Shown here piece after piece: positions 1 through 39,080 of a stretch of 39,080 bases of DNA. Position 1 is the stretch's first letter, and the number at the start of each line of letters is the position of its first letter. The notes beneath the pieces are model-generated. The model ran no database searches. It was not told the DNA's origin and saw only the letters and a program-made list of their open reading frames with translations. This stretch comes from Halorubrum sp. (GTDB lineage Archaea > Halobacteriota > Halobacteria > Halobacteriales > Haloferacaceae), in the NCBI GenBank assembly GCA_028275105.1, contig JAQCNI010000090.1:1-39080 (forward strand), in the 5' to 3' direction. A program made the position numbers and the translations under genes.

Positions 1-1011
1 TCACAGGGGTTTCTCCAGGCGCTGTTCGAGTACCAGTCGATACTCGTGGAGCTGACCGGACTCCCGGTCGCGAACTGCTCGATGTACGACGCGGCGACCG
101 CGTTCGCGGAGGCGGCGATGCTCGCGGACCGCGTCCAGTTGACCGGCGGCAACGTGGTTCTCGTGCCGGAGCACCTCCGCGAGGGGAAGCGGGCGGTCCT
201 CGAGAACTACCGTTCCGGGGGCGACCTGACCGTCGAGTCGTACCCGATGGACGACGGGATCGCGGACGTCGACGCCATCTCGGACCGCGTCGATGACGAC
301 GTCGTCATGGTGTACGCCGAGACACCCACCGTCCGCGGCTGTCTCGAGGAGCGGCTCGCGGCGATCGGCGACCTCGCGGCCGACGCCGACGCGCTGTTCA
401 CCGTGGGGTCCGACGTCGTCGCGTTGGCGGTGCTGGAGGAGCCGGCGGGGGTCGGCGCCGACGTCGTCGTTGGCGAGGCCGGCTCCCTCGGGCTTCCGAC
501 CGCCTACGGCATGGGGCTCGGGGTGTTCGCCTGCCGGGAGGCCCATCTCCGGCAGGTCCCGGGGCGCCTCGTCGGGGCGACCGAGGACGCCCGCGGCGAC
601 CGCGCGTTCACGCTCACGCTCCAGACCCGCGAGCAACACATCCGCAAGGAGCGGGCGACGTCGAACATCTGTACGAATCAGGCGTGGGTCGCGCTCCGGG
701 CGGCGATCTACGCCGCGACGCTCGGCCCCGACGGGCTCGTCGACCTCGCGAACGACTGCGTGCGGGAGGCGGCCGCGCTCGCGGACCGGCTCGACGGGCT
801 CTCGGGTGTCGCCGCTCCGGTCCACGACCGGCACCACTTCCGGGAGTTCACGGTCCGTACGAACCGGCAGGCGGCCGCGGTCGCGGACGCCCTCGCGGAC
901 GAAGGGTTCGCGGTCCACGTCGTCGGCAAGCACCTGCTCCAAGTCTGTGTGACCGACCTGAACGTCGACCGGACGGACGGGCTGGTCGAAGCGTTCGCGG
1001 GGATGATCTGA
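1..1011 (+). CDS. gcvPA: Glycine dehydrogenase (decarboxylating) subunit 1, 5' truncated by window edge
   Basis: This is the N-terminal-half subunit of the split P-protein of the glycine cleavage system, which decarboxylates glycine and passes the aminomethyl group to the lipoyl H-protein. The reading frame is open from base 1, so the start codon lies upstream. About 336 residues are visible, and roughly 100 are missing if the family's usual length of about 440 applies. The hallmark motif [13 protein letters not shown] lies near the visible start, and a conserved TSNICTNQA segment lies near base 660. The stop codon abuts the GTG start of gcvPB with no gap, so the two subunits are certainly co-transcribed and probably translationally coupled. 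The fold is that of a PLP enzyme, but the PLP lysine is carried by the partner subunit. Confidence 0.97.
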
Positions 1012-2442
1012 GTGATCCACGATCAAGCCGACTATGCGCGCGAGAACGGCGCCGTCCACGAGCCGCTGCTCTCGGAGAAGGGAGAGGAGACGGTCGACGT
1101 CGGGGACGCCTCACCGTTGCCCGACGAACTCACGCGAGAGGATCTCACGCTCCCGAACCCCTCCGAGCCGGAGATCGCGCGCCACTACACCCGGCTCTCG
1201 CAGATGAACTGGGCGATCGACGCGGGGCCGTACCCCCTCGGGAGCTGTACGATGAAGTACAATCCCAAGTTCACCGAGGACGTCGCGGCCGACCCGAACG
1301 CCGCGGTCCACCCCGACCGCACCGACCGGTCCGTTCAGGGGAATCTCGAACTCATGTATCGACTTCAGGGGTTCCTCGCCGATATCGGCGGGATGGATGC
1401 CGTAACGCTTCAGCCGCCGGCCGGCGCGGCCGGCGAGCTCACCGGGATCCTGATCGCGAAGGCGTACCACGACCACCACGGCAACGACCGATCCGAGGTG
1501 ATCGTCCCCGCGTCCGCCCACGGGACCAACTTCGCGACCGCCGCGACCGCCGGCTACGACGTGGTCGAACTTCCGTCCGGCGACGACGGGCGCGTCGACC
1601 TCGACGCGCTGCGTGCCGCCGTCGGCGACGACACCGCCGCGCTCATGCTCACGAATCCGAACACCGTCGGGCTGTTCGAGCGCGGCATCGCCGAGATCGC
1701 CGATGTCGTCCACGACGCCGGCGGCCTACTGTACTACGACGGCGCGAACCTCAACGCCCTGCTCGGCCGCGGCCGCCCGAGCGACATGGGGTTCGACGTG
1801 ATGTACTACAACGTCCACAAGACGTTCGCGACCCCCCACGGCGGCGGCGGCCCCGGTGCGGGGCCGGTTGGCGTCACCGGGGAACTCGCGGCGTTCCTCC
1901 CGACCCCGCGGGTTCGCGAAACCGACGACGGAAGCGGCTACGAACGCTTCGAGCCCGCGAAGTCGATAGGAAAGGTCCATGGCTTTCAGGGCAACTGGCT
2001 CGTGTTGGTCAAGGCGTACGCGTACATCGCTCGGCTCGGCGACGAGGGGCTCGCGGACGCGGTGGCCAAGGCAGTACTCAACGCGAACTACCTCGCCGAG
2101 CGGATCGACCTTGACGTGCCCCACGGCCCGTTCCATCACGAGTTCGCGGCGACCGCGGGCGACCGGGATGCCGCCGCCGTCGCCAAGCGGATGCTGGATT
2201 TCGGCGTCCACCCGCCGACGACGAAGTGGCCGGAGATGGTGCCGGAGGCGATGCTGACCGAACCGACGGAGATCGAGGGCAAGTCCTCGCTCGACGACCT
2301 CGCGGCCGCGTTTAACGCCGCCTACGGCGACTCGGATGAAGCGCTGGACGACGCACCAAACCGGACGGCCGCGGCCCGGATCGACCAAGTCGGCGCGGTC
2401 CGGAATCCCCGACTCTCGTGGCGGGCGCTCGACGACGGATAG
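1012..2442 (+). CDS. gcvPB: Glycine dehydrogenase (decarboxylating) subunit 2
   Basis: This is the C-terminal-half, PLP-binding subunit of the glycine cleavage P-protein (476 aa, normal length). The Schiff-base lysine is K270 in NVHKTFATPHGGGGPG, followed by the Gly-rich loop. MNWAIDAGPYPLGSCTMKYN is the expected N-terminal signature of subunit 2. The start is GTG, directly after the TGA of gcvPA, and no better start exists without overlapping that gene. The C-terminal 30 residues are less conserved in character. gcvT and gcvH normally lie just upstream in haloarchaea and would be outside this window. Confidence 0.97.
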   Translation: MIHDQADYARENGAVHEPLLSEKGEETVDVGDASPLPDELTREDLTLPNPSEPEIARHYTRLSQMNWAIDAGPYPLGSCTMKYNPKFTEDVAADPNAAVHPDRTDRSVQGNLELMYRLQGFLADIGGMDAVTLQPPAGAAGELTGILIAKAYHDHHGNDRSEVIVPASAHGTNFATAATAGYDVVELPSGDDGRVDLDALRAAVGDDTAALMLTNPNTVGLFERGIAEIADVVHDAGGLLYYDGANLNALLGRGRPSDMGFDVMYYNVHKTFATPHGGGGPGAGPVGVTGELAAFLPTPRVRETDDGSGYERFEPAKSIGKVHGFQGNWLVLVKAYAYIARLGDEGLADAVAKAVLNANYLAERIDLDVPHGPFHHEFAATAGDRDAAAVAKRMLDFGVHPPTTKWPEMVPEAMLTEPTEIEGKSSLDDLAAAFNAAYGDSDEALDDAPNRTAAARIDQVGAVRNPRLSWRALDDG

Positions 2443-2618
2443 CGGGACGACGACGGAATCAAGCGACGACGACGATATCGAGCGACGATGATCGCGGATC
2501 GCCGGGCAGTATCTCTCGCCACCACCGGCCCCCCAATACCGCCCACCACCACTGCCCACCACCACCGCGCCCGACTTCGACCTCCGCGGGTTCCGCGAGG
2601 GGGTTGCTCCCCACGACG

Positions 2619-2630
2619 CCTTTTATATCG
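2619..2630 (+). promoter_or_regulatory. TATA box of the metallophosphoesterase gene
   Basis: CCTTTTATATCG lies about 30 nt before the ATG at 2655. This is the spacing expected for archaeal TBP/TFB promoters with a very short or absent leader. The preceding 176 bp after gcvPB hold only low-complexity GAC/CCA-rich sequence. Confidence 0.7.
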
Positions 2631-2654
2631 TTCCGTCCATACACGTGACCGATC

Positions 2655-3191
2655 ATGCTCATCGGTATCGTTTCCGACACGCACGACGACCTCGATGCGG
2701 TGGAGGCGGCCGTGGAACTGTTCGACTCGGCGGGGGTCGACGCCGTCATCCACTGCGGCGACTTCGTCGCGCCGTTCGCCGTGACCCCGTTCGACGTCGG
2801 TTGCCAGTTCCATGCGGTTCGTGGCAACAACGACGGTGAGTGGGCCGTCGAGTCGACCGTCGACGGATTCGGCGAGTACCTCGGCGAGGCCGGGACGGTC
2901 ACGTTCGGCAACGGCGGCGAGGACGGGGAGGGGACCCCCGTCGACGTCGCAGTCACCCACGGAACGAGCGCCGTCGTCGTCGACGCCCTCGTCGACTGCG
3001 GCGACCACGACTACGTGCTCCACGGCCACACCCACGCTCACGGCGTCGAGGCGCGCAACGGAACCGTTCGGGTGAATCCGGGCGGCCTGCCGATCCCCGT
3101 CGACGGCGCGGACGACGTCTTCCGCGTTGCGACGCTCGACACGGCCGAAGACGGCGTCGAGGCCGTGACACACCACCGGCTTGGGATCTGA
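2655..3191 (+). CDS. YfcE/MJ0936-type metallophosphoesterase
   Basis: This 178-aa protein belongs to the small calcineurin-like phosphodiesterase family. All metal-binding motifs are visible in order: SDTH (residues 7-10), HCGDF, GNNDG, THG and the terminal GHTHAHG, followed by NPGG. Such enzymes hydrolyse phosphodiesters with two Mn or similar divalent ions and are cytoplasmic. The natural substrate of archaeal members is not settled. The ATG at 2655 gives the standard MxIGIVSDTH beginning and lies 30 nt behind a clear TATA box, so the gene has its own promoter rather than being part of the gcvP operon. Confidence 0.92.
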   Translation: MLIGIVSDTHDDLDAVEAAVELFDSAGVDAVIHCGDFVAPFAVTPFDVGCQFHAVRGNNDGEWAVESTVDGFGEYLGEAGTVTFGNGGEDGEGTPVDVAVTHGTSAVVVDALVDCGDHDYVLHGHTHAHGVEARNGTVRVNPGGLPIPVDGADDVFRVATLDTAEDGVEAVTHHRLGI

Positions 3192-3222
3192 CATTTCGGC
3201 GATCGTCCGAACCCCAGACCCG

Positions 3223-3250
3223 GTGTTTTATGCTCGCTCCCGCGGAGGGA
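3223..3250 (+). promoter_or_regulatory. TATA box and Shine-Dalgarno sequence of the AOR gene
   Basis: GTTTTATG at 3224-3231 is a TATA candidate, and GGAGGGA at 3244-3250 is a strong Shine-Dalgarno sequence 6 nt before ATG 3257. If transcription starts about 26 nt after the TATA centre, the SD would be cut from the mRNA. Either the true TATA lies further upstream or the SD is not used. The SD supports 3257 as the start rather than an upstream codon in the long open frame that begins at 2840. Confidence 0.55.
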
Positions 3251-3256
3251 ATTCAC

Positions 3257-4963
3257 ATGAGACACGCACGGGGGCCACTCCTCTCGATCGACCTGACGGA
3301 CCGAACCGTCTCGACGGAGGCGATCGACGACCGTCTCGCGTCGTTCATCGGGGGTCGAGGGCTCAACACTCGGCTCGCGTACGACCGGATCCCGTTCGAC
3401 GCCGACCCGCTGGGGCCGGAGAACCGGCTCTACTTTTCCACCGGGCCGATGCAGTACTCGCGGACCTCCTTTACCGGACGGATGGCCGCGACAACGATTT
3501 CGCCGCTCACGAACGGCCTCTGCTCGTCGAACGCCGGCGGGTTCCTCTCGCGGAACTTCACGGGCGCGGGGTACGCGGCCGTCGAACTCGTCGGCGAGGG
3601 CGACGAACTGCTCGCGGTCCACGTCCGCGAGCCCGACGGGGACGGGACCCCGAACGTCGAGTTCGAGACGGTTCCGGACCTCGTGGACGCTGACGTTTCG
3701 ACGGTCTCCGACCGGTTCGCGGCGGATCGGGATCTGGAGCCCGAACACGTCGCGTGTATCGGCCCGGCGGGGGAAAACCGGGTGCGGTTCGCGTCGATCA
3801 TGACTTCGGACACGCGGGCGTTCGGCCGCGGCGGGCTGGGCGCGGTGATGGGCGCCAAGGGCGTGAAGGCGCTCACCTTCGACGGCGACGTGAACGCCGA
3901 CGTCGACGTTGACTGGCCCGATGATGCCGGCGAGGTCCACCGCGAGGCGGCGACCTCGGACTCGATCATGAAACGACAGGGAACGGCGAGCGTGACGGAG
4001 CTCGCGAACGAGGTCGGAGCGCTGCCGACACGCTACTTCTCGGAACGGTCCTTCGAGGGCGCGGAGGGTATCTCCGGCGATCGCGTCGAGGAGAAGAAAC
4101 ACAGGAAGGGCACCTGTTCGCAGTGTGCGTTCGCGTGTAAGCTCCCCACCCGCGACGAGGACCGCGGGATCGAGACCGAGGGGCCGGAGTTCGAGACGGT
4201 GATGGCGTTCGGCAGCAACGCCGGGGTCGACGACGTCGTGGACGTGATGGCCGCCAACGAGCTATGTGACGAGCTCGGAATGGACACCATCTCCTGTGGC
4301 GACGTCGTCTCGATGTTTCTCAAAAGCGAGGACGAGTTCGGCAACGCCGGCCTCGTCCGTTCCCTGGTCGAACGGATCGCCTACCGCGAGGGCGTCGGCG
4401 ACACGCTCGCGGAGGGCGTCCACCGGGCGCACGGGGAGTTCGGCGCCGAAGACTGGACGGTCAAGGGAATGGCGTTCTCCGGCCACGACGGCCGGACGCT
4501 CAACGGGCAGGGGCTCGCGTTCGCGACCGCGAACCGCGGCGCCGACCACATGTACGGCGAGTTCTACCCGTACGAGTATCCGCTCGTCGACAAGGACGAC
4601 GCGCTCGATCCGACCGGACTCGACGGGAAGCCGCCGAAACTCGTCGATAAGGAAGACCGGAACGCCGTCCTCGACTCCGCCGTGATCTGTAAGTTCTCGC
4701 GGGGGACGGTCACCGACGAGCGGCTGGCCGCCTTGCTCGACGCCGACTACGACGAGCTGCTCGACCTGGGCGGCCGGATCGTCGAACTGGAGCGCGCGTT
4801 CAACAACGCCCGGGGGTTCGACCGCGCGGACGACACGCTCCCGTACGAGATCGACGGGTTCGACGCGGCGCTGTCGCAGTACTACGAGCTTCGGGACTGG
4901 AACGACGACGGGACCGTCCCGGGGTACGAGACGGGGTCGATCGCGGGCGTCGCCGACGACTGA
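3257..4963 (+). CDS. Aldehyde:ferredoxin oxidoreductase family protein (tungsten enzyme)
   Basis: This 568-aa protein belongs to the AOR family, tungstopterin enzymes that oxidise aldehydes to carboxylates and reduce ferredoxin. The N-terminal AFOR domain shows FIGGRGLNTRLAYD and GGFLSRNFTGAGYA. The [4Fe-4S] cluster ligands are C287, C290 and C294 (CSQCAFAC) plus C478 (AVICKFSRG), matching the C-x2-C-x3-C...C pattern of Pyrococcus AOR. The DTISCGD segment is also typical. The frame is open back to 2840, but homology begins at MRHARGPLLSIDL, just behind a Shine-Dalgarno sequence. The real aldehyde substrate cannot be told from sequence. A possible electron acceptor is a ferredoxin, and one is encoded at 33618, but there is no evidence linking them. 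Confidence 0.93.
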   Translation: MRHARGPLLSIDLTDRTVSTEAIDDRLASFIGGRGLNTRLAYDRIPFDADPLGPENRLYFSTGPMQYSRTSFTGRMAATTISPLTNGLCSSNAGGFLSRNFTGAGYAAVELVGEGDELLAVHVREPDGDGTPNVEFETVPDLVDADVSTVSDRFAADRDLEPEHVACIGPAGENRVRFASIMTSDTRAFGRGGLGAVMGAKGVKALTFDGDVNADVDVDWPDDAGEVHREAATSDSIMKRQGTASVTELANEVGALPTRYFSERSFEGAEGISGDRVEEKKHRKGTCSQCAFACKLPTRDEDRGIETEGPEFETVMAFGSNAGVDDVVDVMAANELCDELGMDTISCGDVVSMFLKSEDEFGNAGLVRSLVERIAYREGVGDTLAEGVHRAHGEFGAEDWTVKGMAFSGHDGRTLNGQGLAFATANRGADHMYGEFYPYEYPLVDKDDALDPTGLDGKPPKLVDKEDRNAVLDSAVICKFSRGTVTDERLAALLDADYDELLDLGGRIVELERAFNNARGFDRADDTLPYEIDGFDAALSQYYELRDWNDDGTVPGYETGSIAGVADD

Positions 4964-5044
4964 GACGGGTCCGTCGTCGATGGCGGTCACGTCGGCGGCA
5001 GTCTCGCCGTTCGACGCCGCCTGATCCACCACGTCACGTCCGAC

Positions 5045-6670
5045 CTACCACATCATGCCCGACTTCACCTTCCCCCGGAGCGACGTCGACGCCACGGAAC
5101 TCGAACCGGACCCCCCATCGTCGCTCTCGGCGAGATCGACGGACCACCCGTGCGCTTCGGCGATCTCGGAGACGATCTTCAGCCCCAATCCCGTCCCGTC
5201 GTCGGCCGTCGTTACGCCGGCCTCGAACACTTGGTCCCGACGATCCGGGTCGATCCCGGGGCCGTCGTCGGCGACGTAGAATCCGTCGTCGAGGACGCCG
5301 ATCGCAATCCCGACGTCGTCGCCGGCATGGCGCAGCGCGTTCCCCAGCAGATTTTCCAACAGCTGTGAGAGCCGGCTCCGGTCGGCGTGGACGACGGCGT
5401 CATCGACGGTCACCCGTTCCGCGTCCATCCCGACGGTCATCCGGACGTCGTCGGCGACCCCGGAGAGCGGTACCGGCTCCATGTCGTCGACGACGCGGCC
5501 GTGTTTCGCCAGCGCCAACAGATCTGCGATGAGCGCGTCCATCCGATCGAGCGCGGTCGCGGCGGCTCTCAGGGAATCGCCGTCGCCCTCGTCGCGCGCG
5601 AGTTCGACGTGTCCCGCAGCGACGCTGAGCGGCGTCCGCAGATCGTGTGAGACCAGGCTAGCGAACTCCTCCAGCCGGTCGCGTTCGCGGGTCACCTCGG
5701 CCTCCCGTGCCCGAAGCTGACGTTCCCGCTCGATCCGGACGAACACCATGGTGACGCTCGCCCCCCACAGTCGCGCGATGGTCCGGTCGTCCGGGTCGAT
5801 ATCGTCCGGCTCGGTCGCACCGACGTTCAACACGCCGTACCGGCCGAGCGGGACGATCAGCTCGCTCCGGATCGGCGTGTCGTGGCTGTAGCGCCCGGCC
5901 TCATCGTGGGTCTCGGGCACGTATCGGGGGTCGCCCGTCTCGAACGTCTCCCACGAGAGGCTCCGTTCGTCGGGAAAGTACGTCGGGTGGTCCCCGGTCA
6001 CGTCGGCGGCGGCGTCGGTGTAGGCGGCCGGTTCGAGCGCGTCGCGGTCGGAGTCGTACAGCCAGATCGCCGCGAGCGGGAGCCCGAGCACGTCGTCGAT
6101 ATACTCCACTCCGGTTTCGGCCGCGGTCTCCCGGTCAGTCGCTTTCAGTAGATCCTGTGTCGCCTCGTGTAGCGCCTCGAGCGTCTCGGACCGTTGGTGG
6201 AGTTGGGCGTTCCGGGCCCGCTCACGGGTGAAATCGACGACCGTGACGACGACCGACGTCGTCCCCGAACGCTCGACCGGGGTGAGCCCGATCCGAACCG
6301 GAATCCGGACCCCATCGGGCAGTCGAACGTACAGCTCCGGACCGTCCGACAGTGGCTGCGGGCGTGGGTCCTCGAGGTACGTCTCCCACGAGAACGGTTC
6401 GGAGCGCCCCGTAGTGCCGTCCCCGGAACCGTCCGCGTTGCCCGAGTGCTCGCCTGCGCTTCCCGAGCCAGGCTCGCCTCGACCCTCCGGAACGACGGTC
6501 GACGGATCGGCGAACGGCTCACCGACCGACCGACCCGCCAGATCCGACCCGGACTGACCGAACAGCCTCTCGACCTGACCGTTCCCGGCGAGGATCGTCC
6601 CTTCCTCGTCGACGACGAGCGTGGCATCGGAGACGGCGTCGAACGGCTCGTCCGTGCGGTCGGGGGTCAC
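5045..6670 (-). CDS. PAS-GAF sensor histidine kinase, C-terminus probably frameshifted
   Basis: This is a cytoplasmic two-component sensor of 541 aa without membrane segments. In order it has a PAS-like domain (residues 10-150, interrupted near 60-92 by a Gly/Ser/Glu-rich insertion), a GAF domain (about 165-310), and HisKA with phospho-acceptor H342 in SLVSHDLRTPL. HATPase_c follows, with N-box LLENLLGNALRH (437-448), DDGPGI (468-473) and GTGLGL (492-497). The start is GTG at 6670, 3 nt after the stop of the upstream gene, so the pair is an operon. The last 22 residues are atypical. In the +1 frame after a G run (C5111-5116 on the + strand) the usual ending GVRFEFRGVDVAPGEGE is found, with stop at 5034, so a one-base deletion or sequencing error is likely. 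No dedicated response regulator adjoins it. Confidence 0.92.
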   Translation of the reverse strand: MTPDRTDEPFDAVSDATLVVDEEGTILAGNGQVERLFGQSGSDLAGRSVGEPFADPSTVVPEGRGEPGSGSAGEHSGNADGSGDGTTGRSEPFSWETYLEDPRPQPLSDGPELYVRLPDGVRIPVRIGLTPVERSGTTSVVVTVVDFTRERARNAQLHQRSETLEALHEATQDLLKATDRETAAETGVEYIDDVLGLPLAAIWLYDSDRDALEPAAYTDAAADVTGDHPTYFPDERSLSWETFETGDPRYVPETHDEAGRYSHDTPIRSELIVPLGRYGVLNVGATEPDDIDPDDRTIARLWGASVTMVFVRIERERQLRAREAEVTRERDRLEEFASLVSHDLRTPLSVAAGHVELARDEGDGDSLRAAATALDRMDALIADLLALAKHGRVVDDMEPVPLSGVADDVRMTVGMDAERVTVDDAVVHADRSRLSQLLENLLGNALRHAGDDVGIAIGVLDDGFYVADDGPGIDPDRRDQVFEAGVTTADDGTGLGLKIVSEIAEAHGWSVDLAESDDGGSGSSSVASTSLRGKVKSGMMW

Positions 6671-6673
6671 GCT

Positions 6674-7414
6674 TTAGTCCTCCGTCGTGTCCGTCGGATC
6701 GTGGACGTGGCCACACTCCGGACAGCGGACCTCCTCGCCCCGCAGGTCGGCCGACGAGGCGCGCACCTCGCGCATCACCTCCGAGATCCGGTCCTCAGCA
6801 TCCAGTTCGTCGGCCACCGCGAGGTCGACGCCCTCGACCTCGAGCAGGAACTTCGCGACCTCCGTCACCTCGTACATCATCTCGTCGAGGTCCTCGGCGG
6901 TAAAAAAGCCGGACATCGCGCCGTACAGGAACGTCGCTCCCGACTTCGTCACCTTCTCCTCGAAGGCGTATCGCGCCTGATTGACCGCTTGGGGCGTGTA
7001 AGTGTCGGTCATGAACGGGACGAGCTGCGGAAGGTTCTCGCCGATCTTCGTCATCTCCACGCCGGTCTCCGTTCGGAAGTCGGCACAGAGCCGAGCGATC
7101 GCCCACTCGCGGGCCGTGATGTACGTCCGATCCCGAAGGAACTCGTTCACGCGTTCGTACCGCGCCCCGTCCACCTTCGTGAACCGTTCGTACTTGCGGA
7201 CGTCGGGCGGGACGTCACCGGCATCGTCGACCGCATCCTCGTTGCCGTCGGCGTCGCGGTCGGCGGAGCCCACTCCGTCGACGGCGTCGTCGTCGAACGG
7301 GCCGTTCCGATCCCTCGCCCCGGAATCAGGCCCGCCGTCCGCTCGGTTATCCCCCGGATCGGCATTCCCCTGATCGTCGGGATCATCGGACGGAGGACCG
7401 GAAGGATCGCTCAT
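6674..7414 (-). CDS. DUF5806-like haloarchaeal protein with C-terminal zinc-ribbon-like motif
   Basis: This 246-aa protein has a disordered Asp/Gly-rich N-terminus (residues 1-70) and a conserved core (about 80-220) containing FLRDRTYITAREWAIARLC and MTKIGENLPQLVPFMTDTYT. It ends with a CPECGHVHDP tail that could form half of a zinc site. I recognise the core as a haloarchaea-specific family (DUF5806, named from memory) with no known function. The ATG at 7414 is chosen because the frame upstream of it is antisense to the usp promoter, and a TATA-like CATAACCC lies about 30 nt before it. It is the first gene of an operon with the histidine kinase, suggesting a role in signalling, but this is inference. 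Confidence 0.85.
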   Translation of the reverse strand: MSDPSGPPSDDPDDQGNADPGDNRADGGPDSGARDRNGPFDDDAVDGVGSADRDADGNEDAVDDAGDVPPDVRKYERFTKVDGARYERVNEFLRDRTYITAREWAIARLCADFRTETGVEMTKIGENLPQLVPFMTDTYTPQAVNQARYAFEEKVTKSGATFLYGAMSGFFTAEDLDEMMYEVTEVAKFLLEVEGVDLAVADELDAEDRISEVMREVRASSADLRGEEVRCPECGHVHDPTDTTED

Positions 7415-7495
7415 GGTGGGGCTCTCACGCCCAGTGACTGAAAGGGTTATGGGTGCCGTCTGCGAACGCGACGTTATGAAAGCCGTCGGCGAACC

Positions 7496-7522
7496 CTTTT
7501 TATATCGGCCCGTGAGGAGGGG
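7496..7522 (+). promoter_or_regulatory. TATA box and Shine-Dalgarno sequence of usp
   Basis: CTTTTTATAT at 7496-7505 is a strong TATA box 26 nt before ATG 7526, and GAGGAGGGG at 7514-7522 is a strong Shine-Dalgarno match. The spacing predicts a nearly leaderless transcript, so the SD may only be used on a longer mRNA. The 111-bp region is shared with the divergent DUF5806-like gene. Confidence 0.7.
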
Positions 7523-7525
7523 AGT

Positions 7526-7894
7526 ATGAAAGTTCTCTGTGGGATCGGTGGGAGCGACGACTCGGTCCGCGCCTTGGAGCGGACGGTCGAGCGCGCGGCG
7601 GCCGCGGGCGACAACCTCACGGTCGCAGTCGTGGAGAACCCGGACTCGTCGACCGACGTCGACGCCCTCGTCGAACGGGCCGATGACGCCGTCGACGGGG
7701 CCGGCATCGACGCGGAAGTTCGCCGAGTCGAGGGTGACCCCGGGACCCGGATCATAGAAATAGCGGAACGCGAGGCGTTCGAGGAGGTCGTCCTCGGCGG
7801 CGGTCACACGAGCCCGATGGGGAAGATCACGATCGGGCCGATCGCCGAGTTCGTCCTGTTGAACGCCAAAACGACGGTTACCCTCGTCAGATGA
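7526..7894 (+). CDS. Universal stress protein, UspA family
   Basis: This 122-aa single-domain UspA protein has the Rossmann-like fold. The ATP-binding type signature is present at the C-terminus: GGGHTSPMGKITIGPIAEFV (G-x2-G...G-x-I/V-A/S-x-V layout) followed by TTVTLVR. This suggests a nucleotide-binding Usp that dimerises. Haloarchaea carry many paralogues and specific roles are unknown. The stop overlaps the start of the GNAT gene by 4 nt (ATGA), so the two are translationally coupled. Confidence 0.9.
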   Translation: MKVLCGIGGSDDSVRALERTVERAAAAGDNLTVAVVENPDSSTDVDALVERADDAVDGAGIDAEVRRVEGDPGTRIIEIAEREAFEEVVLGGGHTSPMGKITIGPIAEFVLLNAKTTVTLVR

Positions 7895-8463
7895 ACGAGC
7901 GCCGGTATCCGGACGAGACCGCCGGCCCCTTCCCGGCGCCGCCGATCGAGTTCACCGATCGGGAGGGACGGGCGGTCGAGATCCGCCAGTTCGACGGCTC
8001 GGTGGAGTCGACCGAGGCGCTCGCGGAGATGTATATCGAGTTCGATCCCTCGGACCGTGCCCAGGGGATCCCGCCCGGGACCGAATCGCGGGTTCGCGAG
8101 TGGCTTGATGACATCCTCGGCGGGGACTGTCTGAACGTGATCGCGTGGTGTGATGGGGAGGCCGCCGGTCATGCGACGCTCGTCCCCGACGGCGATGCCT
8201 TCGAACTCGCGATCTTCGTCCATCAGACGTACCAGCGGGCGGGGATCGGAACCCGGCTCATCCGCGGTCTATTGGGGTACGGACAGTGCGAGGGGGTCGA
8301 GACGGTGTGGCTCACGGTCGAGCGGTGGAACCGGGCGGCCGTCTCGTTGTACGAGAAGATCGGCTTCGAGACCTCGAACGCCGAGAGCTTCGAACTGGAG
8401 ATGGGCCTCCGATTGAACGAGCCACCCGGGGACGACGATATCGAGTCGGCAGCCGACGGCTGA
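7891..8463 (+). CDS. GNAT-family N-acetyltransferase
   Basis: This 190-aa protein has one GNAT domain (about residues 28-170). The acetyl-CoA pyrophosphate-binding loop is the R/Q-x-x-G-x-G/A type, seen as [11 protein letters not shown], and the C-terminal half shows the common [18 protein letters not shown] motif. A preceding segment, [13 protein letters not shown] and [12 protein letters not shown], fits strands 3-4. The start overlaps the usp stop by 4 nt. The substrate is unknown. Coupling to UspA hints at stress-linked protein or small-molecule acetylation, but this is only inference. Confidence 0.9.
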
Positions 8464-8528
8464 CCGCAACGGGGACCGCACGGTCGGGGATCTTCAAGGC
8501 TTTACGTCCGCGGAGCGAGCGATTCGAC

Positions 8529-9152
8529 ATGAGCTATCGGATCCTTCTGTTGGGTGCGCCGGGCGCGGGCAAGGGGACACAAAGCGAAAAGCTCGCGGCG
8601 GAGTACGAACTCGACCACGTCACTACCGGGGACGCGCTCCGCGCGAACGCCGACATGGAGACGGAGTACGGGACGCCCCGCTCGTTCATGGAGGCGGGCG
8701 AACTCGTCCCCGACCCGGTCGTCAACGAGATCGTGAAGACCGCGCTGTCGAACGCGGACGGGTTCGTGCTCGACGGCTACCCGCGGACTCTCTCGCAGGC
8801 GGAGTACCTCTCGGAGGTCACCGACCTCGACGCCGTCGTTCTCCTCGACGTCGACGACGCGGTGCTCCTCGACCGCCTCACCGGCCGCCGGGTCTGTGAC
8901 GACTGCGGAGCCAACTACCACGTCGAGTTCCAGCCGCCCGAAACGCCGGGCGTCTGTGACGACTGCGGCGGGGAGCTGATCCAGCGCGAGGACGACACCA
9001 AGGAGACGGCCCGCGAACGGCTCGAGGTGTTCGTCGAGAACACCGAGCCGGTCGTCACCCACTTCCGCGACGCGGGTGACCTGATAGAGGTCGACGGCGA
9101 GGGGACGCCCGAGGACGTGTTCGAACGGATCCGCGACGCCGTCGAGGCGTAA
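8529..9152 (+). CDS. adk: Adenylate kinase (zinc-LID type)
   Basis: This 207-aa enzyme catalyses ATP + AMP = 2 ADP in the cytoplasm. It has the P-loop GAPGAGKGT (residues 9-17), the AMP-site motifs TTGDALR and DGYPRT, and a long LID with four cysteines (C123, C126, C143, C146) that form a structural zinc site. The frame is open further upstream, but the ATG at 8529 gives the family N-terminus M[16 protein letters not shown]. A TATA-like CTTTAC sits about 28 nt before it. DUF106 follows, the standard partner of adk in haloarchaea. Confidence 0.96.
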
Positions 9153-9250
9153 GCCGTCTTCAGCGGGGCGCGAGCCTCGGTCCAAAGCGATCGGCCCGGA
9201 CGGCAACGATCCTGTAAGGTTCTTAACGGTCGGTCGATAACCGGCCGGTA

Positions 9251-10150
9251 ATGAGCAAAATCGAACGGCGGGTTCGTTCGCTGGTGGGCGAGGACGCCGA
9301 GATGCGGGACGCGCTCGAAACCGTCCTCGATCACGCCGCCGACGGCGAGGTCCGCTGGGTTGACGTCCGCGACGAGATCACCAGCGGCCAGTGGGGCCGA
9401 CTCATCGAGAAGGAGGTCCTCATCGACGGCGACGCCGGGTTCGCCCTCGCCGACCGCGAGGGGATCGAGGCGGGACTGAACGAGGGAGACGACGACGACG
9501 CCGAGACCCCGGAGACGACGTCGTGGACGAAGTGGGACAAACTCGCGGCGTTGGCGACGGTCGGGGCGTTCGTCGGCTACGCGGTCAACCCCGTCCGGAA
9601 CGTCATCGCCGGCGCGATAGACGTCGTGCTGGGCCCGTTCCTTGGGATCGTCCCCTTCTACGTCATCGTCATGGTGATCGCGCTGGGGACGGGGCTGTAC
9701 TCGACGCTGTTGCGCGCGGGCCTGATGGACATGGAGAAGATGAGCATGTATCAAGACCGGATGAAGGACATCCAAGAGCGCCGAAAGGAGGCGAAGGAGC
9801 GCGACGATCAGGAGGCGCTCGACGCCATCCAAGACGAGCAGATGGACGCGATGGGCGACCAGCTCGGGATGTTCAAGGAGCAGTTCCGTCCGATGGTGTG
9901 GATCATGTTCCTGACGATCCCGGCGTTCCTCTGGATGTTCTGGGTGATCGGGTATCGTGGGTCGAGCGCCCAGTACCCCGAAGTTGCCACCCAAGAGATC
10001 ATCGTCCCCCTCGCCGGGTCGGTCACCTGGGACGCGGGACTCGTCGGCCCGCTCCAGATGTGGATCGTCTGGTACTTCCTCTGTTCGATGGCGTTCACCC
10101 AGATCGTGCAAAAGAGCCTCGACGTCAACATGACGCCGTCGTCGTCGTAG
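9251..10150 (+). CDS. DUF106 (EMC3/TMCO1, Oxa1-superfamily) membrane protein
   Basis: This 299-aa integral membrane protein belongs to the archaeal DUF106 family, distant relatives of YidC/Oxa1, EMC3 and TMCO1 that are thought to help insert membrane proteins. The N-terminal 95 residues are soluble and acidic. Three to four membrane segments follow at roughly 100-120, 128-152, 215-237 and 265-285. A charged amphipathic region rich in Met, Lys and Glu lies between segments 2 and 3 (YQDRMKDIQERRKEAKERDD). It lies 98 bp after adk, with TTCTTAAC about 27 nt before the ATG. The 10-bp palindrome ACCGGCCGGT (9240-9249) sits directly before the start codon. Confidence 0.92.
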   Translation: MSKIERRVRSLVGEDAEMRDALETVLDHAADGEVRWVDVRDEITSGQWGRLIEKEVLIDGDAGFALADREGIEAGLNEGDDDDAETPETTSWTKWDKLAALATVGAFVGYAVNPVRNVIAGAIDVVLGPFLGIVPFYVIVMVIALGTGLYSTLLRAGLMDMEKMSMYQDRMKDIQERRKEAKERDDQEALDAIQDEQMDAMGDQLGMFKEQFRPMVWIMFLTIPAFLWMFWVIGYRGSSAQYPEVATQEIIVPLAGSVTWDAGLVGPLQMWIVWYFLCSMAFTQIVQKSLDVNMTPSSS

Positions 10151-10164
10151 CCGCCGGCCGCCTC

Positions 10165-10274
10165 ATAGTGATTACTGCGAGTCTTTACCGCCGCGACGAC
10201 CCGTGTCGGTAATGAGAGCCGCTTGACCGGCGTCTTTCGACACCGTCGATGAAACTATTCGCAGTAATCACTAT
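10165..10274. repeat. 110-bp element bounded by 16-bp perfect inverted repeats (MITE-like)
   Basis: ATAGTGATTACTGCGA at 10165-10180 is the exact reverse complement of 10259-10274. One mismatch outside (CTC against CTG) could extend the arms to 19 bp. The 78-bp interior contains no ORF. It has a small TCGAC-ACC-GTCGA hairpin near 10238-10250. No flanking target-site duplication is evident (CCTC against CAGT). It fills the space between the convergent DUF106 and DHH genes, so it could also serve as a bidirectional transcription stop, but it has no T-run and the arms are far apart. A non-autonomous mobile element or dispersed repeat is my preferred reading. Confidence 0.6.
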
Positions 10275-10292
10275 CAGTCCCGTCGGTTCCGG

Positions 10293-11552
10293 TCACTCCG
10301 TCCGCTCCTCGCCGTCGCTCCCCTCGCTCGCCGCGACGGACTCGGCAACCACCTCGAACGCCGACAGGATGACCCGCTTACACGCCTGGCCCTCGGTCGT
10401 CCAGTGGTGCGCGTAATCCAGCATGTCGTCGTAGATATCGGGCTTACAGCCGGCCGCCTGCGGGTGACCGCCGCCGTTCACCCGTCCGGCGACGTCATGG
10501 GCGTGTCGAAAGTCGTCGGAGCCGCGGATCGACGCGGAGCCCGCCGGCTTGACGATCACGGCCGCGTCCGCTCCACGCTCGCGGAGGGTTTCGGCCACCT
10601 CGTTCTGTGAGCAGCGCCCGTACGTCACCGCGACGGCCCAGTCGCCGACCTCGTGGGTCACGGCCCGGTCGACCGCGGCGTCGATCCGGGCTTCCTTCTC
10701 GACGCGGCGCTCGTCGACGTACTCCAGAACGGTGTCCGGGAGAGCCGCGCCGTACGCCCCGACGACGGCCGTGTACTCCTCGCTCCCGGCCCAGTAGGAG
10801 TAGTCGGCCAAGTCGTCCGATCGGGGGTCCTCCTTGATCCAGAGGTCGTGGTCGCGCGTCACCGCCGCGAGTTCGGTCCACCGATCATCGAAGGCGTACT
10901 CCAGCGACCGAAGCGCGACGTCCGCGGTACACTCCTCGTCGGACTCGCCGACGACGAGGTCGACGTCGTGGTCGCGGATCGCGTCGGCGACTGCCCCGTC
11001 CCACTGGTGGTGGTCGAACCACCGAATGGAGTCACAGTCGTCGTCGAGCGATCCGAGCGGCCCGGCGATCGGCCCATATTCGTCGGGACAGATGTCACAG
11101 ACGTACAGATCGATCCCGGCGGGTGCGTACTCGGCGACCCTCTCCAGTGCCGTTTCGAGCGAGTAGGGACCGGCGGGGACCACCCCGACCGACGAGGCTT
11201 CGTGGGCGTCCGTGGTCAGGTCGTCGTCCGGTTCCGCCGAGTTGGGTCCGCGTTCCTCATCCTCATCGGCTTCGACCGTATCTCCGCCCCCGTCCAGTCG
11301 GTCGGCGATCGCGGCCTCGAAGCCGGCGACGTCGAGGGCGGCGTCGTACGCCTCGCGGACCATGGCCGCACAGGCGAGGCCGTCGGCGTCGCCGTCGGCG
11401 ACCACGACCGCATCGCTCCCCTCGATCGCCTCCCGCGCGCGTCGTTCATCGCGATCGCCATCGAGCGAGTCCGGGTAAAAGAACCCCTTCCCGGGGAGTT
11501 TGGTGTACCGCGACTGGGGGATCCCGCGCTCGTCGATGAGGTCGTCGTCCAT
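10293..11552 (-). CDS. DHH-family phosphoesterase (RecJ-like)
   Basis: This 419-aa protein has intact DHH superfamily motifs: VVVADGDADGLACAAM (DxD at residues 53-57), the D-H-H triad at 180-182 in RWFDHHQWD, and a DHHA1-type C-terminal motif VNGGGHPQAAGCKP. An acidic low-complexity loop lies near 88-118. Members act as Mn-dependent nucleases or cyclic-dinucleotide/oligonucleotide phosphodiesterases, and the substrate cannot be assigned here. The frame runs open to 11786, but the ATG at 11552 begins the conserved M-x-D-D-LIDERGIPQSRYTKLPG start, with a TATA-like AGTTTTCC about 28 nt upstream. The gene is convergent with DUF106 across the inverted-repeat element. Confidence 0.9.
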   Translation of the reverse strand: MDDDLIDERGIPQSRYTKLPGKGFFYPDSLDGDRDERRAREAIEGSDAVVVADGDADGLACAAMVREAYDAALDVAGFEAAIADRLDGGGDTVEADEDEERGPNSAEPDDDLTTDAHEASSVGVVPAGPYSLETALERVAEYAPAGIDLYVCDICPDEYGPIAGPLGSLDDDCDSIRWFDHHQWDGAVADAIRDHDVDLVVGESDEECTADVALRSLEYAFDDRWTELAAVTRDHDLWIKEDPRSDDLADYSYWAGSEEYTAVVGAYGAALPDTVLEYVDERRVEKEARIDAAVDRAVTHEVGDWAVAVTYGRCSQNEVAETLRERGADAAVIVKPAGSASIRGSDDFRHAHDVAGRVNGGGHPQAAGCKPDIYDDMLDYAHHWTTEGQACKRVILSAFEVVAESVAASEGSDGEERTE

Positions 11553-11779
11553 ACCCGCCGGCGGGGCGGCAGCCGGAAAACTCCGCCGCTCCCCGGCAGC
11601 TGACAGGATAGACGTGAAGGCGGGACGGATCGTGCTCGTGTGGGCCCCGGGAAAGGCGTCGAGTGGTTGGAGGAGTCGTACGATCCGGTCCGCATCTCCG
11701 GTCACGAGTGACGCCGCACCGCCCCCCACGCCGTGGGACGCCGTAACACCCTTAAGATCGCGCCAGATAGGAGTAGTTA

Positions 11780-12499
11780 GTGGCATCCCGACAGGGCGGG
11801 CCGGGGGAGGAAGACGCCTTCGGCACCGGATCGGCGGAGCGTCGAGCCGAATCGTGTTCGTCGCCGGCGACGGCCGATCGACGGCGTTCGTTGCCCCCGG
11901 ACCCGGCGACGCACGGGGCGGGGACTCGCGGGCCAGAAACCGAACCGGCGGCCGCGGCGCGGTCGCGGAGCCGGACCCCCGAGGATCCCCCGCTGCGCGA
12001 TCCCGGGCTGTACGCGCTCACGGATCACTTCCGCGAGCGACTTCGGCAGCCCGGCCGATACGTCTCCATGCGGACCGTGAGCGACGCGATCCGTCGGGGA
12101 CAGCTTCGATGGAACCGGACCGACGGCTGGCGGTTCGCGGTCGTCGACGACGGCGTCCGGTTCGTCGTCGTCGTGGGCGACACGGAGACCAACTCCCCGG
12201 TCGTCGTCACCGGCTGGACGGAGGTCGCCGACCGGGCGGCCGCCCTCGACGCGGGGCGGTTCGACGCGGTCGACGTGGACACCATCGCGGTGCGCACGGC
12301 GCTGAGCGAGTCGGCGGCGACGTCGATTCCGGACCGAATCCGCGCGCGGGCAATCACCCGCCCGTTCGTCGTCGGCGGACATCGACTCCAGACCGATCCC
12401 GGCGAGCCGTTCGTCCGGTGTGTCGACTGCGGCTGCCGATTCCGCTCGAAGTCGACGCTCACCGACCGGCCGTGTCACGGCGGCCGACACGGTCGGTGA
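11780..12499 (+). CDS. Conserved haloarchaeal hypothetical protein
   Basis: This 239-aa protein starts at GTG. A CTTAAGA box at about 11751 gives a leaderless arrangement. Residues 1-75 are low-complexity, Arg/Pro/Ala-rich and probably disordered. The conserved part begins at LRDPGLYALTDHFRERLRQPG and includes RYVSMRTVSDAIRRGQLRW and RFVVVVGDTETNSPVVVTGW. The end carries a cysteine cluster (CVDCGCRF, then one more Cys 14 residues later) that could hold zinc. I recall similar haloarchaeal proteins of unknown function and assign no role. An alternative Met at 12068 would delete half of the conserved core, so it is unlikely. Confidence 0.72.
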   Translation: MASRQGGPGEEDAFGTGSAERRAESCSSPATADRRRSLPPDPATHGAGTRGPETEPAAAARSRSRTPEDPPLRDPGLYALTDHFRERLRQPGRYVSMRTVSDAIRRGQLRWNRTDGWRFAVVDDGVRFVVVVGDTETNSPVVVTGWTEVADRAAALDAGRFDAVDVDTIAVRTALSESAATSIPDRIRARAITRPFVVGGHRLQTDPGEPFVRCVDCGCRFRSKSTLTDRPCHGGRHGR

Positions 12500-12883
12500 G
12501 GCGGACGCACCCGCCACGTTTGCGGTCGACGGAACGACGATGGGCCGGAACGTCCCGTGCGATAACCGACCTCGCAGTGGCGCGCTCCGATGAGCGTCCG
12601 AAGGACGCGAACCCGAGCGCGAGCGGTGCGAGGTGCGAGTGAAACGAGCGCCTCGATTGCGAGCGGTGAAACCGCGAGCGGTGCGAGGTGCGAGTGAAAC
12701 GAGCGCCTCAACTGGCGAACGGCGCAGCCGTGAGCCGTCGCGGCTGGGGCTTTGGCGGTGGTCACCGCGCCGGCTACCGTCTCGTCCCGAGCGGCTGGAG
12801 AGTCGAGAACGTTCATCACCAACCTTCCATCCCAATCGAGCGCGGACGCTACCCATTTCAGCCTCGCGACCGAACCTAAATTG
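12500..12883. other. 384-bp intergenic region with dispersed-type repeats
   Basis: There is no supported gene between the hypothetical protein and the helicase. The middle is built from GAGCG/GTGCGAG words, including a 37-bp exact direct repeat listed separately. The last 40 bp carry a CCCATTTCAG box about 29 nt before the helicase ATG. Short open frames here have the skewed composition of repeats and no recognisable product. Confidence 0.7.
12618..12709. repeat. Two exact copies of a 37-bp direct repeat, 55-bp period
   Basis: Positions 12618-12654 and 12673-12709 are identical over 37 bases. The shared core reads GGTGCGAGGTGCGAGTGAAA, then CGAGCGCCTC. The 18-bp spacer also resembles the unit (GAGCGGTGAAACC). 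The sequence looks like the GAGCG/GTGAAACGAG type of intergenic repeat seen in haloarchaeal genomes. It is not a CRISPR, as there are only two units and the spacer resembles the repeat. Confidence 0.8.
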
Positions 12884-14776
12884 ATGACCGACGACACCGG
12901 CGACCGCGCCGCCGGCAACGATGATCGCTCCGCGGACGGCGACGATCTCGCTGATGACGATCCCACCGACATCCCGATCGACCGGTTCCACGACGCACTC
13001 GAGGCCGAGGAGCGCCCCATCGCGACGGCGAGCGAGGTCGCAAGGCGGCTCGAGACCACGCAGGCGGCGGCCCGCGACGCGCTCGCCGCCCTCGTCGACC
13101 GCGGCGACGTCGACCGACTCGACGTCGAAAGTGACCCGGTCGTGTTCTATCCGACCGAGTGGGGGCAACTGGCGAGCCGCGAGCGCGTCGTCGTCTTTCC
13201 GAACCGGCGCGAGGTGGTCGTCGACCGCCCGACCCAGTTCACTCGGGCACGGCTCTCGCAGTTCGCATCCCTCGTGGACACGACCGGGACCGAACCGGGG
13301 ACCCGCGGATACCTCCATCGGGTCCGTCAGGAGGACGTGTGGGCCGCCCCGTTCGACGACGCCGACGCGCTGGTCGCGAGCCTCCGGGCGACCCTCCCGC
13401 GCCGGTTCGAGGGGCTCGAGGAGTGGGTCCGCGACCAGTGGCGACGCGCGCACCGGTTCCGGCTGTACACCCACGAGGACGGCTACGTCGTCCTCGCGGC
13501 CGCCGCCGAGAGCCTGCTGGGCAACGTCGCCGAGAGCCACCTCGACGATGCCCACCTCCGGGCGTCGATCTCGGAGACTGAGGCGTGGGTGAACGAGGAC
13601 GCGATCGCGGACGTCAAGCGCGCGCTGTACGACGCGGGATACCCCGTCGAGGACGACCGCGACCTCGCGACCGGCGACCCGGTGAATATCGAACTCACGG
13701 CCGAACTCCGGGGGTATCAGGAGTCGTGGGTCGAGACGTTCCTCGAGTCCCGGTCCGGGGTGTTCGTGGGGCCGCCGGGGTCGGGGAAGACCATCGCCGC
13801 CATCGCGACGATGGCCGCCGTCGGCGGGGAGACGCTGGTGCTGGTTCCCTCCCGCGAGCTTGCCGGCCAGTGGCGCGAGGAACTCCTCACCCACTCCACG
13901 CTCGACCCCGCCGACGTCGGCGAGTATCACGGCGGCGAGAAGGCGATCCGGCCGGTCACGATCGCGACCTACCAGATCGCGGGGATGGACCGCCACCGAG
14001 GGCTGTTCGACTCCCGGAAGTGGGGACTGATCTGTTTCGACGAGGTCCACCACATTACGGGGCCCGTCTACTCTCGAACCGCCGAGCTTCAGGCGAAACA
14101 CCGGCTCGGCCTCTCGGCGACGCCGGTCAGCGAGACGAGCAGCGAGGAGGAGATCTACACGCTGATCGGCCCGCCGATCGGAACCGACTGGGACGCGCTG
14201 TTCGAGGCCGGCTTCGTCCAGGAGCCGGAGGTCGAGATCCGATACGTTCCGTGGCGCGAGGGGACCGCACACGACGAGTACGCCGCGGCCGACGGCCGGG
14301 AACGACGCCGGATCGCCGCCGAGAACCCGGCGAAGGTCGACGAAGTCCGATACCTCCTCGCGGCCCATCGCGCGAAAAAGGCGCTCGTCTTCGTCGAGTA
14401 CCTCGACCACGGCACGGCGATCGCCGACGCACTCGGGGTTCCCTTCATCAGCGGGGAGACGCCGCACCACGAACGCGCGGCGCTGTTCCGCCAGTTCCGC
14501 GATGACGGGGACGACCTCGACACGCTCGTCCTCTCGCGGGTCGGCGACGAGGGGATCGACCTTCCCAACGCCGAACTCGCGGTCGTCGCGAGCGGGCTCG
14601 GCGGGAGCCGCAGACAGGGCTCACAGCGCGCGGGGCGGACGATGCGTCCCGAGGGCTCGGCGCTCGTGTACGTCCTCGCGACCCGCGGGACGAGCGAGGA
14701 GGAGTTCGCCCAACGGCGGATGCGCCACCTCGCCCGGAAGGGCGTCCGGGTCCGGGAGACGAACGTCGCGGAGTGA
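12884..14776 (+). CDS. XPB/Rad25-like superfamily 2 DNA helicase
   Basis: This 630-aa SF2 helicase shows motif I GPPGSGKT (about residues 291-298), motif II FDEVHH, motif III LSATP, and motif VI SQRAGRTMRP preceded by VGDEGIDLPNA. The XPB-like Q-motif region LRGYQESWVETF precedes motif I. The N-terminal 230 residues include a winged-helix-like segment (EVARRLETTQAAARDALAALVDRGDV) and a family-specific domain. It probably unwinds or remodels DNA in repair or transcription, but the archaeal role is not settled. The ATG at 12884 is preferred over the open frame from 12752, because sequence before it is repeat-derived and a TATA-like CCCATTTC lies at about -29. A GC hairpin at 14818-14835 (CGCCCC/GGGGCG) follows the gene. 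Confidence 0.9.
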   Translation: MTDDTGDRAAGNDDRSADGDDLADDDPTDIPIDRFHDALEAEERPIATASEVARRLETTQAAARDALAALVDRGDVDRLDVESDPVVFYPTEWGQLASRERVVVFPNRREVVVDRPTQFTRARLSQFASLVDTTGTEPGTRGYLHRVRQEDVWAAPFDDADALVASLRATLPRRFEGLEEWVRDQWRRAHRFRLYTHEDGYVVLAAAAESLLGNVAESHLDDAHLRASISETEAWVNEDAIADVKRALYDAGYPVEDDRDLATGDPVNIELTAELRGYQESWVETFLESRSGVFVGPPGSGKTIAAIATMAAVGGETLVLVPSRELAGQWREELLTHSTLDPADVGEYHGGEKAIRPVTIATYQIAGMDRHRGLFDSRKWGLICFDEVHHITGPVYSRTAELQAKHRLGLSATPVSETSSEEEIYTLIGPPIGTDWDALFEAGFVQEPEVEIRYVPWREGTAHDEYAAADGRERRRIAAENPAKVDEVRYLLAAHRAKKALVFVEYLDHGTAIADALGVPFISGETPHHERAALFRQFRDDGDDLDTLVLSRVGDEGIDLPNAELAVVASGLGGSRRQGSQRAGRTMRPEGSALVYVLATRGTSEEEFAQRRMRHLARKGVRVRETNVAE

Positions 14777-14939
14777 CGGAGGCGGTCGACTGCGCCGACC
14801 CGGTGGGATGTCGACCGCGCCCCCACGGTGGGGCGTCTGACGCGACGTCCTTCCCGGCGCGACCAGCGGGCATCGGACGCGACGCCCTCGCCACCGCGGC
14901 CGACGAAGCTTTCAACCGTTCCTCCGTGGATCCTCATGT

Positions 14940-16661
14940 ATGGACACCGGCGAGGGGAACGACGAAGTTCCGACGGTCGGCGAGGCGGTCGTGGACTGCC
15001 TGCTCGACCGCGGGATCGAGGTGGCGTTCGGGATCCCAGGCAAGCAGACGCTGCCGCTCAATCGGGCCGTTACCGACCGTGAGGCCCGGTTCGTCGTGGC
15101 GCGACACGAAACCGCGGTGACCCACCAGGCCTGGGGATATGCCGAGACGAGTCCGCCGGGGACGATGGCTGCGACCGTAGTCGTTCCGGGCCCCGGCGAC
15201 ATGAACGCGATGAACGGGTTGAGGAACGCGTACAACGACTGCGTTCCCCTTCTCCACCTCGCCGTGGAGACCGAACGCGACGTGCGGGGCGGCGACGGGA
15301 TCCATGAAACGCCGCCGGCAACGTACGATACGGTCGTGAAGGAGAACGTCCTCGTTGAGTCGCCGGCGGGCGCGGTCGCCGCCGTCGCCGACGCGATCCG
15401 AGTCGCTCGCGAGCCCCCACAGGGACCGGTCCGGGTCGGGATCCCGAAGGACGTGCTCGCGAGCCGCACACCACAGGCAGCGGTGGCGGACCGCGAACCG
15501 GCCGCGCCGCCGACACCGCCCGCGGACGCCGTCGACCGGGCGGCGGACCGGCTCAATGCGGCCGACGCGCCGGTCGTGCTCGCTGGCGGGGGCGTCCGCC
15601 GGGCCGGCGCGTCCGACCGGCTCCGGACGGTCGTCGAACGGCTCGACGCGCCGGTCGTGACGACGTACAAGGGAAAAGGCACGATCCCGGAGACACACGC
15701 ACTGTCCGCCGGCGTGTTGTGTGGTGGATCGAGCACTGAGCTCCGCGAACTGCTCGCCGACGCCGACGTGGGGCTCGTCGTCGGGTCGGACCTCGACGCG
15801 GTCGCGACGGCAAAGTGGTCGGTGTCGATGCCGGATGACCTCGTCCACGTCACGCTCAACGGCGACGACGTCGGGTTCGGCTACGAGACTGACCTCGGTA
15901 TCGTCGCCGACGCGGACCGGTTCCTCGACGCCCTTGCGGGGCGTCTCGGGGGCGGCGTCATCGATGAGACCGGGGGCGGAACCGGAAACGGCGAAACGAC
16001 CGGAGCGGGGGCAGAGCGGGCGGCCGCGGTACGCGAGGCCGATGAAGAGCGGTTCGCGGCGGTCGCGGCCGACCGCGAGCCCGACGACCCGCTCCGGTCG
16101 ATGGAAGTCGTCCGCGAGGTCCGCGAGGCCGTCCCGTCGGACGCGGTCGTCACGGCGGACGCCGGCGGGTTCCGGCTGTGGACGCTCGTCGCCTTCCCGG
16201 CGTCGGGACCGTCGTCGTACGTCAATCCCGGGTCGTGGGCGACGATGGGGACGGGCCTCCCGTCGGCGATCGGCGCGGCGCTCGCGAACCCCGACCGCGA
16301 CGTCGTCGCACTGACGGGCGACGGCGGGCTACTGATGTGCGTTCACGAACTTCACACCCTCGCGGCCGAGGGGATCGACGTCACCGTCGTGGCCCTGAAC
16401 AACGACGACTACGCGATCATCAGCGAGGAGGCCGCACGCTCCTACGACTTCCCCGAGGGCGCGTACGGCTGGGCGGAGTCAGGACTCGACCTGGCGACCA
16501 TCGCCGCCGGGATGCGCGTTCGGGCCGAACGCGTCGACGAACTCGACGCCGTCGGCGACGCGATCGACGCGGCCCGAACCCACGACGGGCCGGCGCTCGT
16601 GGAAGTCCGAACTGACCCCGCCGAACCGCAGGCCAGCGAGTGGATGACCCGGGAGCGATAA
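14940..16661 (+). CDS. Thiamine pyrophosphate-dependent enzyme, acetolactate-synthase-like
   Basis: This 573-aa protein has the three-domain layout of the ThDP decarboxylase/ALS superfamily. The N-terminal PYR domain has the cofactor-activating glutamate E57 in ARHETAVTHQAWGYA. The central TPP_M domain (about 185-335) has VVLAGGGVRRAGA. The C-terminal PP domain has the Mg-TPP motif GDGG...NND (GDGGLLMCVHELHT and VVALNNDDYAI). No small regulatory subunit gene is adjacent, so it is not clearly a biosynthetic acetolactate synthase. Possible roles include a stand-alone ALS, a sulfopyruvate- or oxalyl-CoA-type decarboxylase or another 2-keto acid lyase. An Asp/Gly/Thr-rich loop near 340-360 is a halophilic insertion. 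Confidence 0.88.
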   Translation: MDTGEGNDEVPTVGEAVVDCLLDRGIEVAFGIPGKQTLPLNRAVTDREARFVVARHETAVTHQAWGYAETSPPGTMAATVVVPGPGDMNAMNGLRNAYNDCVPLLHLAVETERDVRGGDGIHETPPATYDTVVKENVLVESPAGAVAAVADAIRVAREPPQGPVRVGIPKDVLASRTPQAAVADREPAAPPTPPADAVDRAADRLNAADAPVVLAGGGVRRAGASDRLRTVVERLDAPVVTTYKGKGTIPETHALSAGVLCGGSSTELRELLADADVGLVVGSDLDAVATAKWSVSMPDDLVHVTLNGDDVGFGYETDLGIVADADRFLDALAGRLGGGVIDETGGGTGNGETTGAGAERAAAVREADEERFAAVAADREPDDPLRSMEVVREVREAVPSDAVVTADAGGFRLWTLVAFPASGPSSYVNPGSWATMGTGLPSAIGAALANPDRDVVALTGDGGLLMCVHELHTLAAEGIDVTVVALNNDDYAIISEEAARSYDFPEGAYGWAESGLDLATIAAGMRVRAERVDELDAVGDAIDAARTHDGPALVEVRTDPAEPQASEWMTRER

Positions 16662-16712
16662 CGGTCACCGGGGCCTCTGCGTCGGAGAGGTCCCCGAAGC
16701 GCCCCGACGCCG

Positions 16713-16752
16713 TCGGCGCCTCACCGCCTCCCCCGGCGCCTCACCGCCTCCC
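16713..16752. repeat. 20-bp tandem duplication
   Basis: CGGCGCCTCACCGCCTCCC occurs at 16714-16732 and again at 16734-16752, a head-to-tail duplication with one differing base between units. It lies just upstream of the Gfo/Idh promoter. Confidence 0.85.
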
Positions 16753-16762
16753 GGAACGTGAG

Positions 16763-16772
16763 TCTTAATAAT
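16763..16772 (+). promoter_or_regulatory. TATA box of the Gfo/Idh/MocA gene
   Basis: TCTTAATAAT lies 26 nt before the ATG at 16793, the distance expected for a leaderless transcript. It supports ATG 16793 over a TTG six bases upstream. Confidence 0.7.
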
Positions 16773-16792
16773 CGTTGTTGTGATCTTTGCGC

Positions 16793-17857
16793 ATGACCGG
16801 CGCAAACGACGTCGCCGTCGGGATCGTCGGCCTCGGCGGCATCGGAACCCGTCACGCCACGCTGCTCGTCGAGCGCGGGGCAAACCTCGTCGGCGGGATG
16901 GACATCGATGCGGACGCACGCGACCGGTTTCACGAGGAGTTCGGCGTCGACGCCCATGATGACGAGGCCGAACTCTACGACGACTGTGACGCCGTGTTGG
17001 TCACCACCCCGAACCGGTTCCACGAGGAGTACGCGGTCGCCGCGCTCGACGCCGGTCTCGACGTCCTCCTCGAGAAGCCGCTCGCCCACTCGATCGAGAG
17101 CGCGGAGCGGATCGCGGACGCCGCGGCCGACGCCGACGGCTTCTGTATGGTTGGGTTTAACAACCGGTTCCGCGAGCCGGTTCGGGTGATCAAACGGTAT
17201 CAGGACGAGGGGCGGTTCGGCGAGACCACGCACGTCGAGGCCAACTACGTCCGTCGACGCGGGATCCCCGGGCGGGGGTCGTGGTTTACGTCCGCGGACG
17301 TCGCCGGCGGCGGGGCGCTCATCGACATCGGGGTCCATGCGATCGACCTCGCGCTCCACTTTCTCGACCACCCCGAGGTCGTCGAGGTGTCCGGCCGGAC
17401 GCGAGCGGAGTTCGGCGATCGCGACGAGTACGCATACGTCCACATGTGGGGCGAGGACGCCGGCCCGGAGGGGTTCGACGTCGAGGACTCCGCCTCCGCC
17501 TTCATCCGCGACGCCGACGGCAACACGGTCTCGCTGGAGGTGGCATGGGCGACGAACCGCCCGACGAACGACGAGTTCGTGCTTCGGGGAACCGAGGCCG
17601 GCGCGACGTTCGATCGCGGCAGCGGGAAGCTCACGATCCACGAGGCCGGCGTGGGCGGCGGTCACCACCTCTCCGACACGGACGTCGAAACCCGCGAAGA
17701 AGACAGCCACGCGGCAGAACAGGCGGCGTTCCTCGAAGCGGTGGCCGCCGGGGAGCCGCCGGCGATCAACACTGTCGAGGAGGGATTGTCCGTCCAACGT
17801 GTTATCGACGCGATCTATCGGTCCTCGGCCTCGAACCGGGCGGTCCGTCTCGATTGA
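16793..17857 (+). CDS. Gfo/Idh/MocA-family NAD(P)-dependent oxidoreductase
   Basis: This 354-aa dehydrogenase has an N-terminal Rossmann domain with GLGGIG (residues 13-18), and the family signature EKPLAHS follows a VLLEKP strand near residue 95. The C-terminal alpha/beta domain has GGGALIDIGVHAIDLA, with the conserved H and D that act near the substrate. It ends VQRVIDAIYRSSASNRAVRLD. Family members oxidise sugars, inositol or related cyclic alcohols, and the substrate here is unknown. A good TATA box lies at -26. The gene lies 131 bp after the TPP enzyme in the same direction, but with its own promoter. Confidence 0.92.
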   Translation: MTGANDVAVGIVGLGGIGTRHATLLVERGANLVGGMDIDADARDRFHEEFGVDAHDDEAELYDDCDAVLVTTPNRFHEEYAVAALDAGLDVLLEKPLAHSIESAERIADAAADADGFCMVGFNNRFREPVRVIKRYQDEGRFGETTHVEANYVRRRGIPGRGSWFTSADVAGGGALIDIGVHAIDLALHFLDHPEVVEVSGRTRAEFGDRDEYAYVHMWGEDAGPEGFDVEDSASAFIRDADGNTVSLEVAWATNRPTNDEFVLRGTEAGATFDRGSGKLTIHEAGVGGGHHLSDTDVETREEDSHAAEQAAFLEAVAAGEPPAINTVEEGLSVQRVIDAIYRSSASNRAVRLD

Positions 17858-17958
17858 TCCGCGCGGGTCGTCGCGTCACCGATCGAGCGGCCTCGTTCAC
17901 TGCTCCGCCCGTCGAACGGCCTCGCTCGCCGCCCCGTTAGTCAGCCGGATCACGAACC

Positions 17959-17995
17959 TATACCTCGGTGTAGTCCGTGATTACGGGTAACCCGT
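17959..17995 (+). promoter_or_regulatory. TATA region and palindromes at the start of the DUF418 gene
   Basis: A near-palindrome TATACC-TC-GGTGTA (17959-17972, one mismatch) covers the TATA box position about 28 nt before the GTG start. A second, perfect palindrome ACGGGT-A-ACCCGT (17983-17995) ends on the start codon. Two symmetric sites this close to the core promoter could be repressor operators or could fold at the 5' end of the mRNA. Confidence 0.45.
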
Positions 17996-19196
17996 GAGCG
18001 ACACCCCCGGACCGACGCCGCCATCCGAACGGATCGTCAGCCTCGATGCGCTCCGAGGCGTCGCCGTCCTCGGCATCCTCGTCATCAACGTTCGTGTGTT
18101 CTCGATGCCGGAGACGACGCTGCTCAACCCCACCGTCTACGGGGATTTTACCGGGCTGAACTACTGGAGCTGGCTCGTCGGACACCTCCTCGCGGAGCTA
18201 AAGTTCATCACCCTCTTTTCGGCGCTGTTCGGCGCCGGAATCGTCCTCTTCATCGAGAGCAAGCGGCGCAAGGGCCAGTCGGCGATGCGGCTCCACTATC
18301 GCCGGACCCTCTGGCTGATCGCGATCGGCCTCGCGCATGCGTATCTCCTCTGGTATGGCGACATTCTCGTCGCGTACGGGCTCTGTGGGCTCGTACTTGT
18401 CGTCCTCCACGACGCGGAGCCATCGACGCAGGCGGGGCTCGGCCTCCTCCTCCTGCTCTTCCCGTCCGTCCTCGAGGTGTTCGCGGGACTTTCGGTCGGC
18501 GGCGGGGCGATCGCGGCACAGTGGACCCCCGCGGAGGCGGCGATCCGGAGTGAGGTGGCGACGTACCGGGGCGGCTGGGTGGAACAGCTCGGTCATCGGG
18601 TCCCGTCGTCGTTCCGGCGGCAGACCACCGGGTTCCTCGGGTCGACGTTTTGGCGGGTCGGCGGCACCGTCCTGCTCGGGATGGCGCTGTACAAGTGGGG
18701 CGTGTTGACCGGCGAGCGGTCGACACGGCTGTACCGCCGGCTGGTCGCGGGCGGCGTCGTCGGCGTCCTCGTCGTCTTTGCCGGAGTCCGATACATCGAG
18801 GCCAACGACTGGAGCGCCGATGCGGCGCTGTTCTGGCGGCAGTTCAATTACTGGGGGAGTTTCCTCGTCGCCGGCGGCTACGTCGGCCTCGTCACCCTCT
18901 ACGCCCGACGGCGACCCGACGGGCCGTTCACCCGGGCGTTCGCGGCCGTCGGACGAACCGCGTTCACCAACTACCTGCTCCAGACGGTCGTCGCGACCAC
19001 GGTGTTTTACGGCCACGGTCTCGGGCTGTTCGGCCGGGTTAGCCGGTTCGAGGCGCTAGGGTTCGTCGTCGCGGTCTGGGTCGGACAGGTGATCCTCTCC
19101 GTGGTCTGGCTCCGGAGCTTCCGGTTCGGTCCGGTCGAATGGCTCTGGCGAACGCTCACCTACGGCGAACGGCAGCCGATGCGCAGCCCCGAATGA
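17994..19196 (+). CDS. DUF418-type multipass membrane protein
   Basis: This 400-aa membrane protein has a short polar N-terminus, then RIVSLDALRGVAVLGILVIN, the standard opening of DUF418 and heparan-N-acetyltransferase-like families. Around ten hydrophobic segments follow, for example near 18-38, 62-88, 102-118, 122-140, 150-170 and 222-240, and four more to residue 380. LKFITLFSALFGAGIVLF is a family hallmark, and the C-terminal DUF418 part has VGRTAFTNYLLQTVVATTVF. Function is unknown, with possible acyl transfer or transport. GTG 17994 is chosen because a TATA box lies at -28 and the next Met is inside the first helix. Confidence 0.88.
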   Translation: MSDTPGPTPPSERIVSLDALRGVAVLGILVINVRVFSMPETTLLNPTVYGDFTGLNYWSWLVGHLLAELKFITLFSALFGAGIVLFIESKRRKGQSAMRLHYRRTLWLIAIGLAHAYLLWYGDILVAYGLCGLVLVVLHDAEPSTQAGLGLLLLLFPSVLEVFAGLSVGGGAIAAQWTPAEAAIRSEVATYRGGWVEQLGHRVPSSFRRQTTGFLGSTFWRVGGTVLLGMALYKWGVLTGERSTRLYRRLVAGGVVGVLVVFAGVRYIEANDWSADAALFWRQFNYWGSFLVAGGYVGLVTLYARRRPDGPFTRAFAAVGRTAFTNYLLQTVVATTVFYGHGLGLFGRVSRFEALGFVVAVWVGQVILSVVWLRSFRFGPVEWLWRTLTYGERQPMRSPE

Positions 19197-19226
19197 TCGA
19201 TGTCCGAAACCCGAGTGTGGCGGCCG

Positions 19227-19703
19227 TCACTCCTCCTCGTTTCTTCCCGTCGGTTTCGCGCGCGTTTTCGCTCCCGTCTCCGCCCCGGCACGGATCACGA
19301 CCGCGGATCGGATCTCGAGGGCGGTTTCGAACTCCTTGCGCCGTCCCGCGTCGGTGCCCAGCCGCTCGACCGCCGTCGCGTGCGCCCGGGCGACGACGTC
19401 GCGCTCGCGGTCCGACAGTCCGAGTCGCGCGGCGACCCCGTCCCAGTGGCCGCGCTCAACGAGGAACGCCTCCCGGCCGGGGTCGGACTCGACCCGCTCG
19501 TATCGCCGCCGGTACTCGTCGATCTGCGGGGCGAGTTCGACTTGGACGCGACCCAGCAACTCGGGAAGCCGATCGGCCGGGACGCTTCCGAGAGCCGCCG
19601 ATTTGAGGAGTGCGGTTCCGCCGATCGGGTGACCGCCGGCGTCGTCACCCGCGCTGAGTGACTCGTCGGAACCATCGTTACCGCCGGCCGAGTCATCGCC
19701 CAT
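19227..19703 (-). CDS. Hypothetical protein coupled to the MoaD/SAMP fusion gene
   Basis: This 158-aa acidic protein has a Gly/Asp/Ser-rich first 30 residues and then a mostly helical region, ALLKSAALGSVPADRLPELL onward, rich in Arg and Glu (about residues 35-140). The ATG overlaps the stop of the MoaD/SAMP-like gene (ATGA), so the two are co-translated and probably work together. I do not recognise the family beyond it looking haloarchaeal. There are no membrane segments, no cysteines and no catalytic signature. The upstream open frame to 19979 is a shadow of the neighbouring gene. It is convergent with the DUF418 gene, with only 30 bp between. Confidence 0.75.
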   Translation of the reverse strand: MGDDSAGGNDGSDESLSAGDDAGGHPIGGTALLKSAALGSVPADRLPELLGRVQVELAPQIDEYRRRYERVESDPGREAFLVERGHWDGVAARLGLSDRERDVVARAHATAVERLGTDAGRRKEFETALEIRSAVVIRAGAETGAKTRAKPTGRNEEE

Positions 19704-20410
19704 CAGCCGCCGGCCCGCATCGCCTTCCGTTTGAACTCCGGTAGTAACCCCGACAGGACTGACTCCTCGCCGGCAAACGACACCGTCACTTCCGTGAGGG
19801 TGATCGACGCCGCCGCGGTCACCGTTTCGGCGCGGAGCGTCGACCGCCACTCCTCCCCGTCGACCCGCGTCGCCGACGCGGGGTCGTCGGTCCCCACGAG
19901 CTCCCCGCCGAGGTTCACCAGGTAGTGGGCCGCGAGCCGCCGGGAAATGCCCCGATACGAAACCTCCTCTCGGACCCACCCCTCCTCCGTGGGAGGACCG
20001 CCCACCTCGGTACCGGCGTCCGAGCCCGTAGCGTCTGATTCCGTGGCGTCCGATTCCGTGACGTCCGTGTCCGTGGCGTCCGATTCCGTGGTCTCCGATG
20101 GTGGCGTATCGTCGGCTGTGTCGGATCCCGCCGTACCGCCGGCGACGGGCGGGAATATGGACACGCGTTCGCCGTCGGCGAGGGTCGTCTCGAGCCCGTC
20201 GAGGTGGAGCACCTCGCGCCCGTCCTTCAACACGTTGATCTGAGGGGCGAGTCTCCCGTCCTCGATTAGACGGCCGTCCATCCCCTCGTACTCCGCCTCC
20301 AGTTCGCGCAGCACGTCACCGACGTCGGACCCGTCCGCGAACTCGCGCACGACGGTCTTGCCGCCGGCGGCCTCCCGGAAGGTCGCGAAGAACCGCAACT
20401 CGAGCTCCAT
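19703..20410 (-). CDS. MoaD/SAMP-like ubiquitin-fold protein fused to a second C-terminal domain
   Basis: This 235-aa protein has two parts. Residues 1-90 are an archaeal MoaD/ThiS (SAMP1-type) beta-grasp domain: MELELRFFATFREAAGGKTV, a DVLRELEAEY helix and the terminal FPPVAGG, the Gly-Gly used for adenylation, thiocarboxylation or conjugation. A 45-residue acidic linker follows, made of Glu-Ser-Asp-Ala-Thr repeats. Residues about 138-235 form a second domain, REEVSYRGISRRLAAHYLV to LLPEFKRKAMRAGG, which itself ends in Gly-Gly. A comparable two-domain MoaD-related protein is known from Thermus (DUF1952 C-terminal domain), and I infer a similar architecture here. The diglycine at 90 is internal, so either processing occurs or the terminal GG is the active one. 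Confidence 0.85.
   Translation of the reverse strand: MELELRFFATFREAAGGKTVVREFADGSDVGDVLRELEAEYEGMDGRLIEDGRLAPQINVLKDGREVLHLDGLETTLADGERVSIFPPVAGGTAGSDTADDTPPSETTESDATDTDVTESDATESDATGSDAGTEVGGPPTEEGWVREEVSYRGISRRLAAHYLVNLGGELVGTDDPASATRVDGEEWRSTLRAETVTAAASITLTEVTVSFAGEESVLSGLLPEFKRKAMRAGG
20028..20102. repeat. Five 15-bp tandem repeats encoding the linker of the MoaD/SAMP fusion
   Basis: Units of the form GTGGCGTCCGATTCC (+ strand) run at 20028, 20043, 20058, 20073 and 20088, with up to five differences. Read on the minus strand they encode Glu/Asp-Ser/Thr-Asp-Ala/Val-Thr pentapeptides. Copy number in such in-frame repeats can vary without breaking the gene. Confidence 0.85.
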
Positions 20411-20543
20411 ACGACACCCATCGGACCCGGAGGGGTTAAAACCGAGCGAGGGGTTCCGACGCGGGGTCCAGCGGTGAGGAGCTACGACCCGTGGCGCAAG
20501 CGCCGTGGCCCGCGGTGTCCCCGGCGTGCCGGACGGGCTCGGC

Positions 20544-21155
20544 TCATCCGAGTCGCAGCCCCGTGATGAGGGCGATGATCCCGAGCATGGCGAGCGCCTC
20601 GAAAATCCCGACGACGAGGTTCTGCCGCTCGATCGATTCGAGCCGTGACGTGTCCGGGTGCTCCGAGAGTCCCTCGTAGTACGCCCGGAGATGGATCCGG
20701 TTCGGCACGAGGAGCCCGAAGACGAACAACCCCCAGCCCAGTCCGAGCGAGAGCCGCGCCCAGATCCCGGAGTACCCGTATCCGAGGCCGGTGCCGGGGA
20801 CCAACAGCAGCGTCCCCGAAACGACGGTCGTCAGCGAGAACCCGGAGAGGAAGAACACGACCTTCGGCGTCAGACGTGCCATGACCGTCGTCGCGTCCTC
20901 GTGGTCAAGCCCGCCGAGCACGGGACCGACCACCGCCGGGAAGATCAGCGCGAACCCGAACCACACCGCCCCGGCAGCCACGTGCGTGTAGAACAATAGC
21001 TGCGTGCTTCCGAGCAGAACGCTCAGCCCGACGAACGCCAGCGGAACGATCAGGCTCCCCGCGGCGAACGCCGGGTTCGCCCGTTCGGCCAGATGTCGTA
21101 CGCGACCGAAGAAACCGGTCCCCCCGATATCGTCGTGTCCGTGTGTGACGGCCAT
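20544..21155 (-). CDS. CopD-like integral membrane protein
   Basis: This 203-aa membrane protein has a His-rich N-terminus (MAVTHGHDD) and five hydrophobic segments at about 28-50, 55-80, 95-120, 128-150 and 178-200. The topology resembles CopD-domain and DUF2269-like proteins, including FYTHVAAGAVWFGFALIFP, a helix with a conserved-looking His and Trp. No metal-binding motif is certain, so a role in copper or haem handling is only a guess. The ATG at 21155 is the first Met before the hydrophilic lead, and TTTTAACC lies 50-60 nt upstream. The open frame further upstream has no membrane-protein character. Confidence 0.75.
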   Translation of the reverse strand: MAVTHGHDDIGGTGFFGRVRHLAERANPAFAAGSLIVPLAFVGLSVLLGSTQLLFYTHVAAGAVWFGFALIFPAVVGPVLGGLDHEDATTVMARLTPKVVFFLSGFSLTTVVSGTLLLVPGTGLGYGYSGIWARLSLGLGWGLFVFGLLVPNRIHLRAYYEGLSEHPDTSRLESIERQNLVVGIFEALAMLGIIALITGLRLG

Positions 21156-21274
21156 GGATGCCCGTCCGACGTGGTCGTCATATGCGTACCGGTCTGGATG
21201 AAAAATACCGGTTAAAATCGGGTGACCGAGAGTCGACGCCGAGGGTCCGACGCTCTTCCGAGCGGCGGCGTCGG

Positions 21275-21658
21275 CTACAGGTCGGAGAGCCGAATCCCGT
21301 CGTCGACCAGCCGAAAGTTGCGTTCGCGGTCGAGCTCCTCGGCGAGCCAGTCGTGGTCGTACAGCTGGCCGATCAGTTCGACGTAGAGGTTCCGCCACGC
21401 GACGGCGTAGATTGGCGACTGCCCCCACGCCCGCAGTTCGGGGACGAACTCGTGGTAGGTGCTCGCTTGCGCCTCCATGCGCTCGACCGCGTCGGCGACG
21501 ACCTCGGCCGCCTCGGACGGATCCCCGCCGTCGATCTCCTCGTTCAACCGCGACTGGATCCCGGCGATCGCGCGCCGCATGTCGCGTTCGGCGGTCCCGT
21601 CCTCGTCGGGCAACGACTCAACGACGCCTTTCGGAACCCCTAGTTCGATCTCCGGCAT
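21275..21658 (-). CDS. Small conserved hypothetical protein
   Basis: This 127-aa, mostly helical, acidic protein starts MPEIELGVPKGVVESLPDED and contains AEVVADAVERMEAQASTYHE and WGQSPIYAVAWRNLYVELIG. I do not recognise a family with known function. It has no signal peptide or membrane segment. The ATG at 21658 is preferred because upstream the same frame runs into tandem repeats encoding Val-Val-Pro-Pro-Arg-Ala units that extend to the phoU gene. It lies 163 bp after the PhoU-domain gene on the same strand, so co-transcription is possible. Confidence 0.7.
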   Translation of the reverse strand: MPEIELGVPKGVVESLPDEDGTAERDMRRAIAGIQSRLNEEIDGGDPSEAAEVVADAVERMEAQASTYHEFVPELRAWGQSPIYAVAWRNLYVELIGQLYDHDWLAEELDRERNFRLVDDGIRLSDL

Positions 21659-21710
21659 GCCGACGATTCCGGCGGCAACCGACAAAAGGATCGCGGCTCC
21701 GACGCGAGCA

Positions 21711-21800
21711 ACGGCTCGCGGCGGGACCACGGCTCGCGGCGGGACCACGGCTCGCGGCGGGACTACGGCTCGCGGCGGGACCACGGCTCGCGGCGGGACC
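21711..21800. repeat. Five 18-bp tandem repeats between phoU-like and hypothetical genes
   Basis: ACGGCTCGCGGCGGGACC is repeated five times without gaps from 21711 to 21800, with one substitution in the third unit. Read on the minus strand in the frame of the downstream gene it gives a Val-Val-Pro-Pro-Arg-Ala repeat. It probably is not translated, because the downstream gene has a good ATG after it. Confidence 0.9.
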
Positions 21801-21803
21801 GCC

Positions 21804-21837
21804 TCACGGCGTCGGCGCGATTCACGGCGTCGGCGCG
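21804..21837. repeat. Tandem duplication of the last codons of the PhoU-domain gene
   Basis: TCACGGCGTCGGCGCG occurs at 21804-21819 and 21822-21837. The second copy is the 3' end of the PhoU-domain gene including its TGA stop, and the first is a copy just beyond the stop. The period is 18 bp, the same as the adjoining five-copy repeat. Confidence 0.85.
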
Positions 21838-22820
21838 GCCTCCTGAAGCGCGGTCTCGGCGACGTTCCCGCCGTAGTCGGCCGACCGGAGGACCGAGTCG
21901 ACGACGAGCCCAAGGAGTTGTGCGCGTGTCGGGTCGAGGTCCCGGAGCAGCTCGTCGATGGCCCGCACGCGTTCGTCGATATCCCGCACGCCGGTCCGTG
22001 CCTCGTTCGCCATCCGGCTGGCCTCGTCGTTGTCCTCCTCGAACAACGCGTCGATGGCCGTGTCGATCACGTCGACGGCATCGTCGTGGAGGCCGTCGAT
22101 GGCATCGGTGACGTCGTCGGGAAGGGGATCCTCGATGTTGAGCGTCAGGTGGGCGATCTTCGTGGCGTGGTCGCCGATCCGTTCCAGCTGACGGGCGCTG
22201 GAGTGATAGTCGAAACACGCCTCTCGGGGGAGTCCAAGCTCCTCGGCCGCCCGCGGCGTCCGGAGCGTCGCCCGGAAGATCCGCGAGACGACGAGCCACA
22301 GTCGGTCGAGGTCGTCGTCCCGGCCGATGATGTCGTGCGCGAGGTCATGGTCGAGCCCGGAGAGCGCCGTGATCGCGTCCTCGAGCATCGACAACGAGAT
22401 CAGCCGCATCCGGGTGACGGCGTTGTGGATGGACAGCTCGGAGGAGTCGAGAAGGTCCCGGACGACGACGCGGTCATGCGCCTCCTCGAGCACTTCGAGA
22501 CCGACGAGGCTCTGGACCGCATCGCGGACGGTCGAGTGCTGCTCGGTGGTGATCTTTGCCCCCTCAAGTTCGATGACGTCGAACCCGCTAACGTACATCG
22601 TGGTGACCGCACGGGTGAGCTTCTGGCCGGTCAGCCCGGTGATGTTCAACGAACCGCGCGTCCGTTCGACCTCGGTCCGCGGCGTGAGAAACAGCGAATC
22701 GCCGTCGGGATAGAACTCGACCTCGCTGCCGGCGTCCACGTCGTTCGCGGTCGCCCACGACTTCGGCAGCGAGACCGTGTACGTCGAGCCGCCGGTGACC
22801 TGCACCTTCCGAGTTTCCAT
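21822..22820 (-). CDS. AbrB/SpoVT-type DNA-binding plus PhoU-domain protein (phosphate-uptake regulator type)
   Basis: This 332-aa protein has an N-terminal swapped-hairpin AbrB-like domain (residues 1-45: METRKVQVTGGSTYTVSLPK, then SWA). Two PhoU-like helical bundles follow (about 110-215 and 225-325), with HDLAHDIIGRDDDLDRLWLVVSR and YHSSARQLERIGDHATKIA, the acidic metal-binding E/D-xxxD motifs of PhoU. Haloarchaeal proteins of this layout are usually annotated as phosphate-uptake regulators. There are no pst genes next to it, so its target is open. The ATG at 22820 is supported by CTTTAAGA about 27 nt upstream. The end of the gene is duplicated in tandem. Confidence 0.92.
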   Translation of the reverse strand: METRKVQVTGGSTYTVSLPKSWATANDVDAGSEVEFYPDGDSLFLTPRTEVERTRGSLNITGLTGQKLTRAVTTMYVSGFDVIELEGAKITTEQHSTVRDAVQSLVGLEVLEEAHDRVVVRDLLDSSELSIHNAVTRMRLISLSMLEDAITALSGLDHDLAHDIIGRDDDLDRLWLVVSRIFRATLRTPRAAEELGLPREACFDYHSSARQLERIGDHATKIAHLTLNIEDPLPDDVTDAIDGLHDDAVDVIDTAIDALFEEDNDEASRMANEARTGVRDIDERVRAIDELLRDLDPTRAQLLGLVVDSVLRSADYGGNVAETALQEAAPTP

Positions 22821-23186
22821 GGGAACGGTAGGTTGCCCGCACTTCTTAAAGATGTGTGTTCTATATACCTCGAACGTTGTTCGGGTTCCCGTCAAGCGGT
22901 ATTTTACCGGCGTTACTGGCACTACGCTCAACTTGGTCGGACTACCCCGTCAAATGAATAATATCTATATAGCAGTATATATACATATCTTCACCGCGAG
23001 GTTGGATACGGCGGATGCCGCGGGGTCGGTGGCATGACCATCGAAGTGACCGATCGATCGCGGGCCGCGATCCACCGGACCGGCCCCCGGCGTTTCCCGG
23101 TCACCGGTCCGGGTTTCGTATGGAGCCGTCGCGGTGTCGGGGGAGTTGAGAAGAGTTAAACCCGATGCGTCGTTACGCCCAATCGC
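22821..23186. other. 366-bp intergenic region with promoters and an AT-rich patch
   Basis: No gene is supported. The left end holds the PhoU-gene TATA box (TCTTAAAG, 22844-22851 on the + strand). The stretch 22953-22990 is strikingly AT-rich for this genome, with TCTATATAGCAGTATATATA and two further TATA-like words, but no coding sequence starts after it. The right end holds the tRNA promoter AGAGTTAAAC at 23152-23161, about 30 nt before the tRNA. Short open frames across it (to 23037 on +, from 23210 on -) look accidental. Confidence 0.6.
23152..23161 (+). promoter_or_regulatory. TATA box of tRNA-Glu
   Basis: AGAGTTAAAC is centred about 30 nt before the first base of the tRNA, where an archaeal tRNA promoter is expected. 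Confidence 0.6.
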
Positions 23187-23297
23187 GCTCGGTTGGTGTA
23201 GTCCGGCCAATCATGTTGGCCTTTCGACGAACGCGGCGCGTCGACGTGCCGGTTCGGAAGACAGCCGACGACCAGGGTTCAAATCCCTGACCGAGCA
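23187..23297 (+). tRNA. tRNA-Glu (anticodon TTC) with a 36-nt intron
   Basis: The acceptor stem GCTCGGT (23187-23193) pairs perfectly with ACCGAGC (23290-23296), and the discriminator is A. The T arm is CAGGG-TTCAAAT-CCCTG. The anticodon stem TTGGC (23216-23220) pairs with GCCGA (23264-23268), the anticodon TTC is at 23223-23225, and position 37 is G23226. An intron at 23227-23262 lies between positions 37 and 38. The splice region is an exact bulge-helix-bulge: CTTT pairs with GAAG (4 bp, one G-U), 3-nt bulges CGA and ACA, and an outer helix CGAAC/GTTCG. The mature length is 75 nt, with CCA not encoded. A T5 run at 23303-23307 is the likely terminator. The gene is convergent with thiM, 21 bp away. 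Confidence 0.95.
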
Positions 23298-23318
23298 TCG
23301 CATTTTTCCCGAAGCCGT

Positions 23319-24167
23319 TCACATCCGCGTCAGCCGGGAGGCGACGTCCAGTTCGGGCCGTTCGGTCGCCAGCGACGCCACCGCGTCCATGAACGCGGTC
23401 CGGTAGCTCGCCGGTCCGGCGGGGTCGCGGTCGGCGGCGGACTCCCCGGCGAACCCGTACGCCGCGACGCCGGCGAGTGCCGCCTCCAGCGTCGACGACG
23501 GCGGCGAGGCCGACGCATCGGTCACCGCGGTCAGCGTCGCGAGCGTGCTCCCGAGCATACAGCCGGAGCCGACGAACGAACCCATCCGTTCGTGGCCGAC
23601 CGCGAGTTCGAACGCGGCCCCGTCGCCGGCGACGACGTCGGTCGTCCCGGAGGCGACGACGACCGCGCCGGTCTCGTCCGCGAGCGCCCGTGCCCCCCCG
23701 GCGACACCCGACCCGTCTCCGACGGACTCAACGCCCTTGACCGCCGCCGTCTCGCCCGCGAGCCCGCGTATCTCGCCTGCGTTCCCCTTGATGACGTCGA
23801 ACGCGACCGCGTCGAGGAGCCGACCGACCGACTCGACGCGGTGTGGCGTCGCCCCGTACCCGACCGGATCGAGCACGACCGGCACCCCGGCCTCGTTGGC
23901 TTGGCGCCCCGCGTCGATCATCGCGTCCACGTCACCGACCGTCGCCGTCCCGGTGTTGATGCTCACGGCGTCCGCCCCGGCGGCCATGTCGCCGGCTTCG
24001 GCCGGCGCGTCCGCCATCACCGGGAGCCCGCCCCAGTGGAGCGTGACGTCCGCCGTCTCGCTCGTCGTCACCGCGTTGGTGAGGTGGTGAACCAGCGGCG
24101 ACGCCGCCTCGACCGCCGCCAACGTCTCCCGGACGACCGCCCCGTCGACCGGCGGTTCATCGGGCAT
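23319..24167 (-). CDS. thiM: Hydroxyethylthiazole kinase
   Basis: ThiM (282 aa) phosphorylates 4-methyl-5-(2-hydroxyethyl)thiazole for thiamine salvage. Characteristic segments are VHHLTNAVTTSETAD near the N-terminus, AVSINTGTA, VVLDPVGYGATPHR, VIKGNAGEI and the anion-hole/catalytic loop SFVGSGCMLGSTLATLTAV with the conserved Cys of the family. The start overlaps the 3' end of thiE by 11 nt, so the pair is an operon. No TPP-riboswitch-like structure could be recognised before thiE. Length and motifs are normal. Confidence 0.95.
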   Translation of the reverse strand: MPDEPPVDGAVVRETLAAVEAASPLVHHLTNAVTTSETADVTLHWGGLPVMADAPAEAGDMAAGADAVSINTGTATVGDVDAMIDAGRQANEAGVPVVLDPVGYGATPHRVESVGRLLDAVAFDVIKGNAGEIRGLAGETAAVKGVESVGDGSGVAGGARALADETGAVVVASGTTDVVAGDGAAFELAVGHERMGSFVGSGCMLGSTLATLTAVTDASASPPSSTLEAALAGVAAYGFAGESAADRDPAGPASYRTAFMDAVASLATERPELDVASRLTRM

Positions 24168-24795
24168 CGGCGACCACCTCCCCGATCGTTCCCGCGGCCG
24201 CTTGCGGGTCGTCCGCGGCCGTGATCGCCGAGATCACCGCCACGCCGGCCGCGCCCGCGTCCACCACCGAGGTCGCGTTCTCCGCATCGACCCCGCCGAT
24301 CCCGATGACGGGGATATCGACGGCGTTCGCGACCGTCCCGACGCGTTCGGGACCGATCCCGTCCTTCGCGTCGGCGACGTCCTTCGATTCGGTTCCGTAC
24401 ACCGCTCCGACGCCGAGGTAGTCCGCGCCGGCGACTTCCGCGGCCTCCGCCTCCTCGACCGTCGACGCCGAACGGCCGATCACCGCGTCCGGGCCGAGTC
24501 GGTCGCGGGCGACCTCGATCGGCAGGTCGGACTGGCCGAGATGAACGCCGTCGGCGTCGACCGCCGCCGCAAGGTCGATCCGGTCGTTCACGACGAGCGG
24601 GACGCCGGCGGACTCGGTTAGTTCCCGGAGTCGACCGCCGAGTCGATACCGTCGTCGTGCGTCGGTTCCCTTCTCGCGAAGCTGGACGACGTCGACGCCG
24701 CCCGCGAGCGCGGCGGAGACGACGGTTGGCGTGTCCCGGCCCGCGGAGTGGCTCGACTGTGTCACGAGGTACGTTCGCCACGTCGCTGGATCCAT
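24157..24795 (-). CDS. thiE: Thiamine-phosphate synthase
   Basis: ThiE (212 aa) joins HMP-pyrophosphate and thiazole phosphate to thiamine phosphate, directly after the ThiM step. The TIM-barrel motifs are all present: VDVVQLREKG (Q and R bind the pyrophosphate, with K nearby), PLVVNDRIDLA, GVHLGQSDLP, VIGRSAST, GVGAVYGTESK and IPVIGIGGV. The ATG at 24795 follows a CATTATG box by about 28 nt. The upstream open frame to 24951 has no family similarity. The products of the two genes supply thiamine diphosphate for enzymes such as the one at 14940. Confidence 0.95.
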   Translation of the reverse strand: MDPATWRTYLVTQSSHSAGRDTPTVVSAALAGGVDVVQLREKGTDARRRYRLGGRLRELTESAGVPLVVNDRIDLAAAVDADGVHLGQSDLPIEVARDRLGPDAVIGRSASTVEEAEAAEVAGADYLGVGAVYGTESKDVADAKDGIGPERVGTVANAVDIPVIGIGGVDAENATSVVDAGAAGVAVISAITAADDPQAAAGTIGEVVADAR

Positions 24796-24819
24796 TGGTG
24801 GTATTACCGGGTGGTCCCG

Positions 24820-24829
24820 GCATAATGGT
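24820..24829 (-). promoter_or_regulatory. TATA box of the thiE-thiM operon
   Basis: On the minus strand ACCATTATGC lies about 29 nt before the thiE ATG at 24795. This fits a leaderless transcript, which leaves no room for a 5' riboswitch. Confidence 0.5.
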
Positions 24830-24950
24830 TGTGCTCCGGGTCGAGGCTGCCGGAGATTCCGGTTCGGAACGTTGATACTCCGCGTCAGCGAGGGAGGATC
24901 CACGTCAGGAACGGACAGACACAAACCCCCCACTGCCGTACCACGCTTCA

Positions 24951-26402
24951 ATGCGCTCCCGCCTCCGGGAAGCGGCCGGCCGAACCGGCGAGGCCGTCGC
25001 CGGCGCGCTCGACCGGGCCGGCGTCATCGACCGCGGGCGGCTCCGTGAGACGCTCGACCTCGCGTGGCCCCGGATCGTCACCGGGTTCGCGATCATGTCG
25101 AAGAATACGGTCGACCTCGCGGTCATCGGCGCGGTGCTCGGCGCGCCCGCGGTCGCCGGGGTCGCCTTCGCGTTCGCGTACTGGCAGCTGGCGAAGTTCA
25201 TCTCCATCGGACTGGCGGGCGGCACCGTCTCGCTCGTCTCGCAGAACTACGGGGGCGGCGAAACCGACCGGGCCGCACTCGTGGTCAAACAGTCGCTCGT
25301 CGTTGCGCTCGCGCTCGTCGTCCCGATCGTCGTCGTCCTCGTCGGCCTCGCCGAACCGCTGATCGCGCTCGTGGGCGGCGAGGGCGACGCGCTCGGGTAC
25401 GGGGTCACGTACCTCGTCGTCACCGCGCCGGCGCTGCTGTTCGAGTTCTTCAACATGATCGCGAGCCGGACGTACGCCGGCGTCGGGGACACGTTCACGC
25501 CGATGACGTTCCGCGCCGGCGGCGCGCTCCTCAACACCGTCCTGACCGCAGGATTCGTTTTCGGCGCGGGGCTCGGCGTCCTGGGCGCGGGACTCGGGAC
25601 GGCCATCTCGATCATCGCCGTCGCCGCCGGGCTCTCGTGGGGGATGACCGGCCGGTCGTACTTCGGACGCGGGGCATCCCCGGTGCCGGTGACCCCGACC
25701 GGCCCGTGGGTCGACACCGAGCTCACCAGACAGCTCCTCCGCGTCTCCGCGCCCCTGATAGCCCGGCGCGTCGCCCAGGGCGTCGTCGTCTTCCCGCTGT
25801 TGTGGGTGGCCGCCTCGTTCGGCTCCGCGACGGTCGCGGCCCTCGAGGTCGGGCGACGCGTCCGTGGCCTCCTCGGGAGTTTCACGTGGGGGTTCTCCAT
25901 CGCCGCGAGCACGCTCGTCGGCCAGCGGCTCGGCGCGGCCGAGGAGGCGCTCGCGACGGAGTACGGGTGGGACGTGATCCGGCTGTCGACGCTGGTCTAT
26001 CTCGTCGCGTCCGCCGCAGTCCTCCTCGCTGCGGATCCCATCGCGGCGGTGTTCGTCGACGACCCGGAGGCCGTGGCCGCGACCGCGACCTTCGTCATGG
26101 TCGCCGCCATGTCCGCCGTCCCGCTGGGGATCAACGGCTCCGTGACCGGGTCGCTCCGGGGGGCCGGCGACACCCGGTGGCCGTTCCTCGCGTCGATGGT
26201 GGGGCTGTACGTCTTCGCGCTGCCGGCGGCGCTCCTCGGCCTGGTGACGCCGCTTGGCGTCGCCGGGCTGTACGCGGCGGTGATACTGGAGAAACTCGTT
26301 CCGGCCGTGCTCAACGGGATCCGGTTTCGGTCGAACCGCTGGCAGGCGGTCAGCCGACAGTACCGCCCCGCCGCGGCCGACGGCGAGGGAACCTCGAAGT
26401 AG
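24951..26402 (+). CDS. MATE-family efflux transporter
   Basis: This 483-aa protein has twelve predicted membrane helices in two six-helix lobes, the normal MATE size. Recognisable segments include LAWPRIVTGFAIMSKNTVDLAVIG (first helix), QNYGGGETDRAA after helix 2, and the second-lobe equivalents STLVGQRLGAAEEALATE and GINGSVTGSLRGAGDTRWPF. MATE proteins export cationic or aromatic compounds by Na+ or H+ antiport across the cytoplasmic membrane, and the substrate here is unknown. It shares a 155-bp intergenic region with divergent thiE. Its stop is only 2 bp from that of the convergent mscS gene. Confidence 0.94.
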   Translation: MRSRLREAAGRTGEAVAGALDRAGVIDRGRLRETLDLAWPRIVTGFAIMSKNTVDLAVIGAVLGAPAVAGVAFAFAYWQLAKFISIGLAGGTVSLVSQNYGGGETDRAALVVKQSLVVALALVVPIVVVLVGLAEPLIALVGGEGDALGYGVTYLVVTAPALLFEFFNMIASRTYAGVGDTFTPMTFRAGGALLNTVLTAGFVFGAGLGVLGAGLGTAISIIAVAAGLSWGMTGRSYFGRGASPVPVTPTGPWVDTELTRQLLRVSAPLIARRVAQGVVVFPLLWVAASFGSATVAALEVGRRVRGLLGSFTWGFSIAASTLVGQRLGAAEEALATEYGWDVIRLSTLVYLVASAAVLLAADPIAAVFVDDPEAVAATATFVMVAAMSAVPLGINGSVTGSLRGAGDTRWPFLASMVGLYVFALPAALLGLVTPLGVAGLYAAVILEKLVPAVLNGIRFRSNRWQAVSRQYRPAAADGEGTSK

Positions 26403-26404
26403 AG

Positions 26405-27265
26405 CTACTCGTCGCCCGAAACCGACTCGACCATCTCGACGCTCCCGGTGAGCTGCCGGTGGACGTACGGCAGGTCGATGCCGGCCTCGTCGAACGCCTC
26501 CTTCACCGCGGTGACGTACTCCGAGCGTACCCGAACGAAGTCGCCGCGGTCCGGATCCTCGATCCACCAGCGCGACTGGAGCCCCACCGCCGAGTCGCCG
26601 AGTTCGACGAGCCGGACCGACACCCCCGGGTCGTCGAGGATGTCCTCGTGTGCCGCGGCCTTCTCGACGATGATGTCCGTCGCCCGCTCGATGTCGTCGT
26701 CGTAGCCGATTCCGAAGACGAACTTCTGTCGGAGCGTCTCGTAAGCGACGGGATTCGTCACCGCATCGTTCGCGAGGTCACCGTTCGGGACCGTGATCCG
26801 CTCGTTGTCGAACGTCCGGATCCGCGAGACGCGGAGGTCGATGTCCTCGACGCGGCCCGAGTTTCCGCTCCACTCGATCCAGTCGCCGACCTCGAACGGT
26901 TTGTCCTTCAGAATGAAGATCCCGGCGACGAAGTTGCCGAGGAGGTCCTGTGCGGCGAACCCGATCGCGAGTGCGATGGCGCCGCCGAAGACTGCGAACG
27001 CCGAGAGGAACGCCCCGTACCCGGCCATCGTGAACGCGATGGCGACCGCGGCAACCCACACCACCGCGTTGGCGACGCTCGTGCCGAGGCTGCGAACCGC
27101 CCGATCAAACCCGCGGGCGTTCAACACGCGCCGGGTCGCCGGGACGAACGCGACCCGCCCCAGTATCAGTACGCCGACGAACCCGGCGAGGAACAGGAGC
27201 ACCGACACCAGGGCGCTAGTCAAGACCGGGCTCAACCCCACACTACCGATGAGTGGAATCATCAT
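26405..27265 (-). CDS. Small-conductance mechanosensitive ion channel, MscS family
   Basis: This 286-aa channel has three N-terminal membrane helices (about 8-30, 58-80 and 83-105). The third is the Gly/Ala-rich pore helix FLSAFAVFGGAIALAIGFAA followed by QDLLGNFVAGIFI, the hallmark MscS sequence. The beta domain has KPFEVGDWIEW, RIRTFDNERITVPNGDLAND and a C-terminal alpha/beta domain. It releases solutes upon hypo-osmotic shock. The start is either ATG 27265 (chosen, TTTTTGATAAA box about 26 nt upstream) or GTG 27274. It lies 52 bp downstream of cofG on the same strand but seems to have its own promoter. Confidence 0.93.
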   Translation of the reverse strand: MMIPLIGSVGLSPVLTSALVSVLLFLAGFVGVLILGRVAFVPATRRVLNARGFDRAVRSLGTSVANAVVWVAAVAIAFTMAGYGAFLSAFAVFGGAIALAIGFAAQDLLGNFVAGIFILKDKPFEVGDWIEWSGNSGRVEDIDLRVSRIRTFDNERITVPNGDLANDAVTNPVAYETLRQKFVFGIGYDDDIERATDIIVEKAAAHEDILDDPGVSVRLVELGDSAVGLQSRWWIEDPDRGDFVRVRSEYVTAVKEAFDEAGIDLPYVHRQLTGSVEMVESVSGDE

Positions 27266-27317
27266 GCGGAGCACTATTTTACTCGTTTATCAAAAATCCG
27301 GTGACAACGGGGGACGG

Positions 27318-28508
27318 TCACTCCCCCCCGGCGGCGCCGCCCCGGGGCTTTGGGTCCGGTGCGAGCGGGCCGTCACCGCGGGCGACCGCGCGGAGCCGTC
27401 GTCCGTGCGGGTCGTCGGCCGCGATCCGATCCCGGATCCGGTCCGAGAGCCACGCACCGCGACTCGTCGGCGTCGTGGCCGAGTTGACCCAGGCCGGCCG
27501 CAGGTCAGCCGGGAGGTAACGGCCGTACGTGGGGAGCCGTTCGACGAGGGGCATCCCACCCGTGTCGGCGACAGCGCGGAGTTCGTCAAGCTCCGGCCAC
27601 GCATATGCGGGATTGATGTAATCGTCCGTGACTGGAGAGACGCCCCCGAGGTCGTCGATCCCGCAGTCGACGAGGTCGGCCGCCGGCGAGAGGTTCGGCG
27701 GGACCTGAACCGACACCGCCGGCGGGAGCGCGGTCCGGGCCATGGCAACGACCCGCCGCATCGTCGCGAGGTCGGGCTTCGCAAAGTCGGACCGCTCGTT
27801 CGGGACGACGTTCTGGACTATCACCTCCTGAACGTGGCCGTATCGTTCGTGGAGTTCGCGGATCGCGAGCAGGCTTTCCGCGCGGTCCCGCCACCCCTCG
27901 CCGATCCCGACGAGGATCCCCGTGGTGAACGGGACCCCCTGTCGCCCCGCCGCCCGGATCGTATTGAGCCGTTGTCCGGGAGTCTTCCGCCGGCTCCCGG
28001 CATGTGCGTCGACGTCGGCCGTCGTCTCCAGCATCACGCCCATCGACGCGTTCACGTCGCGGAGGGCCGAGAAGTGCTCCACCGTGAGGTCGCCGGGGTT
28101 CGAGTGGGGGAGCAACCCTTCCTCCAAGGCGATCTCACAGGCCCGGTGGAGGTAGTCGTGGATCGAGTCGAATCCCCACTCGTCGAGTCGCTCATGGATC
28201 CCGGTGTACCGATCGTCCGGCTCGTCGCCGAACGTGAACAGCGCTTCCGTACACCCCGCGTCGGCGCCGACCCGACACCGCTCGCGGACCTCCGCCGGCG
28301 AGAGCAGCGTTGCCTCTCCGGGCACGTCGTAGTAGGTACAGTACGTACAGGTGTACCGGCACGCGGTCGTTAGCGGGATGAAGACGTTGCGGGCGAACGT
28401 CAGCCGATCGGCAGTCCCGACGTCCGCGGGAGTCACGGCACACAGCCGCTCCACCTCCCGCTCGTCGACGTCGATCCGGATCCCGTACTCGTCGGCGGAC
28501 GCGAACAC
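27318..28508 (-). CDS. cofG: 7,8-didemethyl-8-hydroxy-5-deazariboflavin (FO) synthase subunit CofG
   Basis: This radical SAM protein (396 aa) works with CofH to make the FO chromophore of coenzyme F420. The cluster motif C-x3-C-x2-C is C50-C54-C57 in TTACRYTCTYCTYY. Downstream CofG segments include LFTFGDEPDDRY, LLPHSNPGDL, MGVMLETTADV and IVQNVVPNERSDFAKPD. The start is GTG 28508, placed 27 nt after CGTTTTTTGA. The C-terminal 30 residues are variable, Arg/Gly/Pro-rich. cofH is not in the window. cofC, for a later F420 step, lies 96 bp upstream on the same strand. Confidence 0.95.
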   Translation of the reverse strand: MFASADEYGIRIDVDEREVERLCAVTPADVGTADRLTFARNVFIPLTTACRYTCTYCTYYDVPGEATLLSPAEVRERCRVGADAGCTEALFTFGDEPDDRYTGIHERLDEWGFDSIHDYLHRACEIALEEGLLPHSNPGDLTVEHFSALRDVNASMGVMLETTADVDAHAGSRRKTPGQRLNTIRAAGRQGVPFTTGILVGIGEGWRDRAESLLAIRELHERYGHVQEVIVQNVVPNERSDFAKPDLATMRRVVAMARTALPPAVSVQVPPNLSPAADLVDCGIDDLGGVSPVTDDYINPAYAWPELDELRAVADTGGMPLVERLPTYGRYLPADLRPAWVNSATTPTSRGAWLSDRIRDRIAADDPHGRRLRAVARGDGPLAPDPKPRGGAAGGE

Positions 28509-28528
28509 GCTCCGTGCTCCGGGACCGA

Positions 28529-28540
28529 GTTCAAAAAACG
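28529..28540 (-). promoter_or_regulatory. TATA box of cofG
   Basis: On the minus strand ACGTTTTTTGAA lies 27 nt before the GTG start at 28508. This indicates an internal promoter between cofC and cofG. Confidence 0.6.
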
Positions 28541-28604
28541 TCGTGGTCCCGGATGGGCCGGCGGGCGGAATTTCCGATCGCGGACGGCTCCCCCGACCGG
28601 GAGT

Positions 28605-29291
28605 TCACTCGCGAACGACGCCTACCCGCCCGCCGGTCGTCGCCAGGTCGAAGCCGGCGTCCCGCAACCAGTCCGCCGTGGCGCCGTCGCCGTGGATCAA
28701 CACCTCCGCGAGATCGTCGGGTTCGTCGATGTCCGTCGCGAGCCGGTGGGAGTCGACCTCGTGGACGGTCGCGCCGGCTGCCGTCGCGATCCGGCGATGG
28801 TCGAGATACGACACGCCGTGGTAGTCGACGCGGAACGAAGAGGTGTCGACGACGAGCGCGTTGGTGCCGCCGCCGCGTCCGGGTGCGATGGCCACGTCGG
28901 CGTCGTCCACGGCTCCAAACAGCCGCCCCAAGGCCTCGGGGGTCGCCAGCGCGAGGTCGGCCATCACGACTCCGACCGGGTCGGACGACGCCGTGCCGCC
29001 GCCCGAACCGTTCCCTGACAGCCGGTCATCGAGGGCAGCGTTGACGGCGGCAGTCAGCGGGCGCGTGTCGACGGTGCCCGGCGGGTCGGGTGGCCCGCGC
29101 ACGATGGCGTCTTGGCGGTCCGGTTCGATCGAGGTGGTCGAGAGGACGTGCGGCCGTCCTCCGGCGTCGACTATCGCGGTCAGGACGTCGTCGAGCATCG
29201 TTCGGGCGAACGCGACCCGCTCGTCCGGATCGAGGACGTCGGAGAGCCGTGACTTCGGCCGGTCGGCGCTGAACGGAACGAGGACCTCCAT
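28605..29291 (-). CDS. cofC: 2-phospho-L-lactate (or PEP) guanylyltransferase CofC
   Basis: This 228-aa nucleotidyltransferase activates 2-phospholactate (or phosphoenolpyruvate in some lineages) with GTP for F420 side-chain synthesis. Family features are MEVLVPFSADRPKSRLSDVL at the start (P-K-SRL nucleotide-binding loop), VGVVMADLALATPEAL, IAPGRGGGTNAL and FRVDYHGVSYLDH. A Gly/Ser-rich insertion lies near residues 93-102. The ATG at 29291 is the conserved start. The open frame upstream to 29954 is the antisense shadow of cetZ. Which of the two known donor substrates it uses cannot be decided here. Confidence 0.93.
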   Translation of the reverse strand: MEVLVPFSADRPKSRLSDVLDPDERVAFARTMLDDVLTAIVDAGGRPHVLSTTSIEPDRQDAIVRGPPDPPGTVDTRPLTAAVNAALDDRLSGNGSGGGTASSDPVGVVMADLALATPEALGRLFGAVDDADVAIAPGRGGGTNALVVDTSSFRVDYHGVSYLDHRRIATAAGATVHEVDSHRLATDIDEPDDLAEVLIHGDGATADWLRDAGFDLATTGGRVGVVRE

Positions 29292-29316
29292 ACGGGAAAC
29301 GGGGGCGCGAGAGGCG

Positions 29317-30495
29317 TTAAAACAGGGACTCGAGCTCGTCGCTGTCGTCGCTGACGAGTTCGTCGAGGTTCTCCTCGCTCTCCTCGCGGATCTCGTCGAG
29401 GTTGTCCTGTGCCTCGATGGCGACCTGTTGGAGCTCCTTGATCCGGGGGACGTTCGTGACGCCCGAGAGCAAAATTGCGGTGGCGACGAAGCCGGAGCCG
29501 CTGTACGGGTAGTCGCCGCCCCGGACTTCCATCGAGCCGGTCTGCTCTTCGAGCCACTTGCGGCCGCGTTCGATCCCCTTGCGGTTGAGATACTCCGGCG
29601 GGCCGGCGAGCACGAGCAGGGCGCGTTCGGTCCCCTCGATCTCACACGGGAGCGTGAGGCGTCCGAGCGCCGCCTTGCGCACGAGGCTCGTGATGCGGTT
29701 GGTGGTGTGGGCGCTGTCGAGGTCGTCGGCTTGATCGTCGTTTCGGAGCCGCGACAACAACCCGCCCGACGACTTCTCTTCGACCTCCTCTTCGGCGTAT
29801 CCGATGGTGGAGACCCCGCCGCCCGAGAGCGTGTTGATGATCTCGGAGGAGTCCACGACGCTTTCGGCCACGTCCTGGCCTTCCTGTACCTCGCCGGCGC
29901 CAAAGAGGATCCCGAACCGTCGGACGATCTCCTCGTTGATCTCCTCGTAGCCACCCTGAACGGACTCGCCCGTCTTCCGCCAGGCGTCGTTGTCGAACAC
30001 CATCAGGTTGTCCACCTCGCGGACGAACGTCTGGAACGACCGGGCGGCGTTGAGGGTGTAGATGCCCCCCTCGTCGCTGCCCGGGAGGATCCCCAGTCCG
30101 TAGACGGGTTCGGTGTAGATCCGCTTGAGATGTTTCGCGAGCACCGGCGCGCCGCCCGACCCGGTCCCCCCGCCGAGCCCGGCGACGACGAGGAACGCGT
30201 CCACCTCGTGGACGGGGATGGAGTCGATCGCTCCCTGTACCTCGTCGATGTCCTCCTCGGCGATCTCCGCGCCGAGTTCGTTGTCCGCACCGACGCCGTG
30301 GCCCTTCACCCGGGCCTGTCCGATGAGTACGCGCTGGTGTTCCGGGATGTGTTCGATTCCCATGAGATCGGCCTTTGCGGTGTTCACCGCCGCGGCCGCG
30401 CGGACGACCTCCGACCCCGTGCGCTTGTCGTACTCCAAGAACTTGTCGACGACTTTGCCCCCCGCCTGCCCGTACCCGATCATTGCTAGTTTCAT
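29317..30495 (-). CDS. cetZ1: Tubulin/FtsZ-superfamily cell-shape protein CetZ1
   Basis: CetZ proteins (392 aa here) are haloarchaeal GTPases that polymerise and control cell shape and motility rather than division. The N-terminal GTPase has MKLAMIGYGQAGGKVVDKFL, the tubulin signature GGGTGSG (residues 108-114), and the T7/catalytic region NDAWRKTGESVQGGYEEINE. A variable loop near 240-262 precedes DSAHTTNRITSLVRKAALG. The acidic tail ends DELESLF. Motifs fit CetZ1 rather than CetZ2 or the diverse paralogues, judged from memory. A leader with a Shine-Dalgarno sequence is present, unlike most genes in this window. It is followed by cofC after 25 bp, so the two may share a transcript. Confidence 0.95.
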   Translation of the reverse strand: MKLAMIGYGQAGGKVVDKFLEYDKRTGSEVVRAAAAVNTAKADLMGIEHIPEHQRVLIGQARVKGHGVGADNELGAEIAEEDIDEVQGAIDSIPVHEVDAFLVVAGLGGGTGSGGAPVLAKHLKRIYTEPVYGLGILPGSDEGGIYTLNAARSFQTFVREVDNLMVFDNDAWRKTGESVQGGYEEINEEIVRRFGILFGAGEVQEGQDVAESVVDSSEIINTLSGGGVSTIGYAEEEVEEKSSGGLLSRLRNDDQADDLDSAHTTNRITSLVRKAALGRLTLPCEIEGTERALLVLAGPPEYLNRKGIERGRKWLEEQTGSMEVRGGDYPYSGSGFVATAILLSGVTNVPRIKELQQVAIEAQDNLDEIREESEENLDELVSDDSDELESLF

Positions 30496-30504
30496 TGTGA
30501 ACGT

Positions 30505-30566
30505 CCTCCCCCTTTAGACTGACCAGAGTGGGATCTGGCGTAAAAAGCTTCTGGTGGTTTTACCAC
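30505..30566 (-). promoter_or_regulatory. cetZ1 promoter: Shine-Dalgarno, TATA box and upstream palindrome
   Basis: On the minus strand, from upstream to downstream, there is a palindrome GTGGT-AAA-ACCAC (30554-30566), then the TATA box GCTTTTTA (30541-30548), then a leader of about 20 nt with GGGGAGGA (30505-30512) ten bases before the ATG. The palindrome abuts the position of the BRE/TFB element, a place where an activator or repressor could act. Confidence 0.55.
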
Positions 30567-30615
30567 GTCTGAGATCTGGAGCGATCCGGCAGGGTCGGTG
30601 GCGTGGACCGTCATG

Positions 30616-31512
30616 TCACTCCAGGTTCAGATACGCCGCGAGCGTGTTCATCTCCGACCCCTCGACGCCGAACGCACCGACGGCGCTGTCGGCGGTCGTG
30701 TTGTCGAACTTCAGCGACCGGTACTGGTCCGAGCCCATCGGGAACCCGGGGACTGCTCCGAGGACGGCGAGCCCGACCCTCGCCAACGGCATCGGCAGCG
30801 GGACGACCGTCACTCCCTTGCGCTCCGCCTCGTACACGAGGTTCGTCACCTCCCGGAGCGTCAGCGTTTCCGGTCCGCCAACCTCGTAGGTCTCGCCGAC
30901 GTGGTCGTCCGACTCGAGGGCGGCAACCAGCATCGGCACGAGGTCCTTGACGTGGATCGGTTGGAACCGCGTCTTCCCGCCGCCGGGAAGCGGGTACACC
31001 GGGATGACGGGGGCGAACAGCCGCTTCAGTCGCTTCGTGAACGGGACGAACTCGCCGCCCTTGCCGAACACCACCGACGGGCGGAACACCGTCCAGTCGA
31101 GGGAGCCCTCCCGGACGATCTCCTCCGCTCGTCCCTTCGCGCGGATGTAGGCCGTGTCGCCATCGGGGTCGGCACCGAGTGCGCTCAGTTGTACGAACCG
31201 TTCGACCCCGCCGTCCTCGGCCGCTCGCACGAGGTTTTCGGTGCCGGCGCGGTGGACCCGGTCGTGCATCACGTTCCCGCCAGTCGGCTCGAACAGGGGC
31301 GAGAGCGCAACCAAGTTCACCACCGCGTCGTGGCCGTCGACGGTCGGCGCGAACGAGTCGTACGCGGTGACGTCGCCGATGGCGGAGTCGACGCCGTCGG
31401 GCGTGTCCGAGGGCGACCGCGACAGGGCGGTCACCCCGTGGCCCGCGTCGGCCAACGCCCGGCAAAGGTACGACCCGATGAAGCCGGTTCCACCGGCTAC
31501 CAGCACCTTCAT
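30616..31512 (-). CDS. NAD(P)-binding epimerase/NDUFA9-like atypical SDR
   Basis: This 298-aa extended/atypical short-chain dehydrogenase has the nucleotide motif AGGTGFIG (G7-x2-G10-x2-G13). A VVNLVALSPLFEP strand and FVQLSALGADPDGDTAYIRA follow, where the usual catalytic YxxxK is altered to Y-x2-A-K-G. A RPSVVFGKGGEFV region and a C-terminal part with FQPIHVKDLV complete the fold. This is the complex I NDUFA9-like family, which binds NADPH and often has no known reaction. The ATG at 31512 has TTTACGGTAA about 28 nt upstream. It precedes cetZ1 by 120 bp, but cetZ1 has its own promoter. Confidence 0.9.
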   Translation of the reverse strand: MKVLVAGGTGFIGSYLCRALADAGHGVTALSRSPSDTPDGVDSAIGDVTAYDSFAPTVDGHDAVVNLVALSPLFEPTGGNVMHDRVHRAGTENLVRAAEDGGVERFVQLSALGADPDGDTAYIRAKGRAEEIVREGSLDWTVFRPSVVFGKGGEFVPFTKRLKRLFAPVIPVYPLPGGGKTRFQPIHVKDLVPMLVAALESDDHVGETYEVGGPETLTLREVTNLVYEAERKGVTVVPLPMPLARVGLAVLGAVPGFPMGSDQYRSLKFDNTTADSAVGAFGVEGSEMNTLAAYLNLE

Positions 31513-31668
31513 ACGTACCGGTTGGCGGGGAATTACCGTAAACCTACCGCGACGTCAGACGCATGAATGACACATGTGAGCAAGGACCGCGACTATCGTG
31601 CTGCGTCTTTCGACCCCGTCGCCGGCAAGGTAATCGAGGTCAGCACCGTCGGCTCGAACTGATCGAGG

Positions 31669-32646
31669 TCACGTCCACCGATCCAGGCCCGTCTGGACTT
31701 GGGCCTCGCGGATCCGCTCGAAACCGCGGTCGACCTCCTCCGTGTCGACGCCCCACTCGTCGACGACGTAGGCGCGCGCGGCGTCGACGTCCGGGTCGAC
31801 GTCGGCGTCGAACGGCGCATCCGACACCGGCGGATCGGCGAAGAGTTCGCGGACTGCCTCGGCGTTCGGGATCGACGCGTCGCGGGCCGCAAGCACTCCC
31901 CACAGGTCGCCGTGTTCCCGGACCGCCGAGACGGCCGTCTTCGGCCCGACCCCGTGGACTCCCTCGTTGAAATCGGTGCCGCACAGCATGGCGACGTCGA
32001 CGAGTCGCTCGCGGTCGAGTTCGAGGTCCGTGAGCGTCGCCTCGAGGTCCATCAGTTCCGGATCGCCCTTGCTCGTTAGCTGGCGGAGGGTCGTGGGGGC
32101 ACCGAACAGCAGCGTGTCGTAGTCCTCGCTGCCGGCGTGGTCGACCGTCCCCGTTGCGGCCATGTGGGCACACTGCGCTTCGCCCTCGGCGGGCGCCTCC
32201 ACGACCGGCACGTCGAGCAGGTCGAACAGCTCCCGGGTCGTTCGCTGAATCGTGTCCGTGAGCCGCTGGGTGCGCGCCGAAAGCCGGGCGGCCTCGACGG
32301 CGTCACCCCGTTCCTCGGCCGCCGCCCGGCGCTCCTCGGCGCGCTCGCGGTTCGCCCGCCGGTCGGCCACCTCGTCGGCCTTCAGGTCGGTCATCTCCCC
32401 GTCGAACACCATCACCGGGATCAGGTCGTGTTCGAAGAACTTCGGCAGTCCCTGTACGACCCCTATCAGGTTCGCCACCTCCGTGCCGTCGGCGGTCGTG
32501 TACGCGGCGTCCGCGGTCCACTTCACGGTCGTCGTGAGGTAGCGATACAGCCAGTTGTGGGCGTCGACGGCGACGACGCTCTCCTCCAACTCCTCGAAGG
32601 GGACGTCCCGTATCGACGCGAGGTCGCGTAGGGCCGCGTTTCCCAT
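31669..32646 (-). CDS. fen: Flap endonuclease 1 (FEN1)
   Basis: This 325-aa structure-specific nuclease removes 5' flaps in lagging-strand maturation and base-excision repair. The N and I nuclease regions carry the metal ligands, for example D28 (VAVDAHNW), D82 (VFDGEMTD), the glutamates in [14 protein letters not shown], the aspartates in [11 protein letters not shown] and D in [17 protein letters not shown], which leads into the helix-turn-helix. The C-terminus QTGLDRWT fits a PCNA-interacting (PIP) box, although the last aromatic residue is Thr. The ATG at 32646 is the conserved [10 protein letters not shown] start, with CGTTTAAGACG about 29 nt upstream. The open frame further upstream overlaps the next gene in antisense. 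Confidence 0.96.
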
Positions 32647-32669
32647 TACACCCGTCCGAACGGGCCCGG

Positions 32670-32680
32670 ACGTCTTAAAC
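32670..32680 (-). promoter_or_regulatory. TATA box of fen
   Basis: On the minus strand GTTTAAGACGT is centred about 29 nt before the ATG at 32646. This predicts a leaderless mRNA. Confidence 0.65.
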
Positions 32681-32716
32681 GGTCGAGACCGGTCACACTC
32701 CCGTCGGGGCGATCGG

Positions 32717-33481
32717 TCACGCTTCGCCGTCGCCCATGTCGGTGTAGATGGCGGAACCACCCGATCCGTCGTTGTAAACGGCGTTCTGGAGGAGGAACTC
32801 CCGGGTACCATCGGTCGTGCGCCGAACGACTTCCTCCGACTCGAGGCTTCTCCCGGCTTGGACGCGCTGATTGATCCGCGATGCGCCCTCATCCCGTCCC
32901 GGCGGGACGATGTGGGCGTCGAGGGAACTGCCGACGATCTTCGGCGCCTCGTAGCCGAACACGTCCTCGAAGGCCGGATTGACCCGCTTGACGATCGGAG
33001 CGTCGCTCTCGTACTCGACCTCCACGGTCGGTTGGCTCAGCCGCTCGAACAGGAGCCGGAACCGCCGGCGCTCCTCCTGAAGTTGATCCTCGGCACGAGC
33101 CTGTGCGACGGCGTTCGTCACGCGGTTGGCCAGAACGGTGTACTGATGCGTGCCGGACCCCTTCTGGAGATAGTCGGTGACGCCGGCCGAGATGGCCTCA
33201 CTGGCGACTTCCTCGCTGCCTTTTCGGGTGAAGAGGATGAACGGCAGTTCCGGGTGATCCTCGCGAACGGCTCGGAGGAACTCGACCCCGTTCATTTTCG
33301 GCATATCGTAATCCGAGACGATACAGTCGGGCGGGCGCTCCTCGATCACGGCCGACCCCCCATCCGGACCCGTCGCCGTCTCGGCGGCGAATCGGCCGTT
33401 CCTGCGCTCGAGATACGTGGCGGTCAGATCCGCGAAATCCGGCTCGTCGTCGACACAGAGGACGCGGATCGGATTTGACAT
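32717..33481 (-). CDS. Response-regulator receiver domain fused to a PAS domain
   Basis: This 254-aa protein has a receiver domain (residues 5-120) with acidic pocket D11-D12, phosphoacceptor D57 in [13 protein letters not shown]85 and K107. A PAS domain (about 132-250) follows, joined by a short coiled linker ([20 protein letters not shown]). There is no kinase or DNA-binding output, so signals must pass by protein contact. Many haloarchaeal receiver-PAS proteins continue into HisKA/HATPase modules, and this one ends right after the PAS. The ATG at 33481 is followed by the typical [19 protein letters not shown]. An AT-rich stretch (ACAAAAATAATTG) 25-40 nt upstream holds the promoter. It is divergent from the ferredoxin gene. 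Confidence 0.92.
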
Positions 33482-33582
33482 GGTCCATCATGGCAACGGC
33501 ATCAATTATTTTTGTGGTAACGATGGTTCGACGGACCAATCGGATAAATTACACAAACACCGGCATGCTCGACGCGTTGTGG

Positions 33583-33598
33583 GACGTTTATATACGTC
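33583..33598 (+). promoter_or_regulatory. TATA box inside a palindrome before the J-domain ferredoxin gene
   Basis: GACGTTTATATACGTC at 33583-33598 contains the TATA box TTTATATA flanked by 5-bp inverted arms (GACGT/ACGTC). It is centred 27 nt before ATG 33618, giving a leaderless transcript. The symmetric arms could be a protein-binding site or chance. Confidence 0.65.
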
Positions 33599-33617
33599 GA
33601 TCGGCTAACACAAGCGA

Positions 33618-34289
33618 ATGGTATCGCCGTTCGACGTGTTGGACATCGAGGACGACGCGACCGAGGCCGACGTCGAACGCGCGTATCGCGAACGGGTCAA
33701 GCAGGCACATCCCGACACCGGCGGGTCGATCGAGGAGTTCCAACTGGTCAGGCGGGCCTACCGGGAACTCACGGAGGCCGACTGGGGCGCGAACGGGGCC
33801 GGCGGGGCGAACGACGACGGTGGGCCCGCCCCGGCCGACATCGACCTCGACGACGGCGAGGGAACCGGACCGATCCGCGTCGAGTTCCTCGATTACGAGG
33901 CGGTCGCCGACCGCGGGTGGGAAATCGACGACGACGATCTGTTCGCGAAGGCGGCCGCGGCCGACCTCCCGAACGCGGACTACGGCCGCCTCCTCGTCGA
34001 GCCCGACGAGAGCCTGCTGGAGGCCGCCGAGAACCGCGGCTTCTCGTGGCCGTTCTCCTGCCGTGGCGGCGCGTGTGCGAACTGCGCCGTCTACCTCGTT
34101 GCGGGCGAGCTCTCACAGCCCGCGAATCACATCCTCTTGGATGCGCACGCCGAACGCGGCTTCCGGCTCTCGTGCAACGGCTACCCGCTCTCGGACGAGC
34201 TGAAGGTCGTGTTCAACGTCAAACACCTTCCGGAACTCGACGAACTCAGGCTCCCGCCGGGGCCGTTCCGGCGGATGCGAACGGATTGA
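33618..34289 (+). CDS. J-domain plus [2Fe-2S] ferredoxin fusion protein
   Basis: This 223-aa protein has an N-terminal DnaJ-like J domain (residues 3-55) with the HPD motif at 31-33 (KQAHPDTGGS). An acidic linker follows, then a plant-type ferredoxin domain (about 85-210). The cluster ligands are C148, C153, C156 (CRGGACANC) and C186 (LSCNGYP), the C-x4-C-x2-C...C pattern. An acidic insertion precedes the cluster region, as in halophilic ferredoxins. The product is a soluble electron carrier. The J domain implies a contact with DnaK/Hsp70, perhaps for cluster assembly or delivery, which is inference. Similar fusions are, from memory, present in other haloarchaea. It has its own promoter. Confidence 0.92.
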   Translation: MVSPFDVLDIEDDATEADVERAYRERVKQAHPDTGGSIEEFQLVRRAYRELTEADWGANGAGGANDDGGPAPADIDLDDGEGTGPIRVEFLDYEAVADRGWEIDDDDLFAKAAAADLPNADYGRLLVEPDESLLEAAENRGFSWPFSCRGGACANCAVYLVAGELSQPANHILLDAHAERGFRLSCNGYPLSDELKVVFNVKHLPELDELRLPPGPFRRMRTD

Positions 34290-34367
34290 CCGGGAGGAAC
34301 GTCACACGGTATCGGACGGCGCGAGGAACGGGCGCAGTCGGAGTCCCGCCGTGGCGCAATTTCAGGG

Positions 34368-36611
34368 TCAGAACTGCTCGGCGACCGCGGCGACGACGGC
34401 GTCCTCGACGGCGTCGCGCTCGCCCGAGAGGAACCCGATCTTTCCCTCCCGGAGTCCGGCGGTCGAGACGTCCGCGGTCGGGGCGATCTCGGCGGCGCGT
34501 TCGGCGATTTCCCCGACCGAGAGGTCCGTACTTCCCCGCACGTACAGCTCGTCGGTGCCGATCCCGACCGTGGCGAACGGGTTCCCGTTCGCGTGTCGCC
34601 GGTGGAGGTCGTCGAGCAGCAGCGGGGTGGGCGGGAAGTCGTACCGGTGGGTGTACTCGTCGGTGTCGAGGAGTGCGAACTCGACGCCCCCGACCGCCTC
34701 GGTGACGACGTTGGCGGTCGCGGTCTCGACCTCCGTCTCGAGCTTCTCGCGGAACTGCTCGGAGACGTGTGCCGCGAGGTCGCCGCCGTCATCGAACAGC
34801 AGGTCCGTGATAAGTTCGCGTTTGTCCTGATACGACTGGTAGTACGCCTCCAGCGCCACGGCCTCGCGAAGTTCAGCGATCCGTTCGCGGTCGTAGTCGG
34901 CCTCCCGCGCGAGGTCGACGTAGCGGTCCGGGGTGTCGGTCCAGTAGCTCACGGCGGGCAGGTGGGCGAGGTCGTCCCGGACCGCGGCGTTGACCGCGGA
35001 CGCGAGGGAGGCGGCGAGCGTGCCCGTCGACAGGTCGTTGTCGACCGGCTCCAGTTCGGGTGAGACGAGCGTATCGACCCGGTCGCGGGTCTCGGAGTCC
35101 GCGACCGCGGCATCGACGACGACCGCCTCCACGCCGTACACGGAGAGTAGTTCGATCCCGTCGGCGGACTCGGTAGTCGACCCGGTCCCGGCGAGCAACA
35201 GTAGCGGGAGCTTCTCGTCGTGACGGTCGCGGTCCTGAAGCATCCGGGTGGCGTCGTTCGTCGCCGCGTCCATCCCGTACACCGGGTCGTCGAGCGGCCG
35301 CCGGGTGAAGTAATGGTACTCGGCGTCGCTCTTCGCGTGCTCGTCGCGGATCAGCGGGAGTACGGCGCGTTCGACGGCGGCCCCGGCGACGTACCCGTCG
35401 GCGGTGGCCGGGTGCCGCACGACGATCGGTCGCGACTCGAGAACCGCCCGGCGGATCGCCTCGGCCGCGTCCAACAACCCCTCGCCGAGTTCGGCGACGG
35501 CTCCGTCGCCCGCGAGCGGCTGAAGCCCGTCCGGACGGGCCTTCTCGGTGAGCGCCTCGGCGAGTCGCCGGCGGACCGTCTCCGCCTCCGCCCCGTCGAG
35601 CACGGCCAGGGCCTCGGTTTCGACTTGAATATCCCCCTGGCGACGTTCGACCTCGCCGTCGATCCGGATCGCGTCGCCGACCTCGACCTCGGGGTAGGCG
35701 CGGACGCCGGGCTCGACGAACGCGGCGACGTCGACGACGCCGCTCTCGTCGCGGACCTCGAAGACGGTCGGTCCGCCGGTCTGTCGCGCGCTAACGACCT
35801 CGCCCTCGAGGCGGACGGTGTCACCGACCGCGTTCGGGAGGGTTTCGACGGCGACGCGCTCGATTTCCGCGTCGTCGGGGGTCGATTCGACGTCGTCGGC
35901 CGCGTCCGGTTCGCTTTCGACGGCCGACTCGCTTCCATCGTCGACGGCCGAAAAGTTCCTCTCGACGCTGGAGGGGTCCTCGTCGGCCGCGGATCCCTCG
36001 TCGTCACCCGCCGCCGTGTCCCCGTTCCCGACCGCAGTCGGCTCGTCGGCGGCGGCGTCCGCGTCCGTTGCCGCCCGCGACGGCTCCGTTTCGGCAGCGT
36101 CGTCGGGTCCGGCGTCCGTGTCGAACGCGTCATCGGTTTCGGGCTCGTCGTCAACTTCGGACGCGTCGTCCGTCTCGTCAACTTCGGACGCGTCGTTCGC
36201 GTCGTCGGCCGAACCGTCGTCCTCTCCCTCCGGGAGATGCTCGCTCTCGCCGTCCTGCACGAGCGCGCCGCGGAACTCGCGGTCGGCTTGTCGGATCGAC
36301 CACGCGAGGTCGATGTTGCCGTTGTCCCGGACCCCCTTCACTTGGATGAACACGTCGTCGCCCGGCTCCCCGTCGAGGCTGTCGAGCCGCCGGTCGAGCT
36401 CGGACCGGTGAAGCAGGCCGGTGACGCCCGGGGCGAGGTCGATGAACACGCCGAACTCGGCGTAGCCGTCGACGACCCCGTGGTAGAAACGGTCCGGTAC
36501 GAGTTGGTCCGGGGAGTTCCCCCGGAAGTCGAACACGACGTCCTCCTGATGGGAGTCACAGATTCGACCGCCATCGCCGACGTCGGTGCCACAGATGATA
36601 CAGGATCCCAT
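34368..36611 (-). CDS. S1/OB-fold and DHH-like nucleic-acid-binding protein with degenerate catalytic motifs
   Basis: This 747-aa protein has four parts. A zinc-knuckle-like N-terminus holds C4, C7, C18 and H21. An S1 RNA-binding domain spans about residues 38-112 (RFYHGVVDGYAEFGVFIDLA). A very acidic linker of about 125 residues contains a DDASEVDE repeat. An OB fold (about 262-338) is followed by a RecJ/DHH-like module (about 395-747). The DHH motifs are eroded: VVRHPATADGYVAG (397-410) replaces the D-x-D-x-DG motif, and VVVDAAVAD (497-505) replaces the DHH triad, so nuclease activity is doubtful. The ATG at 36611 follows GTTTTAGGAGGG. A structural role like Cdc45 in replication or repair is conceivable. 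Confidence 0.88.
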   Translation of the reverse strand: MGSCIICGTDVGDGGRICDSHQEDVVFDFRGNSPDQLVPDRFYHGVVDGYAEFGVFIDLAPGVTGLLHRSELDRRLDSLDGEPGDDVFIQVKGVRDNGNIDLAWSIRQADREFRGALVQDGESEHLPEGEDDGSADDANDASEVDETDDASEVDDEPETDDAFDTDAGPDDAAETEPSRAATDADAAADEPTAVGNGDTAAGDDEGSAADEDPSSVERNFSAVDDGSESAVESEPDAADDVESTPDDAEIERVAVETLPNAVGDTVRLEGEVVSARQTGGPTVFEVRDESGVVDVAAFVEPGVRAYPEVEVGDAIRIDGEVERRQGDIQVETEALAVLDGAEAETVRRRLAEALTEKARPDGLQPLAGDGAVAELGEGLLDAAEAIRRAVLESRPIVVRHPATADGYVAGAAVERAVLPLIRDEHAKSDAEYHYFTRRPLDDPVYGMDAATNDATRMLQDRDRHDEKLPLLLLAGTGSTTESADGIELLSVYGVEAVVVDAAVADSETRDRVDTLVSPELEPVDNDLSTGTLAASLASAVNAAVRDDLAHLPAVSYWTDTPDRYVDLAREADYDRERIAELREAVALEAYYQSYQDKRELITDLLFDDGGDLAAHVSEQFREKLETEVETATANVVTEAVGGVEFALLDTDEYTHRYDFPPTPLLLDDLHRRHANGNPFATVGIGTDELYVRGSTDLSVGEIAERAAEIAPTADVSTAGLREGKIGFLSGERDAVEDAVVAAVAEQF

Positions 36612-36748
36612 TTGAGTACACAGAGTGCCTCCCTCCTAAAACGGTTGTCGAAAGCCGGCTGGGACGCGTTCGACGGCCGACCGCTCGTGGGACCGAATTC
36701 GGCGTCGACGCTCGATGGCGATTCGGCGGTGACCCGATATCGAGACGG

Positions 36749-37510
36749 CTACCCGCCGAAAAGCGTTCGGACCGCGGCGACGACACGGTATCCGACCCCG
36801 TACCCGGCCAGCGCCGGCGGAGTCCCGGCAATCAGCGTCCGGATCGGGGTCGTCCCGTGGACCGTGCGGAGCCCGACCAACAGCAACAGCGCCGCGTACG
36901 CCCCACACCCGATCCGGAGCGCCGGGATCGGCGGCCCCGCGAGCGCCATCGGGGCACTCGCGTACGCGACGACTTGGACCGTCTCGCTCACGCCGCCCCG
37001 ATCCCGGAGGGTAAACCGTCCGTGGATCCCGAACCCGGCGACGAGCAGGGCTCCCGCCGCGACGCCGGCGACCAGTCGGCCCCCGAGCGGGGTCGCCAAC
37101 GCCGCCACGACGAGCGCGGCGACGGCCGCCGACGCCACGCCCCAGTCGCGAAGCGAAACCCGTTCGACTGGCTCGAGGCTGGCGACGATCAGGGAGACCG
37201 TCGCGACAGCGGCGGTCAGGTGAAGCCCGACGGGAGCCGCCAGCGCGGTCACGAGGAGCACGACGACGGCCGCCGACAACGCGGTCGAGTCGGCGATCCC
37301 GGGAACGACTCCGGGGTCCGTCACGACCCACCCGAGGACGAACGCCGCGGCGACGGCTGCGGCGAACGTCAACCCCGGCGCCTGATCCCCGGGGCCCACT
37401 CCGGTACGGAAAAACCGTCGCGGGCGGCCGAGCACGGTTGCCCACGCGCGAGCCAGTCCCCGGGGACCGCGGGCACGTCCACCCGCGCGTTCCGTCGTCT
37501 CGGTGGTCAC
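36749..37510 (-). CDS. Yip1-like multipass membrane protein
   Basis: This 253-aa hydrophobic protein has five to six membrane helices after a basic N-terminus (RARGPRGLARAWATVLGRPR). The region ARAWATVLGRPRRFFRTGVG followed by helices and VVAYASAPMALAGPPIPALR fits haloarchaeal Yip1-domain proteins. Function is unknown. The start is GTG 37510, with GGTTATTCC about 26 nt upstream. The open frame up to 37591 is not supported. It lies 137 bp upstream of the S1/DHH-like gene on the same strand. Confidence 0.82.
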   Translation of the reverse strand: MTTETTERAGGRARGPRGLARAWATVLGRPRRFFRTGVGPGDQAPGLTFAAAVAAAFVLGWVVTDPGVVPGIADSTALSAAVVVLLVTALAAPVGLHLTAAVATVSLIVASLEPVERVSLRDWGVASAAVAALVVAALATPLGGRLVAGVAAGALLVAGFGIHGRFTLRDRGGVSETVQVVAYASAPMALAGPPIPALRIGCGAYAALLLLVGLRTVHGTTPIRTLIAGTPPALAGYGVGYRVVAAVRTLFGG

Positions 37511-37595
37511 GATCCGGGATACGAACGCACGGAATAACCGGGTTCCGGTTCGCGTCGCCCCGACGCTCGATGGCCGCGTTCCACCGGCCAACCGG

Positions 37596-37733
37596 TCACT
37601 CGACGGTCACCCGCTCCCCACGCTCGTCGGACTGCTCGATCGCGTCGAGGACCGTCTGGACCTCGTACTCATGAGGATGCCACATATACAGAAGGAGTCT
37701 CAATCTGCCGGAAACAAGTAGTGAATTCGACAT
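37596..37733 (-). pseudogene. C-terminal remnant of a Gfo/Idh/MocA oxidoreductase gene
   Basis: On the minus strand a 45-codon frame begins at ATG 37733 and ends at 37596. Its last 29 codons, starting MWHPHEYEV and continuing VQTVLDAIEQSDERGERVTVE, resemble the end of the Gfo/Idh/MocA protein at 17857 (VQRVIDAIYRSSASNRAVRLD). The first 16 codons (MSNSLLVSGRLRLLLY) do not fit that family. The rest of the gene is missing. It was probably lost when mobile DNA entered to the right. Expression of a short hybrid peptide cannot be excluded. Confidence 0.45.
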
Positions 37734-37855
37734 TCGTTCACCTCACTGCGACAGCCGTTGGCGTCTTTGCCTCGTTTCGGTGTCTTTCTGGCGTGAGGCC
37801 GTACTTTCGCTGCTACGGGTACTGATAGAGTGGACAACTAGCGAGTGTATCAGGT

Positions 37856-38898
37856 GGCTCTTACATAACTCAGCGAAACACGTTCACTGTAAAGCAGTGA
37901 ATAAGCCCGCTCAACGGTACTCCGGCGAGGTTTAGCGTCCGTACGAACCCGTAGGTTCGGACAGACTGCTCTAATCCCGACTTCGAGAGGCCGCGGAACT
38001 TCTACAGCCACGGATTCACAAGTGACCAGAGGCATTCGACTTGGTTGACGTGAACGCCTTCATCAGTGACAAACTCTTCGGAGTGTGGAACGACTTTCTC
38101 ATTGTCATAGACGAGTGGCGCGTACCCGCGCCACCCGTCGTGCCACAATTCATCAATCTTCCCTGAGAGGATCTCTACCTCGTCAAGCGTCTGTCTCAGC
38201 TCGTCAGGTTTCGCACCACGTTCCGCACGAATCACGCGAAGCGTGTCTCGACAAGCTCCAACAAGCGTCATTGTATCGCCTGGTGCGCCTTCCCACCGAG
38301 ACCGACCGGGATCACTATCGCCGCCGCGGGAAAGACCGTCCCGCGGCGGCATCTGTCCCTTGAAGCCAGAACACTTCTGACCAGTCTCGTCGATCTGGGT
38401 TGGACTGTCTCCATTTTCTTGGAGATGTGTCCAGACGAGGTGGAAGCCGCTCTCGAATGCGGCTTCCACCTCGCGGATAGTTGTGTGGACAGTATCGTAA
38501 ACTGCCTCGAAGAGCTGAGCAACTTGGTTGATGCTGAGTAGCGTATCTGCGTAGAGTACGAAGGCAATGATAATCTCTCCAGGCGTGAGTGTTCGTCCTT
38601 CGAAGGGTGTGTTGCGGGTGTAGGTGAACGTATATCGGCAGTTAGAACACCACAGTCGGGGACTGCTGTCCCCGGCGTTGATGGTGGTTTCGCCGCAATT
38701 AGGACAAGGTGCTTCTTCCCAAGCGTGCTTACAGCGCCGCTCGATCTCGGCATCGAGCGGCTCTGGCCGCAACACTATTGATGTGAGCTCAACAAGTTGC
38801 TGAAGCATCCCGCCGAATGCCGTTTGGTTGTTCACACACAGACGCATTCAGCGGGATGCCATGATACTCACGCTGTTTCACTGCGTTCGGTAAGAGCC
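37856..38898 (-). mobile_element. IS1595-family (ISH4-like) insertion sequence
   Basis: The element of 1043 bp has imperfect terminal inverted repeats: GGCTCTTACATAACTCAGCG at 37856, and the reverse complement of the right end reads GGCTCTTACCGAACGCAGTG. They agree at 21 of 25 positions when continued to GAAACA. Inside is one transposase gene on the minus strand. The size and transposase type suit the ISH4 subgroup of IS1595. The flanking octamers TATCAGGT and TCCGATGT differ, so no target duplication is visible. GC content is well below that of the surrounding chromosome. Confidence 0.8.
37870..38847 (-). pseudogene. IS1595-family transposase with an internal amber codon
   Basis: The frame from ATG 38847 encodes 281 aa, then TAG at 38002-38004, then 43 more codons in the same frame to TGA at 37870. 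An N-terminal zinc ribbon (CPNCGETTINAG and LWCSNCRYTF) is followed by the ISXO2-like DDE domain with QIDETGQKCSGFKGQ, WHDGWRGYAPL and HVNQVECLWSLVNPWL. Codons after the stop (KFRGLSKSGLEQ, then RTYGFVRTLNLAG) are normal family sequence. A single substitution therefore broke an otherwise intact gene. The catalytic acidic residues lie before the stop, so a truncated but inactive or partly active protein might be made. Confidence 0.85.
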
Positions 38899-39080
38899 TC
38901 CGATGTTTGAGTACCGAGGTGTTGGCCCGAAATTGAATCGTCTGCTTTCAGATTATACCGATAGAGCGTAGATACTGGCCAAAATATCCATGTCAATATT
39001 TCAATCACGACGCTGTCTTGCGTTCAACACGGCATTTTCTGAAACTCGCATTGTGGCCATTCTGTTTGCTGGTCAACTAC
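38899..39080. other. Low-GC flank right of the IS, no gene recognised
   Basis: This AT-richer sequence has no supported coding region up to the window edge. A short minus-strand frame (MATMRVSENAVLNARQRRD) is too small to interpret. The base composition suggests more mobile or horizontally acquired DNA continues beyond the window. Confidence 0.5.

Follow-up and report, generated by a model that had tools for sequence, protein, structure and literature searches.

The Halorubrum sp. genome considered here contains a gene for tRNA-Glu(TTC) that is interrupted by 36 nt in its anticodon loop. The locus raises the question of what this insert is, how a functional tRNA is obtained from the gene, and how the insert came to reside in a glutamate tRNA. 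Introns with a bulge-helix-bulge (BHB) motif at position 37/38 are a textbook feature of archaeal tRNA genes. In the haloarchaea, tRNA introns are described for tRNA-Trp, tRNA-Met and tRNA-Gln of Haloferax (PMC7714728) and for tRNA-Trp and tRNA-Met of Halobacterium (PMC12558985), while across the Archaea as a whole introns are found in every isodecoder (PMC4090602). A search of the open-access literature for papers on Glu or Asn introns of haloarchaea or Halorubrum yielded none; tRNAscan-based databases probably list the Halorubrum Glu intron.

Here, we describe the structure of the interrupted gene, outline its likely maturation and discuss the origin of the insert. With high confidence, we regard it as an archaeal tRNA intron of the ordinary kind, which interrupts the only tRNA-Glu(UUC) gene, would be spliced by EndA and RtcB, was apparently inserted a single time on the Halorubrum stem and has been passed on vertically ever since.

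Structure of the tRNA-Glu(TTC) gene and its intron

The window, i.e., the whole stretch of DNA analyzed (39,080 nucleotides), harbours the tRNA gene together with the neighbouring genes listed in Table 1. The Rfam model RF00005 matches the gene from end to end (44.3 bits, E 3e-8) and places the insert in the anticodon loop, and ARAGORN run with the intron option (-i) reports a tRNA-Glu(ttc) whose 36-nt intron follows gene position 40. The gene escaped the default gathering-threshold Rfam scan of the window and was recovered in E-value mode; likewise, it escaped ARAGORN when the intron option was not set. The tRNA identity, the 36-nt intron, the splice sites and the BHB geometry given in an earlier note on this DNA prove right to the base, as judged by Rfam, ARAGORN -i and a reading of the sequence. 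A block upstream of the tRNA, GGGAGTTGAGAAGAGTTAAA, is retained in the loci L115, L144, L156 and L167 at about the same distance from the gene.

Table 1. The interrupted tRNA-Glu(TTC) gene, its predicted splice elements and its neighbours. Positions are those of the window, unless genome and contig are given.
Feature	Position	Strand	Basis and remarks
Intron-containing tRNA-Glu(TTC) gene	23187..23297	+	111 nt, 75 nt spliced; RF00005, ARAGORN -i
5' exon, tRNA positions 1-37, ends ...GGC-CTTTCG	23187..23226	+	Sequence reading, ARAGORN -i
Anticodon TTC (34-36)	23223..23225	+	Sequence reading, ARAGORN -i
36-nt intron at 37/38	23227..23262	+	ARAGORN -i; genus-wide family
3' exon, tRNA positions 38-73, starts A-GCC	23263..23297	+	Sequence reading, ARAGORN -i
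BHB central helix, 5' strand CTTT (exon)	23221..23224	+	Pairs with GAAG 23257-23260, one G-U
BHB central helix, 3' strand GAAG (intron)	23257..23260	+	All 4 pairs form in each Glu intron tested, 22 unrelated ones among them
5' bulge CGA, predicted cut between CG and A (after G23226)	23225..23227	+	Geometry from sequence; cut inferred from BHB rules
3' bulge ACA, predicted cut between AC and A (before A23263)	23261..23263	+	Geometry from sequence; cut inferred
Outer helix, 5' strand CGAAC	23228..23232	+	Covaries: second pair G-C to A-U in 11/22 variants
Outer helix, 3' strand GTTCG	23252..23256	+	Pairing kept among Halorubrum variants
Intron-internal hairpin CGGCGCG-TCGA-CGTGCCG above bulged G23233	23234..23251	+	Compensatory changes in 4/7 pairs, one of them the poorly kept closing pair
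Retained upstream block GGGAGTTGAGAAGAGTTAAA, putative tRNA promoter (BRE/TATA)	23141..23160	+	Promoter role inferred
PhoU/AbrB-like regulator gene, tRNA neighbour (context)	21822..22841	-	PF01895, PF04014
thiM (hydroxyethylthiazole kinase), tRNA neighbour (context)	23319..24167	-	PF02110
tRNA-Gln(TTG) introns in Halorubrum	G015:C1:608875-608938, G006:C123:3748-3811, G232:C1:2363894-2363957, G020:C59:18687-18750		

The insertion lies at 37/38 of an intact tRNA and is framed by two 3-nt bulges, which flank a 4-bp helix and are themselves bordered by further helices, as is characteristic of the canonical hBHBh' form. On this sequence evidence, the feature is an archaeal tRNA intron with a canonical BHB in tRNA-Glu(TTC). 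The pre-tRNA fold scores z = -4.1 relative to shuffled sequences, and a 4-bp central helix combined with a 5-bp outer helix arises in 0.04% of shuffled introns. The BHB fold itself (-52.7) is not the minimum-energy fold (-54.1), the gap between the two being 1.4 kcal/mol.

The comparison of 22 distinct 36-nt Halorubrum introns provides a separate view of the structure. In these variants 97.8% of the pair cells are standard, and five pairs have changed on both sides, which amounts to 23 cells compared to 6.0 in shuffles. In slid controls, pairing drops to 29-50%. Covariation is confined to the outer and the inner helix of the intron. The central helix and the anticodon helix are invariant among the Halorubrum variants, and therefore, neither contributes covariation evidence of its own. 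The Halorubrum Glu introns range from 30 to 36 nt in length, and this drift is located in the hairpin.

Proposed maturation of the sole GAA-decoding tRNA

The decoding of GAA codons requires a tRNA with the anticodon UUC. The host genome is a metagenome-assembled genome (MAG) of 2.5 Mb in 155 contigs (94.6% complete), and its tRNA genes were compiled from matches to RF00005. The assembly contains one Glu(TTC) gene, and the only other tRNA-Glu gene has the anticodon CTC. Therefore, the interrupted gene must be spliced to decode GAA, unless the assembly lost a second gene. A missed second copy is unlikely, given that none of 46 Halorubrum genomes has an intronless Glu(TTC) gene.

The splicing endonuclease EndA is encoded in the host genome (PF01974 and PF02778; 505.7 bits with the NCBIfam model for tRNA splicing endonuclease), and the protein shows two matches to the N-terminal domain and a single catalytic domain. 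A search of the 94.6% complete MAG for the ligase RtcB gave no match. Since RtcB is found in 51 of 52 Halorubrum genomes, the gene is probably missing from the assembly. Several Halorubrum genomes harbour an intein in RtcB (L234:16-2955), which is inserted between GYDIN and CGVR beside the active-site cysteine, and an NCBIfam model for intein-containing RtcB exists.

According to the proposed pathway, a precursor of 111 nt would be transcribed from its own promoter, and the two-domain (alpha-2 type) EndA would cut both 3-nt bulges, i.e., after G23226 and before A23263. RtcB would then ligate the exons to yield a 75-nt tRNA reading GAA, and the 36-nt intron would be set free, possibly in circular form. 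Upon depletion of EndA in Haloferax, intron-containing tRNA stays unspliced, and the level of intron-containing tRNAs is lowered, such that they rank among the ten most down-regulated genes (PMC7714728).

Distribution in Halorubrum and other haloarchaea

A class-wide sample of 391 haloarchaeal genomes was scanned with strict patterns, and therefore the counts of intron-containing and of intronless genes are both lower bounds. Glu introns are present in at least 55 of the 391 genomes, 46 of which are Halorubrum. At least 242 genomes from 64 genera possess an intronless Glu(TTC) gene, and in the remaining genomes the exons fit neither the intron nor the intronless pattern. Within Halorubrum, the intron occurs in every genome of the sample (46/46), and an intronless Glu(TTC) gene in none (0/46). 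Outside of this genus, the strict pattern recovers Glu introns in nine genomes of four genera, to which a search among close relatives adds one genome (G041). These numbers agree with the opinion voiced in the earlier note that an intron in a glutamate tRNA is less usual among haloarchaea. The comparison of tRNA-Glu(TTC) genes across relatives, which that note had put forward as a check, cuts both ways: most Halobacteria do not share the intron, yet in Halorubrum it is universal and hence ordinary.

A collection of named contigs was scanned in addition, without requiring the BHB motif. About 40 of the 66 matches to the intron in this collection stem from Halorubrum species, a count that takes in one record labelled Halobellus captivus and a few MAGs, and these matches place the host genome in Halorubrum. 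In the same scan, Glu introns were also found in Halorientalis, Haloglomus, Halolamina, Natronocalculus, Halalkalirubrum, Salinibaculum, Halorarius, Halospeciosus and Salinirussus, as well as in several MAGs and in three MAGs of the Methanocellales. The Methanocellales MAGs (L117, L131 and L160) carry introns of 38-41 nt at the identical Glu(TTC) site, and their exon halves closely resemble the haloarchaeal ones.

Other tRNAs are interrupted as well. The host genome harbours a BHB intron in tRNA-Asn(GTT) (L024:1501-1608, minus strand; G000:C116:7646-7753), where 35 nt separate an exon ending in CTGTTA from an exon starting with ACGAGG, and the central helix is CUGU/ACGG. Asn introns lie outside the Trp/Met/Gln set and are widespread, occurring in 68 of the 391 haloarchaeal genomes and in 23 of 86 genera by the strict pattern. 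Moreover, four of the 46 Halorubrum genomes contain a 40-nt intron in tRNA-Gln(TTG), which is unrelated to their Glu intron (Table 1). This Gln intron is perhaps a younger gain and is useful for studying intron insertion.

Probable origin of the intron on the Halorubrum stem

In the RpoB' tree, Halorubrum is monophyletic (100/98), and among the sampled genera g25 branches as its sister (99/97). The Glu(TTC) gene of this sister genus is intronless, and the spliced Halorubrum tRNA agrees in 75 of 75 positions with the intronless tRNA-Glu genes found in g25, g31, g35, g27 and g37. The gene dsbB is located directly 3' of tRNA-Glu in the early-branching Halorubrum L144 (H. vacuolatum), L156 (a MAG) and L167 (JWXQ-INN 858), and the same arrangement is found in g25. 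Because g25 has the identical intronless tRNA and the common dsbB neighbour, we favour a single in-situ insertion on the Halorubrum stem. Following the split from g25, the intron would have inserted a single time into the orthologous tRNA-Glu gene already in place, and since then it would have been vertically inherited, changing mainly in the hairpin.

The surroundings of the gene are less stable. In the host genome and in many other Halorubrum genomes tRNA-Glu adjoins a phoU-like gene. The genes thiM and thiE (23319-24951) adjoin the tRNA in the host and do not do so in the other Halorubrum loci examined. Near tRNA-Glu in the other Halorubrum loci compared, thiM, thiE and the MATE gene have no matches and are of no synteny value. 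Within Halorubrum, the gene order around tRNA-Glu has changed at least twice.

Alternatively, the Glu intron might be ancestral in the haloarchaea and might have been precisely lost in most lineages, e.g., through recombination with cDNA of the spliced tRNA. The scattering of Glu introns across many genera would fit this scenario, as would the identity of spliced and intronless tRNAs, and short introns diverge so fast that homologues could look unrelated. The tree by itself cannot separate gain from loss, and gain is favoured because the intronless state is that of the majority (at least 242/391). At least four changes of the intron trait are needed on the RpoB' tree, and losses would have to outnumber gains. 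Furthermore, the Natronocalculus/Halalkalirubrum clade carries a Glu intron different from that of Halorubrum, and these two intron-bearing clades of the family do not form a sister pair: a grouping of both is disfavoured with an AU p of 0.033, a value that is indicative, as the group was picked after viewing the tree. Taken against these points, an ancestral intron appears improbable. Insertion on the Halorubrum stem is the preferred reading, and the apparently separate Glu introns of other haloarchaea and of some Methanocellales at the same site probably mean that gains recur.

A possible function of the intron

A second alternative holds that the intron has been retained because it serves as a guide RNA, as a modification determinant or as protection from elements that insert themselves into tRNA genes. 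None of the 46 sampled Halorubrum genomes has lost the intron, its hairpin is maintained by compensatory change, and the tRNA-Trp intron of Haloferax is indeed a box C/D guide (PMC7714728). However, a reading of the 36-nt Glu intron for box C/D motifs revealed neither a C box (RUGAUGA) nor a D box (CUGA). The hairpin drifts in sequence and length (30-36 nt), as expected if folding alone matters, and the exact Halorubrum 3' exon, a potential attachment site, occurs in no viral contig. In Haloferax the Trp intron can be deleted and viability is kept, according to the studies as cited in PMC7714728 and PMC4090602. Nothing seen in the intron points to a separate role, and we consider this alternative even less probable than an ancestral origin. 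Rather, the intron is probably a passive passenger, which is kept because the BHB is kept. One viral contig bears an intronless Glu(TTC)-like sequence.

Relation to introns of other tRNAs

The earlier note had further suggested that another tRNA may have been the recent source of the intron. Within the same genome, such a transfer could have started from tRNA-Gln, -Asn, -Met or -Trp. The Gln and Glu genes of haloarchaea have common exon flanks (CCAATCATNNNGGCCTTTSG before the site and AGCC behind it), so that a working BHB would result, and many haloarchaea carry Gln introns at the identical site. Using a null model that preserves the hairpin and the BHB, the best Gln match of the host intron is slightly above chance and not significant (37 Gln introns, p 0.07). 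The likeness to 22 other Glu introns (p 0.18) and to five Asn introns (p 0.21) is not significant either, and three further Halorubrum variants show no significant likeness to Gln introns (p 0.33-0.64). In contrast, Halorubrum Glu introns detect each other easily, with 0 of 150 in this positive control.

A scan of the host genome for a second copy of the intron with up to three mismatches, which is the sole coverage of the genome's own Trp and elongator Met introns, found none. The host Gln(TTG) gene is intronless, and the 40-nt Gln intron of four Halorubrum genomes is unrelated. All 46 Halorubrum genomes of the sample contain the intron, whose age is therefore no less than that of the genus. 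With no donor detected among the Gln, other Glu and Asn introns and no second copy at up to three mismatches, the suggested recent move is not borne out, and we regard it as very unlikely. On a longer time scale, the intron may descend from a very old Gln intron, because the flanking exon sequence is common to both tRNAs and short introns lose similarity fast.

Finally, the notion that the insert is no intron at all, but reflects a decayed tRNA gene carrying an insertion, or else chance pairing, draws on the gene having been missed by the default Rfam scan and can practically be dismissed in view of exons identical to intact genes, the status as sole Glu(TTC) gene, the conservation throughout the genus and the covariation.

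Comparison with known archaeal tRNA introns

The nearest analogue of the Halorubrum Glu intron is the tRNA-Gln(TTG) intron of Haloferax volcanii (31 nt, PMC7714728) and its haloarchaeal relatives. Both introns share the 37/38 site, the exon flanks, the GAAG/CTTT central helix, the size class and the hBHBh' form, and the Haloferax Gln(TTG) intron is an EndA substrate in vivo. Yet, they reside in different tRNAs, and the intron cores have no detectable sequence relationship. The haloarchaeal tRNA-Trp and elongator tRNA-Met introns also contain a BHB, belong to the EndA-spliced class and are located in the anticodon loop. However, these introns are longer in Haloferax (103 and 75 nt, respectively), and the Trp intron includes a box C/D guide, which the Halorubrum Glu intron lacks.

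The Glu introns of other haloarchaea and of Methanocellales occupy the same tRNA and the same site. In 22 of 22 non-Halorubrum Glu introns tested, the four bases preceding the 3' bulge pair with CTTT to form a perfect 4-bp central helix. Their hairpins, in contrast, are not detectably related to the Halorubrum family, and they apparently represent separate insertions. The tRNA introns of Thermoproteales and other Crenarchaeota likewise contain BHB motifs, but they are numerous and non-canonical and are associated with alpha2-beta2 endonucleases, compared to the one canonical intron described here. For these organisms a large-scale transposition of introns has been proposed (Fujishima 2010, as cited in PMC4090602).

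Implications for intron gain

The Halorubrum Glu intron extends the picture of three introns (Trp, Met and Gln) derived from Haloferax, and this extension is a modest one. Beyond that, it is possible, if doubtful, that position 37/38 of a few haloarchaeal tRNAs (Glu, Gln and Asn) is a recurrent landing site, where unrelated short BHB introns arrived by many independent insertions into resident genes, the central helix being fitted to the exon each time. If true, recurrent landing would imply a site-specific process of intron gain, for which reverse splicing by EndA/RtcB with subsequent re-entry into DNA, or recombination between paralogous tRNA genes, would be candidates. The pair of Halorubrum and g25 would then provide a clean before-and-after of one such event. 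An in-place gain is datable here to one branch, as the sister genus has an identical intronless ortholog next to the same neighbour gene, and therefore, the gain of archaeal tRNA introns becomes testable by means of closely related genomes.
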